A stretch of 64,000 bases of DNA from Agathobacter sp. (GTDB lineage: Bacteria; Bacillota; Clostridia; Lachnospirales; Lachnospiraceae). The notes under the pieces are model-generated. The model was not told where the DNA came from and did not search any database. It worked only from the letters and a program-made list of their open reading frames with translations. Below, piece by piece: positions 1-64,000 of this stretch. A program made the translations under genes and the position numbers. The stretch covers positions 1-64,000 of the forward strand of contig JALFLB010000057.1 in assembly GCA_022775045.1 (NCBI GenBank). The letters run 5' to 3'. The stretch's first letter is position 1, and each line of letters opens with the position of its first letter.

Positions 1-24
1 TACTAATCGGTCGAGGGCTTGATC
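1..24 (+). rRNA. 23S rRNA, 3' end only
   Basis: The first bases match the conserved 3' end of Firmicutes 23S rRNA (the ACTAAT..GTCGAGGGCTTGA segment). Only this tail lies in the window, so strand is plus and the gene body is upstream. The exact 3' end is uncertain by a few bases. No 5S rRNA follows; the next gene is a tRNA. Confidence 0.85.
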
Positions 25-27
25 AAT

Positions 28-118
28 GTCGTACATCTCCGATGTACGACCAGGCGACATACGAGCAGAGCGAGTATGTTGGTAAAAGCGAGTTCTGGAA
101 GAACTTACGGTAAGTTCT
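28..118 (+). other. Hairpin-rich 23S-tRNA spacer
   Basis: Three hairpins follow the 23S end: a perfect 9-bp stem at 28-36/42-50, a stem built on ACATAC/GTATGT around 55-79, and a perfect 8-bp stem at 100-107/111-118. None has a U-run, so they look like RNA processing signals rather than terminators. No 5S-like sequence is present. Confidence 0.5.
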
Positions 119-153
119 GTATGAAATTTTGAAGGTATAATCCTTTGCAATAA

Positions 154-225
154 TCCTCGATAGCTCAATGGTAGAGCACTCGGCTGTTAACCGAGTTGTT
201 GTAGGTTCGAGCCCTACTCGGGGAG
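154..225 (+). tRNA. tRNA-Asn (GTT)
   Basis: Full cloverleaf with acceptor stem 154-160/218-224, anticodon GTT and a TTCGAGC T-loop. CCA is not encoded; the tRNA is followed by a T-run. Confidence 0.95.
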
Positions 226-241
226 TTTTTTATATAATTTA

Positions 242-313
242 GGCTCCATGGTCAAGCGGTTAAGACATCGCCCTTTCACGGCGGTAACACGGGTTCGATT
301 CCCGTTGGAGTCA
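242..313 (+). tRNA. tRNA-Glu (TTC)
   Basis: Acceptor stem GGCTCCA/TGGAGTC, anticodon TTC in CTTTCAC, T-loop TTCGATT. No encoded CCA. Confidence 0.95.
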
Positions 314-324
314 TTGACTTACGT

Positions 325-397
325 GCCGATGTGGCTCAATTGGCAGAGCAGCTGATTTGTAATCAGCAGGTTATCGGTTCGAGTCCGATCATCGGCT
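325..397 (+). tRNA. tRNA-Thr (TGT)
   Basis: Acceptor stem GCCGATG/CATCGGC, anticodon TGT in TTTGTAA, T-loop TTCGAGT. No encoded CCA. Confidence 0.95.
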
Positions 398-403
398 TTT
401 TTT

Positions 404-477
404 GGACCATTAGCTCAGTTGGTTAGAGCAACCGGCTCATAACCGGTCGGTCCTGGGTTCGAGTCCCCGATGGTCCA
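404..477 (+). tRNA. tRNA with CAT anticodon (Met or Ile2)
   Basis: Complete cloverleaf, acceptor GGACCAT/ATGGTCC, anticodon loop CTCATAA. A CAT anticodon can belong to elongator tRNA-Met or to the lysidine-modified tRNA-Ile2. The GGACC acceptor and GGCTCATAACC anticodon arm resemble Bacillus tRNA-Ile2 as I remember it, so the Met label should not be taken as settled. It is not the initiator, since it lacks the three G-C pairs below the anticodon loop. Confidence 0.9.
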
Positions 478-496
478 TTGTAACAATATTTTTTGT

Positions 497-525
497 TTGC
501 ATTTGCATAGAATGTATAGTATACT
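497..525 (+). promoter_or_regulatory. Internal sigma-A promoter in tRNA array
   Basis: TTGCAT (497-502), 17-base spacer, TATACT (520-525), 13 bases before tRNA-Asp. It would allow the second half of the array to be transcribed without the rRNA promoter. Confidence 0.6.
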
Positions 526-537
526 ATGTATTGATTT

Positions 538-611
538 GGCCTAGTGGCTCAGTTGGTTAGAGCGCCGCCCTGTCACGGCGGAGGTCACGGGTTCGAGTCC
601 CGTCTGGGTCG
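538..611 (+). tRNA. tRNA-Asp (GTC)
   Basis: Acceptor GGCCTAG/CTGGGTC with two G-U pairs, anticodon GTC in CTGTCAC, discriminator G as expected for Asp. Confidence 0.95.
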
Positions 612-689
612 TTTGTTGTGGTCATTCTTTGATTGATTGCGTACGCAAAGCACATCGCATGGCGAGTTATTATGTGTTTTGTTTTACAT

Positions 690-762
690 GGGATCTTAGC
701 TCAGCTGGGAGAGCATCTGCCTTACAAGCAGAGGGTCATAGGTTCGAGCCCTATAGGTCCCA
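690..762 (+). tRNA. tRNA-Val (TAC)
   Basis: Acceptor GGGATCT/AGGTCCC, anticodon TAC in CTTACAA, T-loop TTCGAGC. Confidence 0.95.
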
Positions 763-767
763 TTAAT

Positions 768-851
768 GCCGGCGTGGCGGAACTGGCAGACGCGCAGGAC
801 TTAAAATCCTGTTGTGGTGACACAGTACCGGTTCGATTCCGGTCGCCGGCA
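768..851 (+). tRNA. tRNA-Leu (TAA)
   Basis: Class II tRNA of 84 bases with a long variable arm; acceptor GCCGGCG/CGCCGGC, anticodon TAA in CTTAAAA. Confidence 0.95.
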
Positions 852-893
852 TTACAATCTGTTTCATGGAATCAGGTTGTATCAAATTAATAT

Positions 894-967
894 GTGTGCG
901 TAGCTCAGCTGGATAGAGCACTTGGCTACGGACCAAGGTGTCGGGGGTTCGAATCCTCTCGCGCACG
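894..967 (+). tRNA. tRNA-Arg (ACG)
   Basis: Acceptor GTGTGCG/CGCGCAC, anticodon ACG (read as ICG after deamination) in CTACGGA. Last tRNA of the first array. Confidence 0.95.
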
Positions 968-972
968 TACCG

Positions 973-1002
973 AAAGAGTTCTCAGTTATGAGAACTCTTT
1001 TT
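973..1002 (+). terminator. Terminator of first tRNA array
   Basis: 11-bp perfect stem 973-983/990-1000 with a 6-base loop and a run of T at its 3' side. Confidence 0.85.
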
Positions 1003-1036
1003 AATATATAATTTCTATTATGAGAGAGGAAATCAT

Positions 1037-2143
1037 ATGCTTACTTACAATTTAGAGCAGAGAAATGGTGAGTCAAAATATTACTATATATATAAAATGA
1101 TTCGCAAGGATATTGAGATGGGAAATCTAAAAAAAAATCAGAAATTACCTTCGAAACGTAGCCTTGCAGATCATTTGGGTGTTAGTTTAATTACAGTAGA
1201 AAATGCATATCAGATGCTTAAGGATGAGGGGTATATTGAACCGAGAGAAAGAAGTGGTTATTATGTTTGTGAAATTCATGCAATTGTTCCTGGAAAAGAA
1301 AAGAAACAAAAGCTACAAATGCTTCCGGAGATTACCGAGCATATTGAGGATGGGCGTTTGAGCAATACAGCTTTGAAATCATTTCCGTATTCGTTATATT
1401 TTAAGACGATACGAAGCGTAATTACAGAATATGGAGAAGAACTGCTACAGCGCTCGCCGAATGAGGGGTGTGCGATACTGCGTAACAGTATTGCAGCATA
1501 TCTACTGCGGTATCGAGGTGTTTTTGCCCAGCCAGAGCAGATCATTATCGGGTCTGGGGCGGAGCATTTATATGGAACTGTTGTCCGAATATTGGGTAAG
1601 GATAAGGTATATGGAATTGAAGATCCGTCATATCATCAGATTCGAAAGGTTTATGAGGGAACAGGAGCACGTTGTGAATTACTTACCATGGGGGCGGATG
1701 GTATTGAAAGTGATTTACTGAAAAAAACACAGGCAGATGTTTTGCATGTGACGCCGTTTCATAGTTATCCTTCTGGGGTGACGGCTCCGATTGCTAAGCG
1801 CTATGAGTATTTAAAATGGTCAGAAGGGAGCCGTTTCATAGTTGAGGATGATTTTGACAGTGAGTTTTTTATGCCGGGAAAACCAATCCAGACGCTTTTT
1901 ATGCTAGATGAGAGTAATTCTGTAATTTATATTAATACATTCTCAAAAAGTTTGTCACCTTCGATTCGTATGGGGTATATGATTTTGCCAGAACGTCTTT
2001 TGGAGCGCTATTATGAGACTTCAGGAGGTTTTTCCTGTACGGTCCCGGTTTTGGAACAGTATGCACTGGCAGAATTTATTAATAAAGGATATTTTGAGCA
2101 GCATTTAAACCGTGTAAGGAGAAAACGGAAAGTAGAATCATAA
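1037..2143 (+). CDS. MocR/PdxR-type GntR-aminotransferase regulator, C-terminally short
   Basis: The N-terminus (about residues 10-80) is a GntR winged helix (LPSKRSLADHLGVS, then ENAYQMLKDEGYIEPR). The rest is a fold-type I aminotransferase domain with the PLP lysine near residue 304 in NTFSKSLSPSIRMGY. MocR-type proteins use this domain to sense PLP or an amino compound and usually act on a neighbouring gene. Family members are usually about 450-490 residues; this one stops at 368 inside the HLNRVRRK segment that normally continues into the small C-terminal domain, so some 80-100 residues are missing. The start has a GAGAGGAAA site. No PLP-synthesis or other obvious target gene lies beside it. 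It is probably a damaged regulator; whether the remnant still binds DNA cannot be told. Confidence 0.8.
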   Translation: MLTYNLEQRNGESKYYYIYKMIRKDIEMGNLKKNQKLPSKRSLADHLGVSLITVENAYQMLKDEGYIEPRERSGYYVCEIHAIVPGKEKKQKLQMLPEITEHIEDGRLSNTALKSFPYSLYFKTIRSVITEYGEELLQRSPNEGCAILRNSIAAYLLRYRGVFAQPEQIIIGSGAEHLYGTVVRILGKDKVYGIEDPSYHQIRKVYEGTGARCELLTMGADGIESDLLKKTQADVLHVTPFHSYPSGVTAPIAKRYEYLKWSEGSRFIVEDDFDSEFFMPGKPIQTLFMLDESNSVIYINTFSKSLSPSIRMGYMILPERLLERYYETSGGFSCTVPVLEQYALAEFINKGYFEQHLNRVRRKRKVES

Positions 2144-2172
2144 AATTGAAAGCTGGTAATATATTTTAAGAG

Positions 2173-2197
2173 AGAGTCTGGTAAGACTCTTTTTTTA
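2173..2197 (+). terminator. Terminator after MocR-like gene
   Basis: 7-bp stem AGAGTCT (2173-2179)/AGACTCT (2184-2190) with a GGTA loop and seven T. Confidence 0.85.
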
Positions 2198-2230
2198 TAT
2201 TACCAAAGAATACATTACGTATATTTTCTA

Positions 2231-2265
2231 TTGACAAAATCCTGTGAATAGTGTATATATAACAC
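2231..2265 (+). promoter_or_regulatory. Promoter with inverted repeat over the -10, YtrA-type operon
   Basis: TTGACA (2231-2236), 17-base spacer, TATATA (2254-2259). The -10 lies inside an imperfect inverted repeat GTGT-N7-ACAC (2251-2265). A GntR/YtrA-type regulator is the first gene of the operon, so autorepression through this site is the simplest reading (inference). Confidence 0.6.
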
Positions 2266-2318
2266 ATAAACAGTATGGATGCGCATCTGGGACTGAGGTA
2301 CAAGGAAGAGGGATAAGA

Positions 2319-2363
2319 ATGAATCAGGTATGCAGAAAAAAGAATAGGATCGAGTGGTGGTAA
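2319..2363 (+). CDS. Possible 14-residue leader peptide
   Basis: ATG preceded by a purine-rich AAGGAAGAGGGA site opens a 14-codon frame (MNQVCRKKNRIEWW) ending one base before the ATG of the GntR regulator. It could couple translation to the regulator, whose own ribosome binding site is weak. No homologue is known to me; the frame may be chance. Confidence 0.3.
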   Translation: MNQVCRKKNRIEWW

Positions 2364-2364
2364 T

Positions 2365-2739
2365 ATGAAGATTTTACAGAATTCCGGGGAACCGATTTAT
2401 CAGCAGATAGCGAATCAGTTTAAGTCTGATATTTTGGCTGGAAAGTATACTCAAGGGGAGTATCTTCCATCGATTCGTGGTCTGGCAAAAGATTTGAAAA
2501 TAAGTGTGATAACGACTATGAAGGCGTATGAGGAGCTAGAGTCGGAAGGTCTTGTGACGGCGGTACAGGGCAAAGGCTTTTATGTTAACGCACAGGACAG
2601 TGAGATGCTTAGGGAACAGCATCTGCGTAAGGTAGAGGAATCACTGTTGGAAGCAATTGCAGCGGCACAGGTAGCGAGGCTTACGGATGAGGAATTAATG
2701 GAAACCATGCGTACCCTTTTGAATATGAAAGAGGAATAG
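2365..2739 (+). CDS. GntR-family transcriptional regulator, YtrA subfamily
   Basis: A 124-residue protein with a GntR winged helix (about residues 9-75: PIYQQIANQFKSDILAGKY, then LPSIRGLAKDLKIS and YVEL-type wing) and only a short helical C-terminal tail of about 45 residues for dimerisation. That architecture is typical of YtrA-type repressors, which have no large ligand domain and sit first in ABC-transporter operons. It is followed 16 bases later by an ATPase and two membrane proteins, so it probably controls that exporter, in Bacillus induced by cell-wall antibiotics. The signal here is unknown. Confidence 0.9.
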   Translation: MKILQNSGEPIYQQIANQFKSDILAGKYTQGEYLPSIRGLAKDLKISVITTMKAYEELESEGLVTAVQGKGFYVNAQDSEMLREQHLRKVEESLLEAIAAAQVARLTDEELMETMRTLLNMKEE

Positions 2740-2755
2740 AGAGGAAGGAGCAAAA

Positions 2756-3658
2756 ATGGAATTAAGTTATGTAATAGAGGCACACAATCTTTATAAAAAA
2801 TATCGTGGATTTGAATTAAGTATACCGAATATGGGAATCCCAAAGGGCTTCGCAACGGCTCTGATTGGTGAGAATGGAGCCGGTAAGACAACTCTTCTTA
2901 ATATTCTTGCAGGAATCCGGCTGAATTATCAGGGACAGATCAGGTATTTCGGTCAGTACAATGATAAGGACAGAGAGGAGAATCCGATTGTAAAGGAGAA
3001 AATCGGGTATACCGGACCGGGCAATTATTATTTACCACAGTGGAAGATTGCGCAGGTGGCTAAAGTTAGTGAACTTTTATTTGACAATTTCCATGTAGAC
3101 CGTTTCAATCAGTGGTGTCTAGATCTGGCAGTGACAAAAGATGCAAAGGATAAAGGAAAAAAGGTAAGTTCACTGTCTGATGGAAATCGGATGAAGCTGA
3201 TGATCGCAGGGGTTCTTGCAAGAGATACCGAGCTTTTGATGATGGATGAGCCGGCATCTCCATTGGATCCGTTGATGAGAGACCGTCTTTGCGAACTGAT
3301 TCGCAATTATCTCTGTGAGGATGAAGGACAGCGAAGTGTATTTTTCTCTACCCATAATATTGCAGATATGGAAAACGTTACAGACTATGCCATCATTATG
3401 GCGGGCGGAAAAATCGTTGAGTCAGGATTTGTAGAGGATTTGAAGGAAAAATACATCTTTGTGAAAGGGGAACTTTCGGATGTGCAGAGAGCTGGCGAGG
3501 TTCTTTTTACTATGAGTTCCAATAAGTATGGTTATGAAGGAATCTGTCTGGCAGATCGAATTGATCAGCTTTCTGGATGTGATATTAGTGTGGAGGTACC
3601 AAGCTTGTCCCAGATCAGTGTGGCAGTTATGAAGAACCATTCCAGATTGGCTGGATAG
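2756..3658 (+). CDS. ABC transporter ATP-binding protein
   Basis: A 300-residue ATPase with Walker A GENGAGKTT (about residues 38-46), a degenerate signature LSDGN in place of LSGGQ, Walker B LLMMDEP and the H-loop STHN. The domain is followed by about 75 residues of C-terminal extension, as in YtrB/BcrA-like exporters. It should power the two membrane subunits that follow. GGAAGGAG lies ahead of the ATG. The substrate is not evident; YtrA-linked systems often respond to cell-envelope stress. Confidence 0.9.
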   Translation: MELSYVIEAHNLYKKYRGFELSIPNMGIPKGFATALIGENGAGKTTLLNILAGIRLNYQGQIRYFGQYNDKDREENPIVKEKIGYTGPGNYYLPQWKIAQVAKVSELLFDNFHVDRFNQWCLDLAVTKDAKDKGKKVSSLSDGNRMKLMIAGVLARDTELLMMDEPASPLDPLMRDRLCELIRNYLCEDEGQRSVFFSTHNIADMENVTDYAIIMAGGKIVESGFVEDLKEKYIFVKGELSDVQRAGEVLFTMSSNKYGYEGICLADRIDQLSGCDISVEVPSLSQISVAVMKNHSRLAG

Positions 3659-3667
3659 GAGGTAGAC

Positions 3668-4315
3668 ATGAAAAAAAGTATAAAAAGTTATCTGGTCTTT
3701 ACCTCTCTCAGTTATCGGATCTGGGGTCTGGTAATTGTACCGCTGCTTCTTGCAGGTGTGACAGTCTTTGGAGTTTGTGTGGTAAAGCTGAGGGGAGCGC
3801 AGTTGTATATGATTGCCTCATATGTGCTTGTATTTGAAATATTATCCGATTATTGGTTATTTGGAGGAATTTGCGAGAAACAGACGCGGGAGATGGAATA
3901 TCTGAAGACCTCACTGCGAGGAATCGGAATGTTAAAAAGAGGTCTGATTATAGATCTGCTTCGGAGAGCAGTTTATCTTCTTTTATTTTCTATATTCTGT
4001 TTTGCAGGGAGCGGACAGATGGAAAGTTTTATTATGGGAGCAGAACTTTATCTGGTTATATTAATCGGTTTAAATATTTCACGTTACCTTACAATTATCC
4101 AACAACAGCTGCTTGTAAGTATGCTGGCAATTTTTCCGATGAGTCTGCTGGGTCTGTTGGAGGGATGTCTGGAAGATAACTTCATACGCAGTACTTATAT
4201 GATAGGAATGGAACTGACAATTTTATATATAGTAGCAGTTGTTGTAAGTATTATTACGGTGCAGCATGCAATGAGTCGTGTGAAAGGAAGTTATTATGAA
4301 AAAGGAACTGAGTAA
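3668..4315 (+). CDS. ABC transporter membrane protein (first subunit)
   Basis: A 215-residue, strongly hydrophobic protein with about six predicted membrane segments (for instance around residues 16-38, 46-64, 95-115, 120-140, 150-168, 180-205). It starts after a GGAGGTAGAC site 9 bases past the ATPase stop and overlaps the next gene by 20 bases. No family-level function is recognised beyond permease of the GntR-linked exporter. Confidence 0.75.
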   Translation: MKKSIKSYLVFTSLSYRIWGLVIVPLLLAGVTVFGVCVVKLRGAQLYMIASYVLVFEILSDYWLFGGICEKQTREMEYLKTSLRGIGMLKRGLIIDLLRRAVYLLLFSIFCFAGSGQMESFIMGAELYLVILIGLNISRYLTIIQQQLLVSMLAIFPMSLLGLLEGCLEDNFIRSTYMIGMELTILYIVAVVVSIITVQHAMSRVKGSYYEKGTE

Positions 4316-4991
4316 AGAATTAAAATTGATTCCACATGGAATGAGTCCGAAGATGAATTTGGTGTTTATGATTTCTTTTGTAATATTGGGAATTGTATTT
4401 GAACTGTTAAATTATAAAATGTCTGTAGAGGATGTTTCGGTAACGATGGGTTTTAATCTGGGAGGAGTGTTTTTGTTCTGTGCAGCCATGTTTCCGGGAC
4501 AGATGCTTATTTCTCTGGATATTGTTGCACTTGTACAGACCTCGCCCTATAAAAGGCGTTTACAGACATCGATGCTGACGGAGATTACACTCATGGGAAA
4601 TCTGATCGCAATGACCTTGATTATTGTGTTGCGTGGGATTGCCTGTGCAGTTACCAACACCAGCTTTGAGAAAGGATTCGCAAGCCTTTGTATGACGGGT
4701 GTAATTGGCTTTTTTATCATGGCATTTTCTTCAGTGATGTATAAGCATTTTATCGCTTCTCTTTTAATGCTTTATGTGTTGATGATAGCAGCATCAGGTG
4801 GATATGGATATTTATCTTTCTGTATAAGCAGAGGAATCATGAATTTTTCCATTCATCCGATCTGGGTTGTGATATTGTGTTATGTGTTGATTCTGCTGGG
4901 AGCATTATTGGAAAATATTGTTGCAAAATTGTTTTATAAACATGACATTTCCAAGCTGGCTTTTGGTGCAGCTATGAAAAGGTGTGTATAA
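4296..4991 (+). CDS. ABC transporter membrane protein (second subunit)
   Basis: A 231-residue protein with about six hydrophobic segments (residues about 20-42, 54-75, 100-118, 130-150, 152-172, 190-215). Its start overlaps the previous gene, implying translational coupling. Together with the ATPase and the preceding membrane protein it would form a heterodimeric exporter. Sequence alone does not give the substrate. Confidence 0.75.
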   Translation: MKKELSKELKLIPHGMSPKMNLVFMISFVILGIVFELLNYKMSVEDVSVTMGFNLGGVFLFCAAMFPGQMLISLDIVALVQTSPYKRRLQTSMLTEITLMGNLIAMTLIIVLRGIACAVTNTSFEKGFASLCMTGVIGFFIMAFSSVMYKHFIASLLMLYVLMIAASGGYGYLSFCISRGIMNFSIHPIWVVILCYVLILLGALLENIVAKLFYKHDISKLAFGAAMKRCV

Positions 4992-4994
4992 AGT

Positions 4995-5024
4995 AAAAGA
5001 GCCGGTCGCAAGACCGGCTCTTTT
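4995..5024 (+). terminator. Terminator of GntR-ABC operon
   Basis: 13-bp perfect stem 4995-5007/5012-5024 with a GCAA tetraloop, starting three bases past the stop codon; the stem ends in TTTT. Confidence 0.9.
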
Positions 5025-5061
5025 GAGGGGAGTATAAATAATTAATAAGAGGTATAACATT

Positions 5062-5081
5062 GAAAAGATATACATCTTTTC
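5062..5081 (+). other. AT-rich hairpin in intergenic region
   Basis: Perfect 8-bp stem GAAAAGAT/ATCTTTTC with an ATAC loop. The 5025-5180 stretch otherwise shows no gene. Confidence 0.35.
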
Positions 5082-5180
5082 AAAAACATTATAATTGATT
5101 AAAAGATGGAATGCAATCAAAACTATGAATAATTTTTTAAAAGTTTGTAACACTATTCCTGTAACAAATAAATTAAAGCT

Positions 5181-5206
5181 GTTTTCCGTGGTTTTTCCAG
5201 GAAAAC
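5181..5206 (+). promoter_or_regulatory. Leader hairpin before the Ser/Thr/Asn-rich gene
   Basis: GTTTTCC (5181-5187) pairs with GGAAAAC (5200-5206), extended by TGG/CCA around a TTTTT loop. It ends eight bases before the AGGAGG site at 5214-5219, so it leaves the ribosome binding site free and may protect the mRNA 5' end. Confidence 0.4.
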
Positions 5207-5225
5207 GGGAATCAGGAGGTACACT

Positions 5226-5417
5226 ATGTCTTACAACAGTACAAACAAAAACAGTACAACAAACACCACAGGAAAAACAAGCACTTCCAACAGTTTTTCC
5301 GAACAGTCGACCAGCAAGTCTTCCAATAAGACCAGCAACAAGACCAGCAACAAGGCAACAAATCAGACTTCGGACAGCATGGACGAATCTGATTCAACCA
5401 GCAATTCTTATCGATAA
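5226..5417 (+). CDS. Ser/Thr/Asn-rich low-complexity small protein
   Basis: A 63-residue protein made almost entirely of Ser, Thr, Asn and Lys, with a tandem SNKT repeat near residues 33-45 and a more acidic end (DSMDESDS). It has a strong AGGAGG site 6 bases before the ATG and is followed by a hairpin, which argues for a real gene despite the composition. No signal peptide, membrane segment or cysteine is present. I recognise no function; such proteins are expected to be disordered. Spore-associated roles are one possibility, without evidence here. Confidence 0.65.
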   Translation: MSYNSTNKNSTTNTTGKTSTSNSFSEQSTSKSSNKTSNKTSNKATNQTSDSMDESDSTSNSYR

Positions 5418-5469
5418 TTCTTGTTTGCACGTTATTCGGAAACGAATGCATAAACTTGCATAAAATAAT

Positions 5470-5511
5470 AGAAAACAGATTATGGAGAGATATCTCTGTA
5501 ATCTGTTTTCT
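5470..5511 (+). terminator. Terminator-like hairpin
   Basis: A 13-bp stem AGAAAACAGATTA (5470-5482)/TAATCTGTTTTCT (5499-5511) with a further GAGATATCTC palindrome in the loop. The T-run after it is broken. Confidence 0.65.
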
Positions 5512-5532
5512 GTTGTATAAGGGGGATACTTT

Positions 5533-5862
5533 GTGAGAACATTTGAAATTGTGTATGCTGCTGACGTGGAGAAATTTCTCAGTGAACATCGAGCCATCCT
5601 GATTGATATCAGGGATCGGGAAGAATATAGAAAAGGGCATTGGCCAGGGGCTGTCAATGAACCGTATGATGAGATGGAACGTGAGTTGATACGGATACCC
5701 CAAAACAGGTATCTTTTGCTCTATTGTGAGCATGGAGGGGGAAGCATGCAGATGGCCAGGAGACTTGGGCAGGAAGGCTATCAGGTGGCAACGGTTGTGG
5801 GCGGATATGAAGCAATGAAAAAAGTTAAGGAAAACTATTTCAAAAATGGCAGGAATGTGTAA
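5533..5862 (+). CDS. Rhodanese-like domain protein
   Basis: A 109-residue single rhodanese domain: DIRDREEYRKGHWPGAVNEPYDE, then the active-site loop CEHGGGS with the cysteine that would carry a persulfide, then GYQVATVVGGYEAM. It likely transfers sulfur between small thiols or proteins in the cytoplasm. Translation starts at GTG after a GGGGGA site. The partner is unknown; it is followed 46 bases later by an RNA methyltransferase. Confidence 0.85.
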   Translation: MRTFEIVYAADVEKFLSEHRAILIDIRDREEYRKGHWPGAVNEPYDEMERELIRIPQNRYLLLYCEHGGGSMQMARRLGQEGYQVATVVGGYEAMKKVKENYFKNGRNV

Positions 5863-5908
5863 CAATAGAGAAGGAAAATAAGATTGATTATAAAGAGAAA
5901 GAGAATGT

Positions 5909-7054
5909 ATGAAAACATATGAATTGGTTGCACCTTGTCATTTTGGACTTGAGGCAGTTACAAAAAGAGAAATTTATGATCTGGGATATGAAATTACCCG
6001 GGTGGAAGATGGGCGTGTCAGCTTTGCCGGTGATGCAGAAGCAATCTGTCGTGCCAATATATTTCTAAGAAGTGCGGAGCGTGTATTGCTTTTGGTGGGA
6101 CGTTTTCGTGCAACAACATTTGAGGAACTGTTTGAGGGAATAAAGGCACTTCCTTGGGAGGATTATATTCCTGTGAACGGAAAATTCTGGGTGACAAAAG
6201 CGTCTTCTATCAAAAGTAAGCTTTTTAGTTCTTCGGATATTCAGTCAATTGCGAAGAAAGCAATGGTAGAGCGTATGAAACAGTCCTATCGTCTGGACTG
6301 GTTTCCGGAGGATGGTGCATCGTATCCGGTACGTATATTCCTGTTGAAGGATGAAGTGATGGTGACGCTGGATACTTCAGGGGATTCTCTTCATAAGAGG
6401 GGATACCGCCTGATGACGAGTAAGGCCCCGCTGACGGAAACGCTGGCGGCGGCGCTTATTATGCTGACGCCTTGGAAAAAAGACCGGATTTTGGTGGATC
6501 CGTTTTGCGGAAGTGGAACGTTTCCGATTGAGGCAGCTATGATGGCAGCAAATATTGCACCGGGAATGAACCGTGAATTTACAGCAGAGCAGTGGACAAA
6601 CCTGATTGACCGTAAGCTTTGGTATGAGACCATTGAGGAGGCTCATGAGATGGTGAATATGAGTGTCGAAGTGGATATTCAGGGATATGACATTGATGGC
6701 GAGGTGGTCAAGGCGGCACGGGAGAATGCAAAGCGTGCAGGTGTAGATCATTTGATTCATTTTCAGCAGCGAGCGGTAGCTGATCTTCATCATCCGAAAA
6801 AATATGGTTTCATCATTACCAATCCTCCATATGGAGAGAGGCTTGAGGAGAAGGCGGATCTTCCGGCACTTTATACGCAGATTGGACAGGCATTTGCAGG
6901 ATTGGATGCGTGGTCTCTCTACATGATCACGAGCTACGAGGATGCGCAGCGTTATATTGGAAGAACTGCGGACAAGAACCGAAAAATTTATAATGGCATG
7001 ATTAAGACCTATTTCTATCAGTTTATGGGTCCCAAGCCGCCAAAACGAAAGTAA
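5909..7054 (+). CDS. THUMP-domain class I RNA methyltransferase (RlmL/YpsC type)
   Basis: A 381-residue protein with an N-terminal ferredoxin-like plus THUMP region (about residues 1-160) and a C-terminal Rossmann methyltransferase. Motif I is DPFCGSGTFPIEAA and the catalytic NPPYGER motif (about residue 305) is of the type that methylates exocyclic amines of guanosine. The best family match is YpsC/RlmL-like 23S rRNA N2-guanine methyltransferases. E. coli RlmL carries a second methyltransferase domain that is absent here, as is usual in Firmicutes. Confidence 0.88.
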   Translation: MKTYELVAPCHFGLEAVTKREIYDLGYEITRVEDGRVSFAGDAEAICRANIFLRSAERVLLLVGRFRATTFEELFEGIKALPWEDYIPVNGKFWVTKASSIKSKLFSSSDIQSIAKKAMVERMKQSYRLDWFPEDGASYPVRIFLLKDEVMVTLDTSGDSLHKRGYRLMTSKAPLTETLAAALIMLTPWKKDRILVDPFCGSGTFPIEAAMMAANIAPGMNREFTAEQWTNLIDRKLWYETIEEAHEMVNMSVEVDIQGYDIDGEVVKAARENAKRAGVDHLIHFQQRAVADLHHPKKYGFIITNPPYGERLEEKADLPALYTQIGQAFAGLDAWSLYMITSYEDAQRYIGRTADKNRKIYNGMIKTYFYQFMGPKPPKRK

Positions 7055-7069
7055 AGAATGAGGTAGTAC

Positions 7070-8794
7070 ATGAAATATTCAAAAAGATATATCGCTTTTA
7101 CTGTGATGCTGGCGTTGATTTTTCTCCTGAAATTTCAGATTTTTGGTGTTGAAAAGTCTGAAGTTGGACAATTCCGTGGCAGTAATTTGGATCAGGATGT
7201 GTGGAATCCGATCGTGGCGAAGGATGTAAATGGAAAACCAATCAATGTGGTAATTGATAATCAGGAATATACAAGTAAAAAGACAGATTTCTATATGGAT
7301 CATGATCGCAATATTATGGTACCGGTTTCGATGCTTAGAGAAGCACTTAACTGCAGCGCGTTTATATACAACGGGAAGGAACTTTTGGTGGAAAAGCACA
7401 GTGCATCTGTGTCCATGAAGCTCGACGAAAAAACGGCATTATGTAATGGTGAGGAAGTTGAGATTTCTTCACCTCTTACAAAAAAAGGAAATGATTTATA
7501 TGTTAGTCTGAATGATTTGTCGAAGCTGCTCGGGTATCATTACAGTTTTGATATAGCAAATAATACGGTTACAGCTTCTGATGCGGATACAACCGCTTTG
7601 GTTCCAACGCGTTATGATATGCGCGAAAAGCAGCGGGTGTCCCAGATTTATAATCAGGGAACATATGGAACGTGTTGGGCTTTTGCTGCCACAAGCGCCC
7701 TCGAATCATCTCTTCGGCCGGAGGAGGAGCATTTGTTCTCTGTGGATCATATGAGTATGAGTAATTCCTTTTATGCCAATCAGAATGATGGTGGAGAGTA
7801 TACGATGGGAATGGCTTATCTTGCGGCATGGCAGGGACCGGTCAACGAGTCGGATGATCCGTATGGTGATGGTGTAACGGATGATTCTCTGAAAGCGGTC
7901 AAACATGTTCAGGAGATGCAGATTATTGATGGTAAGGATTATGAGGGAATTAAGGAAGCGGTTTTCAAGTATGGAGGTGTGCAATCGTCACTCTACAGTA
8001 CGATAAGGAGTTCGCAGGGAAGTTCTGTTTATTTTAATCAGGAAACGGCGGCATACTGTTATATTGGTACGGAAAAACCAAACCATGATATTGTGATTAT
8101 TGGATGGGACGACAATTACCCAAGATCAAATTTCAATGTACCACTTGAAGGGGATGGCGCATTTATTTGTCAGAACAGCTGGGGAGAAGATTTTGGTGAA
8201 GATGGCATTTTCTATGTCTCTTACTATGATACAAACATTGGAACTCATAATGTGGTCTATACCCGTGTGGAGGATACGGACAACTACGACCATATTTATC
8301 AGAGTGATCTCTGCGGCTGGGTAGGTAAGATGGGATACGAGAATGAGCAGATTTATGGCGCAAATGTGTTTGAAGCGAAGGGAGAAGAGGAGGTTGCAGC
8401 GGCATCCTTTTACGCGACTGGTGCAAATACGGAGTATGTGGTTTATATTGTTAGAAATTTTCAAAATGAAAAATCTTTTGATGATCGGGAAAAAGTCGCG
8501 GAGGGTGTTTTGAAAAAGCCTGGGTATTATACAGTGGATTTTGACACACCAGTTGAACTGAATCAGGGGGAGCGATATGCGGTACTGGTATATATTCGCA
8601 CGCCGGGAGCAAAGCACCCGATGGCAGTTGAGTATGATTCAGGTGAAAAAATTATGCAGAATGTGGATTTGAATGATGGAGAAGGATATATCAGTCTGAA
8701 TGGAAAGAAGTTTACGAATGTGAAGGAAAAAAAGGATTGTAATCTTTGTATTAAAGCATTTACGAGGGATAAAGGATGGACGAAAGAGTATTAA
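7070..8794 (+). CDS. Secreted C1-family cysteine peptidase with copper-amine-oxidase-like N-domain
   Basis: 574 residues. Residues about 8-24 form a signal peptide or anchor. Residues about 55-170 resemble the copper amine oxidase N-terminal-like repeat common in secreted clostridial proteins. A papain-like domain follows, with Cys202 in GTYGTCWAFA, His339 in NHDIVIIGW and Asn369 in QNSWGEDFG. About 165 C-terminal residues resemble the lectin-like module seen after such peptidases. All catalytic residues are present. The amidase gene overlaps the end of this gene by 19 bases, so both are probably made together and act on the cell surface. Confidence 0.88.
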   Translation: MKYSKRYIAFTVMLALIFLLKFQIFGVEKSEVGQFRGSNLDQDVWNPIVAKDVNGKPINVVIDNQEYTSKKTDFYMDHDRNIMVPVSMLREALNCSAFIYNGKELLVEKHSASVSMKLDEKTALCNGEEVEISSPLTKKGNDLYVSLNDLSKLLGYHYSFDIANNTVTASDADTTALVPTRYDMREKQRVSQIYNQGTYGTCWAFAATSALESSLRPEEEHLFSVDHMSMSNSFYANQNDGGEYTMGMAYLAAWQGPVNESDDPYGDGVTDDSLKAVKHVQEMQIIDGKDYEGIKEAVFKYGGVQSSLYSTIRSSQGSSVYFNQETAAYCYIGTEKPNHDIVIIGWDDNYPRSNFNVPLEGDGAFICQNSWGEDFGEDGIFYVSYYDTNIGTHNVVYTRVEDTDNYDHIYQSDLCGWVGKMGYENEQIYGANVFEAKGEEEVAAASFYATGANTEYVVYIVRNFQNEKSFDDREKVAEGVLKKPGYYTVDFDTPVELNQGERYAVLVYIRTPGAKHPMAVEYDSGEKIMQNVDLNDGEGYISLNGKKFTNVKEKKDCNLCIKAFTRDKGWTKEY

Positions 8795-9828
8795 AATGGA
8801 TTACGGTCCTGACAGGATTCTTGTCTGCAGTGGTATGTGCAAGTCTGTATTTTTTTCCGGATATTCACGAGCGCGAAGTGCTTGCAGCGGAACAGCTGAA
8901 AGAAATCGGGGATGGGAATCTGATTACGACATCTGCCAATCCGGCTGAGGTTGTGGAGGATGTGGAGGATCTGGAGGCACAGCTTAAAATTGCGTTGCCG
9001 AAGGATTTGAGTGAGGATGACCTTAAAATCGAGAATGATTATATTACGCAAACGGTATATATTCATTTTGCGGGTGGGGTGGATGACTATTTTGATGAGT
9101 ATGCCATTAAGGGCAGCAGTGATCATATCGCATCGCTTTCGTACTATAAGGATGGCGGGGATGGTGTGATTGCGCTTGCCCTTGACCGGGTATATGAACT
9201 GGAACAAAAATATGAGGCAGGAAGTTTATATTTGAATTTTATCAATCCTCATGATATGTACGATAAAGTAATCGTGGTGGATGCCGGACACGGAAGCCGT
9301 GCACCTGGAGCTGTCAAGTTAGGAGTGGCGGAAAAGGATATTGATCTTGCAATTCTGTTGGAATTGAGGAAAATGCTGGAGGATTGTCCGGAAAATATCA
9401 GGGTTTATTATACTCGTACTTCAGATACAAATCCGACATTTGATCAGCGTGTACAGCTTGCAAATAAATCGGATGCGGATCTTTTTATCAGCATTCATAA
9501 TAATTCTGATGCAACTGGAAATTTTACACGTACAAGCGGAACACAGGTAATGTACAGTGAATCAGATAAGACAGAGCTGTCAAGCAAAAAGTTTGCACAG
9601 ATTTGTCTGGACAATGTTGTAGATAGCCTTGGCAGCCGCGACAGAGGTCTGCTCAAAGGGGATAGTATTTATATTATCCGTACAAGCGAGGTGCCGGTTG
9701 CTCTGGTTGAGGTTGGATTCATGACTAATTATGATGAACTGGAAAAATTGAGGGATACAAAGTATCAGCAAAAAGCAGCAAAAGGTATATATAATGCAAT
9801 TATGGAAGCTTTTCAGGAGGGATATTAA
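8776..9828 (+). CDS. N-acetylmuramoyl-L-alanine amidase (Amidase_3)
   Basis: 350 residues with an N-terminal membrane segment (about 8-27), a beta-rich AMIN-like stretch (about 90-165) and a zinc amidase domain starting at VIVVDAGHG. The four zinc/catalytic residues are visible: His in DAGHG (about 172), Glu in AEKDI, His in SIHNN and Glu in VEVGF. It would cleave the amide bond between muramic acid and L-Ala of peptidoglycan outside the membrane. It overlaps the peptidase gene and is 3 bases ahead of rdgB. Confidence 0.92.
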   Translation: MDERVLKWITVLTGFLSAVVCASLYFFPDIHEREVLAAEQLKEIGDGNLITTSANPAEVVEDVEDLEAQLKIALPKDLSEDDLKIENDYITQTVYIHFAGGVDDYFDEYAIKGSSDHIASLSYYKDGGDGVIALALDRVYELEQKYEAGSLYLNFINPHDMYDKVIVVDAGHGSRAPGAVKLGVAEKDIDLAILLELRKMLEDCPENIRVYYTRTSDTNPTFDQRVQLANKSDADLFISIHNNSDATGNFTRTSGTQVMYSESDKTELSSKKFAQICLDNVVDSLGSRDRGLLKGDSIYIIRTSEVPVALVEVGFMTNYDELEKLRDTKYQQKAAKGIYNAIMEAFQEGY

Positions 9829-9831
9829 GAG

Positions 9832-10425
9832 ATGAAAACAATTATTTTTGCAACGGGAAATCAGGATAAGATGAGGGAAATCCGTGAGATTATGGCGGAC
9901 TGTGAGGTGGAGATTATTTCCATGAAGGAAGCTGGAATCAAAATTGATATTGTTGAAGATGGTGCAACCTTTGAAGAGAACTCTCTGATTAAGGCACGTG
10001 CAGTTGCTGGCTGTGCAGATGCCATTGTGCTGGCAGATGACTCAGGTTTGGAAATTGATTATCTGAATAAAGAGCCGGGGGTTTATTCTGCGCGTTACAT
10101 GGGAGAGGATACTTCCTATTCAATTAAAAACCGTAACCTCATTGATCGGTTAGAGGGAGTGCCGAAGGAGAAACGTACGGCACGCTTTGTCTGTGCGATT
10201 GCCGCGGTATTGCCGGATGGACAGGAACTTGTCACCAGACAGACGATGGAAGGTTATATTGGCTGGAAACCGGAAGGGGAGAATGGATTCGGGTATGATC
10301 CGATTTTTTATCTTGATGAATTTGGCTGTTCTTCAGCAACTCTTACAAGTGAACAGAAGAATGCAATCAGCCATCGGGGAAAGGCTCTTAGGGCTATGAA
10401 GGAAATGTTGAAAAAGTATTTATAA
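9832..10425 (+). CDS. rdgB: XTP/dITP diphosphatase (non-canonical purine NTP pyrophosphatase)
   Basis: 197 residues, normal for the HAM1/RdgB family. It opens with the TGNQDKMREI nucleotide-binding motif and has ADDSGLEIDYLNKEPGVYSARY and the GFGYDPIF motif. It removes dITP and XTP from the nucleotide pool, avoiding purine deamination damage in DNA. Start ATG follows the amidase stop closely with AGGAGGGATATT upstream. Confidence 0.95.
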   Translation: MKTIIFATGNQDKMREIREIMADCEVEIISMKEAGIKIDIVEDGATFEENSLIKARAVAGCADAIVLADDSGLEIDYLNKEPGVYSARYMGEDTSYSIKNRNLIDRLEGVPKEKRTARFVCAIAAVLPDGQELVTRQTMEGYIGWKPEGENGFGYDPIFYLDEFGCSSATLTSEQKNAISHRGKALRAMKEMLKKYL

Positions 10426-10441
10426 AAATTTCAAAAAACTG

Positions 10442-10470
10442 TTGACATTGTGAATAGGCTGTAATATAAT
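10442..10470 (+). promoter_or_regulatory. Promoter of second tRNA array
   Basis: Consensus TTGACA (10442-10447), 17-base spacer and TATAAT (10465-10470), 42 bases ahead of tRNA-Pro. Confidence 0.85.
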
Positions 10471-10511
10471 ACTACTTGCGTCACGGGTGACGACATCAAT
10501 TGAATAGCCTT

Positions 10512-10586
10512 CGGGGTGTGGCTCAGCTTGGCTAGAGCGCCTGGTTTGGGACCAGGAGGTCGCAGGTTCGAATCCTGTCACCCCGA
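10512..10586 (+). tRNA. tRNA-Pro (TGG)
   Basis: Acceptor CGGGGTG/CACCCCG, anticodon TGG in TTTGGGA, discriminator A. Confidence 0.95.
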
Positions 10587-10592
10587 CTTTGC

Positions 10593-10663
10593 GCGGGTGT
10601 AGTTCAATGGTAGAACACCAGCCTTCCAAGCTGGATACGTGGGTTCGATTCCCATCACCCGCT
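10593..10663 (+). tRNA. tRNA-Gly (TCC)
   Basis: Acceptor GCGGGTG/CACCCGC, anticodon TCC in CTTCCAA, discriminator T as usual for Gly. Confidence 0.95.
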
Positions 10664-10688
10664 TTGATATTGCGTTAAGCAGTATTGT

Positions 10689-10762
<74 letters not shown>

Positions 10763-10832
10763 TTTCTTCCGACTGGAAGGCGCAAAGTGTTTTCACAGGT
10801 GATTCGTAAGAGAGATGAAGCACATGGATTAT

Positions 10833-10907
10833 GGTGGGTATAGCGCAGTTGGTTAGCGCGCCAGATTGTGGCTCTGGAGGCCCAGGGTTCGAATCCCTGT
10901 ATCCACC
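10833..10907 (+). tRNA. tRNA-His (GTG)
   Basis: Anticodon GTG in TTGTGGC. The extra 5' G (10833) can pair with the C discriminator at 10907, the hallmark of tRNA-His. Confidence 0.95.
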
Positions 10908-10927
10908 CTGTTGCGGTAGCAACTTAA

Positions 10928-10999
10928 TGGGCTATCGCCAAGCGGTAAGGCACAGGATTTTGATTCCTGCATTCGTTGGTTCGAATCCAACTAGCCCAG
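10928..10999 (+). tRNA. tRNA-Gln (TTG)
   Basis: Acceptor TGGGCTA/TAGCCCA, anticodon TTG in TTTTGAT, discriminator G. Confidence 0.95.
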
Positions 11000-11004
11000 T
11001 GTTT

Positions 11005-11112
11005 TATCATAAGGAGGGCCCCACGAAGTGGGAGGATGCCTTATGATATACCCAAGGAGGTCTCATGTATGGAGGATGCCTTATAGCTTACCAGACTGGG
11101 AGAATTTCCTGA
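11005..11112 (+). repeat. Structured element with duplicated 14-mer inside tRNA array
   Basis: A perfect 10-bp stem TATCATAAGG (11005-11014)/CCTTATGATA (11039-11048) encloses a CCCAC-GAA-GTGGG hairpin. The 14-mer GGAGGATGCCTTAT occurs at 11031-11044 and again at 11071-11084, 40 bases apart, so the left arm ATAAGG could pair with either copy. AAGGAGG at 11054-11060 precedes a 15-codon frame at 11065-11112 (starting MYGGCLIAYQ). Function unknown; tRNA spacer processing, a small leader or chance are all open. Confidence 0.4.
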
Positions 11113-11132
11113 ATGGGAAACTAAATAAATAT

Positions 11133-11205
11133 GGGATACTAGCTCAGTTGGTAGAGCACTTGACTTTTAATCAAGTTGTCGGGGGTTCGAATCCCCCGTG
11201 TCTCA
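11133..11205 (+). tRNA. tRNA-Lys (TTT)
   Basis: Acceptor GGGATAC/GTGTCTC, anticodon TTT in CTTTTAA. Last tRNA of the second array. Confidence 0.95.
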
Positions 11206-11220
11206 TTTCTTTAATTAATG

Positions 11221-11254
11221 CGAACACTGATTTTATTGGTGTTCGTGTTTTTTT
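11221..11254 (+). terminator. Terminator of second tRNA array
   Basis: Stem CGAACAC (11221-11227)/GTGTTCG (11239-11245) followed by TGTTTTTTT. Confidence 0.85.
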
Positions 11255-11332
11255 GCCTGAGGATGACTTGAGAAGGTGAATAAATAAGACAGAATCATTG
11301 ATATGAACCGAACATGAGGAAAGGAAGCTTTG

Positions 11333-11368
11333 AAAAAGCCGCATAGCAGTGTGCTATGCGGCTTTTTT
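11333..11368. terminator. Terminator of the minus-strand MATE gene
   Basis: Perfect stem through GCATAGCA/TGCTATGC (11341-11348/11352-11359), flanked by A-run and T-run on either side, so it can act in both directions. It overlaps the MATE stop codon. Confidence 0.85.
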
Positions 11369-12707
11369 AAGCGGAGATATGGTGTATTGCCTGTCGTTTC
11401 CAAACAAGGTATGTAAGAAGCAGAAGAAGACCTGTGGTAAGCCATGCGGTAGGATCGCCCAGACAGACACCCAGATAGCCAAGAGGCTTGGTTGCGAATA
11501 AGATAACCAGGTAACGGCTGACAAGCTCCACGATTCCACTGATCATTGGGACAATACCGCGACCGAGCCCCTGAAGTCCGTTGCGGTATATAAAGATCCA
11601 GGCGAGCGGAAGCATGAATGCGCTTGCAGCATATAGGTATTGCATCGCGTAGCCAATAGTTTCCGCAGAAGGCTTGCTGATAAACCAGCAAATCATATAA
11701 GGACCCGTCAGACAACAAATTGCTGCAGCTAGTCCTGCTGCTGCAAAGCAAAGGAAAAAGGCATTCTTCATGCCGCGGAAGATCCGGTCGTATTTGGCGG
11801 CCCCCAGATTCTGACCACAGTAGGTTGCCATTGCTGTGCCGAGGGTAGGCATAGTCTGTGTTGCAATGTTACTAACCTTGGAAGCTGCGGTATATGCCGC
11901 TACAACACTGGAACCAAAGACGTTGACGGCACTTTGAATAACCATTGTTCCAATCGCGGTGATGGAATAGTTGAGTGCCATCGGAATGCCAATAGAAAGC
12001 AATCGCCTGACAGAAGCGGCATCCCAGTAATAGTCTGCCCGTTTTATACGCAAAATATCATGTTTTTGAAACATAACAACAAAACAGAGAAGGGCGGAAA
12101 CCCCTTGTGCGATAACTGTGGCATATGCGGCTCCGGCAGTACCGAGTTTGACCACAACAATCAGGAAAATATCCAGTGCAATATTAAGTCCGCTCGAAAG
12201 AATCAGAAAATAGAGCGGTGTACGGCTGTCTCCGATTCCGCGAAGAATTCCGGATGCAACATTATAGGCCATTGTGCAAAAAATACCGGCAAAAATGATT
12301 CGAATGTAGCTGTCTGAAAGAACAAGAATATTCTCCGGGGTATTGAGCCAGAGAAGAAGCTTGCGTGAGGCGGCAACTGTGGGGATAGTCAGGATGATGG
12401 AAACCAGAAGCGTCAGAACCAGGGAAAGCGCGACATAATGACGCAAAAGTTTCATGTCTTTGGCGCCGAACGCATGGGAGACCATTACACCGAAACCCTG
12501 AGCAATTCCATTGGCGAAGCCGAGTACGAGAAACATCAGACAGCCGGTGGAACCAACAGCAGCCAGGGCATCTTCTCCAAGATATTGTCCTACGATGACG
12601 GTGTCCACCATGTTGTAAAATTGCTGAAAGATATTTCCAAGCAGAACAGGAAGAGAAAAAAGCAAAATGATTTTCAATGGATTACCCATAGTCATATCTT
12701 TGCTCAT
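11367..12707 (-). CDS. MATE-family efflux transporter
   Basis: About 446 residues with twelve hydrophobic segments. The N-terminus MSKDMTMGNPLKIILLFSLP followed by QFYNMVDTVIVGQYLG is characteristic of DinF/NorM-related MATE exporters, which swap Na+ or H+ for organic cations or drugs. The start at 12707 is chosen because AAAAGGAG lies just upstream; a longer frame to 12761 has no such site. The gene lies behind tRNA-Leu on the same strand and could be read from that tRNA promoter. Confidence 0.92.
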   Translation of the reverse strand: MSKDMTMGNPLKIILLFSLPVLLGNIFQQFYNMVDTVIVGQYLGEDALAAVGSTGCLMFLVLGFANGIAQGFGVMVSHAFGAKDMKLLRHYVALSLVLTLLVSIILTIPTVAASRKLLLWLNTPENILVLSDSYIRIIFAGIFCTMAYNVASGILRGIGDSRTPLYFLILSSGLNIALDIFLIVVVKLGTAGAAYATVIAQGVSALLCFVVMFQKHDILRIKRADYYWDAASVRRLLSIGIPMALNYSITAIGTMVIQSAVNVFGSSVVAAYTAASKVSNIATQTMPTLGTAMATYCGQNLGAAKYDRIFRGMKNAFFLCFAAAGLAAAICCLTGPYMICWFISKPSAETIGYAMQYLYAASAFMLPLAWIFIYRNGLQGLGRGIVPMISGIVELVSRYLVILFATKPLGYLGVCLGDPTAWLTTGLLLLLTYLVWKRQAIHHISA

Positions 12708-12778
12708 GATGAAAACTCCTTTTCTTTTTGTTATTTTTTTGCGAAAGAAAGAGACTAACATGAAAGCTAGTCTCTTAC

Positions 12779-12859
12779 TGCGGGCAACAGGACTTGAACC
12801 TGCACGTCATGGACACTAGAACCTAAATCTAGCGCGTCTGCCAATTCCGCCATGCCCGC
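12779..12859 (-). tRNA. tRNA-Leu (TAG)
   Basis: Minus strand, 81 bases, acceptor GCGGGCA/TGCCCGC on the plus-strand ends, anticodon TAG in TTTAGGT and a long variable arm. Confidence 0.95.
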
Positions 12860-12889
12860 GTATGTGATTTAATTGAAAGGTACTTTTTT

Positions 12890-12918
12890 ACTATAACGAC
12901 TCATTCTTAAGATGTCAA
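12890..12918 (-). promoter_or_regulatory. Promoter of minus-strand tRNA-Leu
   Basis: Read on the minus strand: TTGACA (12918-12913), 17-base spacer, TATAGT (12895-12890), placing the start just before tRNA-Leu. Confidence 0.8.
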
Positions 12919-12938
12919 CAAGTTTTTTTAGAAAATGC

Positions 12939-12967
12939 TTGACGAATGAAAAAAAATAATGTAACAT
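12939..12967 (+). promoter_or_regulatory. Promoter of tRNA-Ile
   Basis: TTGACG (12939-12944), 17-base spacer, TAACAT (12962-12967), 22 bases before tRNA-Ile. It is divergent from the tRNA-Leu promoter. Confidence 0.65.
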
Positions 12968-12989
12968 ACAAAAAGTGTTAGATACATAA

Positions 12990-13063
<74 letters not shown>

Positions 13064-13071
13064 TGATTTAC

Positions 13072-13098
13072 CGCCGTACAAAATGTACGGCGTTTTTT
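13072..13098. terminator. Bidirectional terminator
   Basis: 9-bp perfect stem CGCCGTACA/TGTACGGCG (13072-13080/13084-13092) plus T6, between tRNA-Ile and the convergent gene at 13097-13393. Confidence 0.85.
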
Positions 13099-13393
13099 AT
13101 AGCAATATTTTCTTTTCCTGGGACCAGAGTTCAGGGTGATCTTTGTACTGTGTGTTGATCCAGTCCACAATTTCTTTTTTGCCATCATCGGAAAAAGGTG
13201 CAGTCTGATCTATTTTCAAAGCGTCATCTGTTAAGTCAAAAATATAAGGACCAGGCCAGACCCAGGCGTGGAAGATAGCGTCACCCTCTTCCGGTTCTTC
13301 GCGCCGGATTAAAAAACGCATACCATTGATCCATCCGGTATAACTTGTTTTTTTATAGTAATTCAGATTCAATACCTCATCTACTGTCAGCAT
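13097..13393 (-). CDS. Conserved hypothetical protein, 98 residues
   Basis: Soluble protein beginning MLTVDEVLNLNYYKKTSYTG with an aromatic-rich middle (HAWVWPGPYIFD) and an acidic end. I recall related short proteins in other Lachnospiraceae but know no function. The start at 13393 has GGAGG seven bases upstream; an in-frame ATG at 13423 lacks one. It stands alone between two intergenic regions. Confidence 0.7.
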   Translation of the reverse strand: MLTVDEVLNLNYYKKTSYTGWINGMRFLIRREEPEEGDAIFHAWVWPGPYIFDLTDDALKIDQTAPFSDDGKKEIVDWINTQYKDHPELWSQEKKILL

Positions 13394-13471
13394 TTGTTTT
13401 CCTCCGTAAACTTTATGATTCATTTTACCACAGACTTGTATGGATGATAAGTCTGATGTAGAAAATATAAG

Positions 13472-13500
13472 ATGACGAAAATGATTTTTTCGTGTATACT
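13472..13500 (+). promoter_or_regulatory. Possible promoter of sirohaem reductase gene
   Basis: TATACT at 13495-13500 with a weak ATGACG 17 bases upstream (13472-13477). Confidence 0.4.
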
Positions 13501-13549
13501 TTCTTTCTGGATGGAATGAATCCGGGGATGTAATATGAAGGAGGCAGAC

Positions 13550-15091
13550 ATGAGCATTGATTATTTACAGGAATTTCTTCCGGATCTGGAGGAGTTTCGT
13601 GAGAAAACAATGAAATTTCATAATGGGGAGATGACAGTTCCGGAGTATAAAAGTTTTTCCGGCGGCTTTGGCAGTTATGCACAGCGTGGCGGGAAAAAAC
13701 ATATGTTGCGTTTGCGCATGGCGGGGGGAAGGATTACGAAGGAACGTCTGGCATTTATTTGTAGTGCGATTAGAAAGTATGACATTGATATGGTGAAGCT
13801 GACGACATGTCAGTCCGTTCAATTCCACAATCTCGAAGCAGAGGACCTGTGTGTGTTGATTGAGGAGGCATGGAAGGCAGGAATGATTTCCCGCGGCGGT
13901 GGGGGCGATTTTCCGCGTAATGTTATGGCATCAACACTTTCCGGGGTGGAAGAAGGAGAATACTTTGATGTGCAGCCATATGCGCAGGAGATGGGAGAAT
14001 ATCTGATGCAGTTTATCAAAGCGGTAAAATTTCCGCGGAAACTGAAGGTATGTTTTTCCAATTCGCCGAAAAATGATGTACATGCAACATTTCGTGATCT
14101 GGGATTTGTGGCAAATGAAGACCATACCTTTGATGTGTATGCAGCTGGTGGTCTGGGCAATCGCCCTGCACTTGGGGTAAGGGTGGCGGAGCACATTGCA
14201 CCGGAGAAAGTCTGTTATTATGCTAAAGCGATGGTGAATACATTTGTCACATACGGAAATTATGAGAATCGTGGGCGGGCAAGAACGCGTTTTATGCAGG
14301 AAACATTGGGAACGGAAGGGTTTGTTCGTGCATATCGGGAGAAACTGGCGGAAGTCATGGAAAGCGAGAAACTTGATATTTCCGTAGAGGAACATGAGAT
14401 TAAGAAAGCGGCAACAAAAGATTTTCTGAAGCATCCACGTGCAATATCGCAGAAACAGGAGGGACTGTATGCAGTGTTTTATCAGCCGATAGGAGGAATG
14501 ATTGCTCCGAATAAGCTGTTTATGCTTGAAGAGGCAATTCGAGATATGGAGCAGGTGGAAATCCGACTGACGCCGGAGGAAGGAATGTACATCATCAATT
14601 GTAATTCCGCTGAGGCACAGCAGATTCTGGATCTGACGAAGGATGGAGCCAATACTCTGTTTGAGACATCAGTGGCCTGTGTGGGCAATTCCATCTGTCA
14701 GGTTGGTGTAGGAAACTCTCAGGAACTGTTGCGGTTGTGTGTGGATGCTGTAGGAAAAGAAAAGTTTGCGGATGGAATTTTGCCGCAGATTCATATTAGT
14801 GGATGTCCGTCCTCGTGTGCCGCGCATCAGATTGGAACAATTGGTTTTCGGGGCGCAGTAAAGCAGTCACCGGAGGGCCCGAAGCCGGCCTTTGCGATCT
14901 TCATTGACGGATGTGATAAGCAGGGCGGGGAGGTAATTTCCGAGGCAGGTAAAGCAATGGCCGTGGAAGATATTCCGCGATTTCTGGTGGAACTGGGAAA
15001 CATAATTGTAGCGGACCATTCGACGTATACCGTATGGGCGGCAGAGAATCATGCAAGGCTTGAGGAATTGATTGCGAAGTATACAGGGTGA
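13550..15091 (+). CDS. Nitrite/sulfite reductase-family protein (sirohaem, 4Fe-4S)
   Basis: 513 residues. Two ferredoxin-like half domains alternate with two sirohaem-binding domains. The cofactor cysteines are present: ACVGNSIC and, about 40 residues on, GCPSSC. They hold the 4Fe-4S cluster bridged to sirohaem, so the protein should reduce sulfite or nitrite with electrons from ferredoxin. No flavoprotein, CysG or transporter gene is nearby, so substrate is undecided. Start at 13550 is preceded by GAAGGAGG; an ATG 15 bases earlier has none. Confidence 0.88.
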   Translation: MSIDYLQEFLPDLEEFREKTMKFHNGEMTVPEYKSFSGGFGSYAQRGGKKHMLRLRMAGGRITKERLAFICSAIRKYDIDMVKLTTCQSVQFHNLEAEDLCVLIEEAWKAGMISRGGGGDFPRNVMASTLSGVEEGEYFDVQPYAQEMGEYLMQFIKAVKFPRKLKVCFSNSPKNDVHATFRDLGFVANEDHTFDVYAAGGLGNRPALGVRVAEHIAPEKVCYYAKAMVNTFVTYGNYENRGRARTRFMQETLGTEGFVRAYREKLAEVMESEKLDISVEEHEIKKAATKDFLKHPRAISQKQEGLYAVFYQPIGGMIAPNKLFMLEEAIRDMEQVEIRLTPEEGMYIINCNSAEAQQILDLTKDGANTLFETSVACVGNSICQVGVGNSQELLRLCVDAVGKEKFADGILPQIHISGCPSSCAAHQIGTIGFRGAVKQSPEGPKPAFAIFIDGCDKQGGEVISEAGKAMAVEDIPRFLVELGNIIVADHSTYTVWAAENHARLEELIAKYTG

Positions 15092-15849
15092 TGAATATGT
15101 TTGGGAAAAATGATGAACTGGACGGGATAAGGACAGCTTTAGCAGCCATGGAATGCGATATGAGTGCATTCCGCGGCTGGCAGAAGCAGTATGAGAGGGT
15201 AAAGCGTCAATATGCGGTTGTACAGCAACGGTATGAGAGTGCAAGGCAAATCTTGCAGACGGTGGAGAAAGATGTCTTGTGTATGGAAAAAATACTGACG
15301 GAGCAGATGGCGCCGGATAAAAAGGCTTTTGCACAGTTTTTGAGGGAATTAAAACGTCTGCAGAACAGTTTTGACCATGAGTTTTTGATCAGCAGGGAGG
15401 ATCAGGAATTTCACTCTACTTATGATACAATTTTAAAACTGGGTGTAAAAGCACTTGAAACATCGTCTGACCGGATTATTCTGCAGAGTGAGATTGAAAA
15501 TTTGCTTGCATTGCTGAGAGAAAATCTGGAAAAAGAGCCGCCTAATATGGCAGAACTCAGTTTTTTTTATCTGAACCGGACAGATCAGGAGCTTTCCGAA
15601 CTGCCGCCGGCGGATCGATTGAAAAAGATTTCTGAAGTGTATGCAGAAGAATTTTTTGAGCCGGTGGTACATATGGTTGAGAACGCTATTGTTAGGGCGG
15701 ATGAGAGAAGGACTGTTCTTGGGGAGAATGCTGATCGCAAGAGTCAAAAGCTGCTTAATGAAATAGAGGCACTTCCGAAGCAAACAGTGGAAGGAATGAC
15801 TGCGAGGGAGCGGGCTGTGAGATTGCTTTTGGATGTGTTGGAGGTATAA
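15091..15849 (+). CDS. Helical coiled-coil protein of unknown function
   Basis: About 252 residues, highly charged and predicted nearly all helical, with heptad-like stretches at about residues 25-70 and 100-160. No signal peptide, membrane segment or known motif. Its start overlaps the stop codon of the sirohaem reductase (ATG at 15091; ATG at 15097 and GTG at 15088 are alternatives), so the two are translationally coupled. A role as partner or chaperone of the reductase is only a guess. Confidence 0.65.
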
Positions 15850-15878
15850 AAAATTGTTTCAGGATTGGAGGAGAAGCA

Positions 15879-16424
15879 ATGGAACGAAGACCCATGCCGG
15901 GACAGAAATACCGGCATTTTAAAAATAAACTGTATCAGGTAGTTGCTGTTGCACAGCATTCAGAGACCGGAGAAGAGCTGGTTATCTATCAGGCATTGTA
16001 TGGTGATTTTTCGGTGTATGCAAGACCGCTTGCTATGTTTACAAGTGAGGTGGATCATGAGAAGTATCCGGATGTGCGGCAGAAATATCGCTTTGAACTG
16101 GTGAAAGAAGAGACGCCTGTGTCTCCGATTCAACAGCAGAGTCTGGATCAGGCAGATGCTGTATGGAGAGAGAAGGAAAACGTCGCTTCGAATGAGCCTG
16201 AAGTTCATCCCAAGCTTATGGCTTTTTTAGAAGCGGACAGTTTTGAGGATAAGTATAATATTCTGGTATCGATGCGGGACATTGTTACGAATTCTATGAT
16301 TGATACGATGGCCGTTGTCATGGATGTTGTCATTCCGGAAGGAGATCTGGACAAGCGCTATGATGATTTAAAATATGTGATTCGCACCAGGCAGCAGTAT
16401 GAATTTGCAAACAGATTGCGTTAA
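15879..16424 (+). CDS. DUF1653-domain protein with C-terminal extension
   Basis: 181 residues. The N-terminal 70 ([23 protein letters not shown], then [21 protein letters not shown]) match the small DUF1653 beta fold. The remaining 110 are acidic and helical and carry no motif I know. DUF1653 has no established biochemical function. GGAGGAGAAGC precedes the ATG. Its end overlaps by 4 bases the convergent CYTH gene. Confidence 0.8.
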
Positions 16425-16870
16425 AGGTGCATCTGGCTTAAGTAACTGTTGTGGTATTTTCCGGAGTTTGTTACATCCTCGCCGAACCAATCTGGCGGGG
16501 AGAATGAGTTCGCTTCTTCAATACTTTCAAACTCAACTTCTACCAGAGTGAGTGGTGCAAGGTCATTTTCGAAGATATCCAGCTCGGCAGTTAGTGTCTG
16601 GTTAAGGGGAATCAGATAGCGGGTTTTAGCGATGAGCAATCCGTCAATCTTTGGTAAAAGATGCTCGTAGGATTCTTTGGTAAGCGGCAGGTTGTATTCC
16701 TCCCGAACCATCATTCCTCCTCCTTTGTAGGTTAGATAGTAATCATCGTTGGAGCGTCGGATGCGGACGACTGGATTGGTGCACAGATAACCCTGTGCAA
16801 TTTTTCTGCTTTCGTAACTCTCCAGATGTTCTGGAATGGCCTTTACTAAATATTTGCGTTCTATTTCCAT
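16421..16870 (-). CDS. CYTH-domain protein (triphosphate tunnel enzyme family)
   Basis: 149 residues starting MEIERKYLV, the ExExK signature of CYTH proteins, followed by RIRR and the alternating strands of the triphosphate tunnel ([31 protein letters not shown]). Members hydrolyse inorganic triphosphate or similar; this bacterial subgroup is usually a tripolyphosphatase. The start at 16870 has AAAGGAG upstream; a longer frame to 16903 is less likely. Confidence 0.85.
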
Positions 16871-17010
16871 GAAGTGATTCTCCTTTAAGGGTATTATGTC
16901 CATTTATAAAGTAGTATAGTATAGGTGGGGAAAAAGAACAAGAAGTATGGTGTTTTTCAGATGAAATTATGATATACTAAACAGTAATGGTAAGGGAAGG
17001 AGAACGGAAT

Positions 17011-17559
17011 ATGAGTAAAATCGCTATTTTTATGGCAGATGGTTGTGAGGAAATAGAGGGTCTGACCGTGGTAGATATTGCGAGGAGAGCGGGAATTGAG
17101 ATTGAAACTATTTCAATTACGGGACAGAAGAAAGTGACCAGTTCCCACAAGGTGACATTTGAAACGGATACGACAAGTGAACAGGCAGACTTTTCAGCGT
17201 ACGATGGAATTGTTCTGCCGGGCGGTATGCCGGGAACACTTCATCTGGGCGAAAATGATACGGTGAAGCGTGTGATTAAAGAGTATGCGGGGGCTGGCAA
17301 GCTGGTTGCTGCAATCTGTGCTGCACCGAGTGTCCTTGGACAGGAGGGGCTTCTGGAGGGGAAAAAGGCAGTCTGTCATCCTGGGTTTGAGGACAAACTG
17401 ACAGGCGCAAAGGTATGTTTTGAACCGATAATGCGGGATGGTAATATTATCACAAGCCGGGGGATGGGGACTGCGATTCCATTTGCACTGGAAATTGTAC
17501 GCTATTTTGCGGATGATGCAGCAGTGGACAAGATCAAGACAGGACTTGTTTATGCATAA
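17011..17559 (+). CDS. DJ-1/PfpI-family protein
   Basis: 182 residues with the DJ-1 pattern: ADGCEEIEGL (conserved Glu), VLPGGMPGT, and the nucleophile-elbow cysteine in AAICAAPSVLG. Such proteins act as glyoxalase/deglycase or redox-linked chaperones; activity is debated within the family. The start at 17011 follows AAGGAG; TATACT at 16973-16978 may be its -10 box. Divergent from the CYTH gene. Confidence 0.88.
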   Translation: MSKIAIFMADGCEEIEGLTVVDIARRAGIEIETISITGQKKVTSSHKVTFETDTTSEQADFSAYDGIVLPGGMPGTLHLGENDTVKRVIKEYAGAGKLVAAICAAPSVLGQEGLLEGKKAVCHPGFEDKLTGAKVCFEPIMRDGNIITSRGMGTAIPFALEIVRYFADDAAVDKIKTGLVYA

Positions 17560-17583
17560 GACAGATTAGGGTTACGGACAATC

Positions 17584-17633
17584 AGCAAAGCCGCCACACT
17601 TGCAAAATTGCAAGTGCGACGGCTTTGCTTTTA
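17584..17633. terminator. Bidirectional terminator between DJ-1-like gene and SASP
   Basis: Stem AGCAAAGCCG (17584-17593)/CGGCTTTGCT (17620-17629) with a second CACTTGCAA/TTGCAAGTG stem inside, ending in TTTT. Confidence 0.8.
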
Positions 17634-17646
17634 TATCGAGCTGAGC

Positions 17647-17859
17647 TTATTTCATCTGCTCTTCCTGCTTCATGATCATTTTCTTGACCATCTCACCACC
17701 GATAGAACCAGCCTGCTTAGAAGTTAAGTCACCGTTATAACCGTCCTTTAATGGGACTCCAAGCTCGCTTGCTACCTCTTCTTTGAAACGCTTCATTGCG
17801 TCCTTTGCCTCCGGTACTGCCATACGGTTAGAACCGGATGTGTTGTTTGTTGATGCCAT
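17647..17859 (-). CDS. Alpha/beta-type small acid-soluble spore protein
   Basis: 70 residues, with the hallmark segments LGVPLKDGYNGDLTSKQAGSIGGEMVKKMI and the EVASELG site cut by the germination protease GPR. It coats and protects DNA in dormant spores. CAAGGAGGTGATATAT precedes the ATG at 17859. A sigma-G promoter is expected upstream; GCATAA about 17 bases before a CAATCACTA stretch on the minus strand is a weak candidate. Confidence 0.95.
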   Translation of the reverse strand: MASTNNTSGSNRMAVPEAKDAMKRFKEEVASELGVPLKDGYNGDLTSKQAGSIGGEMVKKMIMKQEEQMK

Positions 17860-18068
17860 ATATATCACCTCCTTGATTTGTAGATGCCGATAATCATAGT
17901 GATTGCCGACTGACACATAAGCTTATGCATGTCGGCAAACCTCTTGTCAACTTGCTGTCTCATGTGCTTGAGAATAGTGTAGCCAGAAAAAGTGAAAATA
18001 TGAGATTGGAAGGTTGACAATTATTGGCAGGTGTTTTTTTGTACACTTCAAAAAATATGAAAAAAGTC

Positions 18069-18098
18069 TTGGCAAATGAATATTCCTTATGCTATAAT
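18069..18098 (+). promoter_or_regulatory. Promoter of tig
   Basis: TTGGCA (18069-18074), 18-base spacer, TATAAT (18093-18098), about 100 bases before tig. The rest of 17860-18068 holds the SASP upstream region, including a TGCATAAGCTTATG-type palindrome near 17920-17930, and no gene. Confidence 0.75.
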
Positions 18099-18200
18099 GC
18101 TTAAATGGCTGTAGTGGTCGCAGTATGCCTATTTTAAGGGCAGACGAAGAAATAAGATTGTACATGGAATTGATATATATTTAAGGAGGAAACAGTTAGA

Positions 18201-19535
18201 ATGAGTGTACAGGTTGAAAATTTAGAGAAGAATATGGCAAAGCTTACCATCGAGGTTTCGGCTGAAGAGCTGGAGAAGGCAATCGAGGTTGCTTACAAGA
18301 AACAGAAGAATCAGATCAGTGTTCCTGGTTTCCGTAAAGGAAAGGTTCCAAGAGCCATGATCGAGAAGATGTATGGCGCAGGCGTATTCTATGAAGATGC
18401 AGCCAACACCCTGATGCAGCAGAATTATCCGTCAGCAGTAGATGAGAGCGGTATTGATATCGTATCCCGTCCGACAGTTGATATTGTGCAGATCGAGCAG
18501 GGTAAACCGTTTATCTTTACTGCAGAGGTTGCTGTTAAGCCGGAAGTGACACTCGGTAAGTATATGGGAGTAACTGTTACAAAGATTGACACTTCTGTAT
18601 CCGATGAGGAAGTGGAAGCTGCTTTAGAGAAAGAGCGTAATAACAATGCCAGAACAATCACGGTGACAGACAGACCGGTTGCAGAGGGTGATACTGCAGT
18701 CATTGATTTTGAGGGATTTGTTGACGGTGTTGCATTTGAAGGTGGCAAAGGAGAGAATCATCCGTTAGAGATTGGTTCTCATACATTTATTGATAATTTT
18801 GAGGAGCAGCTGATTGGTAAGAATGCCGGTGATGAGGTTGAAGTTAATGTGACATTCCCTGAGCAGTATCAGGCAGCAGAACTTGCTGGAAAGCCGGCAC
18901 TTTTCAAGGTTAAGATTAATGAAATTAAGGCGAAGGAGCTTCCGGAGCTGGATGATGAGTTTGCACAGGATGTATCTGAATTTGATACATTAGCTGAATA
19001 TAAGGAGAGTCTCAAGAAGAATTTAGAGGAGCAGAAGCAGAACGAGGCAAAGAGAACAAAGGAAGACGAGGCAATCCAGAAGATTATTGACAAGTCCAAG
19101 ATGGATCTGCCAGAGGCGATGATCGATACCCAGTGTGAGACAATGTTGGAAGAGTTTGCACAGAGAATTGCACAGAGTGGATTGTCTATGGAACAGTATT
19201 TACAGTTTTCTGGACTTACAGTCGATGGACTGAAGGAGCAGGTTCGTCCGGAGGCAATATCCCGTATTCAAAGTAGTCTTGTTCTCGAGCAGATTGCCAA
19301 GGAGGAGAATATTGAGGTATCGGATGAGGATGTAGATGCTGAAATCGAGAAGATGGCAGCTGGCTATGGAATGGAAGCCGATAAGCTTAAGGAGTACATG
19401 GGAGAGGCACAGAGAGATTCCATGAAGAAGGAGCTTGCAATCACCAAGGCTGTAGATCTTATCATGGACAATGTTAAGGAGAGAGCTAAGGCTAAGAGTA
19501 AGAAAGAAAAGGAAGCAGAGGCAGCAGAGGAATAG
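18201..19535 (+). CDS. tig: Trigger factor
   Basis: 444 residues, normal length. The N-terminal ribosome-binding domain has the FRKGKVPRAMIEKMYG signature, the middle (about 150-245) is an FKBP-type prolyl isomerase, and a long helical C-terminal arm domain follows. It binds at the ribosomal exit and holds nascent chains. TAAGGAGGAAACAG precedes the ATG. It heads the tig-clpP-clpX-lon-engB cluster, a common order in Firmicutes. Confidence 0.97.
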   Translation: MSVQVENLEKNMAKLTIEVSAEELEKAIEVAYKKQKNQISVPGFRKGKVPRAMIEKMYGAGVFYEDAANTLMQQNYPSAVDESGIDIVSRPTVDIVQIEQGKPFIFTAEVAVKPEVTLGKYMGVTVTKIDTSVSDEEVEAALEKERNNNARTITVTDRPVAEGDTAVIDFEGFVDGVAFEGGKGENHPLEIGSHTFIDNFEEQLIGKNAGDEVEVNVTFPEQYQAAELAGKPALFKVKINEIKAKELPELDDEFAQDVSEFDTLAEYKESLKKNLEEQKQNEAKRTKEDEAIQKIIDKSKMDLPEAMIDTQCETMLEEFAQRIAQSGLSMEQYLQFSGLTVDGLKEQVRPEAISRIQSSLVLEQIAKEENIEVSDEDVDAEIEKMAAGYGMEADKLKEYMGEAQRDSMKKELAITKAVDLIMDNVKERAKAKSKKEKEAEAAEE

Positions 19536-19563
19536 TCTTTGCGTTATCGGAGTAAACGAGGTG

Positions 19564-19594
19564 GACTGGTCTGGGGAAACCAGACCGGTCTTTT
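19564..19594 (+). terminator. Terminator after tig
   Basis: 11-bp stem GACTGGTCTGG (19564-19574)/CCAGACCGGTC (19580-19590) with one T-G pair, followed by TTTT. Confidence 0.8.
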
Positions 19595-19653
19595 ACACTT
19601 TTGTGGTCAATCGATGATTGGTCATACAATTATATAGATGGAGGCGTTTTTGT

Positions 19654-20235
19654 ATGAGTTTAGTACCTTATGTCATTGAGCAGACGAGCAGAGGCGAGAG
19701 AAATTATGACATTTATTCCCGCTTATTAAAGGACAGAATTATTTTCTTGGGGGAAGAGGTTAATGAGACAACGGCAAGTTTGACGGTTGCGCAGCTTTTG
19801 TTTTTGGAGTCAGAGGATCCGAATAAGGATATTCAGCTGTATATCAATTCTCCGGGAGGAATGGTTACGGCAGGTATGGCAATTTATGATACCATGCAGT
19901 ATATCAAGTGTGATGTTTCCACCATCTGCATTGGATTGGCGGCCAGCATGGGAGCCTTCCTGTTAGCGGGGGGAGCTAAGGGCAAACGCTTTGCGCTTCC
20001 AAATTCGGAGATTATGATTCATCAGCCATCTGGTGGAGCTAAGGGGCAGGCAACTGAGATTGAGATTGCAGCAGAGAATATTTTAAAGACAAAAAGACGC
20101 TTGAACGAAATTCTTGCAGCGAATACCGGAAAGCCATATGAAGTGATTGCGGCTGATACGGAGAGGGATCACTATATGTCTGCGCAGGAAGCAGCGGATT
20201 ATGGCTTGATTGATGGAGTGATTACGAATCGATAA
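19654..20235 (+). CDS. clpP: ATP-dependent Clp protease proteolytic subunit
   Basis: 193 residues. Catalytic Ser98 in AASMGAF, His123 in MIHQPSGG and Asp172 in ERDHYMS are all present. Start [23 protein letters not shown] is typical and has GGAGG upstream; a TTG-initiated frame 36 bases earlier is not needed. It forms the degradation barrel used by ClpX and other Clp ATPases. Confidence 0.97.
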
Positions 20236-20258
20236 GAATCTGGCTGGACCAGATATGT

Positions 20259-20281
20259 GCCTCCGGCAGACCGCCGGAGGC
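20259..20281 (+). other. GC-rich hairpin between clpP and clpX
   Basis: Perfect 9-bp stem GCCTCCGGC/GCCGGAGGC with a 5-base loop and no T-run. It may slow or partly end transcription, or mark an mRNA processing point, giving more clpP than clpX product. Confidence 0.5.
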
Positions 20282-20331
20282 ATTGTTGAATAGAAAGTAA
20301 ACAATGTTCAAACAGAAATATGGAGTAGACT

Positions 20332-21594
20332 ATGACAGGAAAGAATGATGGAAAAATTCGCTGCTCTTTTTGCGGCAAGACACAGGATCAGGTTGGAAGA
20401 CTGATTTCCGGACCAAACGGCGCTTTCATTTGTGATGAATGTGTTGATATCTGTGCAGAGATTATTGAGGAAGAAAATCTGGATGAAAAAGAAGGATCTT
20501 CGCCAAAGGAGGAAATCAATCTTTTAAAACCGGAGGAACTGAAGGCCTTTTTGGACGATTATGTGATTGGACAGGATCAGGCAAAGAAAGTACTTTCTGT
20601 TGCAGTATACAATCATTATAAGCGTGTGCTTGCAGGCGGAGATCTGGGGGTAGAGTTACAAAAGAGTAATATTTTGATGCTGGGACCAACCGGTTCCGGA
20701 AAGACGCTTTTGGCACAGACACTTGCCCGTGTGATTAACGTGCCATTTGCAATCGCAGATGCAACAACGCTGACAGAGGCAGGATATGTAGGAGAGGATG
20801 TCGAGAATATTCTTTTGAAATTGATTCAGGCAGCAGATTATGATGTGGAGCGTGCACAGCACGGCATTGTATATATTGATGAGATCGATAAGATTACAAA
20901 AAAGTCAGAAAATGTATCAATTACAAGAGATGTATCCGGAGAAGGGGTTCAGCAGGCTCTGCTAAAAATACTTGAGGGAACGATTGCATCGGTTCCGCCG
21001 CAGGGAGGACGCAAACACCCGCAGCAGGAATTGATTCCGATTGATACCACCAATATTCTGTTTATTTGCGGTGGAGCATTTGATGGCCTGGAGAAAATTG
21101 TGGAGTCCCGTATGGATGCCTCTGCAATCGGATTTAATGCTGAGGTAAGATCAAAGTCGGATATCAATGTAGGTGATGCATTTAAGCGTGCACTGCCACA
21201 GGATTTTGTGAAGTTTGGATTAATTCCGGAATTTATTGGTCGTGTGCCAATCACGGTATCACTGGATTCACTGGATCGCGATGCGCTGATTCGTATTTTG
21301 AAGGAGCCAAAGAATTCTCTTGTTAAGCAGTATACCAAGTTGCTGGAATTGGACGGGGTAGGACTTGAGTTTGAGGAGAGTGCAATTGAGGCAATTGCGG
21401 ATAAGGCATTGGAACGTAAGACCGGAGCACGTGGCCTTCGTGCAATTATGGAGGCGGTTATGCTCGATCTGATGTACCGTGTGCCTTCTGATGAATCCAT
21501 TAGCCGGTGTGTGATTGATAAGGAACTTGTCGAGAAGAATCTTGCTCTGGATGGAGAAGAGGTTCTTGGCATTACAGAGGAACTTGCGTCTTAA
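20332..21594 (+). CDS. clpX: ATP-dependent Clp protease ATP-binding subunit ClpX
   Basis: 420 residues. An N-terminal zinc finger ([11 protein letters not shown], then CDECVDIC) recognises adaptors and substrates. The AAA+ domain has Walker A GPTGSGKT, Walker B YIDEIDKI and pore loop GYVGEDVE; the ClpP-binding IGF-type loop is expected near SAIGFNAEV. It unfolds proteins and feeds them to ClpP. Confidence 0.97.
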
Positions 21595-21607
21595 GGAGCA
21601 GATACAA

Positions 21608-23923
21608 GTGGAAAATAAGATAGTAACGATGTCTGCGGTCGCCCTGCGCGGAATTACACTTCTGCCGGGGATGATCGCGCATTTTGATATTAGCAGAGAT
21701 CGTTCCATCAAGGCAGTTGAGACTGCAATGAGGGAGGATCAGCAGATTTTTCTTATAACACAAAAGAATGCGGAAAAGGACGATCCTGGAATTGAGGATC
21801 TATTTCAAATGGGGATTACTGCGTCTATTAAGCAGGTAGTCAAATTACAGAATGATATTGTTCGTGTTCTGGTCGAGGGAACAAACCGTGCACAGATTGA
21901 GGAATTAATCGATGATTCGCCGTGTTTGAAAATGCGGATTATTTTTTATGAAACTTCTGAGGAAGAGACACTTTCGGAGCAGGTGCAGTCTGCGATGATT
22001 CTGAGTGTACAGGAGACCTTTGGCAAGTATGCAAAGATTCACGGCAAGATTGGAAAGGATGTGCTTCATCAGGTCAATGAGGCAACAGAGCTGGCAACAC
22101 TTCTTGATTATGTCGGAAATAATCTACCAGTGCATTATAAGAAGAAGCAGAAGATTCTTGATGAAGTGGCGTTGACATCGCGCTATGAAGTGTTACTTGC
22201 CATGCTTTTGCAGGAGATAGAGGTTCTTGCACTTAAAAGTGACTTTCAGAAGAAGGTTCAGCAGCGGGTTGAGAAACATCAAAAGGAGTATGTTCTGCGT
22301 GAACAGATGGCACTCATTCGCGAAGAATTAGGAGAAACCAATACAGAATCGGATGCAGAAGAGTACGAGAAAAGATTGAAAGAACTGAAAGCCTCCGACA
22401 AAATTAAGGAGCGTATTCATAGAGAGATTCAGCGTTTTAAGGGTATCAGTGCAAGCTCTTCGGAAAGCACGGTCAGCCGCAGCTATATTGAGACGCTTCT
22501 GGAACTGCCATGGGATAAGACTTCGGAAGACAACAGGGATCTTGCTCACGCAAAGATGGTTCTGGATGAGGACCATTATGGTCTGGATAAAGTAAAGGAG
22601 CGTGTGTTGGAGTTCTTGGCAGTTCGTAATCTGACAGGGAAGGGCGAGAGCCCGATTATTTGTCTGGTTGGACCGCCGGGAACAGGAAAGACAAGTATTG
22701 CCCGTTCCATTGCTCGTGCGTTGGATAAGAAATACGTTCGTATTTCTCTGGGAGGCGTGCGGGACGAGGCGGAGATCCGCGGGCACAGGAGAACCTATGT
22801 GGGTGCGATGCCGGGGCGGATTGTTGCCGGACTCCGTAGCGCAGGAGTGAAGAATCCACTGATGCTGTTGGATGAGATTGACAAGATGAGCAGTGATTAC
22901 AAGGGAGATACTGCATCGGCGATGCTGGAGGTGCTTGATGCCGAGCAGAACCACAGGTTTTGTGATCATTACGTGGAGCTGCCGGTTGATCTGTCGGAGG
23001 TTTTGTTCATTGCGAGTGCTAATTCAACGCAGGAGATTCCGGGACCACTTTTGGATCGTATGGAGATCATTGAGGTAAGCAGTTATACGGAAAATGAAAA
23101 ATTCCATATTGCAAAGGAGCATTTGATTGCAAAGCAGTTGTCACGAAATGGAATTAAGAATGGGCAGCTTAAGATTACAGATAAGGCAATAAAAGAAATT
23201 GTTTCTTCTTATACAAGAGAAGCGGGTGTGCGTTCTCTAGAGAGACGACTAGGTGAAATCTGCCGCAAGAGTGCAAGGAAGCTTTATGAGGGAAAAGAAG
23301 AGATAATACGTGTTACGGGAACAAATCTGGAAGAATTTTTAGGTAAGCCAAAGTACCGCAAAGATAAGAAAAACAAAAAGAATGAAGTTGGTATTGTACG
23401 TGGACTTGCATGGACCAGTGTGGGCGGTGTGACCCTGGAGATCGAAGTAAACATCATGCCGGGGAAGGGAGAACTGGTATTAACCGGAAAGCTTGGAGAT
23501 GTGATGAAGGAATCTGCACAGGCAGGAATCAGTTATATTCGTTCGATTAGTTCCGATTATAATGTACAACCGGAATTCTTTAAAGAAAATGATATTCATA
23601 TACATATCCCGGAGGGAGCGGTACCGAAGGATGGTCCGTCTGCGGGAATTACGATGGCAACAGCGATGCTTTCTGCAATCACGAAGACGCCGGTTCGTGC
23701 AGATATTGCGATGACTGGGGAAATTACGTTACGGGGACGGATATTGCCTATTGGAGGACTTAAGGAAAAGTTGTTGGCGGCAAAGAATGCAGGAATGTGC
23801 ACCGTCTGTGTACCCAAAGAGAATGAGAAAGATTTGAGTGAGATTTCCGAGGAGATTATTGGAGGAATGGAAATCCTTCCTGTGGAGCATATGGATCAGG
23901 TCATTAAGGCTGCTTTTGACTAA
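21608..23923 (+). CDS. lon: ATP-dependent protease Lon
   Basis: 771 residues: LON substrate domain (about 1-200), helical region, AAA+ module with GPPGTGKT and a C-terminal protease with the Ser-Lys dyad (Ser in KDGPSAGIT, Lys in GGLKEKLLAAKNAG). I place the start at GTG 21608, nine bases past TAAGGAG and 13 bases after the clpX stop; the frame extends upstream into clpX without a ribosome binding site. Translation begins MENKIVTMSAVALRGITLLPG. Confidence 0.95.
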   Translation: MENKIVTMSAVALRGITLLPGMIAHFDISRDRSIKAVETAMREDQQIFLITQKNAEKDDPGIEDLFQMGITASIKQVVKLQNDIVRVLVEGTNRAQIEELIDDSPCLKMRIIFYETSEEETLSEQVQSAMILSVQETFGKYAKIHGKIGKDVLHQVNEATELATLLDYVGNNLPVHYKKKQKILDEVALTSRYEVLLAMLLQEIEVLALKSDFQKKVQQRVEKHQKEYVLREQMALIREELGETNTESDAEEYEKRLKELKASDKIKERIHREIQRFKGISASSSESTVSRSYIETLLELPWDKTSEDNRDLAHAKMVLDEDHYGLDKVKERVLEFLAVRNLTGKGESPIICLVGPPGTGKTSIARSIARALDKKYVRISLGGVRDEAEIRGHRRTYVGAMPGRIVAGLRSAGVKNPLMLLDEIDKMSSDYKGDTASAMLEVLDAEQNHRFCDHYVELPVDLSEVLFIASANSTQEIPGPLLDRMEIIEVSSYTENEKFHIAKEHLIAKQLSRNGIKNGQLKITDKAIKEIVSSYTREAGVRSLERRLGEICRKSARKLYEGKEEIIRVTGTNLEEFLGKPKYRKDKKNKKNEVGIVRGLAWTSVGGVTLEIEVNIMPGKGELVLTGKLGDVMKESAQAGISYIRSISSDYNVQPEFFKENDIHIHIPEGAVPKDGPSAGITMATAMLSAITKTPVRADIAMTGEITLRGRILPIGGLKEKLLAAKNAGMCTVCVPKENEKDLSEISEEIIGGMEILPVEHMDQVIKAAFD

Positions 23924-23945
23924 TTATATAAAAGTGGAGGGAAGA

Positions 23946-24692
23946 ATGGTCATTAAGAATGTGAATTTGGAAACTGTGTGTGGCATTACCAGCACGATTC
24001 CGGACAATGCGCTGGACGAGGTGGCTTTTGCCGGAAAATCCAACGTGGGAAAGTCTTCGTTGATCAATGCGCTGATGAACCGGAAAGCATTGGCGCGTAC
24101 ATCTTCTCAGCCGGGGAAGACGCAGACAATCAATTTCTATAACATTAATGATGCCATGTATCTGGTGGATTTGCCAGGCTATGGCTATGCTAATGCAAAT
24201 ATAGAGATTAAGGCAAAGTGGGGACAGATGATAGAAAATTATCTGCATACATCCAAACGTCTCAAAGCGGTGTTTCTTTTGATTGACATTCGCCACAATC
24301 CTTCCGAGAATGATCAGCTGATGTATGAGTGGATGGTTCATCAGGGATTTGCACCAGTTATCATTGCAACGAAGGCTGATAAGCTGAAACGAAGTCAGCT
24401 TTTATGTCATGTTCAGATGATTCGGGAAGTACTTGGAGTCGAGCCGGATACGGTGGTGATTCCTTTTTCGGCAGAGACAAAGCAGGGAAGAGAAGAAATC
24501 TGGGAGATGATTGAAGCTTTCGTGGATATGCCGGAAGTTGTTACCAGGGGAGAAACTAAGACAGACAAATCTAAGAATACAGAAATCTCAGATGATAAAC
24601 CAGCAAGAAAGCCGCGCTGGAAATCGACGGACCGGCCGGTTGCAAAGAAAAAGAAAAAGGCAATCAGTAGGAAGAAAACCAAAAGAAAGTGA
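23946..24692 (+). CDS. engB: Ribosome biogenesis GTPase EngB/YsxC with basic tail
   Basis: 248 residues. The first 195 form a normal EngB GTPase: G1 GKSNVGKSS, G3 DLPGYG, G4 ATKADK, G5 SAETKQG. It assists assembly of the large ribosomal subunit. After residue about 198 comes an unusual Lys/Arg-rich, low-complexity tail of about 50 residues ending in KKKKKAISRKKTKRK; family members normally stop near 195-200. The tail may bind rRNA. Start at 23946 follows GGAGGGAAGA, 22 bases after lon. Confidence 0.93.
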   Translation: MVIKNVNLETVCGITSTIPDNALDEVAFAGKSNVGKSSLINALMNRKALARTSSQPGKTQTINFYNINDAMYLVDLPGYGYANANIEIKAKWGQMIENYLHTSKRLKAVFLLIDIRHNPSENDQLMYEWMVHQGFAPVIIATKADKLKRSQLLCHVQMIREVLGVEPDTVVIPFSAETKQGREEIWEMIEAFVDMPEVVTRGETKTDKSKNTEISDDKPARKPRWKSTDRPVAKKKKKAISRKKTKRK

Positions 24693-24700
24693 AAAGGGCA

Positions 24701-25612
24701 ATGAAGAATAAATATGTTTTTGTTGCAGTGATGCTTTGTGCAATTCTGTTTTTGGGAATGGGGCTGACGAATCTTTATGTGTGGGAGGTCAAAGAACAGG
24801 ATGAGGTTTCGGACATCACGATTGTGACATCTTTTTATCCAATGTATATTGCAACGTTGAATGTGGTGGGAGATACTGACCATGTGATTCTTAAGAATCT
24901 CAGCGAGCCGCAGACCGGATGCCTGCATGATTTTCAGCTTACACCGAAGGATATGAAGCTGCTAAGTACTGCGGATGTATTCGTAATCAACGGTGGTGGA
25001 ATTGAGTCCTTCATGGAGGAGGTCGCTGCTGCTTATCCACAGCTGACAGTGATAGAAGCGTGTGAGAATACGAAGCTTCTTGCTGATGAAGGTGAGAAAA
25101 ATGCGCATGCGTGGATGAGCATTGCAGCTTATGAAAGCCAGGTGAAGACCATCGTAGAGGCTCTTTCTGAGGTGGATCCGGTGCATAAAGGGCAGTACCA
25201 AAAAAATGCTTTCAATTATGTGAAAAAGCTGGATTCTTTGAAGAAGCGCCAGAAGGCAATTGCCGAAGCTGCAAGTGGTCAGCATGTGATTTTGTTTCAT
25301 GAAGCATATGACTATGTTGCTGATGATTATGGACTTAAGGTCAGTTGTGTGCTGGATCTTGATGAGGAGCGTCAGGTCAGCGCAGGGGAGGTATCCGATG
25401 TGTTGGCAGCCATTGAACGTGATCATGTAAATGTTATATTTGCGGAGGAACTCTATGGAAAGAGTATTGGAGAGACGGTGCAGAAAGAAGCCGATGTGCA
25501 GGTGATCTATTTAAATCCGCTTAATCGAGGCGATTATGATAAGGACAGTTATATTGATGGAATGTCTGAGAATTTAAGGCTGCTGGAGCAGTGTTTTGGT
25601 GTGCAGGAATAG
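24701..25612 (+). CDS. Zinc/manganese-type ABC transporter substrate-binding protein
   Basis: 303 residues, cluster A-I (ZnuA/AdcA-like) binding protein. Residues about 5-25 anchor it. Metal-ligand candidates are His in CLHDFQLTPKD, His in NAHAWMS, and His/Glu in LFHEAYDY. There is no lipobox cysteine, so a membrane anchor rather than a lipid is likely. The long His-rich loop of many zinc-specific ZnuA proteins is absent. ATG at 24701 has AAAAGG upstream; a GTG 12 bases earlier overlaps the engB stop. Followed by its ATPase and permease. Confidence 0.88.
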   Translation: MKNKYVFVAVMLCAILFLGMGLTNLYVWEVKEQDEVSDITIVTSFYPMYIATLNVVGDTDHVILKNLSEPQTGCLHDFQLTPKDMKLLSTADVFVINGGGIESFMEEVAAAYPQLTVIEACENTKLLADEGEKNAHAWMSIAAYESQVKTIVEALSEVDPVHKGQYQKNAFNYVKKLDSLKKRQKAIAEAASGQHVILFHEAYDYVADDYGLKVSCVLDLDEERQVSAGEVSDVLAAIERDHVNVIFAEELYGKSIGETVQKEADVQVIYLNPLNRGDYDKDSYIDGMSENLRLLEQCFGVQE

Positions 25613-25625
25613 GAAAGGAGCAAAA

Positions 25626-26399
25626 ATGCGTAAGATTATCTCACCTTGCGGGCTTCATTGTATCAAAGTAAATCATCTGGGGGTTCGCTTTAATGATCAG
25701 GTTGTGCTTGAAGATATTAATCTGCATATTCATTGCGGTTCGCTTAATGCGATTATTGGAAAGAATGGGGCAGGAAAATCTACGCTGATCCGGGCGATGC
25801 TGGATGACATTCCGCATACTGGGGAGATAGAATTTCGCGATACAAAAGATGGTCGTATGCAGCGATTAAAGATTGGTTATGTGCCACAATCTGTCAATAT
25901 TGAGAAAAATACGCCAGTGAGTGTCTATGATCTTCTGGCCAGTTATGAGTCCCGGTATCCGGTCTTCTTGCCGAAGAGCCGGAAACTTTATGAGAAGATA
26001 CGCAAAAGTCTGCGTGTTTTTGAGGCGGAGGATCTTATTGATAAGCAGGTGTGCAATCTCTCCGGTGGACAGTTGCAAAGAGTACTGTTGTCACTTGCAA
26101 TAATGGATGAGCCAAATCTTCTGCTATTGGACGAGCCGGTTTCCGGAATTGATCAAAACGGTATGGAATTGTTTTTTAGGACAATGGATTATCTGAAAAA
26201 ACACTATGATTTGGCCATCATTTTGATTTCTCATGATTTGGATTATGTTGCAAAATATGCGGATCACGTGGTTCTTCTGGATCGAACCATACAAAAACAG
26301 GGTACGGTAAAGGAAGTTTATGAAAGTGCGGAATTTGAGAAAATGTTCTCCATCGGAAACGAAGAGGCATGGATAAAGGAGGAGCAAGACAATGATTAA
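25626..26399 (+). CDS. Metal ABC transporter ATP-binding protein (ZnuC-like)
   Basis: 257 residues with Walker A GKNGAGKST, signature LSGGQLQR, Walker B LLLLDEPVSGID and H-loop ISHDL. The start at 25626 follows GGAAAGGAG. Overlaps the permease gene by 8 bases. Confidence 0.92.
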   Translation: MRKIISPCGLHCIKVNHLGVRFNDQVVLEDINLHIHCGSLNAIIGKNGAGKSTLIRAMLDDIPHTGEIEFRDTKDGRMQRLKIGYVPQSVNIEKNTPVSVYDLLASYESRYPVFLPKSRKLYEKIRKSLRVFEAEDLIDKQVCNLSGGQLQRVLLSLAIMDEPNLLLLDEPVSGIDQNGMELFFRTMDYLKKHYDLAIILISHDLDYVAKYADHVVLLDRTIQKQGTVKEVYESAEFEKMFSIGNEEAWIKEEQDND

Positions 26400-27207
26400 C
26401 TGGACCTCCTGGCTGGATTATGGTTTTATGCGAAGTGCTTTGCTGGCAATTTTGATTATCACTCCGCTTTTTGGGTTGTTGGGGACCATGATCGTCAATA
26501 AAAAAATGGCATACTTTTCCGATGCGTTGGGGCATTCTGCACTCACCGGTATTGCGGTAGGGGTCGTGTGTGGGGTGGCGGATACAAATCTTTCCATGGT
26601 TATTTTTGCAATTGTGTTTGCGCTGCTCCTAAACAAAATCGGCAGTAAGAATAGCTCATCAACCGACACGATTATTTCGGTATTTTCTTCCTGTTCAGTT
26701 GCAGTTGGTTTGGCAATTTTATCAAAGGGCGGTAATTTCAGCAAATATTCCAGCATTCTTGTAGGTGATGTGCTCAGTATTACGAATCGTGAAATTGTCT
26801 ATCTTCTTGCAATCTTTGCTGTGACAATTATTTTCTGGCTGGTTTGCTTTAACTGGCTGAATGCCATCTGCATTCACCGTGCATTGGCGGGGAGCAAACA
26901 TATTCCGGTACATCTGATGGACAACATTTTTGCAGTCCTTGTTGCATTGATTGTGATGCTTTCCATCAAGTGGGTAGGTATTTTGATTATTAATGCATTG
27001 CTGATTCTTCCGGCGGCGTCGAGCCGTAATATTTCAGTCAATATGCGGGAGTATCATTTGTTCTCATTGATTTTTTCCGTTTTTTCGGGAATTCTGGGAC
27101 TCATCCTGTCGTTTTATACGAATGTTGCCACAGGACCAATGATTGTGATTCTTGCATCTGTTATTTATTTTGTAACTTATATTTTTGGACGAAAGTGTAA
27201 AGAATAG
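26392..27207 (+). CDS. Metal ABC transporter permease (ZnuB/MntB family)
   Basis: 271 residues with eight or so hydrophobic segments and the family segment DALGHSALTGIAVG near residue 43, which precedes the transport path. It completes the three-gene importer. No Fur/Zur-type operator is clear; the genes follow engB with no own promoter seen, so they may be co-transcribed with lon-engB. Confidence 0.92.
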   Translation: MINWTSWLDYGFMRSALLAILIITPLFGLLGTMIVNKKMAYFSDALGHSALTGIAVGVVCGVADTNLSMVIFAIVFALLLNKIGSKNSSSTDTIISVFSSCSVAVGLAILSKGGNFSKYSSILVGDVLSITNREIVYLLAIFAVTIIFWLVCFNWLNAICIHRALAGSKHIPVHLMDNIFAVLVALIVMLSIKWVGILIINALLILPAASSRNISVNMREYHLFSLIFSVFSGILGLILSFYTNVATGPMIVILASVIYFVTYIFGRKCKE

Positions 27208-27224
27208 TTATCTGGAGATGAAGT

Positions 27225-27253
27225 TTGACGGTTTGTATTTTTTATGATACAAT
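27225..27253 (+). promoter_or_regulatory. Promoter of ispE operon
   Basis: TTGACG (27225-27230), 17-base spacer, TACAAT (27248-27253), 30 bases before ispE. Confidence 0.75.
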
Positions 27254-27283
27254 TATTGTATACAAAATACAGAGGAAATACAA

Positions 27284-28159
27284 ATGGATGAGATTACACT
27301 GAAAGCATTGGCAAAAATCAATCTTGGACTTGATGTGGTGAGAAGAAGAGAGGATGGATATCATGAGGTTCGTATGGTCATGCAGACGATTCATCTGTAT
27401 GATCGGCTAACGATTCAAAAGAGTCAGACTCCGGGAATTCAAATTCATACAAATTTGTCATTTTTGCCGGTAAATGAGAATAATCTGGTGTATCGTGCGG
27501 GCAAACTTCTAATGGATGAGTTCGGTATCACGGATGGGGTGACAGTGAATTTGGTCAAGAGAATTCCGGTGGCAGCAGGCATGGCTGGTGGAAGTACGGA
27601 TGCAGCAGCAATGCTGTATGGACTGAATCAGGTGTTTGATCTTGGATTATCCCGCAGAGAACTGATGGAGCGTGGCGTTAAAATCGGCGCAGATGTGCCA
27701 TATTGTATTATGCGAGGGACTGCTTTGGCTGAAGGGATTGGGGAAAAGTTATCTGTCCTTCCGCCAATGGTTAAATGCCCTGTTCTGATTGCAAAGCCAT
27801 CAGTGTCCGTATCGACAAAGTTTGTTTATCAAAATTTGCAATTGGATGCGAATACCATGCATCCAAATATTGATGCATTAATTCGGGATATTCGCAAACA
27901 GGACTTAGATGGTATTTGCGCAGATACGGGGAATATTCTTGAGACAGTTACGATTCCGCAATATCCGGTGATTGCGCAGATTAAGGAGCAGATGATAAAA
28001 TCCGGTGCGGCAGCTGCCATGATGAGCGGGAGTGGGCCGACGGTGTTTGGCCTTTTTCGTGATGAAGAGACAGCCAGACATGCTCTGGTGGATATGAAGA
28101 GTTCTTCACTTGCCAGACAGGTGTATCTTACCAATATATATAACAACAGACGAAAATAA
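27284..28159 (+). CDS. ispE: 4-diphosphocytidyl-2-C-methyl-D-erythritol kinase
   Basis: 291 residues, GHMP kinase fold: AKINLGLDVVRRREDGYHEV, the phosphate-binding loop PVAAGMAGGSTDAAAML and the C-terminal MSGSGPTVFGLF. It phosphorylates CDP-methylerythritol in the MEP route to isoprenoids, so this organism makes isoprenoids by that route. AGAGGAAATAC precedes the ATG. Two genes with a FadR-type regulator form the unit. Confidence 0.96.
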   Translation: MDEITLKALAKINLGLDVVRRREDGYHEVRMVMQTIHLYDRLTIQKSQTPGIQIHTNLSFLPVNENNLVYRAGKLLMDEFGITDGVTVNLVKRIPVAAGMAGGSTDAAAMLYGLNQVFDLGLSRRELMERGVKIGADVPYCIMRGTALAEGIGEKLSVLPPMVKCPVLIAKPSVSVSTKFVYQNLQLDANTMHPNIDALIRDIRKQDLDGICADTGNILETVTIPQYPVIAQIKEQMIKSGAAAAMMSGSGPTVFGLFRDEETARHALVDMKSSSLARQVYLTNIYNNRRK

Positions 28160-28173
28160 GAATGGAGTATGTT

Positions 28174-28848
28174 ATGACAGATGATTTAACGCTTCATATG
28201 GATGCGTATCTGCCGCTGAGAGATGTTGTATTTAATACGTTACGTGAAGCAATTTTAAAAGGTGATCTCAAACCGGGGGAGCGTTTGATGGAACTACAGC
28301 TTGCAGATAAGCTGGGGGTCAGCCGAACACCCATAAGGGAAGCAATACGTATGTTAGAGCAAGAGGGACTTGCTGTTACGATGCCACGTAAGGGTGCAGA
28401 AGTCGCAAAAATGACATTAAAAGATATGGAGGATGCCCTTGAGATTCGCGAGGCGCTTGATGAGCTTGCCGTGCGCATTGCCTGCGAGAAAATTACAGAG
28501 GAACAGCTGAAGCATCTGATTGATGTTAAGGAACAGTTTGAGACCAGTACACGCACAGGCGATGTCAAGAAGATTGCGGAAGCAGATGTGAGTTTTCACG
28601 ATGCAATCTATGAGGCAACAGATAACCCGAAGCTGGTAGCGCTTCTTAATAATTTGAGGGAGCAAATTTACCGCTATCGAGTGGAATATATTAAGGATCC
28701 GAAAAATTATCCGGTACTCATTGCAGAACACCAAGCGATTGTTGAAGGGCTTAAGAACCGTGATAAGCATGCAGCAACGCTTGCAATGGAGGAGCATGTA
28801 AAGAATCAGGCAGTTGCGGTAAAAGATGTGATTCAGCGACAGGAGTAA
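28174..28848 (+). CDS. GntR-family regulator, FadR/FCD subfamily
   Basis: 224 residues: winged helix (about residues 12-75; LRDVVFNTLREAILKGDLKPGERL, then VSRTPIREAIRMLEQEG) and an all-helical FCD effector domain with the usual metal-binding Asp/His set (FHDAIYEAT, EHQAIVEG, EEHVKN). It senses a small carboxylate-like ligand in characterised relatives. It sits 14 bases after ispE, a pairing I recall from other Clostridia, but its target is unknown. ATG 28174 is chosen over 28162 because GGAG is correctly spaced. Confidence 0.9.
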   Translation: MTDDLTLHMDAYLPLRDVVFNTLREAILKGDLKPGERLMELQLADKLGVSRTPIREAIRMLEQEGLAVTMPRKGAEVAKMTLKDMEDALEIREALDELAVRIACEKITEEQLKHLIDVKEQFETSTRTGDVKKIAEADVSFHDAIYEATDNPKLVALLNNLREQIYRYRVEYIKDPKNYPVLIAEHQAIVEGLKNRDKHAATLAMEEHVKNQAVAVKDVIQRQE

Positions 28849-28892
28849 TTTCAGACTGCATGTATAAAAATACAAAATATGGAAATAGTAAG

Positions 28893-28919
28893 GACAGGTG
28901 TAAAGAGCCTGTCTTTTTT
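28893..28919 (+). terminator. Terminator of ispE operon
   Basis: GACAGG/CCTGTC stem (28893-28898/28908-28913) and TTTTTT. Confidence 0.8.
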
Positions 28920-28959
28920 GTGTTCTCAGACAGTTGCATGATAATAAGAGGGAGGAAGT

Positions 28960-30450
28960 ATGCCGAAAACGAAGACGAAAATATCGGAAAATCTTGAGAA
29001 GAATATTGCAGTATATGAGGAGATTTTCTCGGATTGTGCGGATATTAAAATGAAAAGAATGCGGCTGGGATTCGGAAAGGGGATAAGCTGTTTTCTTGCT
29101 TATGTTGAAGTCGTCGTCAGCAACACACTTCTGGAGACGACCGCACTTGGACGTTTGATGGCGGTTCTCGGACAGATGCCGGAAAATCGGATTCATGAGG
29201 TGCTGGATCAGAATGCCCTTGGAATTGCAGATGTCACGTCTTATGACTATATAGAAGATGCAGCTTTAGGAATGCTGACTGGAGATGCAATCCTTTTTGT
29301 AGATGGTTATGTCCATGCTCTGAAAATTGCGGACAAGGGCTATCCGGGAATGGACGTGGGGGAGCCGGATTCGGAAAAGGTCATTCGTGGATCCAAGGAA
29401 GGGTTTACGGATTCCATCAAAACCAACACGGCTTTGATCCGTAAGCGTATCCGCTCTCCCCGGGTAAAGGTGCAGGAGCTGAATAAGGGGGTGAGGTCCC
29501 ATACGGCAGTGGATCTGGTATATATGGAGGATCTCGCATATCCTTCTGTAATAGAAGAGATTAAACGCAGACTTTCAGACTATGAGATAGATGGAATTTT
29601 AGACAGTGGAATCATTGAACAGTTAGCGGAAAAAAAATGGTATTCGCCGTTTCCCCAGTTTCAGACAACCCAGAGACCGGATCGTGCGGCAGTTGCAATT
29701 CTTGAGGGACGGGTGGTACTACTTAGCGATAATTCTCCCACGGCTCTGATTCTTCCAACTGATTTTAATTCGTTTTTAAAGACCAGTGATGATTATTATA
29801 ATCGGTTTGGGGTGGCAACTTTTGCGCGGATCCTTCGTTACATGGCTGCTTTTTTTGCTATGGCACTGCCGGGACTGTATCTTGCCGTAACGAATTTTCA
29901 TACGCAGATCCTTCCGACACCGCTTCTGCTTTCCTTTTGGGAAGCCCGCATCGGGGTACCGTTTCCGGCAGCCCTTGAAGTCATTCTGATGGAAATATCG
30001 TTTGAACTACTGAGGGAGGCGGGAGTACGGCTTCCAGGAGCGATGGGGAATACGATTGGAATTGTAGGAGGACTTATTATTGGGCAGGCGGCGGTCGATG
30101 CCAATCTGGTCAGCCCGATCGTTGTGATTGTGGTAGCTTTTACGGCGCTCTGTTCCTTTTCCATTCCCAATGAGGAATTTGCTTTTGCGTTTCGATTATT
30201 GAAATTCTATATTATTTTGCTTAGTGCGTGGCTGGGGTATTTTGGCTTTTTGTTAGGACTTTTTACGGTGCTGATTCATCTGTCACGGTTACAGAGTTTT
30301 GGAATCCCGTATCTGATGCCATTTGTAGGAGCAGATTTATCTGACTATGAGGATGAACGGGATTCCATCTGGAGAGCACCGATTCGATGGATGAAGATGC
30401 GTCCGATCTATGCAAACCGCAGGGAGAGGGTACGATTGAAGAAGAAATGA
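28960..30450 (+). CDS. Spore germination protein, GerA family
   Basis: 496 residues. A large N-terminal cytosolic domain (about 1-285; ends with PFPQFQTTQRPDRAAVAILEGRV) precedes five to six membrane segments (about 295-440) with the family stretch PFPAALEVILMEISFELLREAGVRLP. It is the A subunit of a nutrient germinant receptor in the inner spore membrane. GGGAGGAAGT precedes the ATG. The B and C subunits follow directly. Confidence 0.95.
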   Translation: MPKTKTKISENLEKNIAVYEEIFSDCADIKMKRMRLGFGKGISCFLAYVEVVVSNTLLETTALGRLMAVLGQMPENRIHEVLDQNALGIADVTSYDYIEDAALGMLTGDAILFVDGYVHALKIADKGYPGMDVGEPDSEKVIRGSKEGFTDSIKTNTALIRKRIRSPRVKVQELNKGVRSHTAVDLVYMEDLAYPSVIEEIKRRLSDYEIDGILDSGIIEQLAEKKWYSPFPQFQTTQRPDRAAVAILEGRVVLLSDNSPTALILPTDFNSFLKTSDDYYNRFGVATFARILRYMAAFFAMALPGLYLAVTNFHTQILPTPLLLSFWEARIGVPFPAALEVILMEISFELLREAGVRLPGAMGNTIGIVGGLIIGQAAVDANLVSPIVVIVVAFTALCSFSIPNEEFAFAFRLLKFYIILLSAWLGYFGFLLGLFTVLIHLSRLQSFGIPYLMPFVGADLSDYEDERDSIWRAPIRWMKMRPIYANRRERVRLKKK

Positions 30451-30473
30451 TGTTCAATAGAGGAGGAAGTTCC

Positions 30474-31583
30474 ATGTTTTCGGACAATGATCAAATATCA
30501 ATACGTCAGGTATTCCGGCTGTATGTTTTTGATTTTATCGGGGTAAGCACATTGATTCTGCCATCACGGCTTAGTGCTTTTGCGGGAATGGATGGTCTTT
30601 GGAGTATTGCGCTCGGAGGGGGGATTGGAAGTCTTTACTTGTGGTATCTTGCAAAAATCCTGCAGGAAATGGATACTGATCTTGTGACATTTATGCAGCG
30701 TACGCTTTCCGTATGGTCTTACAGGCTGGTGATGGCATTTTTGGTGCTGCATTGTATCGTGGTGGCAGGCTATGGGGCTTATGTGTTTGCAGATGTGATG
30801 AAGATTGGACTTGTTACGGGGGAATCTTTTCATTTACTTCTTGTACTGGTATTACTGGTGGCAGGGTATGCAGTATGCGGTGGAGTGGAGAGTCGGGCAC
30901 GGGTGTATGAAATTTTGTTTTGGGTTCTGTTTGTGCCGCTTATTTTGATGTTTTTACTTGCAATCAGGGATGTGGAACTAAATGATCTGATGCCGGTTTG
31001 TAAGTCAGGTGCATCTGTAGTCACAAAAGGTGCAATCCTTGTATTCGATTGTCTGACGCCATTGTTTTTGGTATTGTTGTTTCCTGTTTATGTAAAGAAA
31101 GAAAAAAGAAAAAAAATGGTGCATGCAGTTTTGTCTGCTTTATGGTTTGCGTTGGGAGTTCTCTCAGTTTTGTATGTCATTCTGGTGGGTAGCTTTGGCA
31201 GTAATTCCCTTGCATCTATGCGTTATCCGGCAGTGACACTTATGAGTAGCATTCATTTGCGTGGAAGCTTTTTAAAGAGGCTGGATGCTTTTATGTTGGG
31301 CATTTGGTTTTTTACCCTGTTTGCGTTGCTGAATGTCTTTTTGTTCTTCGGGCAGCAGTTGTTTTGCAAAGCAGCTGGGGAAGAAAAGAAAGGGAAACGG
31401 CGAATCATTTTTTTGACAGTGCTTCTGCTGGTTTTTATTGCTGCAGAAATTTTTTCCTACACCGATGCAACAAGACTGTTTCTCAATTATATGTGTTATC
31501 TTGCAGCGCCTCTTTTGGTTGTACTTCCTGCAGTGCTGTTGGTTTTCGGTAAGTGTTTAGGAAAGGTGGGGAAAAAGGAATGA
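30474..31583 (+). CDS. Spore germination protein, GerB/GerKB family (APC-like)
   Basis: 369 residues with about ten membrane segments, the endospore germination permease family that holds the germinant-binding pocket. Start at 30474 follows GAGGAGGAAG; longer frames overlap gerA without a ribosome binding site. Ends four bases into the GerC-like gene, so the three are coupled. Confidence 0.92.
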   Translation: MFSDNDQISIRQVFRLYVFDFIGVSTLILPSRLSAFAGMDGLWSIALGGGIGSLYLWYLAKILQEMDTDLVTFMQRTLSVWSYRLVMAFLVLHCIVVAGYGAYVFADVMKIGLVTGESFHLLLVLVLLVAGYAVCGGVESRARVYEILFWVLFVPLILMFLLAIRDVELNDLMPVCKSGASVVTKGAILVFDCLTPLFLVLLFPVYVKKEKRKKMVHAVLSALWFALGVLSVLYVILVGSFGSNSLASMRYPAVTLMSSIHLRGSFLKRLDAFMLGIWFFTLFALLNVFLFFGQQLFCKAAGEEKKGKRRIIFLTVLLLVFIAAEIFSYTDATRLFLNYMCYLAAPLLVVLPAVLLVFGKCLGKVGKKE

Positions 31584-32212
31584 AACGAAATATTTCAAGG
31601 ATGCTGGGCTTGCTGCTATTGGTTTCCATGCTGGGGGGCTGCAGTGCAGTGCAGTTGGAGGAGCGGAATTTCCCAATGCTTGCAGCTGTGGATGATCATG
31701 GAGGGCTGGTGGAGTTTACCTACGGTTTTCCGGCACTCAGTCAGAAGGATAATACTGATATGGCGGAGGCGAAAGTCAATGTGCCGATGACGGCAAAATC
31801 ATCCTTTTCCGAGGCACTGTCGGACTATGAGCGGCAGATGAGCAAGAAAGCGGACTGTAATCATCTGAAGGTGCTGGTATTGGGAAAAAATTTTGTGGAG
31901 GAGCGTAAGGCTTTTGACGAGATGCTCGTTTCTCTGAAAAAGACGGAGCTTTTTCCGCGCAATACTTATGTCTGTGTGACGGGGGATGTGGAAAGTCTTT
32001 TGGCAGTGGAGGAAAATCTGCCGGAGGATCTGGGAACCTACCTTGAGATGTATCTGCAAAACCATGAGTCGGATCAGCAGATTAAGCTGATCAATCTCGG
32101 AAAACTATTGGATGAAAGGGAAAACCGGAAGGAAGCCATCAATATTCCGTGTCTTGGGGTGGAGAATGATGCGATTGTGCCGGAGGGGATTTTTACAGTA
32201 GATTTTCGGTAA
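31580..32212 (+). CDS. Spore germination lipoprotein, GerC-like, short form
   Basis: 210 residues with a lipoprotein signal (LLLLVSMLGGC, Cys near residue 21). The following region (VQLEERNFPMLAAVDD, HLKVLVLGKNF, TYLEMYLQNHE) matches domain I of Ger(x)C proteins. Characterised GerC proteins are about 370-400 residues with three domains; the second and third are missing and the frame ends naturally before an intergenic region. It may be a genuine short variant. Overlaps gerB by 4 bases. Confidence 0.85.
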   Translation: MKRNISRMLGLLLLVSMLGGCSAVQLEERNFPMLAAVDDHGGLVEFTYGFPALSQKDNTDMAEAKVNVPMTAKSSFSEALSDYERQMSKKADCNHLKVLVLGKNFVEERKAFDEMLVSLKKTELFPRNTYVCVTGDVESLLAVEENLPEDLGTYLEMYLQNHESDQQIKLINLGKLLDERENRKEAINIPCLGVENDAIVPEGIFTVDFR

Positions 32213-32243
32213 GTTCGTGTTTAAGGAAGCAAAAAGCGGGAAT

Positions 32244-32269
32244 GCTCTTACTATCAAGACAGTAGGAGC
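32244..32269 (+). promoter_or_regulatory. Hairpin covering the spoIIR ribosome binding site
   Basis: GCTCTTACT (32244-32252) pairs with AGTAGGAGC (32261-32269) over 9 bp with one G-U pair and an 8-base loop. The right arm contains the AGGAG site for spoIIR, whose ATG is at 32278, so translation could be gated by opening of the stem. There is no T-run. Confidence 0.5.
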
Positions 32270-32277
32270 GTATTATT

Positions 32278-32910
32278 ATGAGTAGAGATAAAAGGAATAA
32301 GAGAAAATGGGGATGGATATTGGGTATGGCGGCATTTGCAATTCTTCTTGTGGGTGCAGGGAAAGTGCACGCGGCACAGGAAGATCCTCTGCAGCCGCAG
32401 ATTGCGGAAAAGATCCTGCGTTTTCATATCCTTGCCAACAGCGACAGCAAGGTGGATCAGGATGTGAAAATTAAGGTCAGGGATGCCGTGGGACAGATGC
32501 TGGAGCCCAAGCTGAAGGATGCCCAAAACCTTGCGGACACGGAGCGTATTGTTGAGGAAAATATGGATGCCATTGTTGCAACGGCGGAGAATACACTGGA
32601 AGAAAACGGATTTTCCTACGGTGCCAACGCAAGGCTTGCACAGGTGGATTTTCCGGTGAAAACCTATGGTGATTACACATTTCCGGCAGGCGAATACGAA
32701 GCTTTGCAGGTGACACTGGGAGAAGGGGAAGGGCATAACTGGTGGTGCGTCCTCTATCCGAACATGTGCTTTCAGGGAAGTGTGTACGAAGTGGTGAATG
32801 AGGAGTCCGAAGAGGAACTGCGGGAAGTACTGACGCCGGAGGAGTACGCGGATGTGTTTGATTCGGGAAAACTGCAGATTCGTTTCAAATTCCTTGAATA
32901 TTTCCAGTAA
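32278..32910 (+). CDS. spoIIR: Stage II sporulation protein R
   Basis: 210 residues with an N-terminal signal/membrane segment (about 13-32) and the family core (KILRFHILANSDSKVDQDVKIKVRDAV, then NWWCVLYPNMCF). It is secreted from the forespore and triggers SpoIIGA to process pro-sigma-E in the mother cell. In known systems it is read by sigma-F. It is the third type of sporulation gene in this window. Confidence 0.93.
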   Translation: MSRDKRNKRKWGWILGMAAFAILLVGAGKVHAAQEDPLQPQIAEKILRFHILANSDSKVDQDVKIKVRDAVGQMLEPKLKDAQNLADTERIVEENMDAIVATAENTLEENGFSYGANARLAQVDFPVKTYGDYTFPAGEYEALQVTLGEGEGHNWWCVLYPNMCFQGSVYEVVNEESEEELREVLTPEEYADVFDSGKLQIRFKFLEYFQ

Positions 32911-32954
32911 AACAGTTATGATAGCTTTGGTTACTATTCAAGAGGAGATAAACA

Positions 32955-33401
32955 ATGACAAAAGAAGTATTACTCTCTATCAGGGGATTACAGATTGCGC
33001 AGGATAACCAGAGCGACACGGTTGAGGTGATTGCGCCGGGGGAATATTATTTTCGAAACGGTAAGCACTTTTTTCTCTACGAAGAGGTTGAGGAGGGGCA
33101 GCAAAAGACCACGAAAAATATTATCAAAGTAACAAATGATTATATGGAACTGACCAAGAAGGGCGTAGTGAATGTCCATATGATCTTCGAGCGCAACAAG
33201 AAAAATGTTACTTATTATTATACGCCGTACGGAAGTCTTCTGATTGGAATTGATGCCCACAAAGTAGAGGTTCGTGAGGAGGAGAATCAGATGGTGGTTG
33301 AGGTGGAGTATGCGCTGGAGGTCAACAATGAGCATATTGCTAACTGCCATATCCGTATGGTTGCAAATCCCCGCAGGGAGAGTGAATTTAAGCTGGTGTA
33401 G
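32955..33401 (+). CDS. DUF1934/YwiB-family beta-barrel protein
   Basis: 148 residues with regularly spaced strands, GEYYFRNGKHFFLYEE near the start and YYTPYGSLLIGIDAHKVEV in the middle, matching the small lipocalin-like YwiB family. No enzymatic function is established. AAGAGGAGATAAACA precedes the ATG. Confidence 0.85.
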   Translation: MTKEVLLSIRGLQIAQDNQSDTVEVIAPGEYYFRNGKHFFLYEEVEEGQQKTTKNIIKVTNDYMELTKKGVVNVHMIFERNKKNVTYYYTPYGSLLIGIDAHKVEVREEENQMVVEVEYALEVNNEHIANCHIRMVANPRRESEFKLV

Positions 33402-33411
33402 AAAGTATCAG

Positions 33412-33446
33412 AAAATGCATGTGCAGAGTTTGCACATGCATTTTTT
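33412..33446. terminator. Bidirectional terminator
   Basis: 14-bp perfect stem 33412-33425/33431-33444 with a GAGTT loop and flanking A/T runs, shared by the YwiB-like gene and the convergent Uma2 gene. Confidence 0.9.
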
Positions 33447-33450
33447 GAAG

Positions 33451-34014
33451 TTAGATATCCAGTAATCTGGAAATGTCAGAAAAATTGATATAAAGATCCT
33501 CATAGATATTTACTTTTATGACGGAATCAAAAGTATAAGGCACATTAATAAGATTCCCCTCAAAATAATTTACTGTTACACTTTTCCGCTGTGGATCAAC
33601 AATCCAGTATTCCCGGACCCCATAATTTTTGTAGTAATAGAGCTTGCGTATATAATCATCGGAAGGATTGCCGAAAGATACAATTTCGATGATGAAGTCA
33701 GGCGCTCCATTGCACCGATTTCCGTCTAATTTGTCTTTATCACACACAATCATCAGGTCAGGCTGGACGATTGTGAGAGGAGTATCGTTCAATTTCACAT
33801 CAAAGGGAGCCGGAAAAACAGAGCACCCGCCGGCTTTGCTTCTAATGTAATTGCGCAATGACACAAGCAATTCCGTGAGGATGGTCTGGTGACATTGTGA
33901 TGGACTGCCCATATCGTAGATGACACCGTCAAATACCTCAACCCTTGTATTTTCCGGGAGCCCTTCATATTGTTCTAAGGTAAAAAGCTCCGGTTGTGGC
34001 TGCAATGCTGGCAT
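33451..34014 (-). CDS. Uma2-family (DUF820) restriction-like endonuclease
   Basis: 187 residues with the PD-(D/E)XK pattern of Uma2 proteins: YDMGSPSQCHQTI, the QPDLMIVCDKDKL segment with the active-site Asp and the DFIIEIVSFGNPSDDYIRKLYYYKNYGVREYWIVDP core. The family is abundant in cyanobacteria and scattered in Firmicutes; its cellular role is not known. It stands alone, without toxin-antitoxin or restriction partners. Confidence 0.88.
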   Translation of the reverse strand: MPALQPQPELFTLEQYEGLPENTRVEVFDGVIYDMGSPSQCHQTILTELLVSLRNYIRSKAGGCSVFPAPFDVKLNDTPLTIVQPDLMIVCDKDKLDGNRCNGAPDFIIEIVSFGNPSDDYIRKLYYYKNYGVREYWIVDPQRKSVTVNYFEGNLINVPYTFDSVIKVNIYEDLYINFSDISRLLDI

Positions 34015-34077
34015 AGTTTCATATCCCTCCCTTTTTTAACCTTACTATACATGATAAAATGAAATAAGTCAAAAAAA

Positions 34078-34106
34078 TGTAACAAAACAGAGATTCATTT
34101 CGTTAT
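34078..34106 (+). promoter_or_regulatory. Candidate sigma-factor autoregulated promoter (copy 1)
   Basis: TGTAAC (34078-34083), 17-base spacer, CGTTAT (34101-34106). The surrounding 40 bases recur almost unchanged at 35398-35427. The layout resembles ECF promoters (AAC-type -35, CGT-type -10). Confidence 0.6.
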
Positions 34107-34152
34107 TGTGAATGAAGGGATAAAGCGAAGACAACTTCGAAGAGGTACATAA

Positions 34153-34710
34153 ATGATTTTCCTGATGATGATAGACACGCCGGAGGATAAAAGGAAATTC
34201 GTAGTCCTTTATGAGAAGTACCGGCATTTGATGATGAAAGTGGCTATGGATATACTGAAGGATTCCTATGTGGCGGAGGATGCGGTGCACAATGCGTTTC
34301 TGAAGACGGCGAAGCATATGGACTGCATTGGCGAGACTGACAGTACGGAAACGAAGCGTTTTCTGATTACGGTCACAAAAAATGCCGCCATTGATTTATA
34401 CAGGAAGCGGAGGAAACGGATGCAGAAGGAGATATATGTGGATGAGCTGGGAGAGGAAAATGCGCCGCTTAACTATATGGAGACGGATGTGGAAAATGAG
34501 ATCCTTGAGATCCTTAAGAATCTTCCGGTGAAATACCGGGATGTTTTTCTGCTTAAGTATTCCTCGAATCTGGATAACGTCCAGATTGCCGAAATATGTG
34601 GCATACAGGAGGGGACAGTCCGGCAGAGGATTGCACGGGGAAAGTGTCTGATTGAAAAAGAATTAAGAAAATTGGAGGGAGATAACCATGAAGACAATTC
34701 AGGTGACTGA
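34153..34710 (+). CDS. ECF-like sigma-70-family RNA polymerase sigma factor
   Basis: 185 residues: region 2 (about 10-95; FVVLYEKYRHLMMKVAMDILKDSYVAEDAVHNAF) and region 4 (about 120-175; LPVKYRDVFLLKYSSNLDNVQIAEICGIQEGTVRQRIARG). Regions 1 and 3 are lacking, as in ECF sigma factors. AGAGG lies before ATG 34153. It overlaps the DUF4367 gene by 23 bases, the usual arrangement with an anti-sigma factor. Confidence 0.9.
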   Translation: MIFLMMIDTPEDKRKFVVLYEKYRHLMMKVAMDILKDSYVAEDAVHNAFLKTAKHMDCIGETDSTETKRFLITVTKNAAIDLYRKRRKRMQKEIYVDELGEENAPLNYMETDVENEILEILKNLPVKYRDVFLLKYSSNLDNVQIAEICGIQEGTVRQRIARGKCLIEKELRKLEGDNHEDNSGD

Positions 34711-35371
34711 TGAGTGGCTGTATCAGTATATGCCGGTGGTGGATGAAGCCATCATTCGGGAATTGGAGTCGCAGGTGGATGAATCCTATGAATTCTCAGA
34801 CAGATTCCGGAAAAGGATGAGAAAGTTGTGCCGCAGAGAGAAATATATGGGTGGCTTACAGCTTTTGCAAAAAGCCGGGAAGCGGGTGGCGGTGATTGCT
34901 TTGATTATTGCTGCGTCCCTTTTGACGATTACCATGAGTGTTGATGCAGTCCGGGGGCGGTTCTTTGAGTCGATTCGAAAGTTGGAGGGGGATATGTTCC
35001 GGTACTCTTACCAATCCGATGAAACGGCAGAGTTTGAAAAGAAGACACCGTCTTATGTTCCGGAGGGGTATGAGCTGGTTTCCAATGATGGGAATGGAAT
35101 TGTGGAAGAATTTGTCTATCAAAACAGTGCAGGGGAATTGCTTGTCCTCAGGCAGGAGTATGTAGTGGATGGAATGGAAATCTACTTTGATTCCGAGTAT
35201 GACTGGGAGGAACAGTTTACAATCGCTGGAAGCCAGTTAGAGATACACCGATATGAGAGTGGATTTGCAAGTGCGTATTTCGAATATGGTGAGAGTGTGT
35301 ATACGGTTTCTTCGGATGAGTATATTTCAGGAGAAGAATTCTGTCGTATCATTCAGGAGTGGATTGAATAA
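34688..35371 (+). CDS. Membrane protein with DUF4367 domain, probable anti-sigma partner
   Basis: 227 residues: cytosolic N-terminal 60 residues, one membrane segment (about 67-85; VAVIALIIAASLLTITMSV) and an extracellular DUF4367-like domain (PSYVPEGYELV.., repeated beta strands). This matches the layout of membrane anti-sigma factors next to ECF genes. The N-terminal helix set FSDRFRKRMRKLCRREKY would contact the sigma factor. No zinc-binding HXXXCXXC motif is seen. Confidence 0.8.
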   Translation: MKTIQVTDEWLYQYMPVVDEAIIRELESQVDESYEFSDRFRKRMRKLCRREKYMGGLQLLQKAGKRVAVIALIIAASLLTITMSVDAVRGRFFESIRKLEGDMFRYSYQSDETAEFEKKTPSYVPEGYELVSNDGNGIVEEFVYQNSAGELLVLRQEYVVDGMEIYFDSEYDWEEQFTIAGSQLEIHRYESGFASAYFEYGESVYTVSSDEYISGEEFCRIIQEWIE

Positions 35372-35397
35372 AGAAGAATAAAAAAAATGTAAAATTT

Positions 35398-35427
35398 TGT
35401 AACAAACCAGAGAATAGGTTTCGTTAT
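35398..35427 (+). promoter_or_regulatory. Candidate sigma-factor-dependent promoter (copy 2)
   Basis: TGTAAC (35398-35403), 18-base spacer, CGTTAT (35422-35427). It shares GTAACAAA, CAGAGA, TTTCGTTATTGT and AATG.AAGGG with the copy at 34078, pointing to control of the downstream lipoprotein and ABC genes by the same sigma factor. Confidence 0.6.
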
Positions 35428-35462
35428 TGTTAATGGAAGGGCAAGAAAGGAGGGAATGGCCT

Positions 35463-35495
35463 ATGAAAGCAATTCAGAAGAAAGGGGCAGCCTAG
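35463..35495 (+). CDS. Possible 10-residue leader peptide
   Basis: A strong AAAGGAGGG site precedes an ATG opening MKAIQKKGAA and a stop, 35 bases before the lipoprotein ATG. It is either a translated leader or the remains of another start. Low certainty. Confidence 0.25.
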   Translation: MKAIQKKGAA

Positions 35496-35530
35496 ACAAG
35501 CGAAATGGATGCATAATGTTAGGAGATAAA

Positions 35531-36697
35531 ATGAAGTGTAAAAAGAACGTCAGCTTTTTTTGCACACTGACAGCAGGAATTATCCTGCTGTCAGCGTGCA
35601 GTCAGAACACAGAGTTAAATACAGAGAAAGCTAAAGATACAAATAAGGCGGAAACTACTGCAGGAACTGTCTACACTGATTTTGAGAACAATTATGTAGC
35701 AGTATCGGAAGATGGCTATTATTTTTGGGAGGGGGTATCGGGAGGAAGACTTATGTTTATGGACAGAAAGTCGGGGAAGACGGTGCCATTGTGCAATAAG
35801 CCGGACTGCACACATGAAGATCGGGACTGGAACTGTAATGCATCATTCCAGGATCCCGGCTACCAATTGGAAGCAGATGGAATGCAGGGGGATGGAATCG
35901 ATCATAATTACCTTATGTATTACGAGGACAGTCTCTACGCAGTGGGATGTGATCCGGAGAATTATGCTGCACTCTACCGGATTAAGCCGGATGGCTCCGG
36001 GGAATGGGAGAAGTGTGCGAGACTGTATAAGACAGACTATTCTTCTACCGGTCACTGGAAATCACTCCAGACATTTTTTATAGATGATGGAAGAGTGTAC
36101 TATGTGGATCGAAATCAGGAAAGTCAGCAGCTGGTGAGCATGGATCTTGACGGCGAGGACAGAGAGGTGATTTTTGAGAGTGAAGAGGGTATGACTGCAG
36201 AGGTATACAGACTCAAAAAGAACGGGAACTATCTGTATTATCAGGTCTTGACTTATGAAGGTGAAGATTATGAAAATTATGAGGGAGGGTTATATCAGTA
36301 CGATCCGGCTGCAGGGAAGAGCAGTATGGTAAAGGAGATGCTGGTTGTCCCATATAGTGTGCGGGGAGACCAGATATATTATGGAAATGAAGAGGGGCTT
36401 TGCTGTTATTCTATGAAGAATCAGACCACGGAGGTTTTGAACGATACGTCCATGAAGATGCCATACATTACACTGACGGAAGAATATATAGCAATTTTTG
36501 ATTATGACGGCAGGGAGCTTACCTTGTATCATTACGATGGAGAAGAGATTGTAAGTGTCTGTGATGAAAATATGTCTATGTGCTGGGGAGGAGATTCCCA
36601 GAGGTTGTTTGGAGAAACGTCAGATGCGGAACAATCTTCATGCTGGACAACCTTAGATATCACAAACACGAGTGGAGATATGGAGTGGAAACGATGA
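35531..36697 (+). CDS. Lipoprotein with predicted beta-propeller
   Basis: 388 residues, lipobox LLSAC (Cys near residue 23), then a Thr/Lys linker and repeated short strands (DGYYFWEG, DDGRVYYVDRN, NGNYLYYQVLTYE, GDQIYYGNEEG, EEYIAIFDYDG) suggesting a propeller of the DUF5050/WD40-like kind. A conserved-looking PLCNKPDCTHEDRDWNC segment follows the first blade; I recall this signature in many Lachnospiraceae lipoproteins. TTAGGAGATAAA precedes ATG 35531. It is 12 bases from the ABC permease gene and probably works with it on the cell surface. Confidence 0.75.
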   Translation: MKCKKNVSFFCTLTAGIILLSACSQNTELNTEKAKDTNKAETTAGTVYTDFENNYVAVSEDGYYFWEGVSGGRLMFMDRKSGKTVPLCNKPDCTHEDRDWNCNASFQDPGYQLEADGMQGDGIDHNYLMYYEDSLYAVGCDPENYAALYRIKPDGSGEWEKCARLYKTDYSSTGHWKSLQTFFIDDGRVYYVDRNQESQQLVSMDLDGEDREVIFESEEGMTAEVYRLKKNGNYLYYQVLTYEGEDYENYEGGLYQYDPAAGKSSMVKEMLVVPYSVRGDQIYYGNEEGLCCYSMKNQTTEVLNDTSMKMPYITLTEEYIAIFDYDGRELTLYHYDGEEIVSVCDENMSMCWGGDSQRLFGETSDAEQSSCWTTLDITNTSGDMEWKR

Positions 36698-36709
36698 CGG
36701 GAGATACAT

Positions 36710-38641
36710 ATGGAGTGGAAAAAGATACTGTTTAACAGAAAGCTTCTGGCTTTGCTGCTTGTATTTTGGCTGCTTTCCATCATTATCTTTGCGGTGGAAT
36801 GTGACCGTAAAGAACGTTTGTGGCAGGAACAAAATCATGAAACCTATACGGAACACCTTGCAAAGGAGCAGCGGCAGTATCGTGAAACTTTTCGTGAGAG
36901 AATCCAGGGGATTGCAGACCAGGCGGATTCCATGGAAGAGATCAGTATTTTTTCAAGGGAAGACAGTTTTTCAAAACGAAATGCTCAATTGACAAAAGAG
37001 GCTTTTGAACCGCTTATGCAGGTCGAATTGGAAGAATTGGCTGGCAGGACAATAGAAGAATTCTTTTCTTTTCGTTTTGGAAATATATGTATGTTGCTGT
37101 GTGCGCTGTTAATTGCGATTGCGCTTGGTGAAACTGCAAAAAATGGTATACGCAGTATCACATTTGCCACGGCACATGGAAGAATGCGCACGGCATTGGA
37201 AAAGAATGGGGCACTGTTGCAGTGGGCGTTAATCCTGTCATCGGTGTATTCTCTTAGCATCTTTGTGGAGGGAAGCCTGCTTTTTAAAGAGAGTCCGATG
37301 CGGTTATTGTTCTGTCCGGTGCAGACCTTTGTGGGGTTTGAAAATTTTCCGTGGAGGATGGTTACATGGCAGGCATTTGTGCTATATGTGCTGTACCGGA
37401 TGATTGTTTTGTATGTAATCATGGTGTTGGCATGGGCAATCTGTCTGCTGTGTGATCATATAGTATTGGCAGTTGGATTTTGTAGTGGTTTCATTGGAAT
37501 TGAGTATTTTCTCTATACCTATATCGCAGACAATCATGTCCTGAAGTTGTTCAAATTCTGTAATGTCTGGTATCAGGCAGTGGAGAACAGCTATTTTACC
37601 CAATATAAGAATTTGAATATTATGGAATATGCAGTTGACAGGAATGTTGTAATTTTAATAGCATTACTGATAGCAGATTTTGCTGGTTCTGCAATTGGAA
37701 TATACATATCCTGCACCAGGTATCCCTGCGGTTCTAAGGGAAATGGTATGCATAGAGCAATTGACCGGGTAAAAGTCAAAATTGAGAAAATGCAGGGTGA
37801 TTTCCTGGAAAAGCTTTCTCTGACAGGTGCGGAAACATACAAAGTTCTTATTACGCAGAAGGGATTGGTTGCAATACTTTTGCTGCTTTTACTGATAATC
37901 TATCGGGCAGATTTTACGCAGGTGCAGCGCTCTACACAGCAGGAATTATATTATGAGTTTATCAATACTTACCTTGGAGTGCCCGGACAGGCATCCCAAC
38001 AGGAAATCAAAAAGTGGAGAGATAAGCTCGAACAGGTTGACAAAATCTATGAACAGAAAATTTCTGAGGGACCGCTGAGTTCTGAGGAGGCAGTTTCCCT
38101 TTCCATATGGTATGGTTCCTATGATGAACAGCGGAACTTTTTCAGCCAGATTGAAAGTCAGACCAAGAGCCTTGAAAGCATTGCAGAGGACAGGAAAATT
38201 GAGGTATGGTATGTGAACCAGCATAGCTACGATCACCTCATGAGGGAAGGCGATACGATGCTGAATGTGGGGCTTTTGTTCGTTATATTGTGGATCTGTA
38301 TCGGAATGTATATGGGAGAAAAAAGGCGCGGGATGCTGGCGGTCATTAGAAGCTGTTCCTGCGAACATATGCTCTATAAGGCAAAATACCGGGTTTCGAT
38401 TGCTGTAACATCTGTTGTTTATCTGCTGGTGCTTTTGTTCGAGGTCATTACGGTTGCGGTGGTTTATGAGATCAGAGGACTTGGAGCACCGGTACAAAGC
38501 ATACTGAAATTGTCGGGCATACCGTTTCACATTACCATATGGCAGTATTTTCTTATCCGGTATATTGTAAGATATGTGCTGACCATATTGTTCTGCTTTC
38601 TTGTGTGCAAAGCATTGGAAAAGATTGTATGCTCGGGTTAA
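36710..38641 (+). CDS. ABC-transporter-associated membrane protein, two-half architecture
   Basis: 643 residues. Each half begins with a membrane segment (about residues 10-28 and 381-398) followed by an extracellular helical region (about 29-115 and 399-515) and a set of further membrane segments (about 120-330 and 518-640). This resembles ABC-2-type permeases fused head to tail. GGGAGATACAT precedes the ATG. With the ATPase after it, it would form an exporter or lipid/peptide pump of unknown substrate, probably under the upstream sigma factor. Confidence 0.75.
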   Translation: MEWKKILFNRKLLALLLVFWLLSIIIFAVECDRKERLWQEQNHETYTEHLAKEQRQYRETFRERIQGIADQADSMEEISIFSREDSFSKRNAQLTKEAFEPLMQVELEELAGRTIEEFFSFRFGNICMLLCALLIAIALGETAKNGIRSITFATAHGRMRTALEKNGALLQWALILSSVYSLSIFVEGSLLFKESPMRLLFCPVQTFVGFENFPWRMVTWQAFVLYVLYRMIVLYVIMVLAWAICLLCDHIVLAVGFCSGFIGIEYFLYTYIADNHVLKLFKFCNVWYQAVENSYFTQYKNLNIMEYAVDRNVVILIALLIADFAGSAIGIYISCTRYPCGSKGNGMHRAIDRVKVKIEKMQGDFLEKLSLTGAETYKVLITQKGLVAILLLLLLIIYRADFTQVQRSTQQELYYEFINTYLGVPGQASQQEIKKWRDKLEQVDKIYEQKISEGPLSSEEAVSLSIWYGSYDEQRNFFSQIESQTKSLESIAEDRKIEVWYVNQHSYDHLMREGDTMLNVGLLFVILWICIGMYMGEKRRGMLAVIRSCSCEHMLYKAKYRVSIAVTSVVYLLVLLFEVITVAVVYEIRGLGAPVQSILKLSGIPFHITIWQYFLIRYIVRYVLTILFCFLVCKALEKIVCSG

Positions 38642-38654
38642 AGAGGTTGGAAAA

Positions 38655-39515
38655 ATGGAATTAAAAATAGAAAATCTCTCTAAGAGTTTTGGAGATGTAA
38701 AGGCACTAAACAAAATAAATTTGAACTTTACACCGGGGGTTTATGGAATCCTTGGCCCGAATGGAGCGGGCAAGAGTACCCTGATTAATCTGATTACCAA
38801 CAATCTGGAAAGGGAGGAAGGACAGATTTTGTGGAACGGCGGGGATATCATCAGGGATAACCGGGAATACAGAAAGATATTGGGATATATGCCTCAGCAG
38901 CAGGGATATTACGAGGATTTCACAGCAGGTGCCTTTTTAATGTATATTGCCCATTTGAAGGGGATTGCGAAAAAGGATGCAAGAAGCAGGGGGTCGGAAC
39001 TTCTTGAGATATTTAACCTTGAGCATGTGCGCAATAAAAGGATAGGCGGCTTCTCCGGTGGAATGAAACAGCGTCTGATGCTGGCACAGGCTCTTCTCAA
39101 TGACCCGGAGCTTTTGATTTTAGATGAACCAACAGCCGGAGTCGACCCGCAGGAGAGAATCAATATCCGAAATTATATCAGCAGGATTGCCACGAATCGG
39201 ATTGTTCTCCTTGCGACACATATTGTGTCGGATATCGAAGCAATTGCAAAAGAAATTATTATTATGAAGTCAGGAAGTGTGGTAGAAATCGGGACATCGG
39301 ATCAACTGCTGTCAAAGGTGAGTGGATATGTGTGGAAAATGAATATTGCAGAGGAAGAGTTGTCGGATGTGCAAAGTCGATATATAATAAGCAATATTAG
39401 AAAAAGTGAAGAGGGCCTGGCACTTAAAATCATCAGTGAAACTCGTCCCCAAGGGGCGGAGGCAGAGCGGCAGGTCAATTTAGAGGATGTATACTTATAC
39501 TATACAAATGCATGA
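38655..39515 (+). CDS. ABC transporter ATP-binding protein
   Basis: 286 residues with Walker A GPNGAGKST, signature FSGGMKQR, Walker B LLILDEPTAGVDP and H-loop THIVSDIE, of the ABC-2 (CcmA/NatA) class. A C-terminal extension of about 65 residues follows. The start at 38655 has AAAGAGG upstream and lies 13 bases after the permease. Confidence 0.92.
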   Translation: MELKIENLSKSFGDVKALNKINLNFTPGVYGILGPNGAGKSTLINLITNNLEREEGQILWNGGDIIRDNREYRKILGYMPQQQGYYEDFTAGAFLMYIAHLKGIAKKDARSRGSELLEIFNLEHVRNKRIGGFSGGMKQRLMLAQALLNDPELLILDEPTAGVDPQERINIRNYISRIATNRIVLLATHIVSDIEAIAKEIIIMKSGSVVEIGTSDQLLSKVSGYVWKMNIAEEELSDVQSRYIISNIRKSEEGLALKIISETRPQGAEAERQVNLEDVYLYYTNA

Positions 39516-39518
39516 TTG

Positions 39519-39550
39519 AAAAAGCTGTCGCTAAAATGCGGCAGCTTTTT
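39519..39550. terminator. Bidirectional terminator
   Basis: 13-bp stem AAAAAGCTG.CGC/GCGGCAGCTTTTT (39519-39531/39538-39550) with one T-G pair; serves the ABC operon and the convergent gene at 39559. Confidence 0.85.
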
Positions 39551-39558
39551 TATAAATA

Positions 39559-40074
39559 TTATTTTTTCTTTTTCTTACTTTCCGCCTTTGCTGATTTCTC
39601 AGCTTCCAGCTGTGCGCTGGCTTCGTTGTACTTCTCCTGCAGCTTTGCGCGGAAACCTTTCTTCTTTTTAGTCTGTGGCTTCTCCAATGGACCACGGAGT
39701 CCGCGGACACCGGTAATGTAGAGACCACTGACAGTTGCCTTGACTTCCTTCTTGACCGGAATATCATCGAAAATCTGCTCATCGGCAATCATAGTCATCA
39801 CCCTTGGACCAATCTTGGCCTTGACGATCGGCAACTTGGAACGCTGCATGATCTTAGGCGTTTGGGCCAAAACCTGAGCCGGGAGTCCGGCATCTTTCAT
39901 TCGCATTCGTTTCTTATCGATGATCAGCATTGAAACGGTCTGTGCAGCTGCCGCAATCTGTTCATCCTGCTCTTCTTTCTTCTTCTGTGCTTTCTTACCA
40001 AGAAAGTACATGACTACCATAATGGCAATCAGAACTGCCACGATAATTAAAAAAATTAAAAGACCTTTATTCAC
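39559..40074 (-). CDS. Single-pass membrane protein with basic cytosolic domain, unknown function
   Basis: 171 residues. Residues about 4-25 form one membrane segment, followed by KKAQKKKEEQ, so the rest is cytosolic. The middle (MLIIDKKRMRMKDAGLP, SKLPIVKAKIGPRVMTMIAD) looks folded and ends with a Lys-rich tail. The sequence MTMIADEQIFDDIPVKKEVKATVSGLYIT is a possible small beta domain. I do not recognise the family. Stands alone with its own upstream region. Confidence 0.7.
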   Translation of the reverse strand: MNKGLLIFLIIVAVLIAIMVVMYFLGKKAQKKKEEQDEQIAAAAQTVSMLIIDKKRMRMKDAGLPAQVLAQTPKIMQRSKLPIVKAKIGPRVMTMIADEQIFDDIPVKKEVKATVSGLYITGVRGLRGPLEKPQTKKKKGFRAKLQEKYNEASAQLEAEKSAKAESKKKKK

Positions 40075-40228
40075 GTTGGATTCCTCCTATTTGTACTGAG
40101 ACTCATTGTAGCAAAGTTTGTCTGAAAAATCAACGTGAATATCGATATCGTTTGTAATTTCCTGCAATCTATGATATGTTAAATAAGTTAGGTCGGTTTC
40201 AAAATGAAATCGAGAAAGGATTGAAAAA

Positions 40229-41428
40229 ATGAAGAAAAGAATAATCGCGCTGGCATTGTGCATGGCAACAATTTTTGTGTTTGGGGGGTGTGGAAAGGAT
40301 AATGGTACACAGCAGCAGACAGAAGCTGCAACAGAAACCTATGAGGGACCAAGCAGTGCACAGATGGAAATTGATCTGGAGAAGCAGGTAAAGAAACTTT
40401 CTGATTATAACGGGATTACCCTCACAATTACCGGAAATTATGAGGTGACTGATGAACGGATTGAGGAAAGCATTATGGGACTTCTTCCTTATTACGGAAT
40501 TACAGGAGTTGAGGTGACGGATCGCGATACCGTCAAAGAGGGAGATTATGTCAAAGTGGATTACACCGGATATCACAAGGATGAGGCCTTTGAGGGTGGT
40601 GCAGCAACCGATGTGATGATTGATGTCAGCAATAATATGGATGTAGTGAATCAGACCGGCTATATTGATGGGTTTACCGATGGACTCATCGGAGCAAAGG
40701 TGGGCGCTGAGGTTAGTTCGGATGTGCGGTTTCCGGATGAATATCCATCAAATGAATCTCTTGCAGGTGAGATGACAACCTTTAAGTTTAAGGTAAAAGG
40801 AATTTATGCGCCGGTTACAATGGATACGTTGACGGATGATATGATTGCAGAAGCTTTTGTGGATCAATCTTTGACCAGCAAGGAGGATTTGATCGCGTAT
40901 GTGCGTGATGTCCTTGAAAATCAGGCGGCAAGTTATAAAACACAGGCGAGCGTTGACGCGGCAGAAAACTATATTCTGGATCATAGTGAGGTAGAGATTC
41001 CGGAGGAATATATGGATGCAAGACTGGCAGAGTATCAGCAAAGCTTTGAGCGTGATTACTGTGGAGAGACCCAGACTCTTGAAGAATATTTAAAGGCCAA
41101 TAATACAACTCTTGCGGAGCGTCAGAAGGTGTGGAAGGAATCTCTTGAGAAGCAGATCAAGGTGGAATTCCTATTTGGGAGAATTGCAGATCTGGAGAAA
41201 ATTGAAGTTGATGAGGATGATTTTGCGGATTTTGTAAATTACATTGTCAGCTCGGGCAGCAGTCAGATGACCACAGAGGATGAGGTGTATGATTATTATG
41301 GATATGGCAACAAGGAGGACGGTAAGAAAGCGCTTCGCCAGCTTTACCGTGTGAATCAGGCAATTTCCTTTGTTGTTGAGCATGCGGATGTGACCGTAGA
41401 GTCAGAGACACAACAGACACAGGACTAA
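40229..41428 (+). CDS. Secreted trigger-factor-like FKBP prolyl isomerase lipoprotein
   Basis: 399 residues. A lipoprotein signal ends in VFGGC (Cys near residue 21). An FKBP-type domain follows (about 85-195; GDYVKVDYTGYHKDEAFEGG, GFTDGLIGAKVGAEV), then a helical region like the C-terminal arm of trigger factor (EEYMDARLAEYQQSF). The ribosome-binding N-domain is missing and replaced by the lipid anchor. It should act as an extracytoplasmic chaperone, possibly a counterpart of PrsA. The cytosolic trigger factor is at 18201. Confidence 0.85.
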   Translation: MKKRIIALALCMATIFVFGGCGKDNGTQQQTEAATETYEGPSSAQMEIDLEKQVKKLSDYNGITLTITGNYEVTDERIEESIMGLLPYYGITGVEVTDRDTVKEGDYVKVDYTGYHKDEAFEGGAATDVMIDVSNNMDVVNQTGYIDGFTDGLIGAKVGAEVSSDVRFPDEYPSNESLAGEMTTFKFKVKGIYAPVTMDTLTDDMIAEAFVDQSLTSKEDLIAYVRDVLENQAASYKTQASVDAAENYILDHSEVEIPEEYMDARLAEYQQSFERDYCGETQTLEEYLKANNTTLAERQKVWKESLEKQIKVEFLFGRIADLEKIEVDEDDFADFVNYIVSSGSSQMTTEDEVYDYYGYGNKEDGKKALRQLYRVNQAISFVVEHADVTVESETQQTQD

Positions 41429-41474
41429 CTAAGGGATAAATAAAACTAAGGGATTAGAAATATGGAGGTGCAGG

Positions 41475-42866
41475 ATGGAATTAGTCAATATCAGGGACAT
41501 TTTCCGCAACACACAAAATTATGAAAACAGGGAAGTCAGCATTGGAGGCTGGGTCAGAAGCAATCGTAATTCCAAGAATTTTGGATTTATTGTTGTCAAT
41601 GACGGAACCTTTTTTGAGCCGATTCAGGTGGTATATGCAGATGGACTTTCCAATTACGAGGAGGTTTGTAAGATTAATGTCGGCGCTGCAATTATCGTAA
41701 AAGGGCAGTTGGTTCCGACTCCAGAGGCAAAGCAGCCTTTTGAGATTCAGGCAGCAGAGGTAAGTATCGAGGGGCCTTCTACTCCGGATTACCCGCTTCA
41801 GAAAAAGCGGCACACTTTTGAATATCTGCGCACGATTTCACATCTGCGTCCAAGGACAAATACCTTCGAGGCAGTGTTCCGGGTGCGGTCGCTGTGTGCA
41901 TATGCCATTCACAAATTCTTCCAGGAGCGCGATTTTGTTTATGTTCACACCCCGCTCATTACGGGAAGTGACTGCGAGGGTGCCGGGGAGATGTTCCAGG
42001 TAACAACGCTGGACCTTAGCAATCCTCCGAAGAATCCGGATGGAAGTATTGATTACAGCAAGGACTTTTTCAATAAGCCAACCAATCTGACGGTATCCGG
42101 ACAGTTGAACGGTGAAACCTATGCTATGGCATTTAAAAATATTTACACCTTTGGACCGACCTTCCGTGCGGAGAATTCCAACACCACAAGACATGCAGCT
42201 GAGTTCTGGATGATCGAGCCGGAGATTGCTTTTGCGGATCTGCAGGACGATATGATGCTGGCGGAGAGCATGCTCAAATACATTATCAATTATGTGATTG
42301 AGAATGCTCCGGAGGAGATGGCATTCTTTAACAGCTTTGTGGATAAAGGTCTGCTGGAGCGTTTGGAAAATGTTGTAAGTAACGATTTTGCAAGGGTGAC
42401 ATATACGGAAGCCATTGATATTTTGTCAAAGAATAACGATAAATTTGACTATAAAGTTTCCTGGGGCTGCGATCTGCAGACGGAGCATGAGCGCTATCTG
42501 ACGGAACAGGTCTTCAAACGCCCGGTATTTGTTACTGATTATCCGAAGGAAATCAAAGCGTTCTATATGAAACTCAATGAAGACGGCAAGACGGTTGCAG
42601 CAGTTGACTGTCTTGTGCCGGGAATCGGAGAAATTATTGGTGGAAGCCAGAGAGAGGATGATTACGATAAGCTTCTTGCCAGAATTCAGGAGCTGGGACT
42701 GAATGAGGAGGATTATAAATTTTATCTGGATCTGCGCAAGTATGGGTCTGCAAGACATGCCGGATTCGGACTTGGATTTGAGCGCTGTGTAATGTATCTG
42801 ACCGGCATGGCGAATATCCGTGATGTAATTCCTTTCCCTAGAACGGTAAATAACTGTGAATTATAA
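41475..42866 (+). CDS. asnS: Asparaginyl-tRNA synthetase
   Basis: 463 residues, class IIb: an OB-fold anticodon domain ([22 protein letters not shown]) then the catalytic core with motif 2 [19 protein letters not shown] and motif 3 [28 protein letters not shown] precedes the ATG. No T-box leader is present in the 46-base gap. Confidence 0.96.
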
Positions 42867-42896
42867 TGTTTTTTTCACATATGATGTAAGGAATTG

Positions 42897-43364
42897 ATGG
42901 TTTGCGGGGGGAAATCATGTGTGGAAGAGGAAATGATAGAGCAGCAGACAACGGAAGATAAGGGCAGGCGCAAAAAGCGGGGAGGCATCTGGAAATTTAT
43001 TTTGATATTGGCTTTTTCCTGTCTGTGTGCCACTGGTTTGCTTGGACTTTGGGCATGGGTTTGCTATCAGATGCATTATTCGGTATCTGTGATTCGGGCA
43101 GGACTTATGATGATTTATATTTTGCCATGTCTGTTTGGGGGAAGACTTCTGCGGGTATGGAAACGATCCAGGCTTCCGTTATGGGGGGCTTTGCTGGGGA
43201 GCTGCTTTTTTGGATTGTTGTGTCTGTGCAGTTTTTTGGAGCAGGGAGAGGCGGAATGGAAGACTGTGGATGTGGCTGCTCTTTTCATGTGTCTCTTAAG
43301 TGGAATTGCAGGGACGATTCGTATCAGAAAATCAAAACGCAAACAGAATAGGTTACAAACATAG
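42897..43364 (+). CDS. Small membrane protein next to SCIFF locus (TIGR04086-like)
   Basis: About 155 residues: a charged N-terminal 35, then four hydrophobic segments (about 34-55, 63-80, 92-112, 122-140) and a basic C-terminus. The size, position and hydrophobicity match the TIGR04086 membrane family that, as I recall, accompanies SCIFF loci in Clostridia. An export or immunity role is inference. The start is uncertain: ATG 42897 after AAGGA, or ATG 42933 after AGAGG. Confidence 0.65.
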   Translation: MVCGGKSCVEEEMIEQQTTEDKGRRKKRGGIWKFILILAFSCLCATGLLGLWAWVCYQMHYSVSVIRAGLMMIYILPCLFGGRLLRVWKRSRLPLWGALLGSCFFGLLCLCSFLEQGEAEWKTVDVAALFMCLLSGIAGTIRIRKSKRKQNRLQT

Positions 43365-43394
43365 GAAATCTGCACCAAATATATAAAAAAAGGT

Positions 43395-43422
43395 TTGCAT
43401 ATTCCCTATGCTGTGCTATAAT
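43395..43422 (+). promoter_or_regulatory. Promoter of SCIFF precursor gene
   Basis: TTGCAT (43395-43400), 16-base spacer, extended TGCTATAAT with the -10 at 43417-43422, 50 bases before the precursor ATG. Confidence 0.8.
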
Positions 43423-43471
43423 AGCAAAGATAGACGGGAAATTCCCGAATACAGACAAAGGAGAGATTCTT

Positions 43472-43615
43472 ATGAAGCATGTAAAGACATTAAATACAAG
43501 AAAGTTACAGAACACAATTAAGAAGGGTGGATGCGGGGAATGCCAGACTTCCTGCCAGTCCGCATGTAAGACATCCTGCACTGTTGGAAACCAGAAGTGT
43601 GAGCAATGTCAGTAA
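43472..43615 (+). CDS. scfA: SCIFF ranthipeptide precursor (six-cysteine-in-forty-five family)
   Basis: 47 residues, too short for most gene finders. The leader MKHVKTLNTRKLQNTIKKGG is followed by a core with the SCIFF spacing, CGECQTSCQSACKTSC then TVGNQKC, Cys at 21, 24, 28, 32, 36 and 43. A seventh cysteine is present at 46 near the end. In SCIFF systems the radical SAM partner forms thioether links between these cysteines and nearby residues. AAAGGAGAGATTCTT precedes the ATG. The mature product's role is unknown. Confidence 0.95.
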   Translation: MKHVKTLNTRKLQNTIKKGGCGECQTSCQSACKTSCTVGNQKCEQCQ

Positions 43616-43633
43616 TCTCTGATTACTGACCCA
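43610..43633 (+). repeat. Direct repeat with hairpin, copy 1, over the precursor stop codon
   Basis: A 24-base unit containing the perfect stem CAGTAATC/GATTACTG with a TCT loop. This copy includes the stop codon of the precursor gene. An identical copy is at 43756-43779. Confidence 0.85.
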
Positions 43634-43655
43634 GCCCGAGCCAACCTCGAAATGT

Positions 43656-43701
43656 AAGCAAGCTTTGCTTGCTTATGCAGCCTGAGCCATCGCGAAGCGA
43701 T
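43656..43701 (+). other. Hairpins in precursor-maturase spacer
   Basis: AAGCAAGC-TTT-GCTTGCTT (43656-43674) and ATCGC-GAA-GCGAT (43689-43701) are perfect stems between the two repeat copies. The 240-base spacer holds no gene I can support. Confidence 0.6.
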
Positions 43702-43755
43702 TATGCATGGCGAAGGTTCACGAAGAGGTTTTTTCATGGCGAGGGTTCCCGGTTA

Positions 43756-43779
43756 CAGTAATCTCTGATTACTGACCCA
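43756..43779 (+). repeat. Direct repeat with hairpin, copy 2
   Basis: Identical to 43610-43633, 146 bases downstream, lying before the maturase start. Confidence 0.85.
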
Positions 43780-43797
43780 AATGAAATGATGTGTTCG

Positions 43798-43820
43798 GAC
43801 CGCGTGCATGGCGCGCGGTC
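43798..43820 (+). promoter_or_regulatory. Attenuator-like hairpin before the maturase gene
   Basis: GACCGCG (43798-43804)/CGCGGTC (43814-43820) stem followed by TTTGTT. It could reduce read-through into the maturase so that more precursor than enzyme is made. Confidence 0.5.
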
Positions 43821-43854
43821 TTTGTTATGCTATGGAAAGAGAGGAAATATTGTA

Positions 43855-45210
43855 GTGGTTCATCAATTTAAGAACAATGGCTATGATATTGTCTTAGATG
43901 TGAATTCGGGTGCGATTCATGTGGTGGATGATGTAACCTATGACGTGATCGCAATGTTCGAAGAACATACAAGAGAAGAGATGGTAAAGGCGCTATCGGA
44001 CAAGTATCCGGCAGCAGAGATTGAAGAAGCAATCGATGAGGTAGAGCAGCTCCGAGATAAGGGGGAATTGTTTACAGAGGATGTGTACGAGAGTCACATT
44101 ACAGACTTTAAGAAGCGTCCGACGGTAGTGAAGGCACTTTGTTTACATATTGCTCACGACTGTAATCTTGCCTGTAAGTATTGCTTCGCAGAGGAAGGCG
44201 AATATCATGGCAGAAGGGCACTGATGTCCTATGAGACGGGGAAGCAGGCATTGGATTTCCTGATTGCCAACTCAGGTAGCCGTCGCAATCTGGAGGTGGA
44301 TTTCTTTGGGGGAGAGCCACTTTTAAATTTTGATGTGGTAAAGCAGCTGGTTGCTTATGGGCGGGAGCAGGAGAAGCTTCACGATAAGCATTTTCGATTT
44401 ACACTTACAACCAACGGTGTGTTGCTGAATGATGAGATTATGGAGTTCGCAAACAAGGAGATGGACAATGTGGTCTTAAGTATTGATGGCCGCAAGGAAG
44501 TTCATGATCGGATGCGACCATTCCGCAAGGGTGCGGGAAGCTATGATCTGATTGTACCGAAGTTTCAAAAATTTGCAGAGAGCAGGAATCAGGACCGCTA
44601 TTATGTCCGTGGTACATTTACTCATTTCAATACAGATTTTTCCAAAGATGTACTGCATTTGGCAGATTTGGGATTCAAACAGATTTCCGTGGAGCCGGTT
44701 GTTGCACAGCCGACAGATGAATATGCGTTGACAGAGGAAGATCTGCCGGTGCTTTTTGAGGAGTATGATAAGCTTGCGGCAGAGATGGTTCGACGTAAAA
44801 AAGAGGGGAACGCGTTCAACTTTTTCCACTTTATGATTGATCTGGAGGGCGGTCCATGTGTATATAAACGCTTGTCCGGATGTGGGTCCGGAACGGAATA
44901 TCTTGCGGTGACTCCATGGGGAGACCTTTATCCGTGCCATCAGTTTGTGGGAAATGAGGATTTCCTGATGGGAAATGTCTGGGATGGTGTGACTGCAACG
45001 AAGATTCAGGATGAATTCAAGTGTTGTAATGTGTATGCCAAAGAAAAATGCCGCAACTGTTTTGCAAGATTCTATTGTAGTGGTGGATGTGCCGCAAACT
45101 CATACAATTTTCACGGCAGTATCACAGATGCTTATGATCTGGGGTGCGAGCTTCAGAAGAAACGTATTGAGTGTGCGATCATGATAAAAGCCGCAGAAGC
45201 GGAAAATTAA
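43855..45210 (+). CDS. scfB: SCIFF radical SAM maturase with SPASM domain
   Basis: 452 residues from GTG 43855, giving MVHQFKNNGYDIVLDVNSG, the typical start of this family (it is also a RiPP-recognition region). The radical SAM cluster motif CNLACKYC is near residue 105, followed by a barrel and a SPASM domain with CGSGTEYLAVTPWGDLYPCHQ and the CRNCFARFYCSGGC cluster ligands. It uses S-adenosylmethionine chemistry to form the thioether cross-links on the precursor upstream. A longer frame from 43786 lies within the structured spacer and is unlikely. Confidence 0.95.
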   Translation: MVHQFKNNGYDIVLDVNSGAIHVVDDVTYDVIAMFEEHTREEMVKALSDKYPAAEIEEAIDEVEQLRDKGELFTEDVYESHITDFKKRPTVVKALCLHIAHDCNLACKYCFAEEGEYHGRRALMSYETGKQALDFLIANSGSRRNLEVDFFGGEPLLNFDVVKQLVAYGREQEKLHDKHFRFTLTTNGVLLNDEIMEFANKEMDNVVLSIDGRKEVHDRMRPFRKGAGSYDLIVPKFQKFAESRNQDRYYVRGTFTHFNTDFSKDVLHLADLGFKQISVEPVVAQPTDEYALTEEDLPVLFEEYDKLAAEMVRRKKEGNAFNFFHFMIDLEGGPCVYKRLSGCGSGTEYLAVTPWGDLYPCHQFVGNEDFLMGNVWDGVTATKIQDEFKCCNVYAKEKCRNCFARFYCSGGCAANSYNFHGSITDAYDLGCELQKKRIECAIMIKAAEAEN

Positions 45211-45230
45211 AGAATAGGAAGGAAACAAAG

Positions 45231-47513
45231 ATGAAGAAAAGCAAGGGTGTCGTTATTATCGCGGTTATTCTGGCGTGTTTAGTCGGGCTGGGATATTATA
45301 CAAGCACGATAATGTCAGCGACAAGCACAAGTCAGGCGGAGACTGACAACAAGGCTGAGTCAGAGGGAATTAAGCTCGGTCTTGATCTTTCGGGTGGTGT
45401 GTCCATTACCTATCATATTGTGGACAAGAATCCATCTAAGAAGGACATTGAAGACACAGTGGCAAAACTCGAAGAACGTGCCGAGAGTTACAGTACCGAG
45501 TATGCGGTATATCCGGTAGGAGATGACCGTATTACCGTCGAGATTCCGGGTGTGTATGATGCAAATGCAGTACTTGAGGATCTGGGAAGTCCGGGCTCGT
45601 TGTATTTTATTGTACAAAAAGGTGCGGATGGCAGTGATAACTATAGCATGCAAAGCGACGGTACCTATGCTCTGAATAAGGATATTGAAACTTTGATCGC
45701 AGACGGATCCGTTATTCTGGATGGTAATGATGTGAAGTCTGCCAGTGCTGCTTACAATGGAGATAAGGCGACTGGTGCAAAGGAGCCGGTCGTACAGCTT
45801 GCATTTAAGAATGATGCGGCAGAGATTTTTGGAGACGCTACTACGAAGGCTGCAGCTTCAGGGGAGTCAATTGGTATCTATTATGATGATCATTTTATCA
45901 GTGTGCCTACTGTAAAGAGTGCTATTACCGATGGAAATTGCATTATTGAGGGACAGGCTGATTACGAAGAGGCAGAGCAGCTTGCAACATTCATCCGTGT
46001 CGGAGCTATTAACTTAGAGCTCGAGGAGATGGAGTCAAGTGTTGTTGGTGCCCAGCTCGGTGGTAAAGCTCTTACATCCAGTGTAAAAGCTGCCATCATC
46101 GGTCTGATTTTGGTAATGCTGTACATGATTATTTTCTATGGTCTTTCCGGTGTGGTTGCATCTGTTGGACTTGGAATTTATACTACATTAGTTGTAGCGC
46201 TTATTTATCTGTTTGAGATTACATTGACATTGCCTGGTATCGCAGGTGTTATTCTTGGTATTGGTATGGCGGTGGATGCGAACGTTATCATTATTTCCCG
46301 TATCCGTGAGGAGATTGCCAGCGGAAAATCTGTTCTTACCTCTATCAAGGAAGGATATAAGAAGGCACTTTCCGCTATTGTTGATGGTAACGTAACGACA
46401 TTTATTGCAGCCCTTGTGCTGATGTGGCTTGGTTCCGGAACAGTTAAGGGATTTGCATACACTTTGATGATCTCAATTCTGGTATCGGTATTTACTGCGC
46501 TTGTTATTTCAAGATTCTTAAATCTTGCATTATATGCAGTTGGTTTCCAGAGCGAGAAGTGGTATGGTCGTGCGAAGGAGCGCAAGACAATTGATTTCAT
46601 CAAGCATCGCTGGGTATGCTTCATTCTTTCGATTGTTTTGATTATGGCAGGATTTGTCGGAATGATCGCTTACAGTGCAAGCGGAAACCGTGCATTGAAT
46701 TTCAGCCTGGAGTTTGTTGGTGGTACATCCATCTCTGCGGACTTTGGCAAGGATTATACGGTAGAAGAAGTTGAGGATACCATTGTGCCGGAGGTTGCTA
46801 ATGTAATCAATGATAAGGCGATTCAGGCAAGCACCGTATCCGGAAGTGATATTGTTACCATCAAGACCAAAACCTTGACACTGGAAGAGCGAGAGGCTGT
46901 TGGCAATATGCTGGTTGAGAAATTTGGCGTTGACGAGTCCACGATTGAGAGCCAGAGTATCGGATCTACTATCAGTGGTGAGATGCGTAAGAATGCAATC
47001 CTTGCAGTTGTGGTTGCCTGCATTTTCATGTTGTTCTACATCTGGTTCCGCTTTAAGGATATCCGTTTTGCAGGAAGTGCAATTATTGCATTGATTCACG
47101 ATGTGCTGGTTATGCTGACGGCATATGCGTTGATCCGCATCTCTGTGGGTAATACATTTATTGCATGTATGCTTACCATTGTCGGATATTCCATCAACGA
47201 TACCATCGTTATCTTTGACCGTATCCGTGAGAATATGCAGGGAATGAGAAAACAGACACCGGAGACATTGGCAGAGGTTGCGAACAAGTCTCTGACACAG
47301 ACACTTACCAGATCCATCAACACATCCGTTACTACAATTGTAATGGTACTGCTGTTGTTCATTCTGGGTGTATCTTCCATCCGTGAGTTTGCATTGCCGC
47401 TTATGGTTGGTCTGGTCAGTGGTACATATTCTTCCATCTTCATTGCTGCAAATCTGTGGTATATGATGAAGCTGCATCTTGGTAAGAACAGGCTGGTTAA
47501 GAAAAATAAATAA
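45231..47513 (+). CDS. secDF: Protein translocase subunit SecDF, fused
   Basis: 760 residues. The SecD half (about 1-435) has GLDLSGGVSITYHI and GIGMAVDANVIIISRIREE; the SecF half (about 440-760) has NFSLEFVGGTSISADF and GYSINDTIVIFDRIREN. Twelve membrane segments in all. It uses the proton gradient to pull secreted proteins through SecYEG. E. coli has two genes; here they are one. Start 45231 follows AGGAAGG, 20 bases after the maturase, so the SCIFF enzyme and SecDF are likely on one transcript. Confidence 0.95.
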   Translation: MKKSKGVVIIAVILACLVGLGYYTSTIMSATSTSQAETDNKAESEGIKLGLDLSGGVSITYHIVDKNPSKKDIEDTVAKLEERAESYSTEYAVYPVGDDRITVEIPGVYDANAVLEDLGSPGSLYFIVQKGADGSDNYSMQSDGTYALNKDIETLIADGSVILDGNDVKSASAAYNGDKATGAKEPVVQLAFKNDAAEIFGDATTKAAASGESIGIYYDDHFISVPTVKSAITDGNCIIEGQADYEEAEQLATFIRVGAINLELEEMESSVVGAQLGGKALTSSVKAAIIGLILVMLYMIIFYGLSGVVASVGLGIYTTLVVALIYLFEITLTLPGIAGVILGIGMAVDANVIIISRIREEIASGKSVLTSIKEGYKKALSAIVDGNVTTFIAALVLMWLGSGTVKGFAYTLMISILVSVFTALVISRFLNLALYAVGFQSEKWYGRAKERKTIDFIKHRWVCFILSIVLIMAGFVGMIAYSASGNRALNFSLEFVGGTSISADFGKDYTVEEVEDTIVPEVANVINDKAIQASTVSGSDIVTIKTKTLTLEEREAVGNMLVEKFGVDESTIESQSIGSTISGEMRKNAILAVVVACIFMLFYIWFRFKDIRFAGSAIIALIHDVLVMLTAYALIRISVGNTFIACMLTIVGYSINDTIVIFDRIRENMQGMRKQTPETLAEVANKSLTQTLTRSINTSVTTIVMVLLLFILGVSSIREFALPLMVGLVSGTYSSIFIAANLWYMMKLHLGKNRLVKKNK

Positions 47514-47525
47514 ATGAGAATCTTG

Positions 47526-47552
47526 ATAGGGCGCTGCATCGCAGCGCCCTAT
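47526..47552 (+). terminator. Hairpin after secDF
   Basis: 12-bp perfect stem ATAGGGCGCTGC/GCAGCGCCCTAT with an ATC loop. The T-run is poor, so it is a weak terminator. Confidence 0.6.
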
Positions 47553-47587
47553 TGTAATATAAGCGGGGCATTGTAATATGTATAAAA

Positions 47588-48391
47588 TTGATGAGACAAA
47601 GGATCAAGAAAAATATGTGCTATCCCGCCATTTTAAATATTGGCCAGATGATCGCGGCTCTTCAAAGTGGAAAATACGATCTGAGCAGGACGAAGCTGCT
47701 GATGCCGACCGCAGGGGATGGTCTGGCGGGCTTTATTTGGTCTTTTCTATGGGGATATGCTGATGCTGTTGTACAATCAGGTCAGACCTTATGAAGCGCT
47801 AAGAGGGGAGACGGAGGAATGCAGACAGCGCTGGATTCTGCGGTTGTCGGAAGATCTGAAACAAGGGACACGTCTTTCGATTCACCGGATGAAGAATAAT
47901 TTTTATCGGATGGCTGCCGATTTTGCACAGATTTCACGGACAGGTAAGAAAAAGCAGCGCATCGGAATTGTCGGAGAACTCTACATTAAATACTGCCATA
48001 TGGGAAACTGGAATCTGGTGCAGACACTTTTGGAGGAGGGCTGCGAGAGCCACACTAACGGGCTGTCCTGGTATGCGCTCTACTATATGGATACGCATCT
48101 GGCGCAGGCGGACACCTTTACTGCTATGTTATATCGCGTTGGAATGCGATTTTTTGAGGGATTGCAGAAGGAGATGATTCGAGCATTGCAGAAATACCAT
48201 TTCTATACACTGCCGGAATTTTCGGTGCTGAAAAAAGAAGCGGAAGGATATGTCAGTTACCGGGATACCATTGGGGATGGCTGGCACGGAAGCTGCCCCA
48301 GGGACAGATCGTGAGTGTTGATGTGGATTCCAGTGCATCCAGACTGAATGCATACAACCGTATTAAGATGCTGATTGACAGCCCGCAATAA
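47588..48391 (+). pseudogene. Decayed C-terminal fragment of a 2-hydroxyglutaryl-CoA dehydratase activase/D-component-like gene
   Basis: Three frames in series encode consecutive pieces of one protein: NMCYPAILNIGQMIAALQSGKYD (frame of 47588), then YNQVRPYEALRG and IGIVGELYIKYCHMGNWNLVQTLLEEGCE (frame of 47718), then SSASRLNAYNRIKMLI ending at 48391. These match the C-terminal part of the large BcrAD/BadFG-DUF2229 proteins. At least two frameshifts are needed, near 47720-47760 and 48270-48300, and the roughly 1,000-residue N-terminal part is absent. It is a remnant of a gene of up to about 1,400 codons. Confidence 0.75.
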
Positions 48392-48420
48392 GTGAAGAGG
48401 TTCAAAAGGAGATTATTAAT

Positions 48421-48690
48421 ATGATAAAAGAGCTGATAATTGGATATCTGATAGTAATAAATCTGATTGGATTTGCCCTTATGGGAATCGACAAGAGCAA
48501 GGCGAAAAAGCATGCGTGGCGGATTCCTGAGAAAACGCTTTTTCTGGCGAGCCTGCTGGGCGGAAGCATTGGTACATGGGCGGGGATGTATGTATTTCGT
48601 CACAAGACCAAACACTGGTATTTCGTGGTGGGAATGCCGGCTATACTGATTTTGCAGATTGTGATTTGGATTGTGGGCAGTCATCTTTGA
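48421..48690 (+). CDS. DUF1294 small membrane protein
   Basis: 89 residues with three hydrophobic segments (about 5-22, 39-57, 65-86) and the family segment MGIDKSKAKKHAWRIPEKTLFLASLLGGSIG. Function unknown in the family. AAAGGAGATTATTAAT precedes the ATG; it starts 29 bases after the pseudogene remnant. Confidence 0.88.
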   Translation: MIKELIIGYLIVINLIGFALMGIDKSKAKKHAWRIPEKTLFLASLLGGSIGTWAGMYVFRHKTKHWYFVVGMPAILILQIVIWIVGSHL

Positions 48691-48699
48691 TGGAACGCA

Positions 48700-48728
48700 T
48701 TGCAAAGTGAGCAAAAAACGAGTATAAT
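48700..48728 (+). promoter_or_regulatory. Promoter of glyA-serS
   Basis: TTGCAA (48700-48705), 17-base spacer, TATAAT (48723-48728), 52 bases before glyA. Confidence 0.8.
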
Positions 48729-48779
48729 CGTTCGTAACGGGCGCGTTCTATGCCCAAAACGAAGAAAAAGGAGAAGATT

Positions 48780-50027
48780 ATGTACACACTGAAAGATATT
48801 CAGGCAGTAGATCCTGAGATTGCAGCAGCCATTACGGCAGAGTTTGACAGACAGAACAGCCACATTGAGCTGATCGCTTCCGAGAACTGGGTAAGTCCGG
48901 CGGTAATGTCCGCAATGGGAAGTATCCTTACAAACAAGTACGCAGAGGGGTATCCGGGAAAGCGTTATTATGGTGGATGCGAGTGCGTTGATGTTGTGGA
49001 AGATCTGGCGAGAGAGCGTGCAAAGAAACTGTTTGGCTGTGAGTACGTCAATGTACAGCCACATTCCGGTGCACAGGCCAATATGGCAGTACAGTTTGCA
49101 GTATTGAAGCCGGGTGATACTGTGATGGGTATGAACTTAGATCACGGCGGACATTTAACTCATGGTTCACCGGTTAACTTTTCAGGAACCTATTTTAATA
49201 TTGTTCCTTACGGAGTGAATGACGAGGGATTTATTGATTATGATAAGGTAAGAGAGATTGCGCTTGAGTGTAAGCCAAAGATGATTATCGCAGGTGCATC
49301 TGCCTATGCAAGAACGATTGATTTTAAGAAATTCCGTGAGATTGCAGATGAAGTTGGCGCATTTCTTATGGTAGATATGGCACATATTGCCGGACTTGTT
49401 GCAGCCGGACTTCATCCAAGTCCGATTCCATATGCGGATGTTGTGACAACAACCACACACAAGACACTCCGGGGACCGAGAGGTGGTATGATTCTTTGCA
49501 GCAACGAAGTGAATGAGAAGTACAACTTCAACAAGGCAATCTTCCCGGGAATTCAGGGAGGTCCTCTGATGCATGTGATCGCAGCGAAGGCAGTCTGCTT
49601 TGAGGAGGCTTTAAAGCCTGAGTTTAAAGAATACCAGACACAGATTGTAAAGAATGCACAGGCGCTTTGCAAGGGACTTCAGAATCGTGATATCAAGATT
49701 GTCTCCGGTGGTACGGACAACCATCTGATGCTTGTGGACCTGACACCGTACGAGTTAACCGGAAAAGTTGTGGAGAAGCTTCTTGACAGTGCACATATTA
49801 CTGCTAATAAGAATACAATTCCGAACGATCCACAGAAGCCTTTTGTAACAAGCGGAATCCGCCTTGGTACACCGGCTGCTACTTCAAGAGGACTTAAAGA
49901 AGATGATTTCGATCAGGTAGCGGAGGCGATTGCAATGCTCATCAAGAAGGGTGAGCCGGCAGTGGAAGATGCAAAGGCTATTATTAAGACTCTGACAGAT
50001 AAGTATCCGTTACAGAGTTTTTCATAA
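48780..50027 (+). CDS. glyA: Serine hydroxymethyltransferase
   Basis: 415 residues. It has the [13 protein letters not shown] start motif, [14 protein letters not shown] and the PLP-lysine motif [15 protein letters not shown]. It interconverts serine and glycine and supplies methylene-tetrahydrofolate. Start 48780 follows AAAAGGAG; an ATG 30 bases earlier lacks a site. serS is 19 bases downstream, pairing serine metabolism with serine charging. Confidence 0.96.
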
Positions 50028-50046
50028 ACATTTACTGGAGGCAATC

Positions 50047-51336
50047 ATGATTGATTTAAAATTTTTAAGGGAGAATCCTGAGGTAGTAAAAGAGAATATC
50101 AAAAAGAAGTTTCAGGACCACAAGCTTCCGCTTGTAGATGAGGTAATAGAGTTGGATGCGAAGGCTCGCGCAGCTCAGGCTGAGGCGGATGAACTACGTG
50201 CAAGCCGCAACAAGCTTTCCAAGCAGATCGGGGTCCTGATGGGACAGGGAAAGAAGGACGAGGCCGAGGCAGTAAAGGCTGAGGTTGCGAAGAATGCTGC
50301 CCGTCTTGCAGAACTTGAGGAGCAGGAGAAGGAACTGTCTGAGAAGGTGACAAAGATTATGATGACGATACCTAATATCATTGATCCTTCGGTTCCGATT
50401 GGAAAAGATGACAGCTGCAATGTGGAGATTGAGAAGTTTGGCGAGCCGGTAGTTCCGGATTTTGAAATTCCGTATCACACGGATATCATGGAACGCTTTG
50501 ATGGCATTGATCTTGATGCGGCGGGAAAGGTTGCTGGCAATGGTTTCTATTATCTTATGGGAGATATTGCAAGAGTGCATTCAGCAGTTATTTCTTATGC
50601 AAGAGATTTCATGATTGACCGTGGATTTACCTATTGCGTTCCACCATTTATGATTCGCTCTAACGTAGTGACAGGTGTTATGAGTTTTGACGAGATGGAT
50701 GCCATGATGTACAAGATCGAGGGTGAGGATCTGTATCTGATCGGAACCTCGGAGCATTCTATGATTGGTAAGTTTATTGATACAATCAATGATGAGGAAA
50801 AGCTGCCTTATACGTTGACAAGCTACTCTCCGTGTTTCCGTAAGGAGAAAGGGGCACACGGAATTGAAGAGCGTGGTGTTTATCGTATCCATCAGTTTGA
50901 GAAGCAGGAGATGATCGTAGTCTGTAAGCCGGAGGAGTCTAAGATTTGGTATGATAAGCTCTGGCAGAATACGGTTGATTTATTCCGCAGTCTTGATATT
51001 CCGGTTCGTACTCTGGAGTGTTGTTCTGGAGATCTTGCAGATCTTAAGGTGAAGTCCTGTGATGTGGAGGCATGGTCTCCGCGACAGAAGAAGTATTTTG
51101 AGGTCGGAAGCTGCTCAAACCTTGGTGATGCGCAGGCAAGACGCTTGAAAATCCGTGTAAAGGGCAAGGATGGTAAAAAGTATTTCGCACATACCCTTAA
51201 CAATACGGTGGTCGCTCCGCCACGTATGTTGATTGCATTCTTAGAAAATAATTTGAATGAGGATGGCAGTGTGAATATTCCAAAGGCATTGCAGCCGTAT
51301 ATGGGGGGCAAGGAAAAGCTTGTTCCAAAACATTAA
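50047..51336 (+). CDS. serS: Seryl-tRNA synthetase
   Basis: 429 residues: the N-terminal coiled-coil arm (about 28-100) that holds the tRNA-Ser variable arm, then the class IIa core with motif 2 FRKEKGAHGIEERGVYRIHQFEK-type sequence and motif 3 near NNTVVAPPRMLIAFLEN. No T-box is present ahead of it. Ends in an intergenic terminator. Confidence 0.96.
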   Translation: MIDLKFLRENPEVVKENIKKKFQDHKLPLVDEVIELDAKARAAQAEADELRASRNKLSKQIGVLMGQGKKDEAEAVKAEVAKNAARLAELEEQEKELSEKVTKIMMTIPNIIDPSVPIGKDDSCNVEIEKFGEPVVPDFEIPYHTDIMERFDGIDLDAAGKVAGNGFYYLMGDIARVHSAVISYARDFMIDRGFTYCVPPFMIRSNVVTGVMSFDEMDAMMYKIEGEDLYLIGTSEHSMIGKFIDTINDEEKLPYTLTSYSPCFRKEKGAHGIEERGVYRIHQFEKQEMIVVCKPEESKIWYDKLWQNTVDLFRSLDIPVRTLECCSGDLADLKVKSCDVEAWSPRQKKYFEVGSCSNLGDAQARRLKIRVKGKDGKKYFAHTLNNTVVAPPRMLIAFLENNLNEDGSVNIPKALQPYMGGKEKLVPKH

Positions 51337-51365
51337 TATCAGGGTGTCTCAGATGTGAGAAATGG

Positions 51366-51405
51366 AAACAGTAGTCAGATATGACAAAATTTGACTGCTG
51401 TTTTT
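51366..51405 (+). terminator. Terminator after serS
   Basis: 12-bp stem AAACAGTAGTCA (51366-51377)/TGACTGCTGTTT (51392-51403) with one T-G pair and TTTTT. Its sequence is closely repeated at 53599-53635. Confidence 0.8.
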
Positions 51406-51430
51406 GTTTATTTTTTAATCTTATAAATAT

Positions 51431-51458
51431 TTGAGAACAAAGGGTTGCGTGGTAAAAT
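51431..51458 (+). promoter_or_regulatory. Promoter of EIIC-EAL gene (repeat block copy 1)
   Basis: TTGAGA (51431-51436), 16-base spacer, TAAAAT (51453-51458). The spacer shares ACAAA.GGTTGCG with the promoter at 53660. Confidence 0.6.
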
Positions 51459-51511
51459 ATAAAGTGAAGGGTATTCAAACGAAAGATATCCATATAACAG
51501 GGGGAACAAGA

Positions 51512-53590
51512 ATGAGAGACTATTTAAAGCGGGGTATTTTGAAGTTCGAGTGCAGCTTTTTTTCCAGAGTGATGAAACGGGCGCTTGGGATGATGATTCC
51601 ACTGATTCTTGTGGGAGGTCTGTCTTGTGCGTTGCGCAATCTGCCGATTCCGGTATATCAGGATCTCTTGTCTACAGAACAATTCGAGTGGCTGTATGAA
51701 TTCTTTGATACAATTTATACGGGGACTTTTGGATTTTTCTCGATTGCACTGGTAATTGGCTTAAGCCTGAGTTATGCGATGGAGTTGAATGAGACTGTTG
51801 ATTATATGGTCATGTATGTGGTTGTTGCACTTGCCGCGTACGGGGTTCAGCTCAATGTGGGAAACAGATATTTTCAGGCAGAGAGCCTTGGTACGGTGGG
51901 AAGTTTTTCGGCATTGATTGTGGCTTATCTATCTTGTATGGCTTACACCGGGATGCGAAAAGTCCGCTGGCTGACATTGGAAAATTTTACAGCTGGAATG
52001 GGTGGAATCTGTGTCCCGGCAATTCAGACATTTCTGCCGTTGCTTGTGATTACTGGAGCATCCGCTGCTATTAATCAGCTTTTTTATTTCCTGTTTCAGG
52101 TACATGGATGTTACGAGTTGCTCAATCAGATATTGCTTGGAATTTATCACAGTGTATCAACGAGTAATGAGTTCCTGTCAGGGCTGTTCTATACAATATT
52201 TGTAAATTTTTTATGGTTTTTTGGTTTACACGGAAGTCATATTCTCGAGCCGATTGCGCAGAATAGTATGGCATTTACGGGAGATTCGATTTTTTCGAAA
52301 TCCTTTTATGATGTATTTGTATCCATGGGCGGTTGTGGTACAACAATCTGTGTACTGATTGCATTGCTTTTGTTTTTTCGAAAGGAACGATCGGGAAAGC
52401 TGGCAGGACTGGCTTCTTTTACAGTGATATTTAATCTGAATGAGATGCTGACGTTCGGACTTCCGATTATTCTGAATCCGATTTTGTTTCTGCCATTTGT
52501 GTTAACACCGGTGGTTTGTTACTGTATTTCTTATGCAGCGGTAGCAATTGGATGGGTGCCGGTGATGACGCACGAGGTTGTATGGACGGTGCCGATTGGA
52601 GTCGGTGGATATCTGGCAACCGGGTCTGTACGTGGAACGATTTTACAGTTGGTATGTATTGTGATTGGTGTTGCGATGTATTATCCGTTTCTTCGTCTGA
52701 ATCAGCGTGCGGAAATCCGTAGAGCCAAGGAACAGGTTAAGATCTTAATCAGCGAACTTCAGGGAAAGGAAGAAAAAATCGAGCAGCCAATGTTTCTTAC
52801 GAGGGGGGATCATATAGGATCTACCTCACGTTTGTTGCTACTTGACTTAAAGCATGCGATTCGTAAGGGAGAACTTTACATGCTTTACCAGCCGCAGGTT
52901 CGGGCAGATGGAACCTGTATCGGTGCGGAGGCGTTGCTGAGGTGGGAACATCCGCTGTATGGAATGATTTATCCGCCTTTGATTATCTATCTTGCGGAGG
53001 AAGGAAAGATTCTTCCGGAACTGGAACAGTTTATTATGGATGATGTGGTTCGCGGAATTGCGAAGGTTAAGGAAAACTATGAAGGTTCATTTAAAGTTTC
53101 TGTGAATTTTACCGCACACTCGCTGCTTTGGGATATTGAAGAGTATGTAAAGGATACATTGGAAAAATACCAGGTGGAGCCACAGAAGCTATGGATTGAG
53201 ATTACCGAACAGGATATTCTTTTACAGACGGATATGGTCATCAGCAAACTGAACAAATTAAAAAGTGCGGGACATAAATTGTTGATTGATGATTTTGGGA
53301 TGGGGCATACCTCACTTCTCTATTTGCAGTCAGATTATTTTGATATTGTGAAGCTGGATGGTTCATTGACGCGACCATTACTTGCGAGCAAGACGAATCA
53401 GAAGATTGTCGCCTCCATTGTGGAACTGGGGAATGAATTAAATATTGATGTCATTGCTGAGTATGTGGAGACAAAGGAGCAGCAGAAAATGCTGGAGAAG
53501 CTTGGCTGTACCTGTTATCAGGGCTATCTGTATAGCAAGCCGGTTGTGTTGGATGAATTCATTGATTACATGAAAAAACAGAATCAGTAG
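51512..53590 (+). CDS. PTS EIIC-like membrane domain fused to EAL c-di-GMP phosphodiesterase domain
   Basis: 692 residues. Residues about 20-410 are a ten-segment membrane domain like lactose/cellobiose-type PTS EIIC (FLWFFGLHGSHILEPI, ITGASAAINQ, LNEMLTFGLPIILNP). A short helical linker (about 411-440) leads to an EAL domain with EALLRW (near 473), VNFTAHS, IEITEQD, DDFGMGHTSL (near 593), KLDGSL, AEYVET and QGYLYSKP (near 670). All metal- and substrate-binding positions are kept, so it should hydrolyse c-di-GMP. No EIIA, EIIB or GGDEF part is present, so the EIIC part probably senses a sugar instead of transporting it (inference). AGGGGGAACAAGA precedes the ATG. A galactanase lipoprotein gene follows. 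Confidence 0.9.
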   Translation: MRDYLKRGILKFECSFFSRVMKRALGMMIPLILVGGLSCALRNLPIPVYQDLLSTEQFEWLYEFFDTIYTGTFGFFSIALVIGLSLSYAMELNETVDYMVMYVVVALAAYGVQLNVGNRYFQAESLGTVGSFSALIVAYLSCMAYTGMRKVRWLTLENFTAGMGGICVPAIQTFLPLLVITGASAAINQLFYFLFQVHGCYELLNQILLGIYHSVSTSNEFLSGLFYTIFVNFLWFFGLHGSHILEPIAQNSMAFTGDSIFSKSFYDVFVSMGGCGTTICVLIALLLFFRKERSGKLAGLASFTVIFNLNEMLTFGLPIILNPILFLPFVLTPVVCYCISYAAVAIGWVPVMTHEVVWTVPIGVGGYLATGSVRGTILQLVCIVIGVAMYYPFLRLNQRAEIRRAKEQVKILISELQGKEEKIEQPMFLTRGDHIGSTSRLLLLDLKHAIRKGELYMLYQPQVRADGTCIGAEALLRWEHPLYGMIYPPLIIYLAEEGKILPELEQFIMDDVVRGIAKVKENYEGSFKVSVNFTAHSLLWDIEEYVKDTLEKYQVEPQKLWIEITEQDILLQTDMVISKLNKLKSAGHKLLIDDFGMGHTSLLYLQSDYFDIVKLDGSLTRPLLASKTNQKIVASIVELGNELNIDVIAEYVETKEQQKMLEKLGCTCYQGYLYSKPVVLDEFIDYMKKQNQ

Positions 53591-53598
53591 ATGATTTG

Positions 53599-53635
53599 CA
53601 GCAGTCAGATTTGACAAAATCCGGCTGCTGTTTTT
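53599..53635 (+). terminator. Terminator after EIIC-EAL gene
   Basis: Stem CAGCAG (53599-53604)/CTGCTG (53625-53630) extended by T-G and C-G pairs, then TTTTT. It resembles 51366-51405 closely. Confidence 0.75.
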
Positions 53636-53659
53636 GTATATTTTTTTAAATAAAAACGC

Positions 53660-53688
53660 TTGTGAACAAACGGTTGCGCAGTTAAAAT
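53660..53688 (+). promoter_or_regulatory. Promoter of GH53 gene (repeat block copy 2)
   Basis: TTGTGA (53660-53665), 17-base spacer, TAAAAT (53683-53688), with the same spacer core as at 51431. Confidence 0.6.
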
Positions 53689-53725
53689 AAGATTGTAGAG
53701 TAACAATTGTAAATAAGGAGGTTTT

Positions 53726-55684
53726 ATGAGAAAAAAATTCATAAGTGTAATCATGGCATCGGTGTTGGGGGTGTCTTTGCTGATGGGATGCGGAAGCTAC
53801 AAGGCGGACCTGCCGACAGAACCAAAGGAAGCAGAAATTTTTGTGAAACCAGTGGAGAATCTGCCAGAGAATTTTATTAAGGGAATGGATATTTCTTCCG
53901 TTATTGCGGAGGAAGAGAGTGGAGTTGTGTACTACAACGAAGTGGGAGAGGAGGAAGATTTGTTCAAAATTCTTGCAGATTCCGGAATTAATTATATTCG
54001 TGTGCGTGTGTGGAATGATCCATATGATGAGGACGGAAATGGTTATGGTGGAGGAAACTGTGATGTTACAAAGGCAGCAACAATTGGAAAACGTGCAGAA
54101 AAGTATGGAATGAAACTTCTGGTGGATTTTCATTATTCTGATTTTTGGGCAGATCCGAATAAGCAGTACTGTCCGAAAGCATGGAAAGGAACAGAGCCTT
54201 CGAAGAAAGCGGAACTGCTCTATGACTATACAAAAGAGGCGCTTACAGAAATTATTAAGGGTGGAGCAGATGTTGGAATGGTACAAATTGGAAATGAGAT
54301 AAATCCGGGACTGTCAAGTGTGTATAGTGAGGCGGATATTATGGAGATGCTGAAAGCCGGAAGCAAGGCGGTCCGTGAGGTGGCAGAGAAGAAGCACAGA
54401 GATATTAAGATTGCGGTACATTATACAGAAATTGATAATTTTGATGATACCGTAAATCGTGCGCAAAAGCTGGAAGATTACGAAGTTGATTATGATGTGT
54501 TCGGTGTGTCTTATTATCCATTCTGGCATGGAACCATGGATAACATGACAGCGGTTTTATCGGAAATAAAAGAGCGGTTTGGGAAGGATACCTGTGTTCT
54601 TGAGACATCTTATCCGTATACAGGGGAGGATGGAGACACTTCTGCCAACAGCGTTACCGCTGAGGATTGTCTGGAGGATTATCCAGTCGGTGTGCAGGGA
54701 CAGGCAACCGCAGTACGTGATGTTATTGCCCATGCTTCGGATGCCGGTGCGCTTGGTGTATTTTACTGGGAAGGAGCATGGATTCCGGTTGGAAATGAGC
54801 ATGAGAGTAACAGCAAGATATGGGAGAAATATGGAAGTGGATGGGCAAGCAGTTATGCAGGAAGCTACGACCCGAAGGATGCCGGCAAATATTACGGTGG
54901 AAGTTCCTGGGACAATCAGGCATTTTTTGATTTTGAAGGGCATAAGTTGCCATCGCTTGATGTGTTCAAGTATGTGAACTATGGTGCAACCTGTGAACCC
55001 AAGGTGCTGGCATACCGAGAGATTAAGATTGAGTCGGCAATCAATGAACCCCTCGCAATGCCGGACACGGTGGAGGCAATTTACAACGATCCGTCCAAGA
55101 CGGATGGGGTTGCCGTGACGTGGGATGCAGACCAGTTGAATGCTGTGGATACAGCGAGAGCGGGAGAATACACAGTAGACGGAGTCACTGCAGATGGTAC
55201 AACGGTTACTGCGAGCATAAAAATTACCAATGTCAATTATATCAAAAATCCGAGCTTTGAGGACAAGGATGTTTCTATGTGGAAGGTGGAGTATCCGAAC
55301 GGCAATGCCTGTACGGATATCCAGACGAAAGCGGCAGACTGTATTTCCGGGGAAAATGCATTTCATTTCTACAGTGAGGCAGAGCAGGAGTTTACGGTTG
55401 AACAGACAATCACGAATCTGAAGAGTGGTAGTTATACCGCTACAGCCAATATGCAGGGCGGAGATGTGGGAGCTGATGCTGTGATCATGCTTTATGTTCA
55501 GGTTGGAGACAAACGCTACGAGTCAGAGCCTATTACACTTGATGGATGGGTAAACTGGAAAAAGCCGGTAATTACAGATATCCCCATAGCCGAGGGGGAT
55601 GAGATTCATGTCGGAGTATATGTCCGTTGTGCAGCAAAAGGCTGGGGTACGATGGATGATTTCGAGCTTTATTGCCAACAGTAG
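53726..55684 (+). CDS. GH53 endo-beta-1,4-galactanase lipoprotein
   Basis: 652 residues. Lipobox LLMGC (Cys near residue 22). The GH53 barrel (about 50-410) has RVRVWNDPYD, the acid/base Glu in IGNEINPG (about 190) and the nucleophile Glu in VLETSYPY (about 292). An Ig-like domain (about 430-500) and a C-terminal beta-sandwich (about 505-652; NPSFE, GWVNWKKP, DDFELY) resembling CBM61, a galactan-binding module, follow. It should cut pectic galactan side chains on the cell surface. AAGGAGG precedes the ATG. No galactoside transporter is adjacent. Confidence 0.92.
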   Translation: MRKKFISVIMASVLGVSLLMGCGSYKADLPTEPKEAEIFVKPVENLPENFIKGMDISSVIAEEESGVVYYNEVGEEEDLFKILADSGINYIRVRVWNDPYDEDGNGYGGGNCDVTKAATIGKRAEKYGMKLLVDFHYSDFWADPNKQYCPKAWKGTEPSKKAELLYDYTKEALTEIIKGGADVGMVQIGNEINPGLSSVYSEADIMEMLKAGSKAVREVAEKKHRDIKIAVHYTEIDNFDDTVNRAQKLEDYEVDYDVFGVSYYPFWHGTMDNMTAVLSEIKERFGKDTCVLETSYPYTGEDGDTSANSVTAEDCLEDYPVGVQGQATAVRDVIAHASDAGALGVFYWEGAWIPVGNEHESNSKIWEKYGSGWASSYAGSYDPKDAGKYYGGSSWDNQAFFDFEGHKLPSLDVFKYVNYGATCEPKVLAYREIKIESAINEPLAMPDTVEAIYNDPSKTDGVAVTWDADQLNAVDTARAGEYTVDGVTADGTTVTASIKITNVNYIKNPSFEDKDVSMWKVEYPNGNACTDIQTKAADCISGENAFHFYSEAEQEFTVEQTITNLKSGSYTATANMQGGDVGADAVIMLYVQVGDKRYESEPITLDGWVNWKKPVITDIPIAEGDEIHVGVYVRCAAKGWGTMDDFELYCQQ

Positions 55685-55757
55685 TGATTGACAATTTTTT
55701 GTCAAAGTGATACCATTGGACTATCTGATAACGTACATTTTTAGGAGGATTTATACG

Positions 55758-56561
55758 ATGAGTGAATTTAAGAATTTAACACTTGATGTAGCAGATGGAA
55801 TTGCTGTTCTTGCGATCTCGAGACCAGCAGCATTGAATGCATTAAACAGTGAGACTCTTGACGAGTTAAATGTTTGTCTCAACGAGATTGAAAAGAATGA
55901 TGACATCAAGGTTGTGATTCTTACCGGTGGTCCGGATAAGAAGGGAAATGAGTTCAAGTCATTTGTTGCCGGTGCTGATATTGCAGAGATGGTGAACTTT
56001 ACTGCTCCGGAAGCACGTGCATTCGGTATCAAGGCGTCTGAGCCGTTCTTCAAGCTGCAGAATATGCGTCAGGTTACAATCGCTGCAATCAATGGGTTTG
56101 CACTTGGTGGCGGATGTGAGATTGCTATGAGTTGTGATATCCGTATTGCAAGCGATAACGCAGTTTTTGGACAGCCTGAGTGTGGTCTTGGAATCATCCC
56201 TGGTTTCGGTGGAACCCAGAAGCTTGCTCGTCTGGTTGGTATGGGACGCGCAAAGGAAATGATCTTCACATGTGACAATATTGATGCCAATGAAGCATAC
56301 CGTATTGGTCTTGTCAATAAGGTTGTTCCAAAGGAAGAACTGATGGCTACTGCTAAGGCAATGGCTGCAAAGATTATTTCCAAGGGAAGCTACGCGGTAT
56401 CTGTTGCAAAGGCAGCAATCAACAATGGATATGATATGGATATCAAGAATGCGGTTGAGATGGAAGCAAATCTTTTTGGTGTTGTTAATGATACCAATGA
56501 TAAGAAGGAAGGCATGGGGGCTTTTCTGGAGAAGAGAGCTGCTAATCTTACCGACTTCTAG
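55758..56561 (+). CDS. Crotonase / short-chain enoyl-CoA hydratase
   Basis: 267 residues of the enoyl-CoA hydratase fold: oxyanion-hole segments SFVAGADIAEM and GFALGGGCEIAMSCD, and the catalytic Glu in GQPECGLGIIPGFGGTQ. The likely reaction is 3-hydroxybutyryl-CoA to crotonyl-CoA in butyrate formation. The other butyrate genes (thl, hbd, bcd-etf) are not in the window. TAGGAGGA precedes the start at 55758. Confidence 0.9.
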   Translation: MSEFKNLTLDVADGIAVLAISRPAALNALNSETLDELNVCLNEIEKNDDIKVVILTGGPDKKGNEFKSFVAGADIAEMVNFTAPEARAFGIKASEPFFKLQNMRQVTIAAINGFALGGGCEIAMSCDIRIASDNAVFGQPECGLGIIPGFGGTQKLARLVGMGRAKEMIFTCDNIDANEAYRIGLVNKVVPKEELMATAKAMAAKIISKGSYAVSVAKAAINNGYDMDIKNAVEMEANLFGVVNDTNDKKEGMGAFLEKRAANLTDF

Positions 56562-56590
56562 TCAGAAATTAAAGAATCGTAAATTAGAGA

Positions 56591-56622
56591 GGGCATCAGT
56601 TCTTGGAACCGATGCCCTTTTC
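56591..56622 (+). terminator. Terminator after crotonase gene
   Basis: Stem GGGCATC.GTTC/GAAC.GATGCCC (56591-56602/56606-56617) with one mismatch, followed by TTTT. Confidence 0.8.
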
Positions 56623-56643
56623 AAAAATAAAGGAGAGTAGAAT

Positions 56644-57951
56644 ATGTGGGCATATGAAAGCGTTTTTTATCAGATTTATCCGTTAGGATTTTGTGGGGCA
56701 CCGTTTGAGAACGACGGTGTGTTAGAGCATCGGATTGAAAAAGTCAACGACTGGATTCCTCATATTAAAAAACTGGGAGCAAATGCAATCTATTTTTCAC
56801 CATTGTTTGAGTCCGATACCCATGGTTACAATACCAGAGATTACACGAAGATTGACACTCGCCTGGGAACAAATGAGGATTTTGCAAAGGTATGTGAGAA
56901 TCTCCATAAAGAGGGAATTCGTGTGGTGCTGGATGGGGTGTTCAACCATGTGGGAAGAGGCTTCTGGGCTTTCGAGGATGTTGTTAAGAATCGTGAGAAT
57001 TCACCTTATGTCAGCTGGTTTTCTCGAATTGATTTTGGCGGCAATTCTAATTACAATGATGGTTTGTGGTATGAAGGCTGGGAGGGAAATTATGATCTGG
57101 TGAAGCTGAATCTGAGAAATGAGGATGTTATTCAGCATATCTTTTCTGCAATTCGCGGCTGGGTTGAAGAATTTGACATTGATGGGCTTCGTCTGGATGT
57201 GGCATATTGTCTGGACCATGATTTCGTGCGCAGGCTTAGAAAATTCTGTGATGAGTTAAAATTGGATTTTTTCCTTGTTGGAGAGACGTTACATGGGGAT
57301 TACAACCAGCTGATGAATGATGAAATGCTGCATTCTGTTACTAATTATGAGTGTTATAAGGGCTTATATTCCAGCTTTAATTCCATGAATATGTTTGAAA
57401 TTAATCACTCACTTCTGCGTCAGTTCGGACCAGAAAACTGGACATTGTACAAGGGAAAGCATCTTTTGTCTTTTGTAGATAATCACGATGTGACAAGAGT
57501 GGCATCGATTCTTACGAATAAGGCACATCTTCCGTTAATCTATGCCCTTGCGTTTGGAATGCCGGGTATTCCGTGCGTATATTATGGAAGCGAATGGGGA
57601 GCAGAAGGCAAAAAGGAGGATGGAGATCCAAGTCTTCGTCTTTCTTATGAGGCACCGCAGTGGAATGAACTGAGTGATTGGATTGCAAAGCTTTCTGAGG
57701 CAAAGAAGACATCAAAGGCGTTGCAATATGGTGGCTTTTCATCAATTGTGCTCACAAACGAACAATGTGTATTCTTGCGGGAATGTGACGGAGAGCGTGT
57801 TTACGTGACGATTAATGCGTCAGAACAACCGTTTTTTGCAGGATTTGATGCAGGATGCGGCGAGGCAACGGACCTGATTACAGGGGAGAAGATTTCTCTG
57901 AATGGAGGAATGGAGTTGCCTGGATACAGTGCCTTTTTCCTGCGAGCGTAG
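56644..57951 (+). CDS. GH13-family alpha-glucan/maltodextrin hydrolase
   Basis: 435 residues, no signal peptide, so cytosolic. GH13 motifs: DGVFNHVG (region I), GLRLDVAY with the nucleophile Asp (region II), FFLVGETLHG with the acid Glu (region III) and FVDNHDVTR (region IV). A C-terminal beta domain follows. The small size suggests a maltodextrin glucosidase or related enzyme. AAGGAGAGTAGAAT precedes the ATG. Confidence 0.9.
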   Translation: MWAYESVFYQIYPLGFCGAPFENDGVLEHRIEKVNDWIPHIKKLGANAIYFSPLFESDTHGYNTRDYTKIDTRLGTNEDFAKVCENLHKEGIRVVLDGVFNHVGRGFWAFEDVVKNRENSPYVSWFSRIDFGGNSNYNDGLWYEGWEGNYDLVKLNLRNEDVIQHIFSAIRGWVEEFDIDGLRLDVAYCLDHDFVRRLRKFCDELKLDFFLVGETLHGDYNQLMNDEMLHSVTNYECYKGLYSSFNSMNMFEINHSLLRQFGPENWTLYKGKHLLSFVDNHDVTRVASILTNKAHLPLIYALAFGMPGIPCVYYGSEWGAEGKKEDGDPSLRLSYEAPQWNELSDWIAKLSEAKKTSKALQYGGFSSIVLTNEQCVFLRECDGERVYVTINASEQPFFAGFDAGCGEATDLITGEKISLNGGMELPGYSAFFLRA

Positions 57952-57955
57952 TCCG

Positions 57956-59038
57956 ATGCTAAAGGATTTTGATTTATCCAGGATTGTGGAGCCACTTCAG
58001 GAGTGGTTTGGCGGTCATGCAAGGATTCTTCCGTGGAGGGAGAATCCTTGCGCTTATTATGTGTGGATCTCCGAAATTATGTTGCAGCAGACTCGGGTGG
58101 AAGCGGTAAAACCGTATTTCACACGGTTTGTAGAAGAACTTCCGGATGTGCGCTCTCTTGCAGAATGTTCCGAAGAACGTTACTTAAAACTCTGGGAAGG
58201 GCTGGGGTATTATAATAGAGTTCGCAACCTGAATGTTGCCGCGAAACAGATTATGGAAGATTATGATGGTGTGATTCCCAGTGAGTATGGGGAACTGTTG
58301 AAGTTGAAGGGGATCGGGAGCTATACAGCAGGTGCGATAGCATCTATTGCTTATAATCAGCCGATTCCCGCAGTTGATGGGAATGTCTTGCGGGTAATTT
58401 CCCGTGTTTGTGCGGATAATTCAGATATTATGAAGCAGTCAGTCCGCAAGAATATGGAAAATGAGCTGAAGAAATTGATGGAAAAACAGATTTCCCAAGG
58501 CCTTGTCCCACGTATCTTCAATCAGGCACTCATGGAGCTTGGGGCAATGGTTTGCGTGCCGAACGGAGAGCCACATTGCAGTGAATGTCCGTGGCGGGAA
58601 TTTTGTGAGGCACACTTGAAGGGGAAGACAGAGGAAATTCCGGTCCGAACGAAATCGAAGGGGCGGCGAAAGGAAGAGCGGACGGTTTTTGTTCTTCGAG
58701 ATGGGGATAAAGTTGCACTTCACAAGCGGGGACAAAAGGGGCTTTTGGCAGGGCTTTATGAATTGCCGAATTGTCTTGGAAAGTTGTCACAGGAGGAGGC
58801 CCTTGCCTATGTAAAAGAACTTGGGTATGCACCACTTCGTATTCGACCGCTTGCAGCTGCCAGACATATTTTTTCCCATGTGGAGTGGCAGATGATTGGA
58901 TATACAATACAGATAGAAGAACCAAAAGGAATGGAAGGCGATTGTCTGTTTGTGGATGCGCAGGACGCGAGAGAACACTATGCAGTGCCAAGTGCATTTT
59001 CCACATATTGGGATGCAATTGTGGAGGAGTTGGAGTAA
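57956..59038 (+). CDS. mutY: A/G-specific adenine glycosylase
   Basis: 360 residues. Helix-hairpin-helix and catalytic region (LKLKGIGSYTAGAIASIAYNQPIPAVDGNVLRV), the 4Fe-4S ligands in CVPNGEPHCSECPWREFC, and a NUDIX-like C-terminal domain (about 240-355) for reading 8-oxoG. It removes adenine mispaired with 8-oxoguanine. The start at 57956 lies four bases after the GH13 stop with only a weak ribosome binding site; translational coupling is likely. Confidence 0.93.
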   Translation: MLKDFDLSRIVEPLQEWFGGHARILPWRENPCAYYVWISEIMLQQTRVEAVKPYFTRFVEELPDVRSLAECSEERYLKLWEGLGYYNRVRNLNVAAKQIMEDYDGVIPSEYGELLKLKGIGSYTAGAIASIAYNQPIPAVDGNVLRVISRVCADNSDIMKQSVRKNMENELKKLMEKQISQGLVPRIFNQALMELGAMVCVPNGEPHCSECPWREFCEAHLKGKTEEIPVRTKSKGRRKEERTVFVLRDGDKVALHKRGQKGLLAGLYELPNCLGKLSQEEALAYVKELGYAPLRIRPLAAARHIFSHVEWQMIGYTIQIEEPKGMEGDCLFVDAQDAREHYAVPSAFSTYWDAIVEELE

Positions 59039-59053
59039 AGTGCATAAATGAGG

Positions 59054-59081
59054 AAAACCGGTGCTATAAAGCACCGGTTTT
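59054..59081 (+). terminator. Terminator after mutY
   Basis: 12-bp perfect stem AAAACCGGTGCT/AGCACCGGTTTT with an ATAA loop; T-run is short. Confidence 0.75.
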
Positions 59082-59360
59082 ATATGAAAAAGATTAGTAT
59101 GAGAAAGAAAAATCTATTTTAAGGAGTTCCTCGCGCCTGTCTGGTGCGAGGGGTATGAAAAAGAAAAAGTTTTTTCTTACTATGCTTGTAGTATAGAATG
59201 GAATTGTGAAATTGATATGTGGAGTTTATGAGATTTTTGTTAATAAAATATGAACAAATTGCTGGAAATAAAAAATTTGTTCGACTCCCGTTTTAAATCG
59301 TGTATAATAAGTAGGAAGATTAAGGAAATTATCCATTTCACAGAAGGGAATAGGGGATTT
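59082..59360 (+). promoter_or_regulatory. Upstream region of glf
   Basis: A GC-rich hairpin CTCGCGCC-TGTCT-GGTGCGAG lies near 59132-59152. A promoter TTCGAC (59280-59285), 17-base spacer, TATAAT (59303-59308) is 53 bases before glf. A 13-codon frame at 59155-59196 (MKKKKFFLTMLVV) has no support. Nothing else is seen. Confidence 0.55.
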
Positions 59361-60506
59361 ATGTACGATAGTATTATTGTAGGTGCTGGAATTGCAGGGG
59401 CAACAGTTGCGCGCAGACTGGCAGAGAAAAGTGATAAAAAAGTATTAGTTATTGAGCGAAGAAATCATATTGGTGGAAATTGTTATGATAAGCTGGATGA
59501 TTACGGAATTCTGATTCATGAGTATGGTCCTCATATTTTTCATACTCAGGATGAGGGGGTGCGTGAGTTCTTATCGCGTTTTACGGAATGGTATGATTTT
59601 GGGCATGAAGTTGTGGCCAAGGTTGGAGAACAGCTTATTCCGGTTCCGTTTAATCTGAACACATTGCATATGGTGTATGAGAAGGAAAAAGCAGATCATC
59701 TTGAGAAGAAGTTGTTGGAAGCATATGGGGAGGGAAGTCGTGTCCCGATTATGAGGCTTCGGGAGAATCCCGATGAGGAAGTGCGTGAGATTGCGGATTA
59801 TGTATATGAGAATATTTTTCTCTATTATACGATGAAGCAGTGGGGACAGAAGCCGGAGGAGATCAGCCCGGAGGTCACCGGGCGTGTACCGGTAGTCATT
59901 TCCCATGATAACCGTTATTTCAAGGATCGATATCAGGGTGTGCCGTTGCATGGTTTTACGCCGATGTTTGAGGCAATGCTTAATCATGGAAATATTGAAG
60001 TGTGGACCAATACTGATTGCAGCGATGTTCTTACCTTTGTGGATGGAAAAATCTATTTTGAGGGAGAAGAATTTCAGGGTGATTTGATATATACAGGTGC
60101 GATTGATGAATTGTTTGATTGCCGGTTCGGACATTTGCCGTACCGTTCTTTGGATTTCCGGTTTGAACATTTGAACCAGGATTCGTTTCAGAATCATAGT
60201 GTAGTCAATTATACAGTGAGCGAGGATTTTACAAGAATTACGGAATTTAAGTATCTGACAGGACAAAAGGATACAGAGGGAACAACCATTGTGCGGGAGT
60301 ATCCGTTTGCATATACAGGGGCAGAGGGAGAGATTCCTTATTATGCAATTCTGGAAGAGAAGAATGAGAGGCTGTATGAGAAATACCGGAAGCTCACAGA
60401 GGAGTATCCGCATTTTTATCTGCTTGGCAGACTGGCAGAATATAAATATTACAATATTGATGCAATGTGCCGTAAGGCACTGGATTTGGCGGAGGAGATA
60501 GGATGA
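59361..60506 (+). CDS. glf: UDP-galactopyranose mutase
   Basis: 381 residues with the FAD-binding start DSIIVGAGIAGATVARRLAEKS, the conserved NCYD, GPHIFHT and YTMKQWG motifs. It turns UDP-galactopyranose into UDP-galactofuranose for surface polysaccharide. GGGAATAGGGG precedes the ATG. It overlaps a glycosyltransferase by 4 bases. Confidence 0.95.
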   Translation: MYDSIIVGAGIAGATVARRLAEKSDKKVLVIERRNHIGGNCYDKLDDYGILIHEYGPHIFHTQDEGVREFLSRFTEWYDFGHEVVAKVGEQLIPVPFNLNTLHMVYEKEKADHLEKKLLEAYGEGSRVPIMRLRENPDEEVREIADYVYENIFLYYTMKQWGQKPEEISPEVTGRVPVVISHDNRYFKDRYQGVPLHGFTPMFEAMLNHGNIEVWTNTDCSDVLTFVDGKIYFEGEEFQGDLIYTGAIDELFDCRFGHLPYRSLDFRFEHLNQDSFQNHSVVNYTVSEDFTRITEFKYLTGQKDTEGTTIVREYPFAYTGAEGEIPYYAILEEKNERLYEKYRKLTEEYPHFYLLGRLAEYKYYNIDAMCRKALDLAEEIG

Positions 60507-61516
60507 AGTTACTGACATTTGCAATACCATGTTATAATTCACAGGATTATATGGAGCACTGCATTGAATCCATATTACCGGGCGGGGAAGATGTTGAAAT
60601 CTTGATTATTGATGATGGCTCGAAGGACCGCACGGCGGAGATTGCAGATGCTTATGCAGAGAAATATCCCACCATTGTGCGGGCAATCCATCAGAAAAAT
60701 GGTGGGCACGGTGAGGCTGTCAACGCGGGAATACGTAATGCAACCGGTTTGTACTTTAAAGTGGTGGATAGCGATGACTGGGTGGATGCGGACGCCTACA
60801 AAAAAATTCTGGATAAGCTAAGGGAACTTGCGGGCGGCAGTGTATCGCTGGATATGCTTCTTGCTAATTATGTTTATGAGAAGGAAGGTGCAAAGCATAA
60901 GCGCGTTATGCGTCAGACTGGGTTTCCTAAGAATCAGATTTTTACATGGAGTGATGTAAGGCATTTTCACAAAGGGCATTATATCCTGATGCATTCTGTT
61001 ATCTATCGGACAAAGCTTTTGCGGGAATGTGGATTGGAATTGCCGAAGCATACGTTCTATGTAGATAATATATATGTATACAAGCCGTTGCCATATGTGA
61101 GAACAATATATTATATGGATGTAGATTTTTATCGTTACTATATTGGAAGAGAGGATCAGTCCGTCAATGAAAAGGTAATGATCAGCAGGATTGATCAGCA
61201 GATTCGGGTTAATAAAATCATGGTTGATGATGTTGATCTTCATAAAGTTACAAATCTGAAGTGTCGCAAATATATGATTAATTATCTCGAAATTATTACG
61301 GTGGTGTCGACAGTTATGCTGCTTCGCTCCGGAACAGAGGAGAATTTGGAGAAGAAACGTGAACTCTGGAAATATATCAAGGATAAAGACATCAGCCTCT
61401 TCCACAGATTACGAAGGGGGATTATGGGACAAACCATGAACCTTCCGGGAAAGGGCGGCAGAAAGATTTCGGTTGCCGCTTATCGCTTGTCACAGAAGGT
61501 TGTTGGGTTTAACTAA
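60503..61516 (+). CDS. Glycosyltransferase family 2
   Basis: 337 residues with the GT-A start LLTFAIPCYNSQDYMEHCIESIL, IIDDGSKDRTAEIADAY and the metal-binding DSDDWVD. It overlaps glf (ATGA), so it is probably the galactofuranosyltransferase or a partner in the same surface polymer; this is inference. No membrane segment is clear, so it works on the inner face of the membrane. Confidence 0.9.
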   Translation: MKLLTFAIPCYNSQDYMEHCIESILPGGEDVEILIIDDGSKDRTAEIADAYAEKYPTIVRAIHQKNGGHGEAVNAGIRNATGLYFKVVDSDDWVDADAYKKILDKLRELAGGSVSLDMLLANYVYEKEGAKHKRVMRQTGFPKNQIFTWSDVRHFHKGHYILMHSVIYRTKLLRECGLELPKHTFYVDNIYVYKPLPYVRTIYYMDVDFYRYYIGREDQSVNEKVMISRIDQQIRVNKIMVDDVDLHKVTNLKCRKYMINYLEIITVVSTVMLLRSGTEENLEKKRELWKYIKDKDISLFHRLRRGIMGQTMNLPGKGGRKISVAAYRLSQKVVGFN

Positions 61517-61530
61517 TTACATATTTACTG

Positions 61531-61561
61531 TCTTGTCAGATGACAAGATATGTGCTATACT
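61531..61561 (+). promoter_or_regulatory. Promoter and palindromic operator of nadB-nadC
   Basis: TTGTCA (61533-61538), 17-base spacer, extended TGCTATACT (-10 at 61556-61561). A perfect palindrome TCTTGTCA-GA-TGACAAGA (61531-61548) covers the -35. A NAD-responsive repressor of the NiaR/NadR kind is the obvious candidate, unproven. Confidence 0.6.
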
Positions 61562-61594
61562 CCATGTCAAGTGTCATAAGACATGGAGTATTTT
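61558..61594 (+). terminator. Hairpin between glycosyltransferase and nadB
   Basis: 11-bp stem TACTCCATGTC (61558-61568)/GACATGGAGTA (61580-61590) followed by TTTT. It may end the glf transcript, or, as it overlaps the -10 box and contains TGTC/GACA repeats, serve as a second repressor site. Confidence 0.55.
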
Positions 61595-61619
61595 ACGTTG
61601 AAAAAGAGAAAGAAAGATA

Positions 61620-62969
61620 ATGATGAAGACGGATGTATTGATTGTCGGAAGCGGCTGTTCGGGTCTGTACTGTGCCTTGCAGCTTTCACGTGATAAAAAA
61701 ATTACGGTAATTACCAAATCGGATGTGACCAGCAGTGATTCCTATCTGGCACAGGGCGGAATCTGTATGCTGAAGAATGAGGCTGATTATGAGAACTATT
61801 TCGAGGATACCATGAAGGCCGGGCATTATGAGAATGATCGGGAGTCGGTGGAAATTATGATTCGTTCTTCCCAGGATGTGATTCATGATCTGATTGGGTA
61901 TGGAGCGGATTTTGCCCGGGATGAAAACGGTGAACTGGCATTTACCAGGGAGGCTGCTCATTCGGACAAGCGCATCCTGTTCCACGAGGATATTACAGGG
62001 GAAGAGATTACCAGCAAGCTTTTGGCGGCAGTTCGGAAATTGACCAATGTGATCATTTATGAGAACACAAAGATGCTGGATATCGTGACGGAAAACAATT
62101 GCTGTTACGGTGCTGTGGTTCGAAAAGAGGATGGAACAATTGAGACGATACAGGCAGATTATACCGTGTGGGCGTGTGGAGGCGTTGGAGGGCTATACCG
62201 GCATTCTACCAACTTCCGCCATTTAACAGGAGATGCTTTGGCGTTGTCGATCAAGCATGGAATCCGATTAAAAGATGTCAACTATGTGCAGATTCATCCG
62301 ACCACTTTTTATTCCAAGGACGAGGAGGATCGCAGCTTTCTGATTTCCGAGTCTGTCCGTGGAGAAGGCGCAAAACTTTATGATAAGAATATGAACCGTT
62401 TTGTCAATGAGCTTTTGCCGAGGGACCGTCTGACGGAAGAAATTTATAAACAGATGGAAAAGGATCAGACGGAGCATGTGTGGGAGGATCTTCGTCCGAT
62501 ACCGGAGGACGAGCTTCGGACACATTTTCCGAACATTGTGGAGCACTGCCGGCAGATGGGATATGATGTGACAAAAGAGTGCATTCCGGTGGTTCCGGCT
62601 CAGCACTATTTCATGGGAGGTGTGTGGGTAGACCACGAGAGTCATACCTCCATGGACCGCCTCTATGCAGTGGGTGAGACGGCCTGCAACGGGGTTCACG
62701 GAAAGAACCGCCTGGCCAGCAACTCTCTTCTGGAGAGCCTTGTCTTTGCAAAGCGGGCTGCAAAACAGATAGAAGATAATTATGAAAAGGCGCAGCCTGG
62801 TCAGGTATTTGATCAGCTCGTTATGGATGAATATAGAAATCAGGAAGAACTGGCCAGCTGTTACCATAAATATGTCCGGGATGCCATCATTGATGCAGAA
62901 CAAAGTATGGATCAGGAGCCGGAAATGACGGGACGGCGGAAAGCCGTGGTGGCATTTCGTAAGAAGTAA
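61620..62969 (+). CDS. nadB: L-aspartate oxidase
   Basis: 449 residues: FAD motif LIVGSGCSGLYCAL, AQGGICML, VWACGGVGGLYRHSTN, the HPTTFY active-site region and GVHGKNRLASNSLLESLVF. It oxidises aspartate to iminoaspartate, the first step of de novo NAD synthesis. The C-terminal helical domain is somewhat shorter than in the 540-residue E. coli enzyme. ATG 61620 or 61623 may be used. Followed 38 bases later by nadC. Confidence 0.94.
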   Translation: MMKTDVLIVGSGCSGLYCALQLSRDKKITVITKSDVTSSDSYLAQGGICMLKNEADYENYFEDTMKAGHYENDRESVEIMIRSSQDVIHDLIGYGADFARDENGELAFTREAAHSDKRILFHEDITGEEITSKLLAAVRKLTNVIIYENTKMLDIVTENNCCYGAVVRKEDGTIETIQADYTVWACGGVGGLYRHSTNFRHLTGDALALSIKHGIRLKDVNYVQIHPTTFYSKDEEDRSFLISESVRGEGAKLYDKNMNRFVNELLPRDRLTEEIYKQMEKDQTEHVWEDLRPIPEDELRTHFPNIVEHCRQMGYDVTKECIPVVPAQHYFMGGVWVDHESHTSMDRLYAVGETACNGVHGKNRLASNSLLESLVFAKRAAKQIEDNYEKAQPGQVFDQLVMDEYRNQEELASCYHKYVRDAIIDAEQSMDQEPEMTGRRKAVVAFRKK

Positions 62970-63007
62970 GAAGGTCTAAAATTTGAGGAAAAGAAGGAGA
63001 TAATGCA

Positions 63008-63877
63008 ATGTACGATCAGGTAACATTAACGTTGAATGTAGATCCACTTATATTAAGCGCACTCAGAGAGGATATCACAAGTGAAGATGTTTCTACCAAT
63101 AGTGTGATGCCGGACCCAAAGCTGGGAGAGGTTGATTTAATCTGCAAGGAGGATGGAATCATCTGTGGTCTGCAGGTGTTTGAGCGGACTTTTACACTGT
63201 TGGATGACAAGACAGAAGTGACATTTTATGTGCAGGATGGCGATGAGGTTAAGAATGGGCAGCTTATGGCAAAGGTGCGGGGAGATATCCGTACCCTTCT
63301 GTGTGGAGAGCGTACAGCGCTGAACTATCTGCAGCGCATGAGTGGAATTGCAACTTATACGCATTCGGTTGCAGCACTGCTTTCCGGTAGCAAGACCAAG
63401 CTTTTGGATACGAGAAAGACGACACCGAACAACCGTATCTTTGAAAAGTATGCAGTCCGTGTGGGCGGTGGAAATAACCATCGGTATAATCTCTCTGATG
63501 GAGTGCTGCTGAAAGACAATCATATCGGAGCAGCAGGCGGTGTAAAGCAGGCGGTTGAGGCAGCAAAAGCCTATGCTCCATTTGTACGAAAGATTGAGGT
63601 CGAGGTGGAGACCTTCGATATGGTAAAGGAAGCTGTTGAGGCCGGTGCTGATATTATCATGCTGGATAATATGGATACTGACGCACTGAAGGAAGCTATT
63701 GCGTATATTGATGGCCGCGCTGAGATTGAAGTGTCCGGCAATGTGACCAGAGAGAATATTGCAAGACTTGTGGATCTTGGAGTCGATTATATCTCCAGTG
63801 GAGCACTGACGCATTCGGCTCCGATTCTGGATATCTCCCTGAAAAATCTGCATCCGGTGTCAGAGGTGGAAATATAG
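63008..63877 (+). CDS. nadC: Nicotinate-nucleotide pyrophosphorylase (carboxylating)
   Basis: 289 residues with LREDITSEDVSTNSV, the ERTALNYLQRMSGIAT segment, TRKTTPNNRIFEKYAVRVGGGNNHRYNLSDGVLLKDNH and the VSGNVTRENI end. It converts quinolinate and PRPP to nicotinate mononucleotide. AAGAAGGAGATAATGCA precedes the ATG. nadA is not in the window. Confidence 0.96.
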   Translation: MYDQVTLTLNVDPLILSALREDITSEDVSTNSVMPDPKLGEVDLICKEDGIICGLQVFERTFTLLDDKTEVTFYVQDGDEVKNGQLMAKVRGDIRTLLCGERTALNYLQRMSGIATYTHSVAALLSGSKTKLLDTRKTTPNNRIFEKYAVRVGGGNNHRYNLSDGVLLKDNHIGAAGGVKQAVEAAKAYAPFVRKIEVEVETFDMVKEAVEAGADIIMLDNMDTDALKEAIAYIDGRAEIEVSGNVTRENIARLVDLGVDYISSGALTHSAPILDISLKNLHPVSEVEI

Positions 63878-64000
63878 TTCAATTGCCCGTTGGAAATTAC
63901 GATATTCCACAGAAGCACATCATATTTTGTTTAAGTCAGGAATGGAATTTTATAAAATAAAAATATTTGGAGAGGAGGACAAAGCGGGCGATGAATGGAG
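63878..64000 (+). other. Region after nadC, with possible start of a further gene
   Basis: AT-rich spacer, then GAGAGGAGGA at about 63971-63980 and an ATG at 63991 that opens a frame cut off by the window end after three codons. A nadA or a NAD-regulator gene would fit the context, but nothing in the sequence confirms it. Confidence 0.35.

Follow-up and report, generated by a model that had tools for sequence, protein, structure and literature searches.

The fusion gene and its protein

The window, that is, the whole stretch of 64,000 nucleotides of Agathobacter sp. DNA that was analysed, carries on its forward strand an open reading frame at 51512..53590, which begins with ATG at 51512 (directly preceded by GGGGGA), continues for 691 codons and closes with a stop codon at 53588-53590. 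The encoded protein of 692 amino acids, supported by this frame, by its Pfam domains and by full-length homologues, joins a phosphotransferase permease domain to a c-di-GMP phosphodiesterase domain. The domain database search proposed in the preliminary description placed both parts above their cut-offs in one chain: PTS_EIIC (PF02378) spans residues 24-333 (51581..52510, forward strand; 1.3e-25, 90.6 bits versus a cut-off of 30.7, profile positions 3-319 of 319), and EAL (PF00563) spans residues 445-677 (52844..53542, forward strand; 2.2e-58, 197.9 bits versus a cut-off of 31.3). The two Pfam domains in one chain correspond to the architecture of PTS_EIIC with a c-di-GMP enzyme reported in PMC8846402. 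As had been supposed, Pfam finds neither an EIIA nor an EIIB domain within the protein. Similarity to EIICs of the lactose/cellobiose type extends to about residue 407; TIGR00410 is the joint best EIIC model over residues 19-407, with a score of 178.7 bits that falls below its curated cut-off of 236 bits and leaves the protein outside that family as formally defined.

The ten membrane segments read earlier from the sequence are borne out by the family average in a hydropathy count (segments above 1.3), and the window protein itself gives eleven, the additional one reaching 1.32. The 15 residues that follow the last hydrophobic segment include five lysines or arginines, which fits a cytoplasmic location of the EAL domain.

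Among solved structures, the sole sequence match to the EIIC part is ChbC, a cellobiose-specific IIC protein (3qnq; residues 23-406, E value of 3.8e-31), which we take to be that of Bacillus cereus. The equivalents of ChbC His250 and Glu334 are kept over this alignment. ChbC differs in having no EAL domain, and the stretch between these two residues measures 84 residues in ChbC versus 71 in the fusion. For the EAL part there are many matches among solved EAL domains, the best being 8arv (E value of 5.1e-45), named only as a bifunctional enzyme, and 5m1t (E value of 4.4e-42), from MucR. By sequence MucR has the same kind of EAL domain, and its sensor part presumably differs from the EIIC of the fusion.

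Conservation of the two active sites and of the linker

Conservation was assessed in an alignment of 64 fusions, made up of the window protein, 46 loci from the family and 17 from the genus. Two of these contain in-frame stops, which were masked, one (L098) is cut off by the end of its contig before reaching the EAL domain, and one has no counterpart of the first 58 residues. The metal and substrate residues known from active EAL domains are all present in the window protein, as is every EAL motif quoted in the preliminary description. The Glu of EAL, the Asn, both Glu residues of IEITE, both Asp residues, the Lys, the following Asp, the first Glu of AEYVE and the Gln are kept in 63/63 copies, and at the second Glu of AEYVE 57/63 copies have Glu and 6/63 have Asp. 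This conservation rules out a degenerate EAL domain and suggests that the domain is probably an active phosphodiesterase.

The EIIC part also keeps its substrate site. His240 (codon at 52229..52231, forward strand) is aligned with His250 of ChbC, a number obtained by counting along 3qnq, and Glu311 (codon at 52442..52444, forward strand) aligns with Glu334; the window protein has both the His and the Glu of the substrate site of lactose/cellobiose PTS transporters. We take both to be sugar contacts in the ChbC structure; no open paper stating this was found in the literature searched. Position 240 is His in 59 of the 64 fusions (Asn in three, Tyr in one, Gly in one), and position 311 is Glu in 61 (Asp in two, Gln in one). 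Among nine free-standing EIICs the Glu is kept in 9/9 and the His in 8/9, so their retention fits transport too. The residue that follows the Glu is Pro in all nine free EIICs, and in 60/64 fusions residue 312 is Ile, Leu, Val, Met or Thr. ChbC itself (3qnq) has Met at this place, so replacement of the Pro need not mean that binding has been lost. The distance between the His and the Glu falls into two main classes, 70-74 residues (33/63) and 84 residues (28/63), the longer being that of ChbC.

The last membrane segment is connected to the EAL domain by a linker of nearly fixed length (residues 406-440; 52727..52831, forward strand). The spacing between the WTVP and EAL motifs is 112 residues in 49/63 copies, 110-115 in 61/63 and 123 in the other two. 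The linker sequence varies widely although its length is nearly fixed, while the His-to-Glu stretch spans 70-84 residues. A rigid signalling helix would be expected to leave just this pattern, a constrained length with little constraint on sequence.

Recurrence and origin of the fusion

The preliminary description had supposed that such fusions may exist in other Lachnospiraceae, and they do. With the genome of the window included, matches were obtained in 47/397 family genomes (E value of at most 1e-60), 46 of which cover both domains, the remaining one (G351) stopping at a contig edge. In the genus, the fusion was found over both domains in 18/62 genomes (own included), the copy in G437 running from residue 59 onward. 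A phylum-wide sample gave matches in 9/398 genomes at an E value of at most 1e-50; six are fusions (own included), two are free-standing EIICs, and one (G836) has EIIC and EAL in different frames. Fusions also occur in Clostridioides difficile (33.8% identity), Acetoanaerobium (37.0%), Photobacterium (27.2%) and Vibrio (30.9%). No relatives of the fusion were found among the viral contigs searched, and a pattern scan of genome contigs, with patterns drawn from one sequence, retrieved one locus (L020), in its EAL part only. Because both domains recur full-length in dozens of other genomes, the fusion is no assembly accident, and a chance or misassembled joining is ruled out. The EIIC-EAL fusion is a real family with a conserved architecture.

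Several copies look broken. In-frame stops are present in L060 and L068; the first 58 residues are missing in frame in L156 (G437); L170 (G462) is a frame of 278 amino acids with an EIIC-like start and an EAL-like end; and L177 has EIIC and EAL in different frames. These copies may be pseudogenes, assembly errors or products of switching.

A tree of 58 EIIC domains, built with a quick method, separates nine free from 49 fused domains by one branch (SH-aLRT of 99), and one change between the fused and free states suffices. The free set is small (three from the genome searches, E. coli ChbC and five from 190 plasmid records with a match), and 40 of the 64 Lachnospiraceae-type fusions were used. 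One ancient fusion could explain the position of the fused EIICs used here on one side of the tree, although long branches were flagged and no root was inferred, so a single origin is not proven.

Phosphotransferase partners in the genomes

A lactose/cellobiose PTS transporter would be accompanied by an EIIB of PF02302 and an EIIA of PF02255. The genome of the window (2.45 Mb) gave no match to either family, while the same searches were positive in 6/14 and 3/14 control genomes, respectively; at 90% completeness, the assembly may lack a partner gene. It encodes two PF02378 proteins, namely, the fusion and a 706-amino-acid EIIC-EIIB-EIIA protein of the glucose type. The genome-wide search for partners covered PF02255 and PF02302 only, and the glucose-type protein carries one EIIA and one EIIB of other families.

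Across the 64 fusion genomes, PF02255 is present in 7 (4 of the 42 of good quality) and absent from 57, and PF02302 of any kind is present in 42 (28 of the 42 of good quality) and absent from 22. Of the 106 PF02302 matches listed, 53 lie in frames of at least 600 amino acids and 44 in frames of at most 150 amino acids, the size of a free EIIB; among the matches listed, such short frames occur in 14/64 genomes.

The gene neighbourhoods were mapped, as had been suggested earlier, and no recurrent EIIA/EIIB set emerged. In a comparison by eye of the PF02255 and PF02302 matches listed for the 64 genomes, none shares a contig with the fusion at a distance of 150 kb or less, many of these contigs being short; the nearest on a shared contig is about 190 kb away, in G046. 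Clustering of neighbours at 47 loci (within six genes of at least 100 amino acids) gave no cluster beyond 6/47 loci, and those lay at scattered positions; for the other 17 loci, from the genus, the search used the genes of the window only. A conserved operon around the fusion, within the 47 clustered loci, is ruled out on this basis.

The neighbouring galactanase

A GH53 galactanase gene with a Big_4 domain and a lipoprotein-like N-terminus (53726..55684, forward strand; Pfam) directly follows the fusion gene, as first described. The spacers before the two genes have in common a 48-nucleotide repeat and a similar promoter-like site, all on the forward strand. Before the fusion lie the first terminator-like copy of the direct repeat (51369..51416, 88% identical to 53599-53646) and a promoter-like site (51431..51458) containing a degenerate galactanase operator (51435-51451). 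Between the fusion and the GH53 gene lie the second copy (53599..53646) and a promoter-like site with the strong operator GAACAAACGGTTGCGCA (53664..53680). The terminator-like repeat thus stands on both sides of the fusion, as if the spacer had been duplicated, and the spacer of the fusion is probably a local duplication.

The GH53 gene adjoins the fusion in 2/64 loci, the window and G405, several loci being cut by contig ends, and a conserved partnership is ruled out. Six loci (the window, G405, G454, G455, G456 and G437) have the fusion between serS and an enoyl-CoA hydratase gene; other genes may intervene, and the hydratase gene of G454 lies on the opposite strand. These common flanks indicate that the fusion was probably there before the GH53 gene. 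The fusion begins about 20 nucleotides after serS in G455 and G456. In G405 (L125), a stretch of about 200 nucleotides at 9740-9930, between the GH53 promoter-like site and the start codon, has the inverted ends GTAACTATTCAGAACCC and GGGTTCTGAATAGTTAC and looks like a small insertion element.

Of 20 GH53 loci taken from the genus (L124-L143), 17 contain the palindromic operator CAAMCGRTTGCGCA with no more than one mismatch, among them that of the second GH53 protein of the window's genome (1384 amino acids, C25). The symmetry of the operator suggests the LacI-operator type, and the sites likely mark a galactanase regulon; a regular expression for LacI-type regulators found none near the GH53 or fusion loci. 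None of the 46 family fusion loci has CAAMCGRTTGCGCA at this stringency. A matrix was built from 14 of the 17 GH53 sites, which score 24.1-28.6 bits, or 21.6-28.0 bits when each is left out in turn. The operator of the window's GH53 gene is an exact match (28.6 bits), and the copy before the fusion has three mismatches and scores 14.1 bits, which places the fusion gene outside this regulon as defined by the reference sites. Among the 127,968 positions scored in the window, only the GH53 site and a 15.8-bit site inside another gene rank above this copy. The best scores in the serS-fusion spacer of the five syntenic relatives are 7.3, 3.7, 1.5, 1.5 and -3.6 bits, and the best within 250 nucleotides upstream of the 63 other fusion loci is 11.6 bits. 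The idea of a shared galactanase operator is weakened by the degenerate state of the fusion's copy compared with the 14 reference sites and by its absence from the five relatives.

A pattern drawn from the two window sites, which have no mismatches by construction, has its next best match in the genome (two mismatches) before the second GH53 gene, and a reversed-pattern control over the genome gave no site. Among 24 genus genomes (own included), a small number, a GH53 match is present in 6/6 with the fusion and in 11/18 without it. The adjacent galactanase is probably not part of the same system as the fusion, and galactan sensing receives no special support from these comparisons.

A candidate sugar receptor and its alternatives

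At a probability of about 0.6, we favour the reading that the EIIC-EAL protein is a sugar receptor rather than a transporter, a judgement drawn from sequence comparison. A PTS permease would have been turned into a membrane receptor whose ligand, going by the nearest family, is probably a beta-linked disaccharide or short oligosaccharide. The EIIC appears to keep its substrate site, and because the genome holds no phosphorylating partner of its own type, sugar binding would not be expected to result in phosphorylation and uptake. Elevator-type movement of the transport domain is known from other EIICs. Occupancy of the site could shift this domain, and the movement could be passed through the fixed-length linker to the cytoplasmic EAL domain, where it would alter the hydrolysis of c-di-GMP. 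The sugar binding, the coupling, its sign and the output are the parts of this reading that we infer. The preliminary description had likewise placed a sugar-sensing EIIC over a phosphodiesterase; this stands indirectly, through the retained active sites, the fixed linker length and the absence of PF02255 and PF02302, and its galactan component finds no support.

The EIIC may instead still transport, with EIIB and EIIA acting in trans, and the EAL domain would then report flux or phosphorylation state in the manner of a trigger enzyme. EIIC itself is not known to carry a phosphoryl group. Neither partner family is detected in the genome of the window, 57/64 fusion genomes are without PF02255 and 22/64 without any PF02302, 53 of the 106 PF02302 matches listed are in frames of at least 600 amino acids, and no neighbour cluster goes beyond 6/47 loci. 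These observations make a transporter of this kind unlikely, against the similarity to permeases, the intact substrate residues and the occurrence of PF02302 in 42/64 genomes (14 in frames of at most 150 amino acids) and of PF02255 in 7/64. The available part of PMC8846402, in treating PTS_EIIC as a phosphoreceiver domain, would also fit such a transporter. We consider it somewhat less probable still that unphosphorylated sugar passes through the EIIC by facilitated diffusion and that this traffic regulates the EAL domain. The substrate residues are kept though the genome has no EIIB of the PF02302 type, and the elevator mechanism would conceivably allow uncoupled movement, but no sugar-metabolic neighbour recurs at the 47 loci.

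Equally improbable is a galactan-specific sensor co-expressed with the GH53 galactanase, for which galactan-derived oligosaccharide had earlier been named as the candidate signal. The order of genes in the window and in G405, the related operator and the 48-nucleotide repeat with promoter-like site in both spacers, and the retrieval of the second GH53 gene by the two-site pattern, with none by its reversed control, all speak for it. Against it stand the adjacency in 2/64 loci (some cut by contig ends), a fusion operator of 14.1 bits versus 21.6-28.0 for the reference sites and 15.8 for a chance site inside a gene, scores of at most 7.3 bits in the five syntenic relatives, and the start of the fusion about 20 nucleotides after serS in G455 and G456. 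The least probable alternative, for which we see very little room, is that the EIIC is a mere membrane anchor or dimerisation platform, its binding vestigial and the EAL domain constitutively active. A few copies have indeed lost the His or the Glu, and the Pro after the Glu (9/9 free EIICs) is replaced in 60/64 fusions. Retention of the His in 59/64 and of the Glu in 61/64 across a divergence down to about 28% identity is, however, hardly expected of an anchor, and ChbC of B. cereus also has Met in place of this Pro.

A wider form of the receptor reading would describe a family of permease receptors reaching from the phylum of the window to the Vibrionaceae, in which EIIA and EIIB have been lost, transport no longer takes place, and occupancy without phosphorylation acts through a helix of fixed length on c-di-GMP breakdown; we hold it tentatively, at slightly less than even odds.

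For the proposed receptor, the rest of the genome offers a possible output. It contains 11 EAL matches, one a fragment, and the fusion is the only one joined to PF02378. The fragment (L011, G000 C25:11501-11656; 69 amino acids) is probably a gene remnant. The GGDEF motif looks intact in two other EAL proteins, and the cell is therefore probably able to synthesise c-di-GMP. There are two PilZ matches, one of them a YcgR-like protein (PF12945+PF07238) encoded between a ParA/MinD-type ATPase, FlhG-like by reading, and CheB. This position makes motility a likely target of the c-di-GMP output of the fusion, with a flagellar brake of the YcgR type, whose gene adjoins chemotaxis genes, as one likely effector.

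Relation to known systems

The C. difficile homologue WP_003435700.1 has the EIIC-EAL architecture over its full length at 33.8% identity; it differs in its neighbours, being located beside rlmH, and its product name, "EAL domain-containing protein," omits the EIIC part. The c-di-GMP enzymes of C. difficile were reportedly studied by Bordeleau et al. in 2011, in work that may cover this homologue. ChbC, the closest solved relative, lacks the EAL domain, and the genome of the fusion in turn lacks the PF02255 EIIA and PF02302 EIIB.

PTS_EIIC joined to GGDEF, EAL and/or HD_5 was reported from Pfam 34 and called rare by Randall et al. 2022 (PMC8846402), who, in the part of the paper available, class EIIC as a phosphoreceiver domain of c-di-GMP enzymes. 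Those architectures resemble the fusion in that the same sensor-side domain is joined to c-di-GMP enzymes; as far as that part goes, the work is a count of architectures in which the output domain of each is not given, and the present analysis adds a genomic test for partners. In Vibrio cholerae, the phosphodiesterase PdeS is controlled by EIIA-Glc (Heo et al. 2019, as described in the available portions of PMC8846402 and PMC10333796), and sugar status there likewise controls a c-di-GMP phosphodiesterase via a PTS protein. PdeS, as described there, responds to a separate EIIA acting by phosphorylation, whereas in the fusion the EIIC is in the same chain and no phosphorylation is expected. The available portions of PMC10333796, PMC1183210, PMC9286219 and PMC5903667 contain no description of an EIIC-EAL protein. 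The earlier statement that no experimental description is known agrees with the literature searched, in which no functional study of an EIIC-EAL protein was found, although a homologue may already have been tested in published work; the architecture itself is already known, as the available part of PMC8846402 makes clear.

If the receptor reading is correct, direct control of c-di-GMP by a sugar receptor would tie nutrient supply to whether the cell swims or stays in place, a link of interest in fibre-eating anaerobes, among them the probable relatives of this bacterium. A PTS permease turned receptor would also argue against classing EIIC as a phosphoreceiver domain, as has been done in print. 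With 47/397 family genomes, the fusion family is large enough for ordinary biochemistry.

Other features of the window

An Rfam search of the window found tRNAs only. A SCIFF peptide maturase (TIGR03974, 821.8 bits) is encoded at 43786-45210, just upstream of an open reading frame at 45171-47513 that was named SecD/SecF-like from reading of its sequence.
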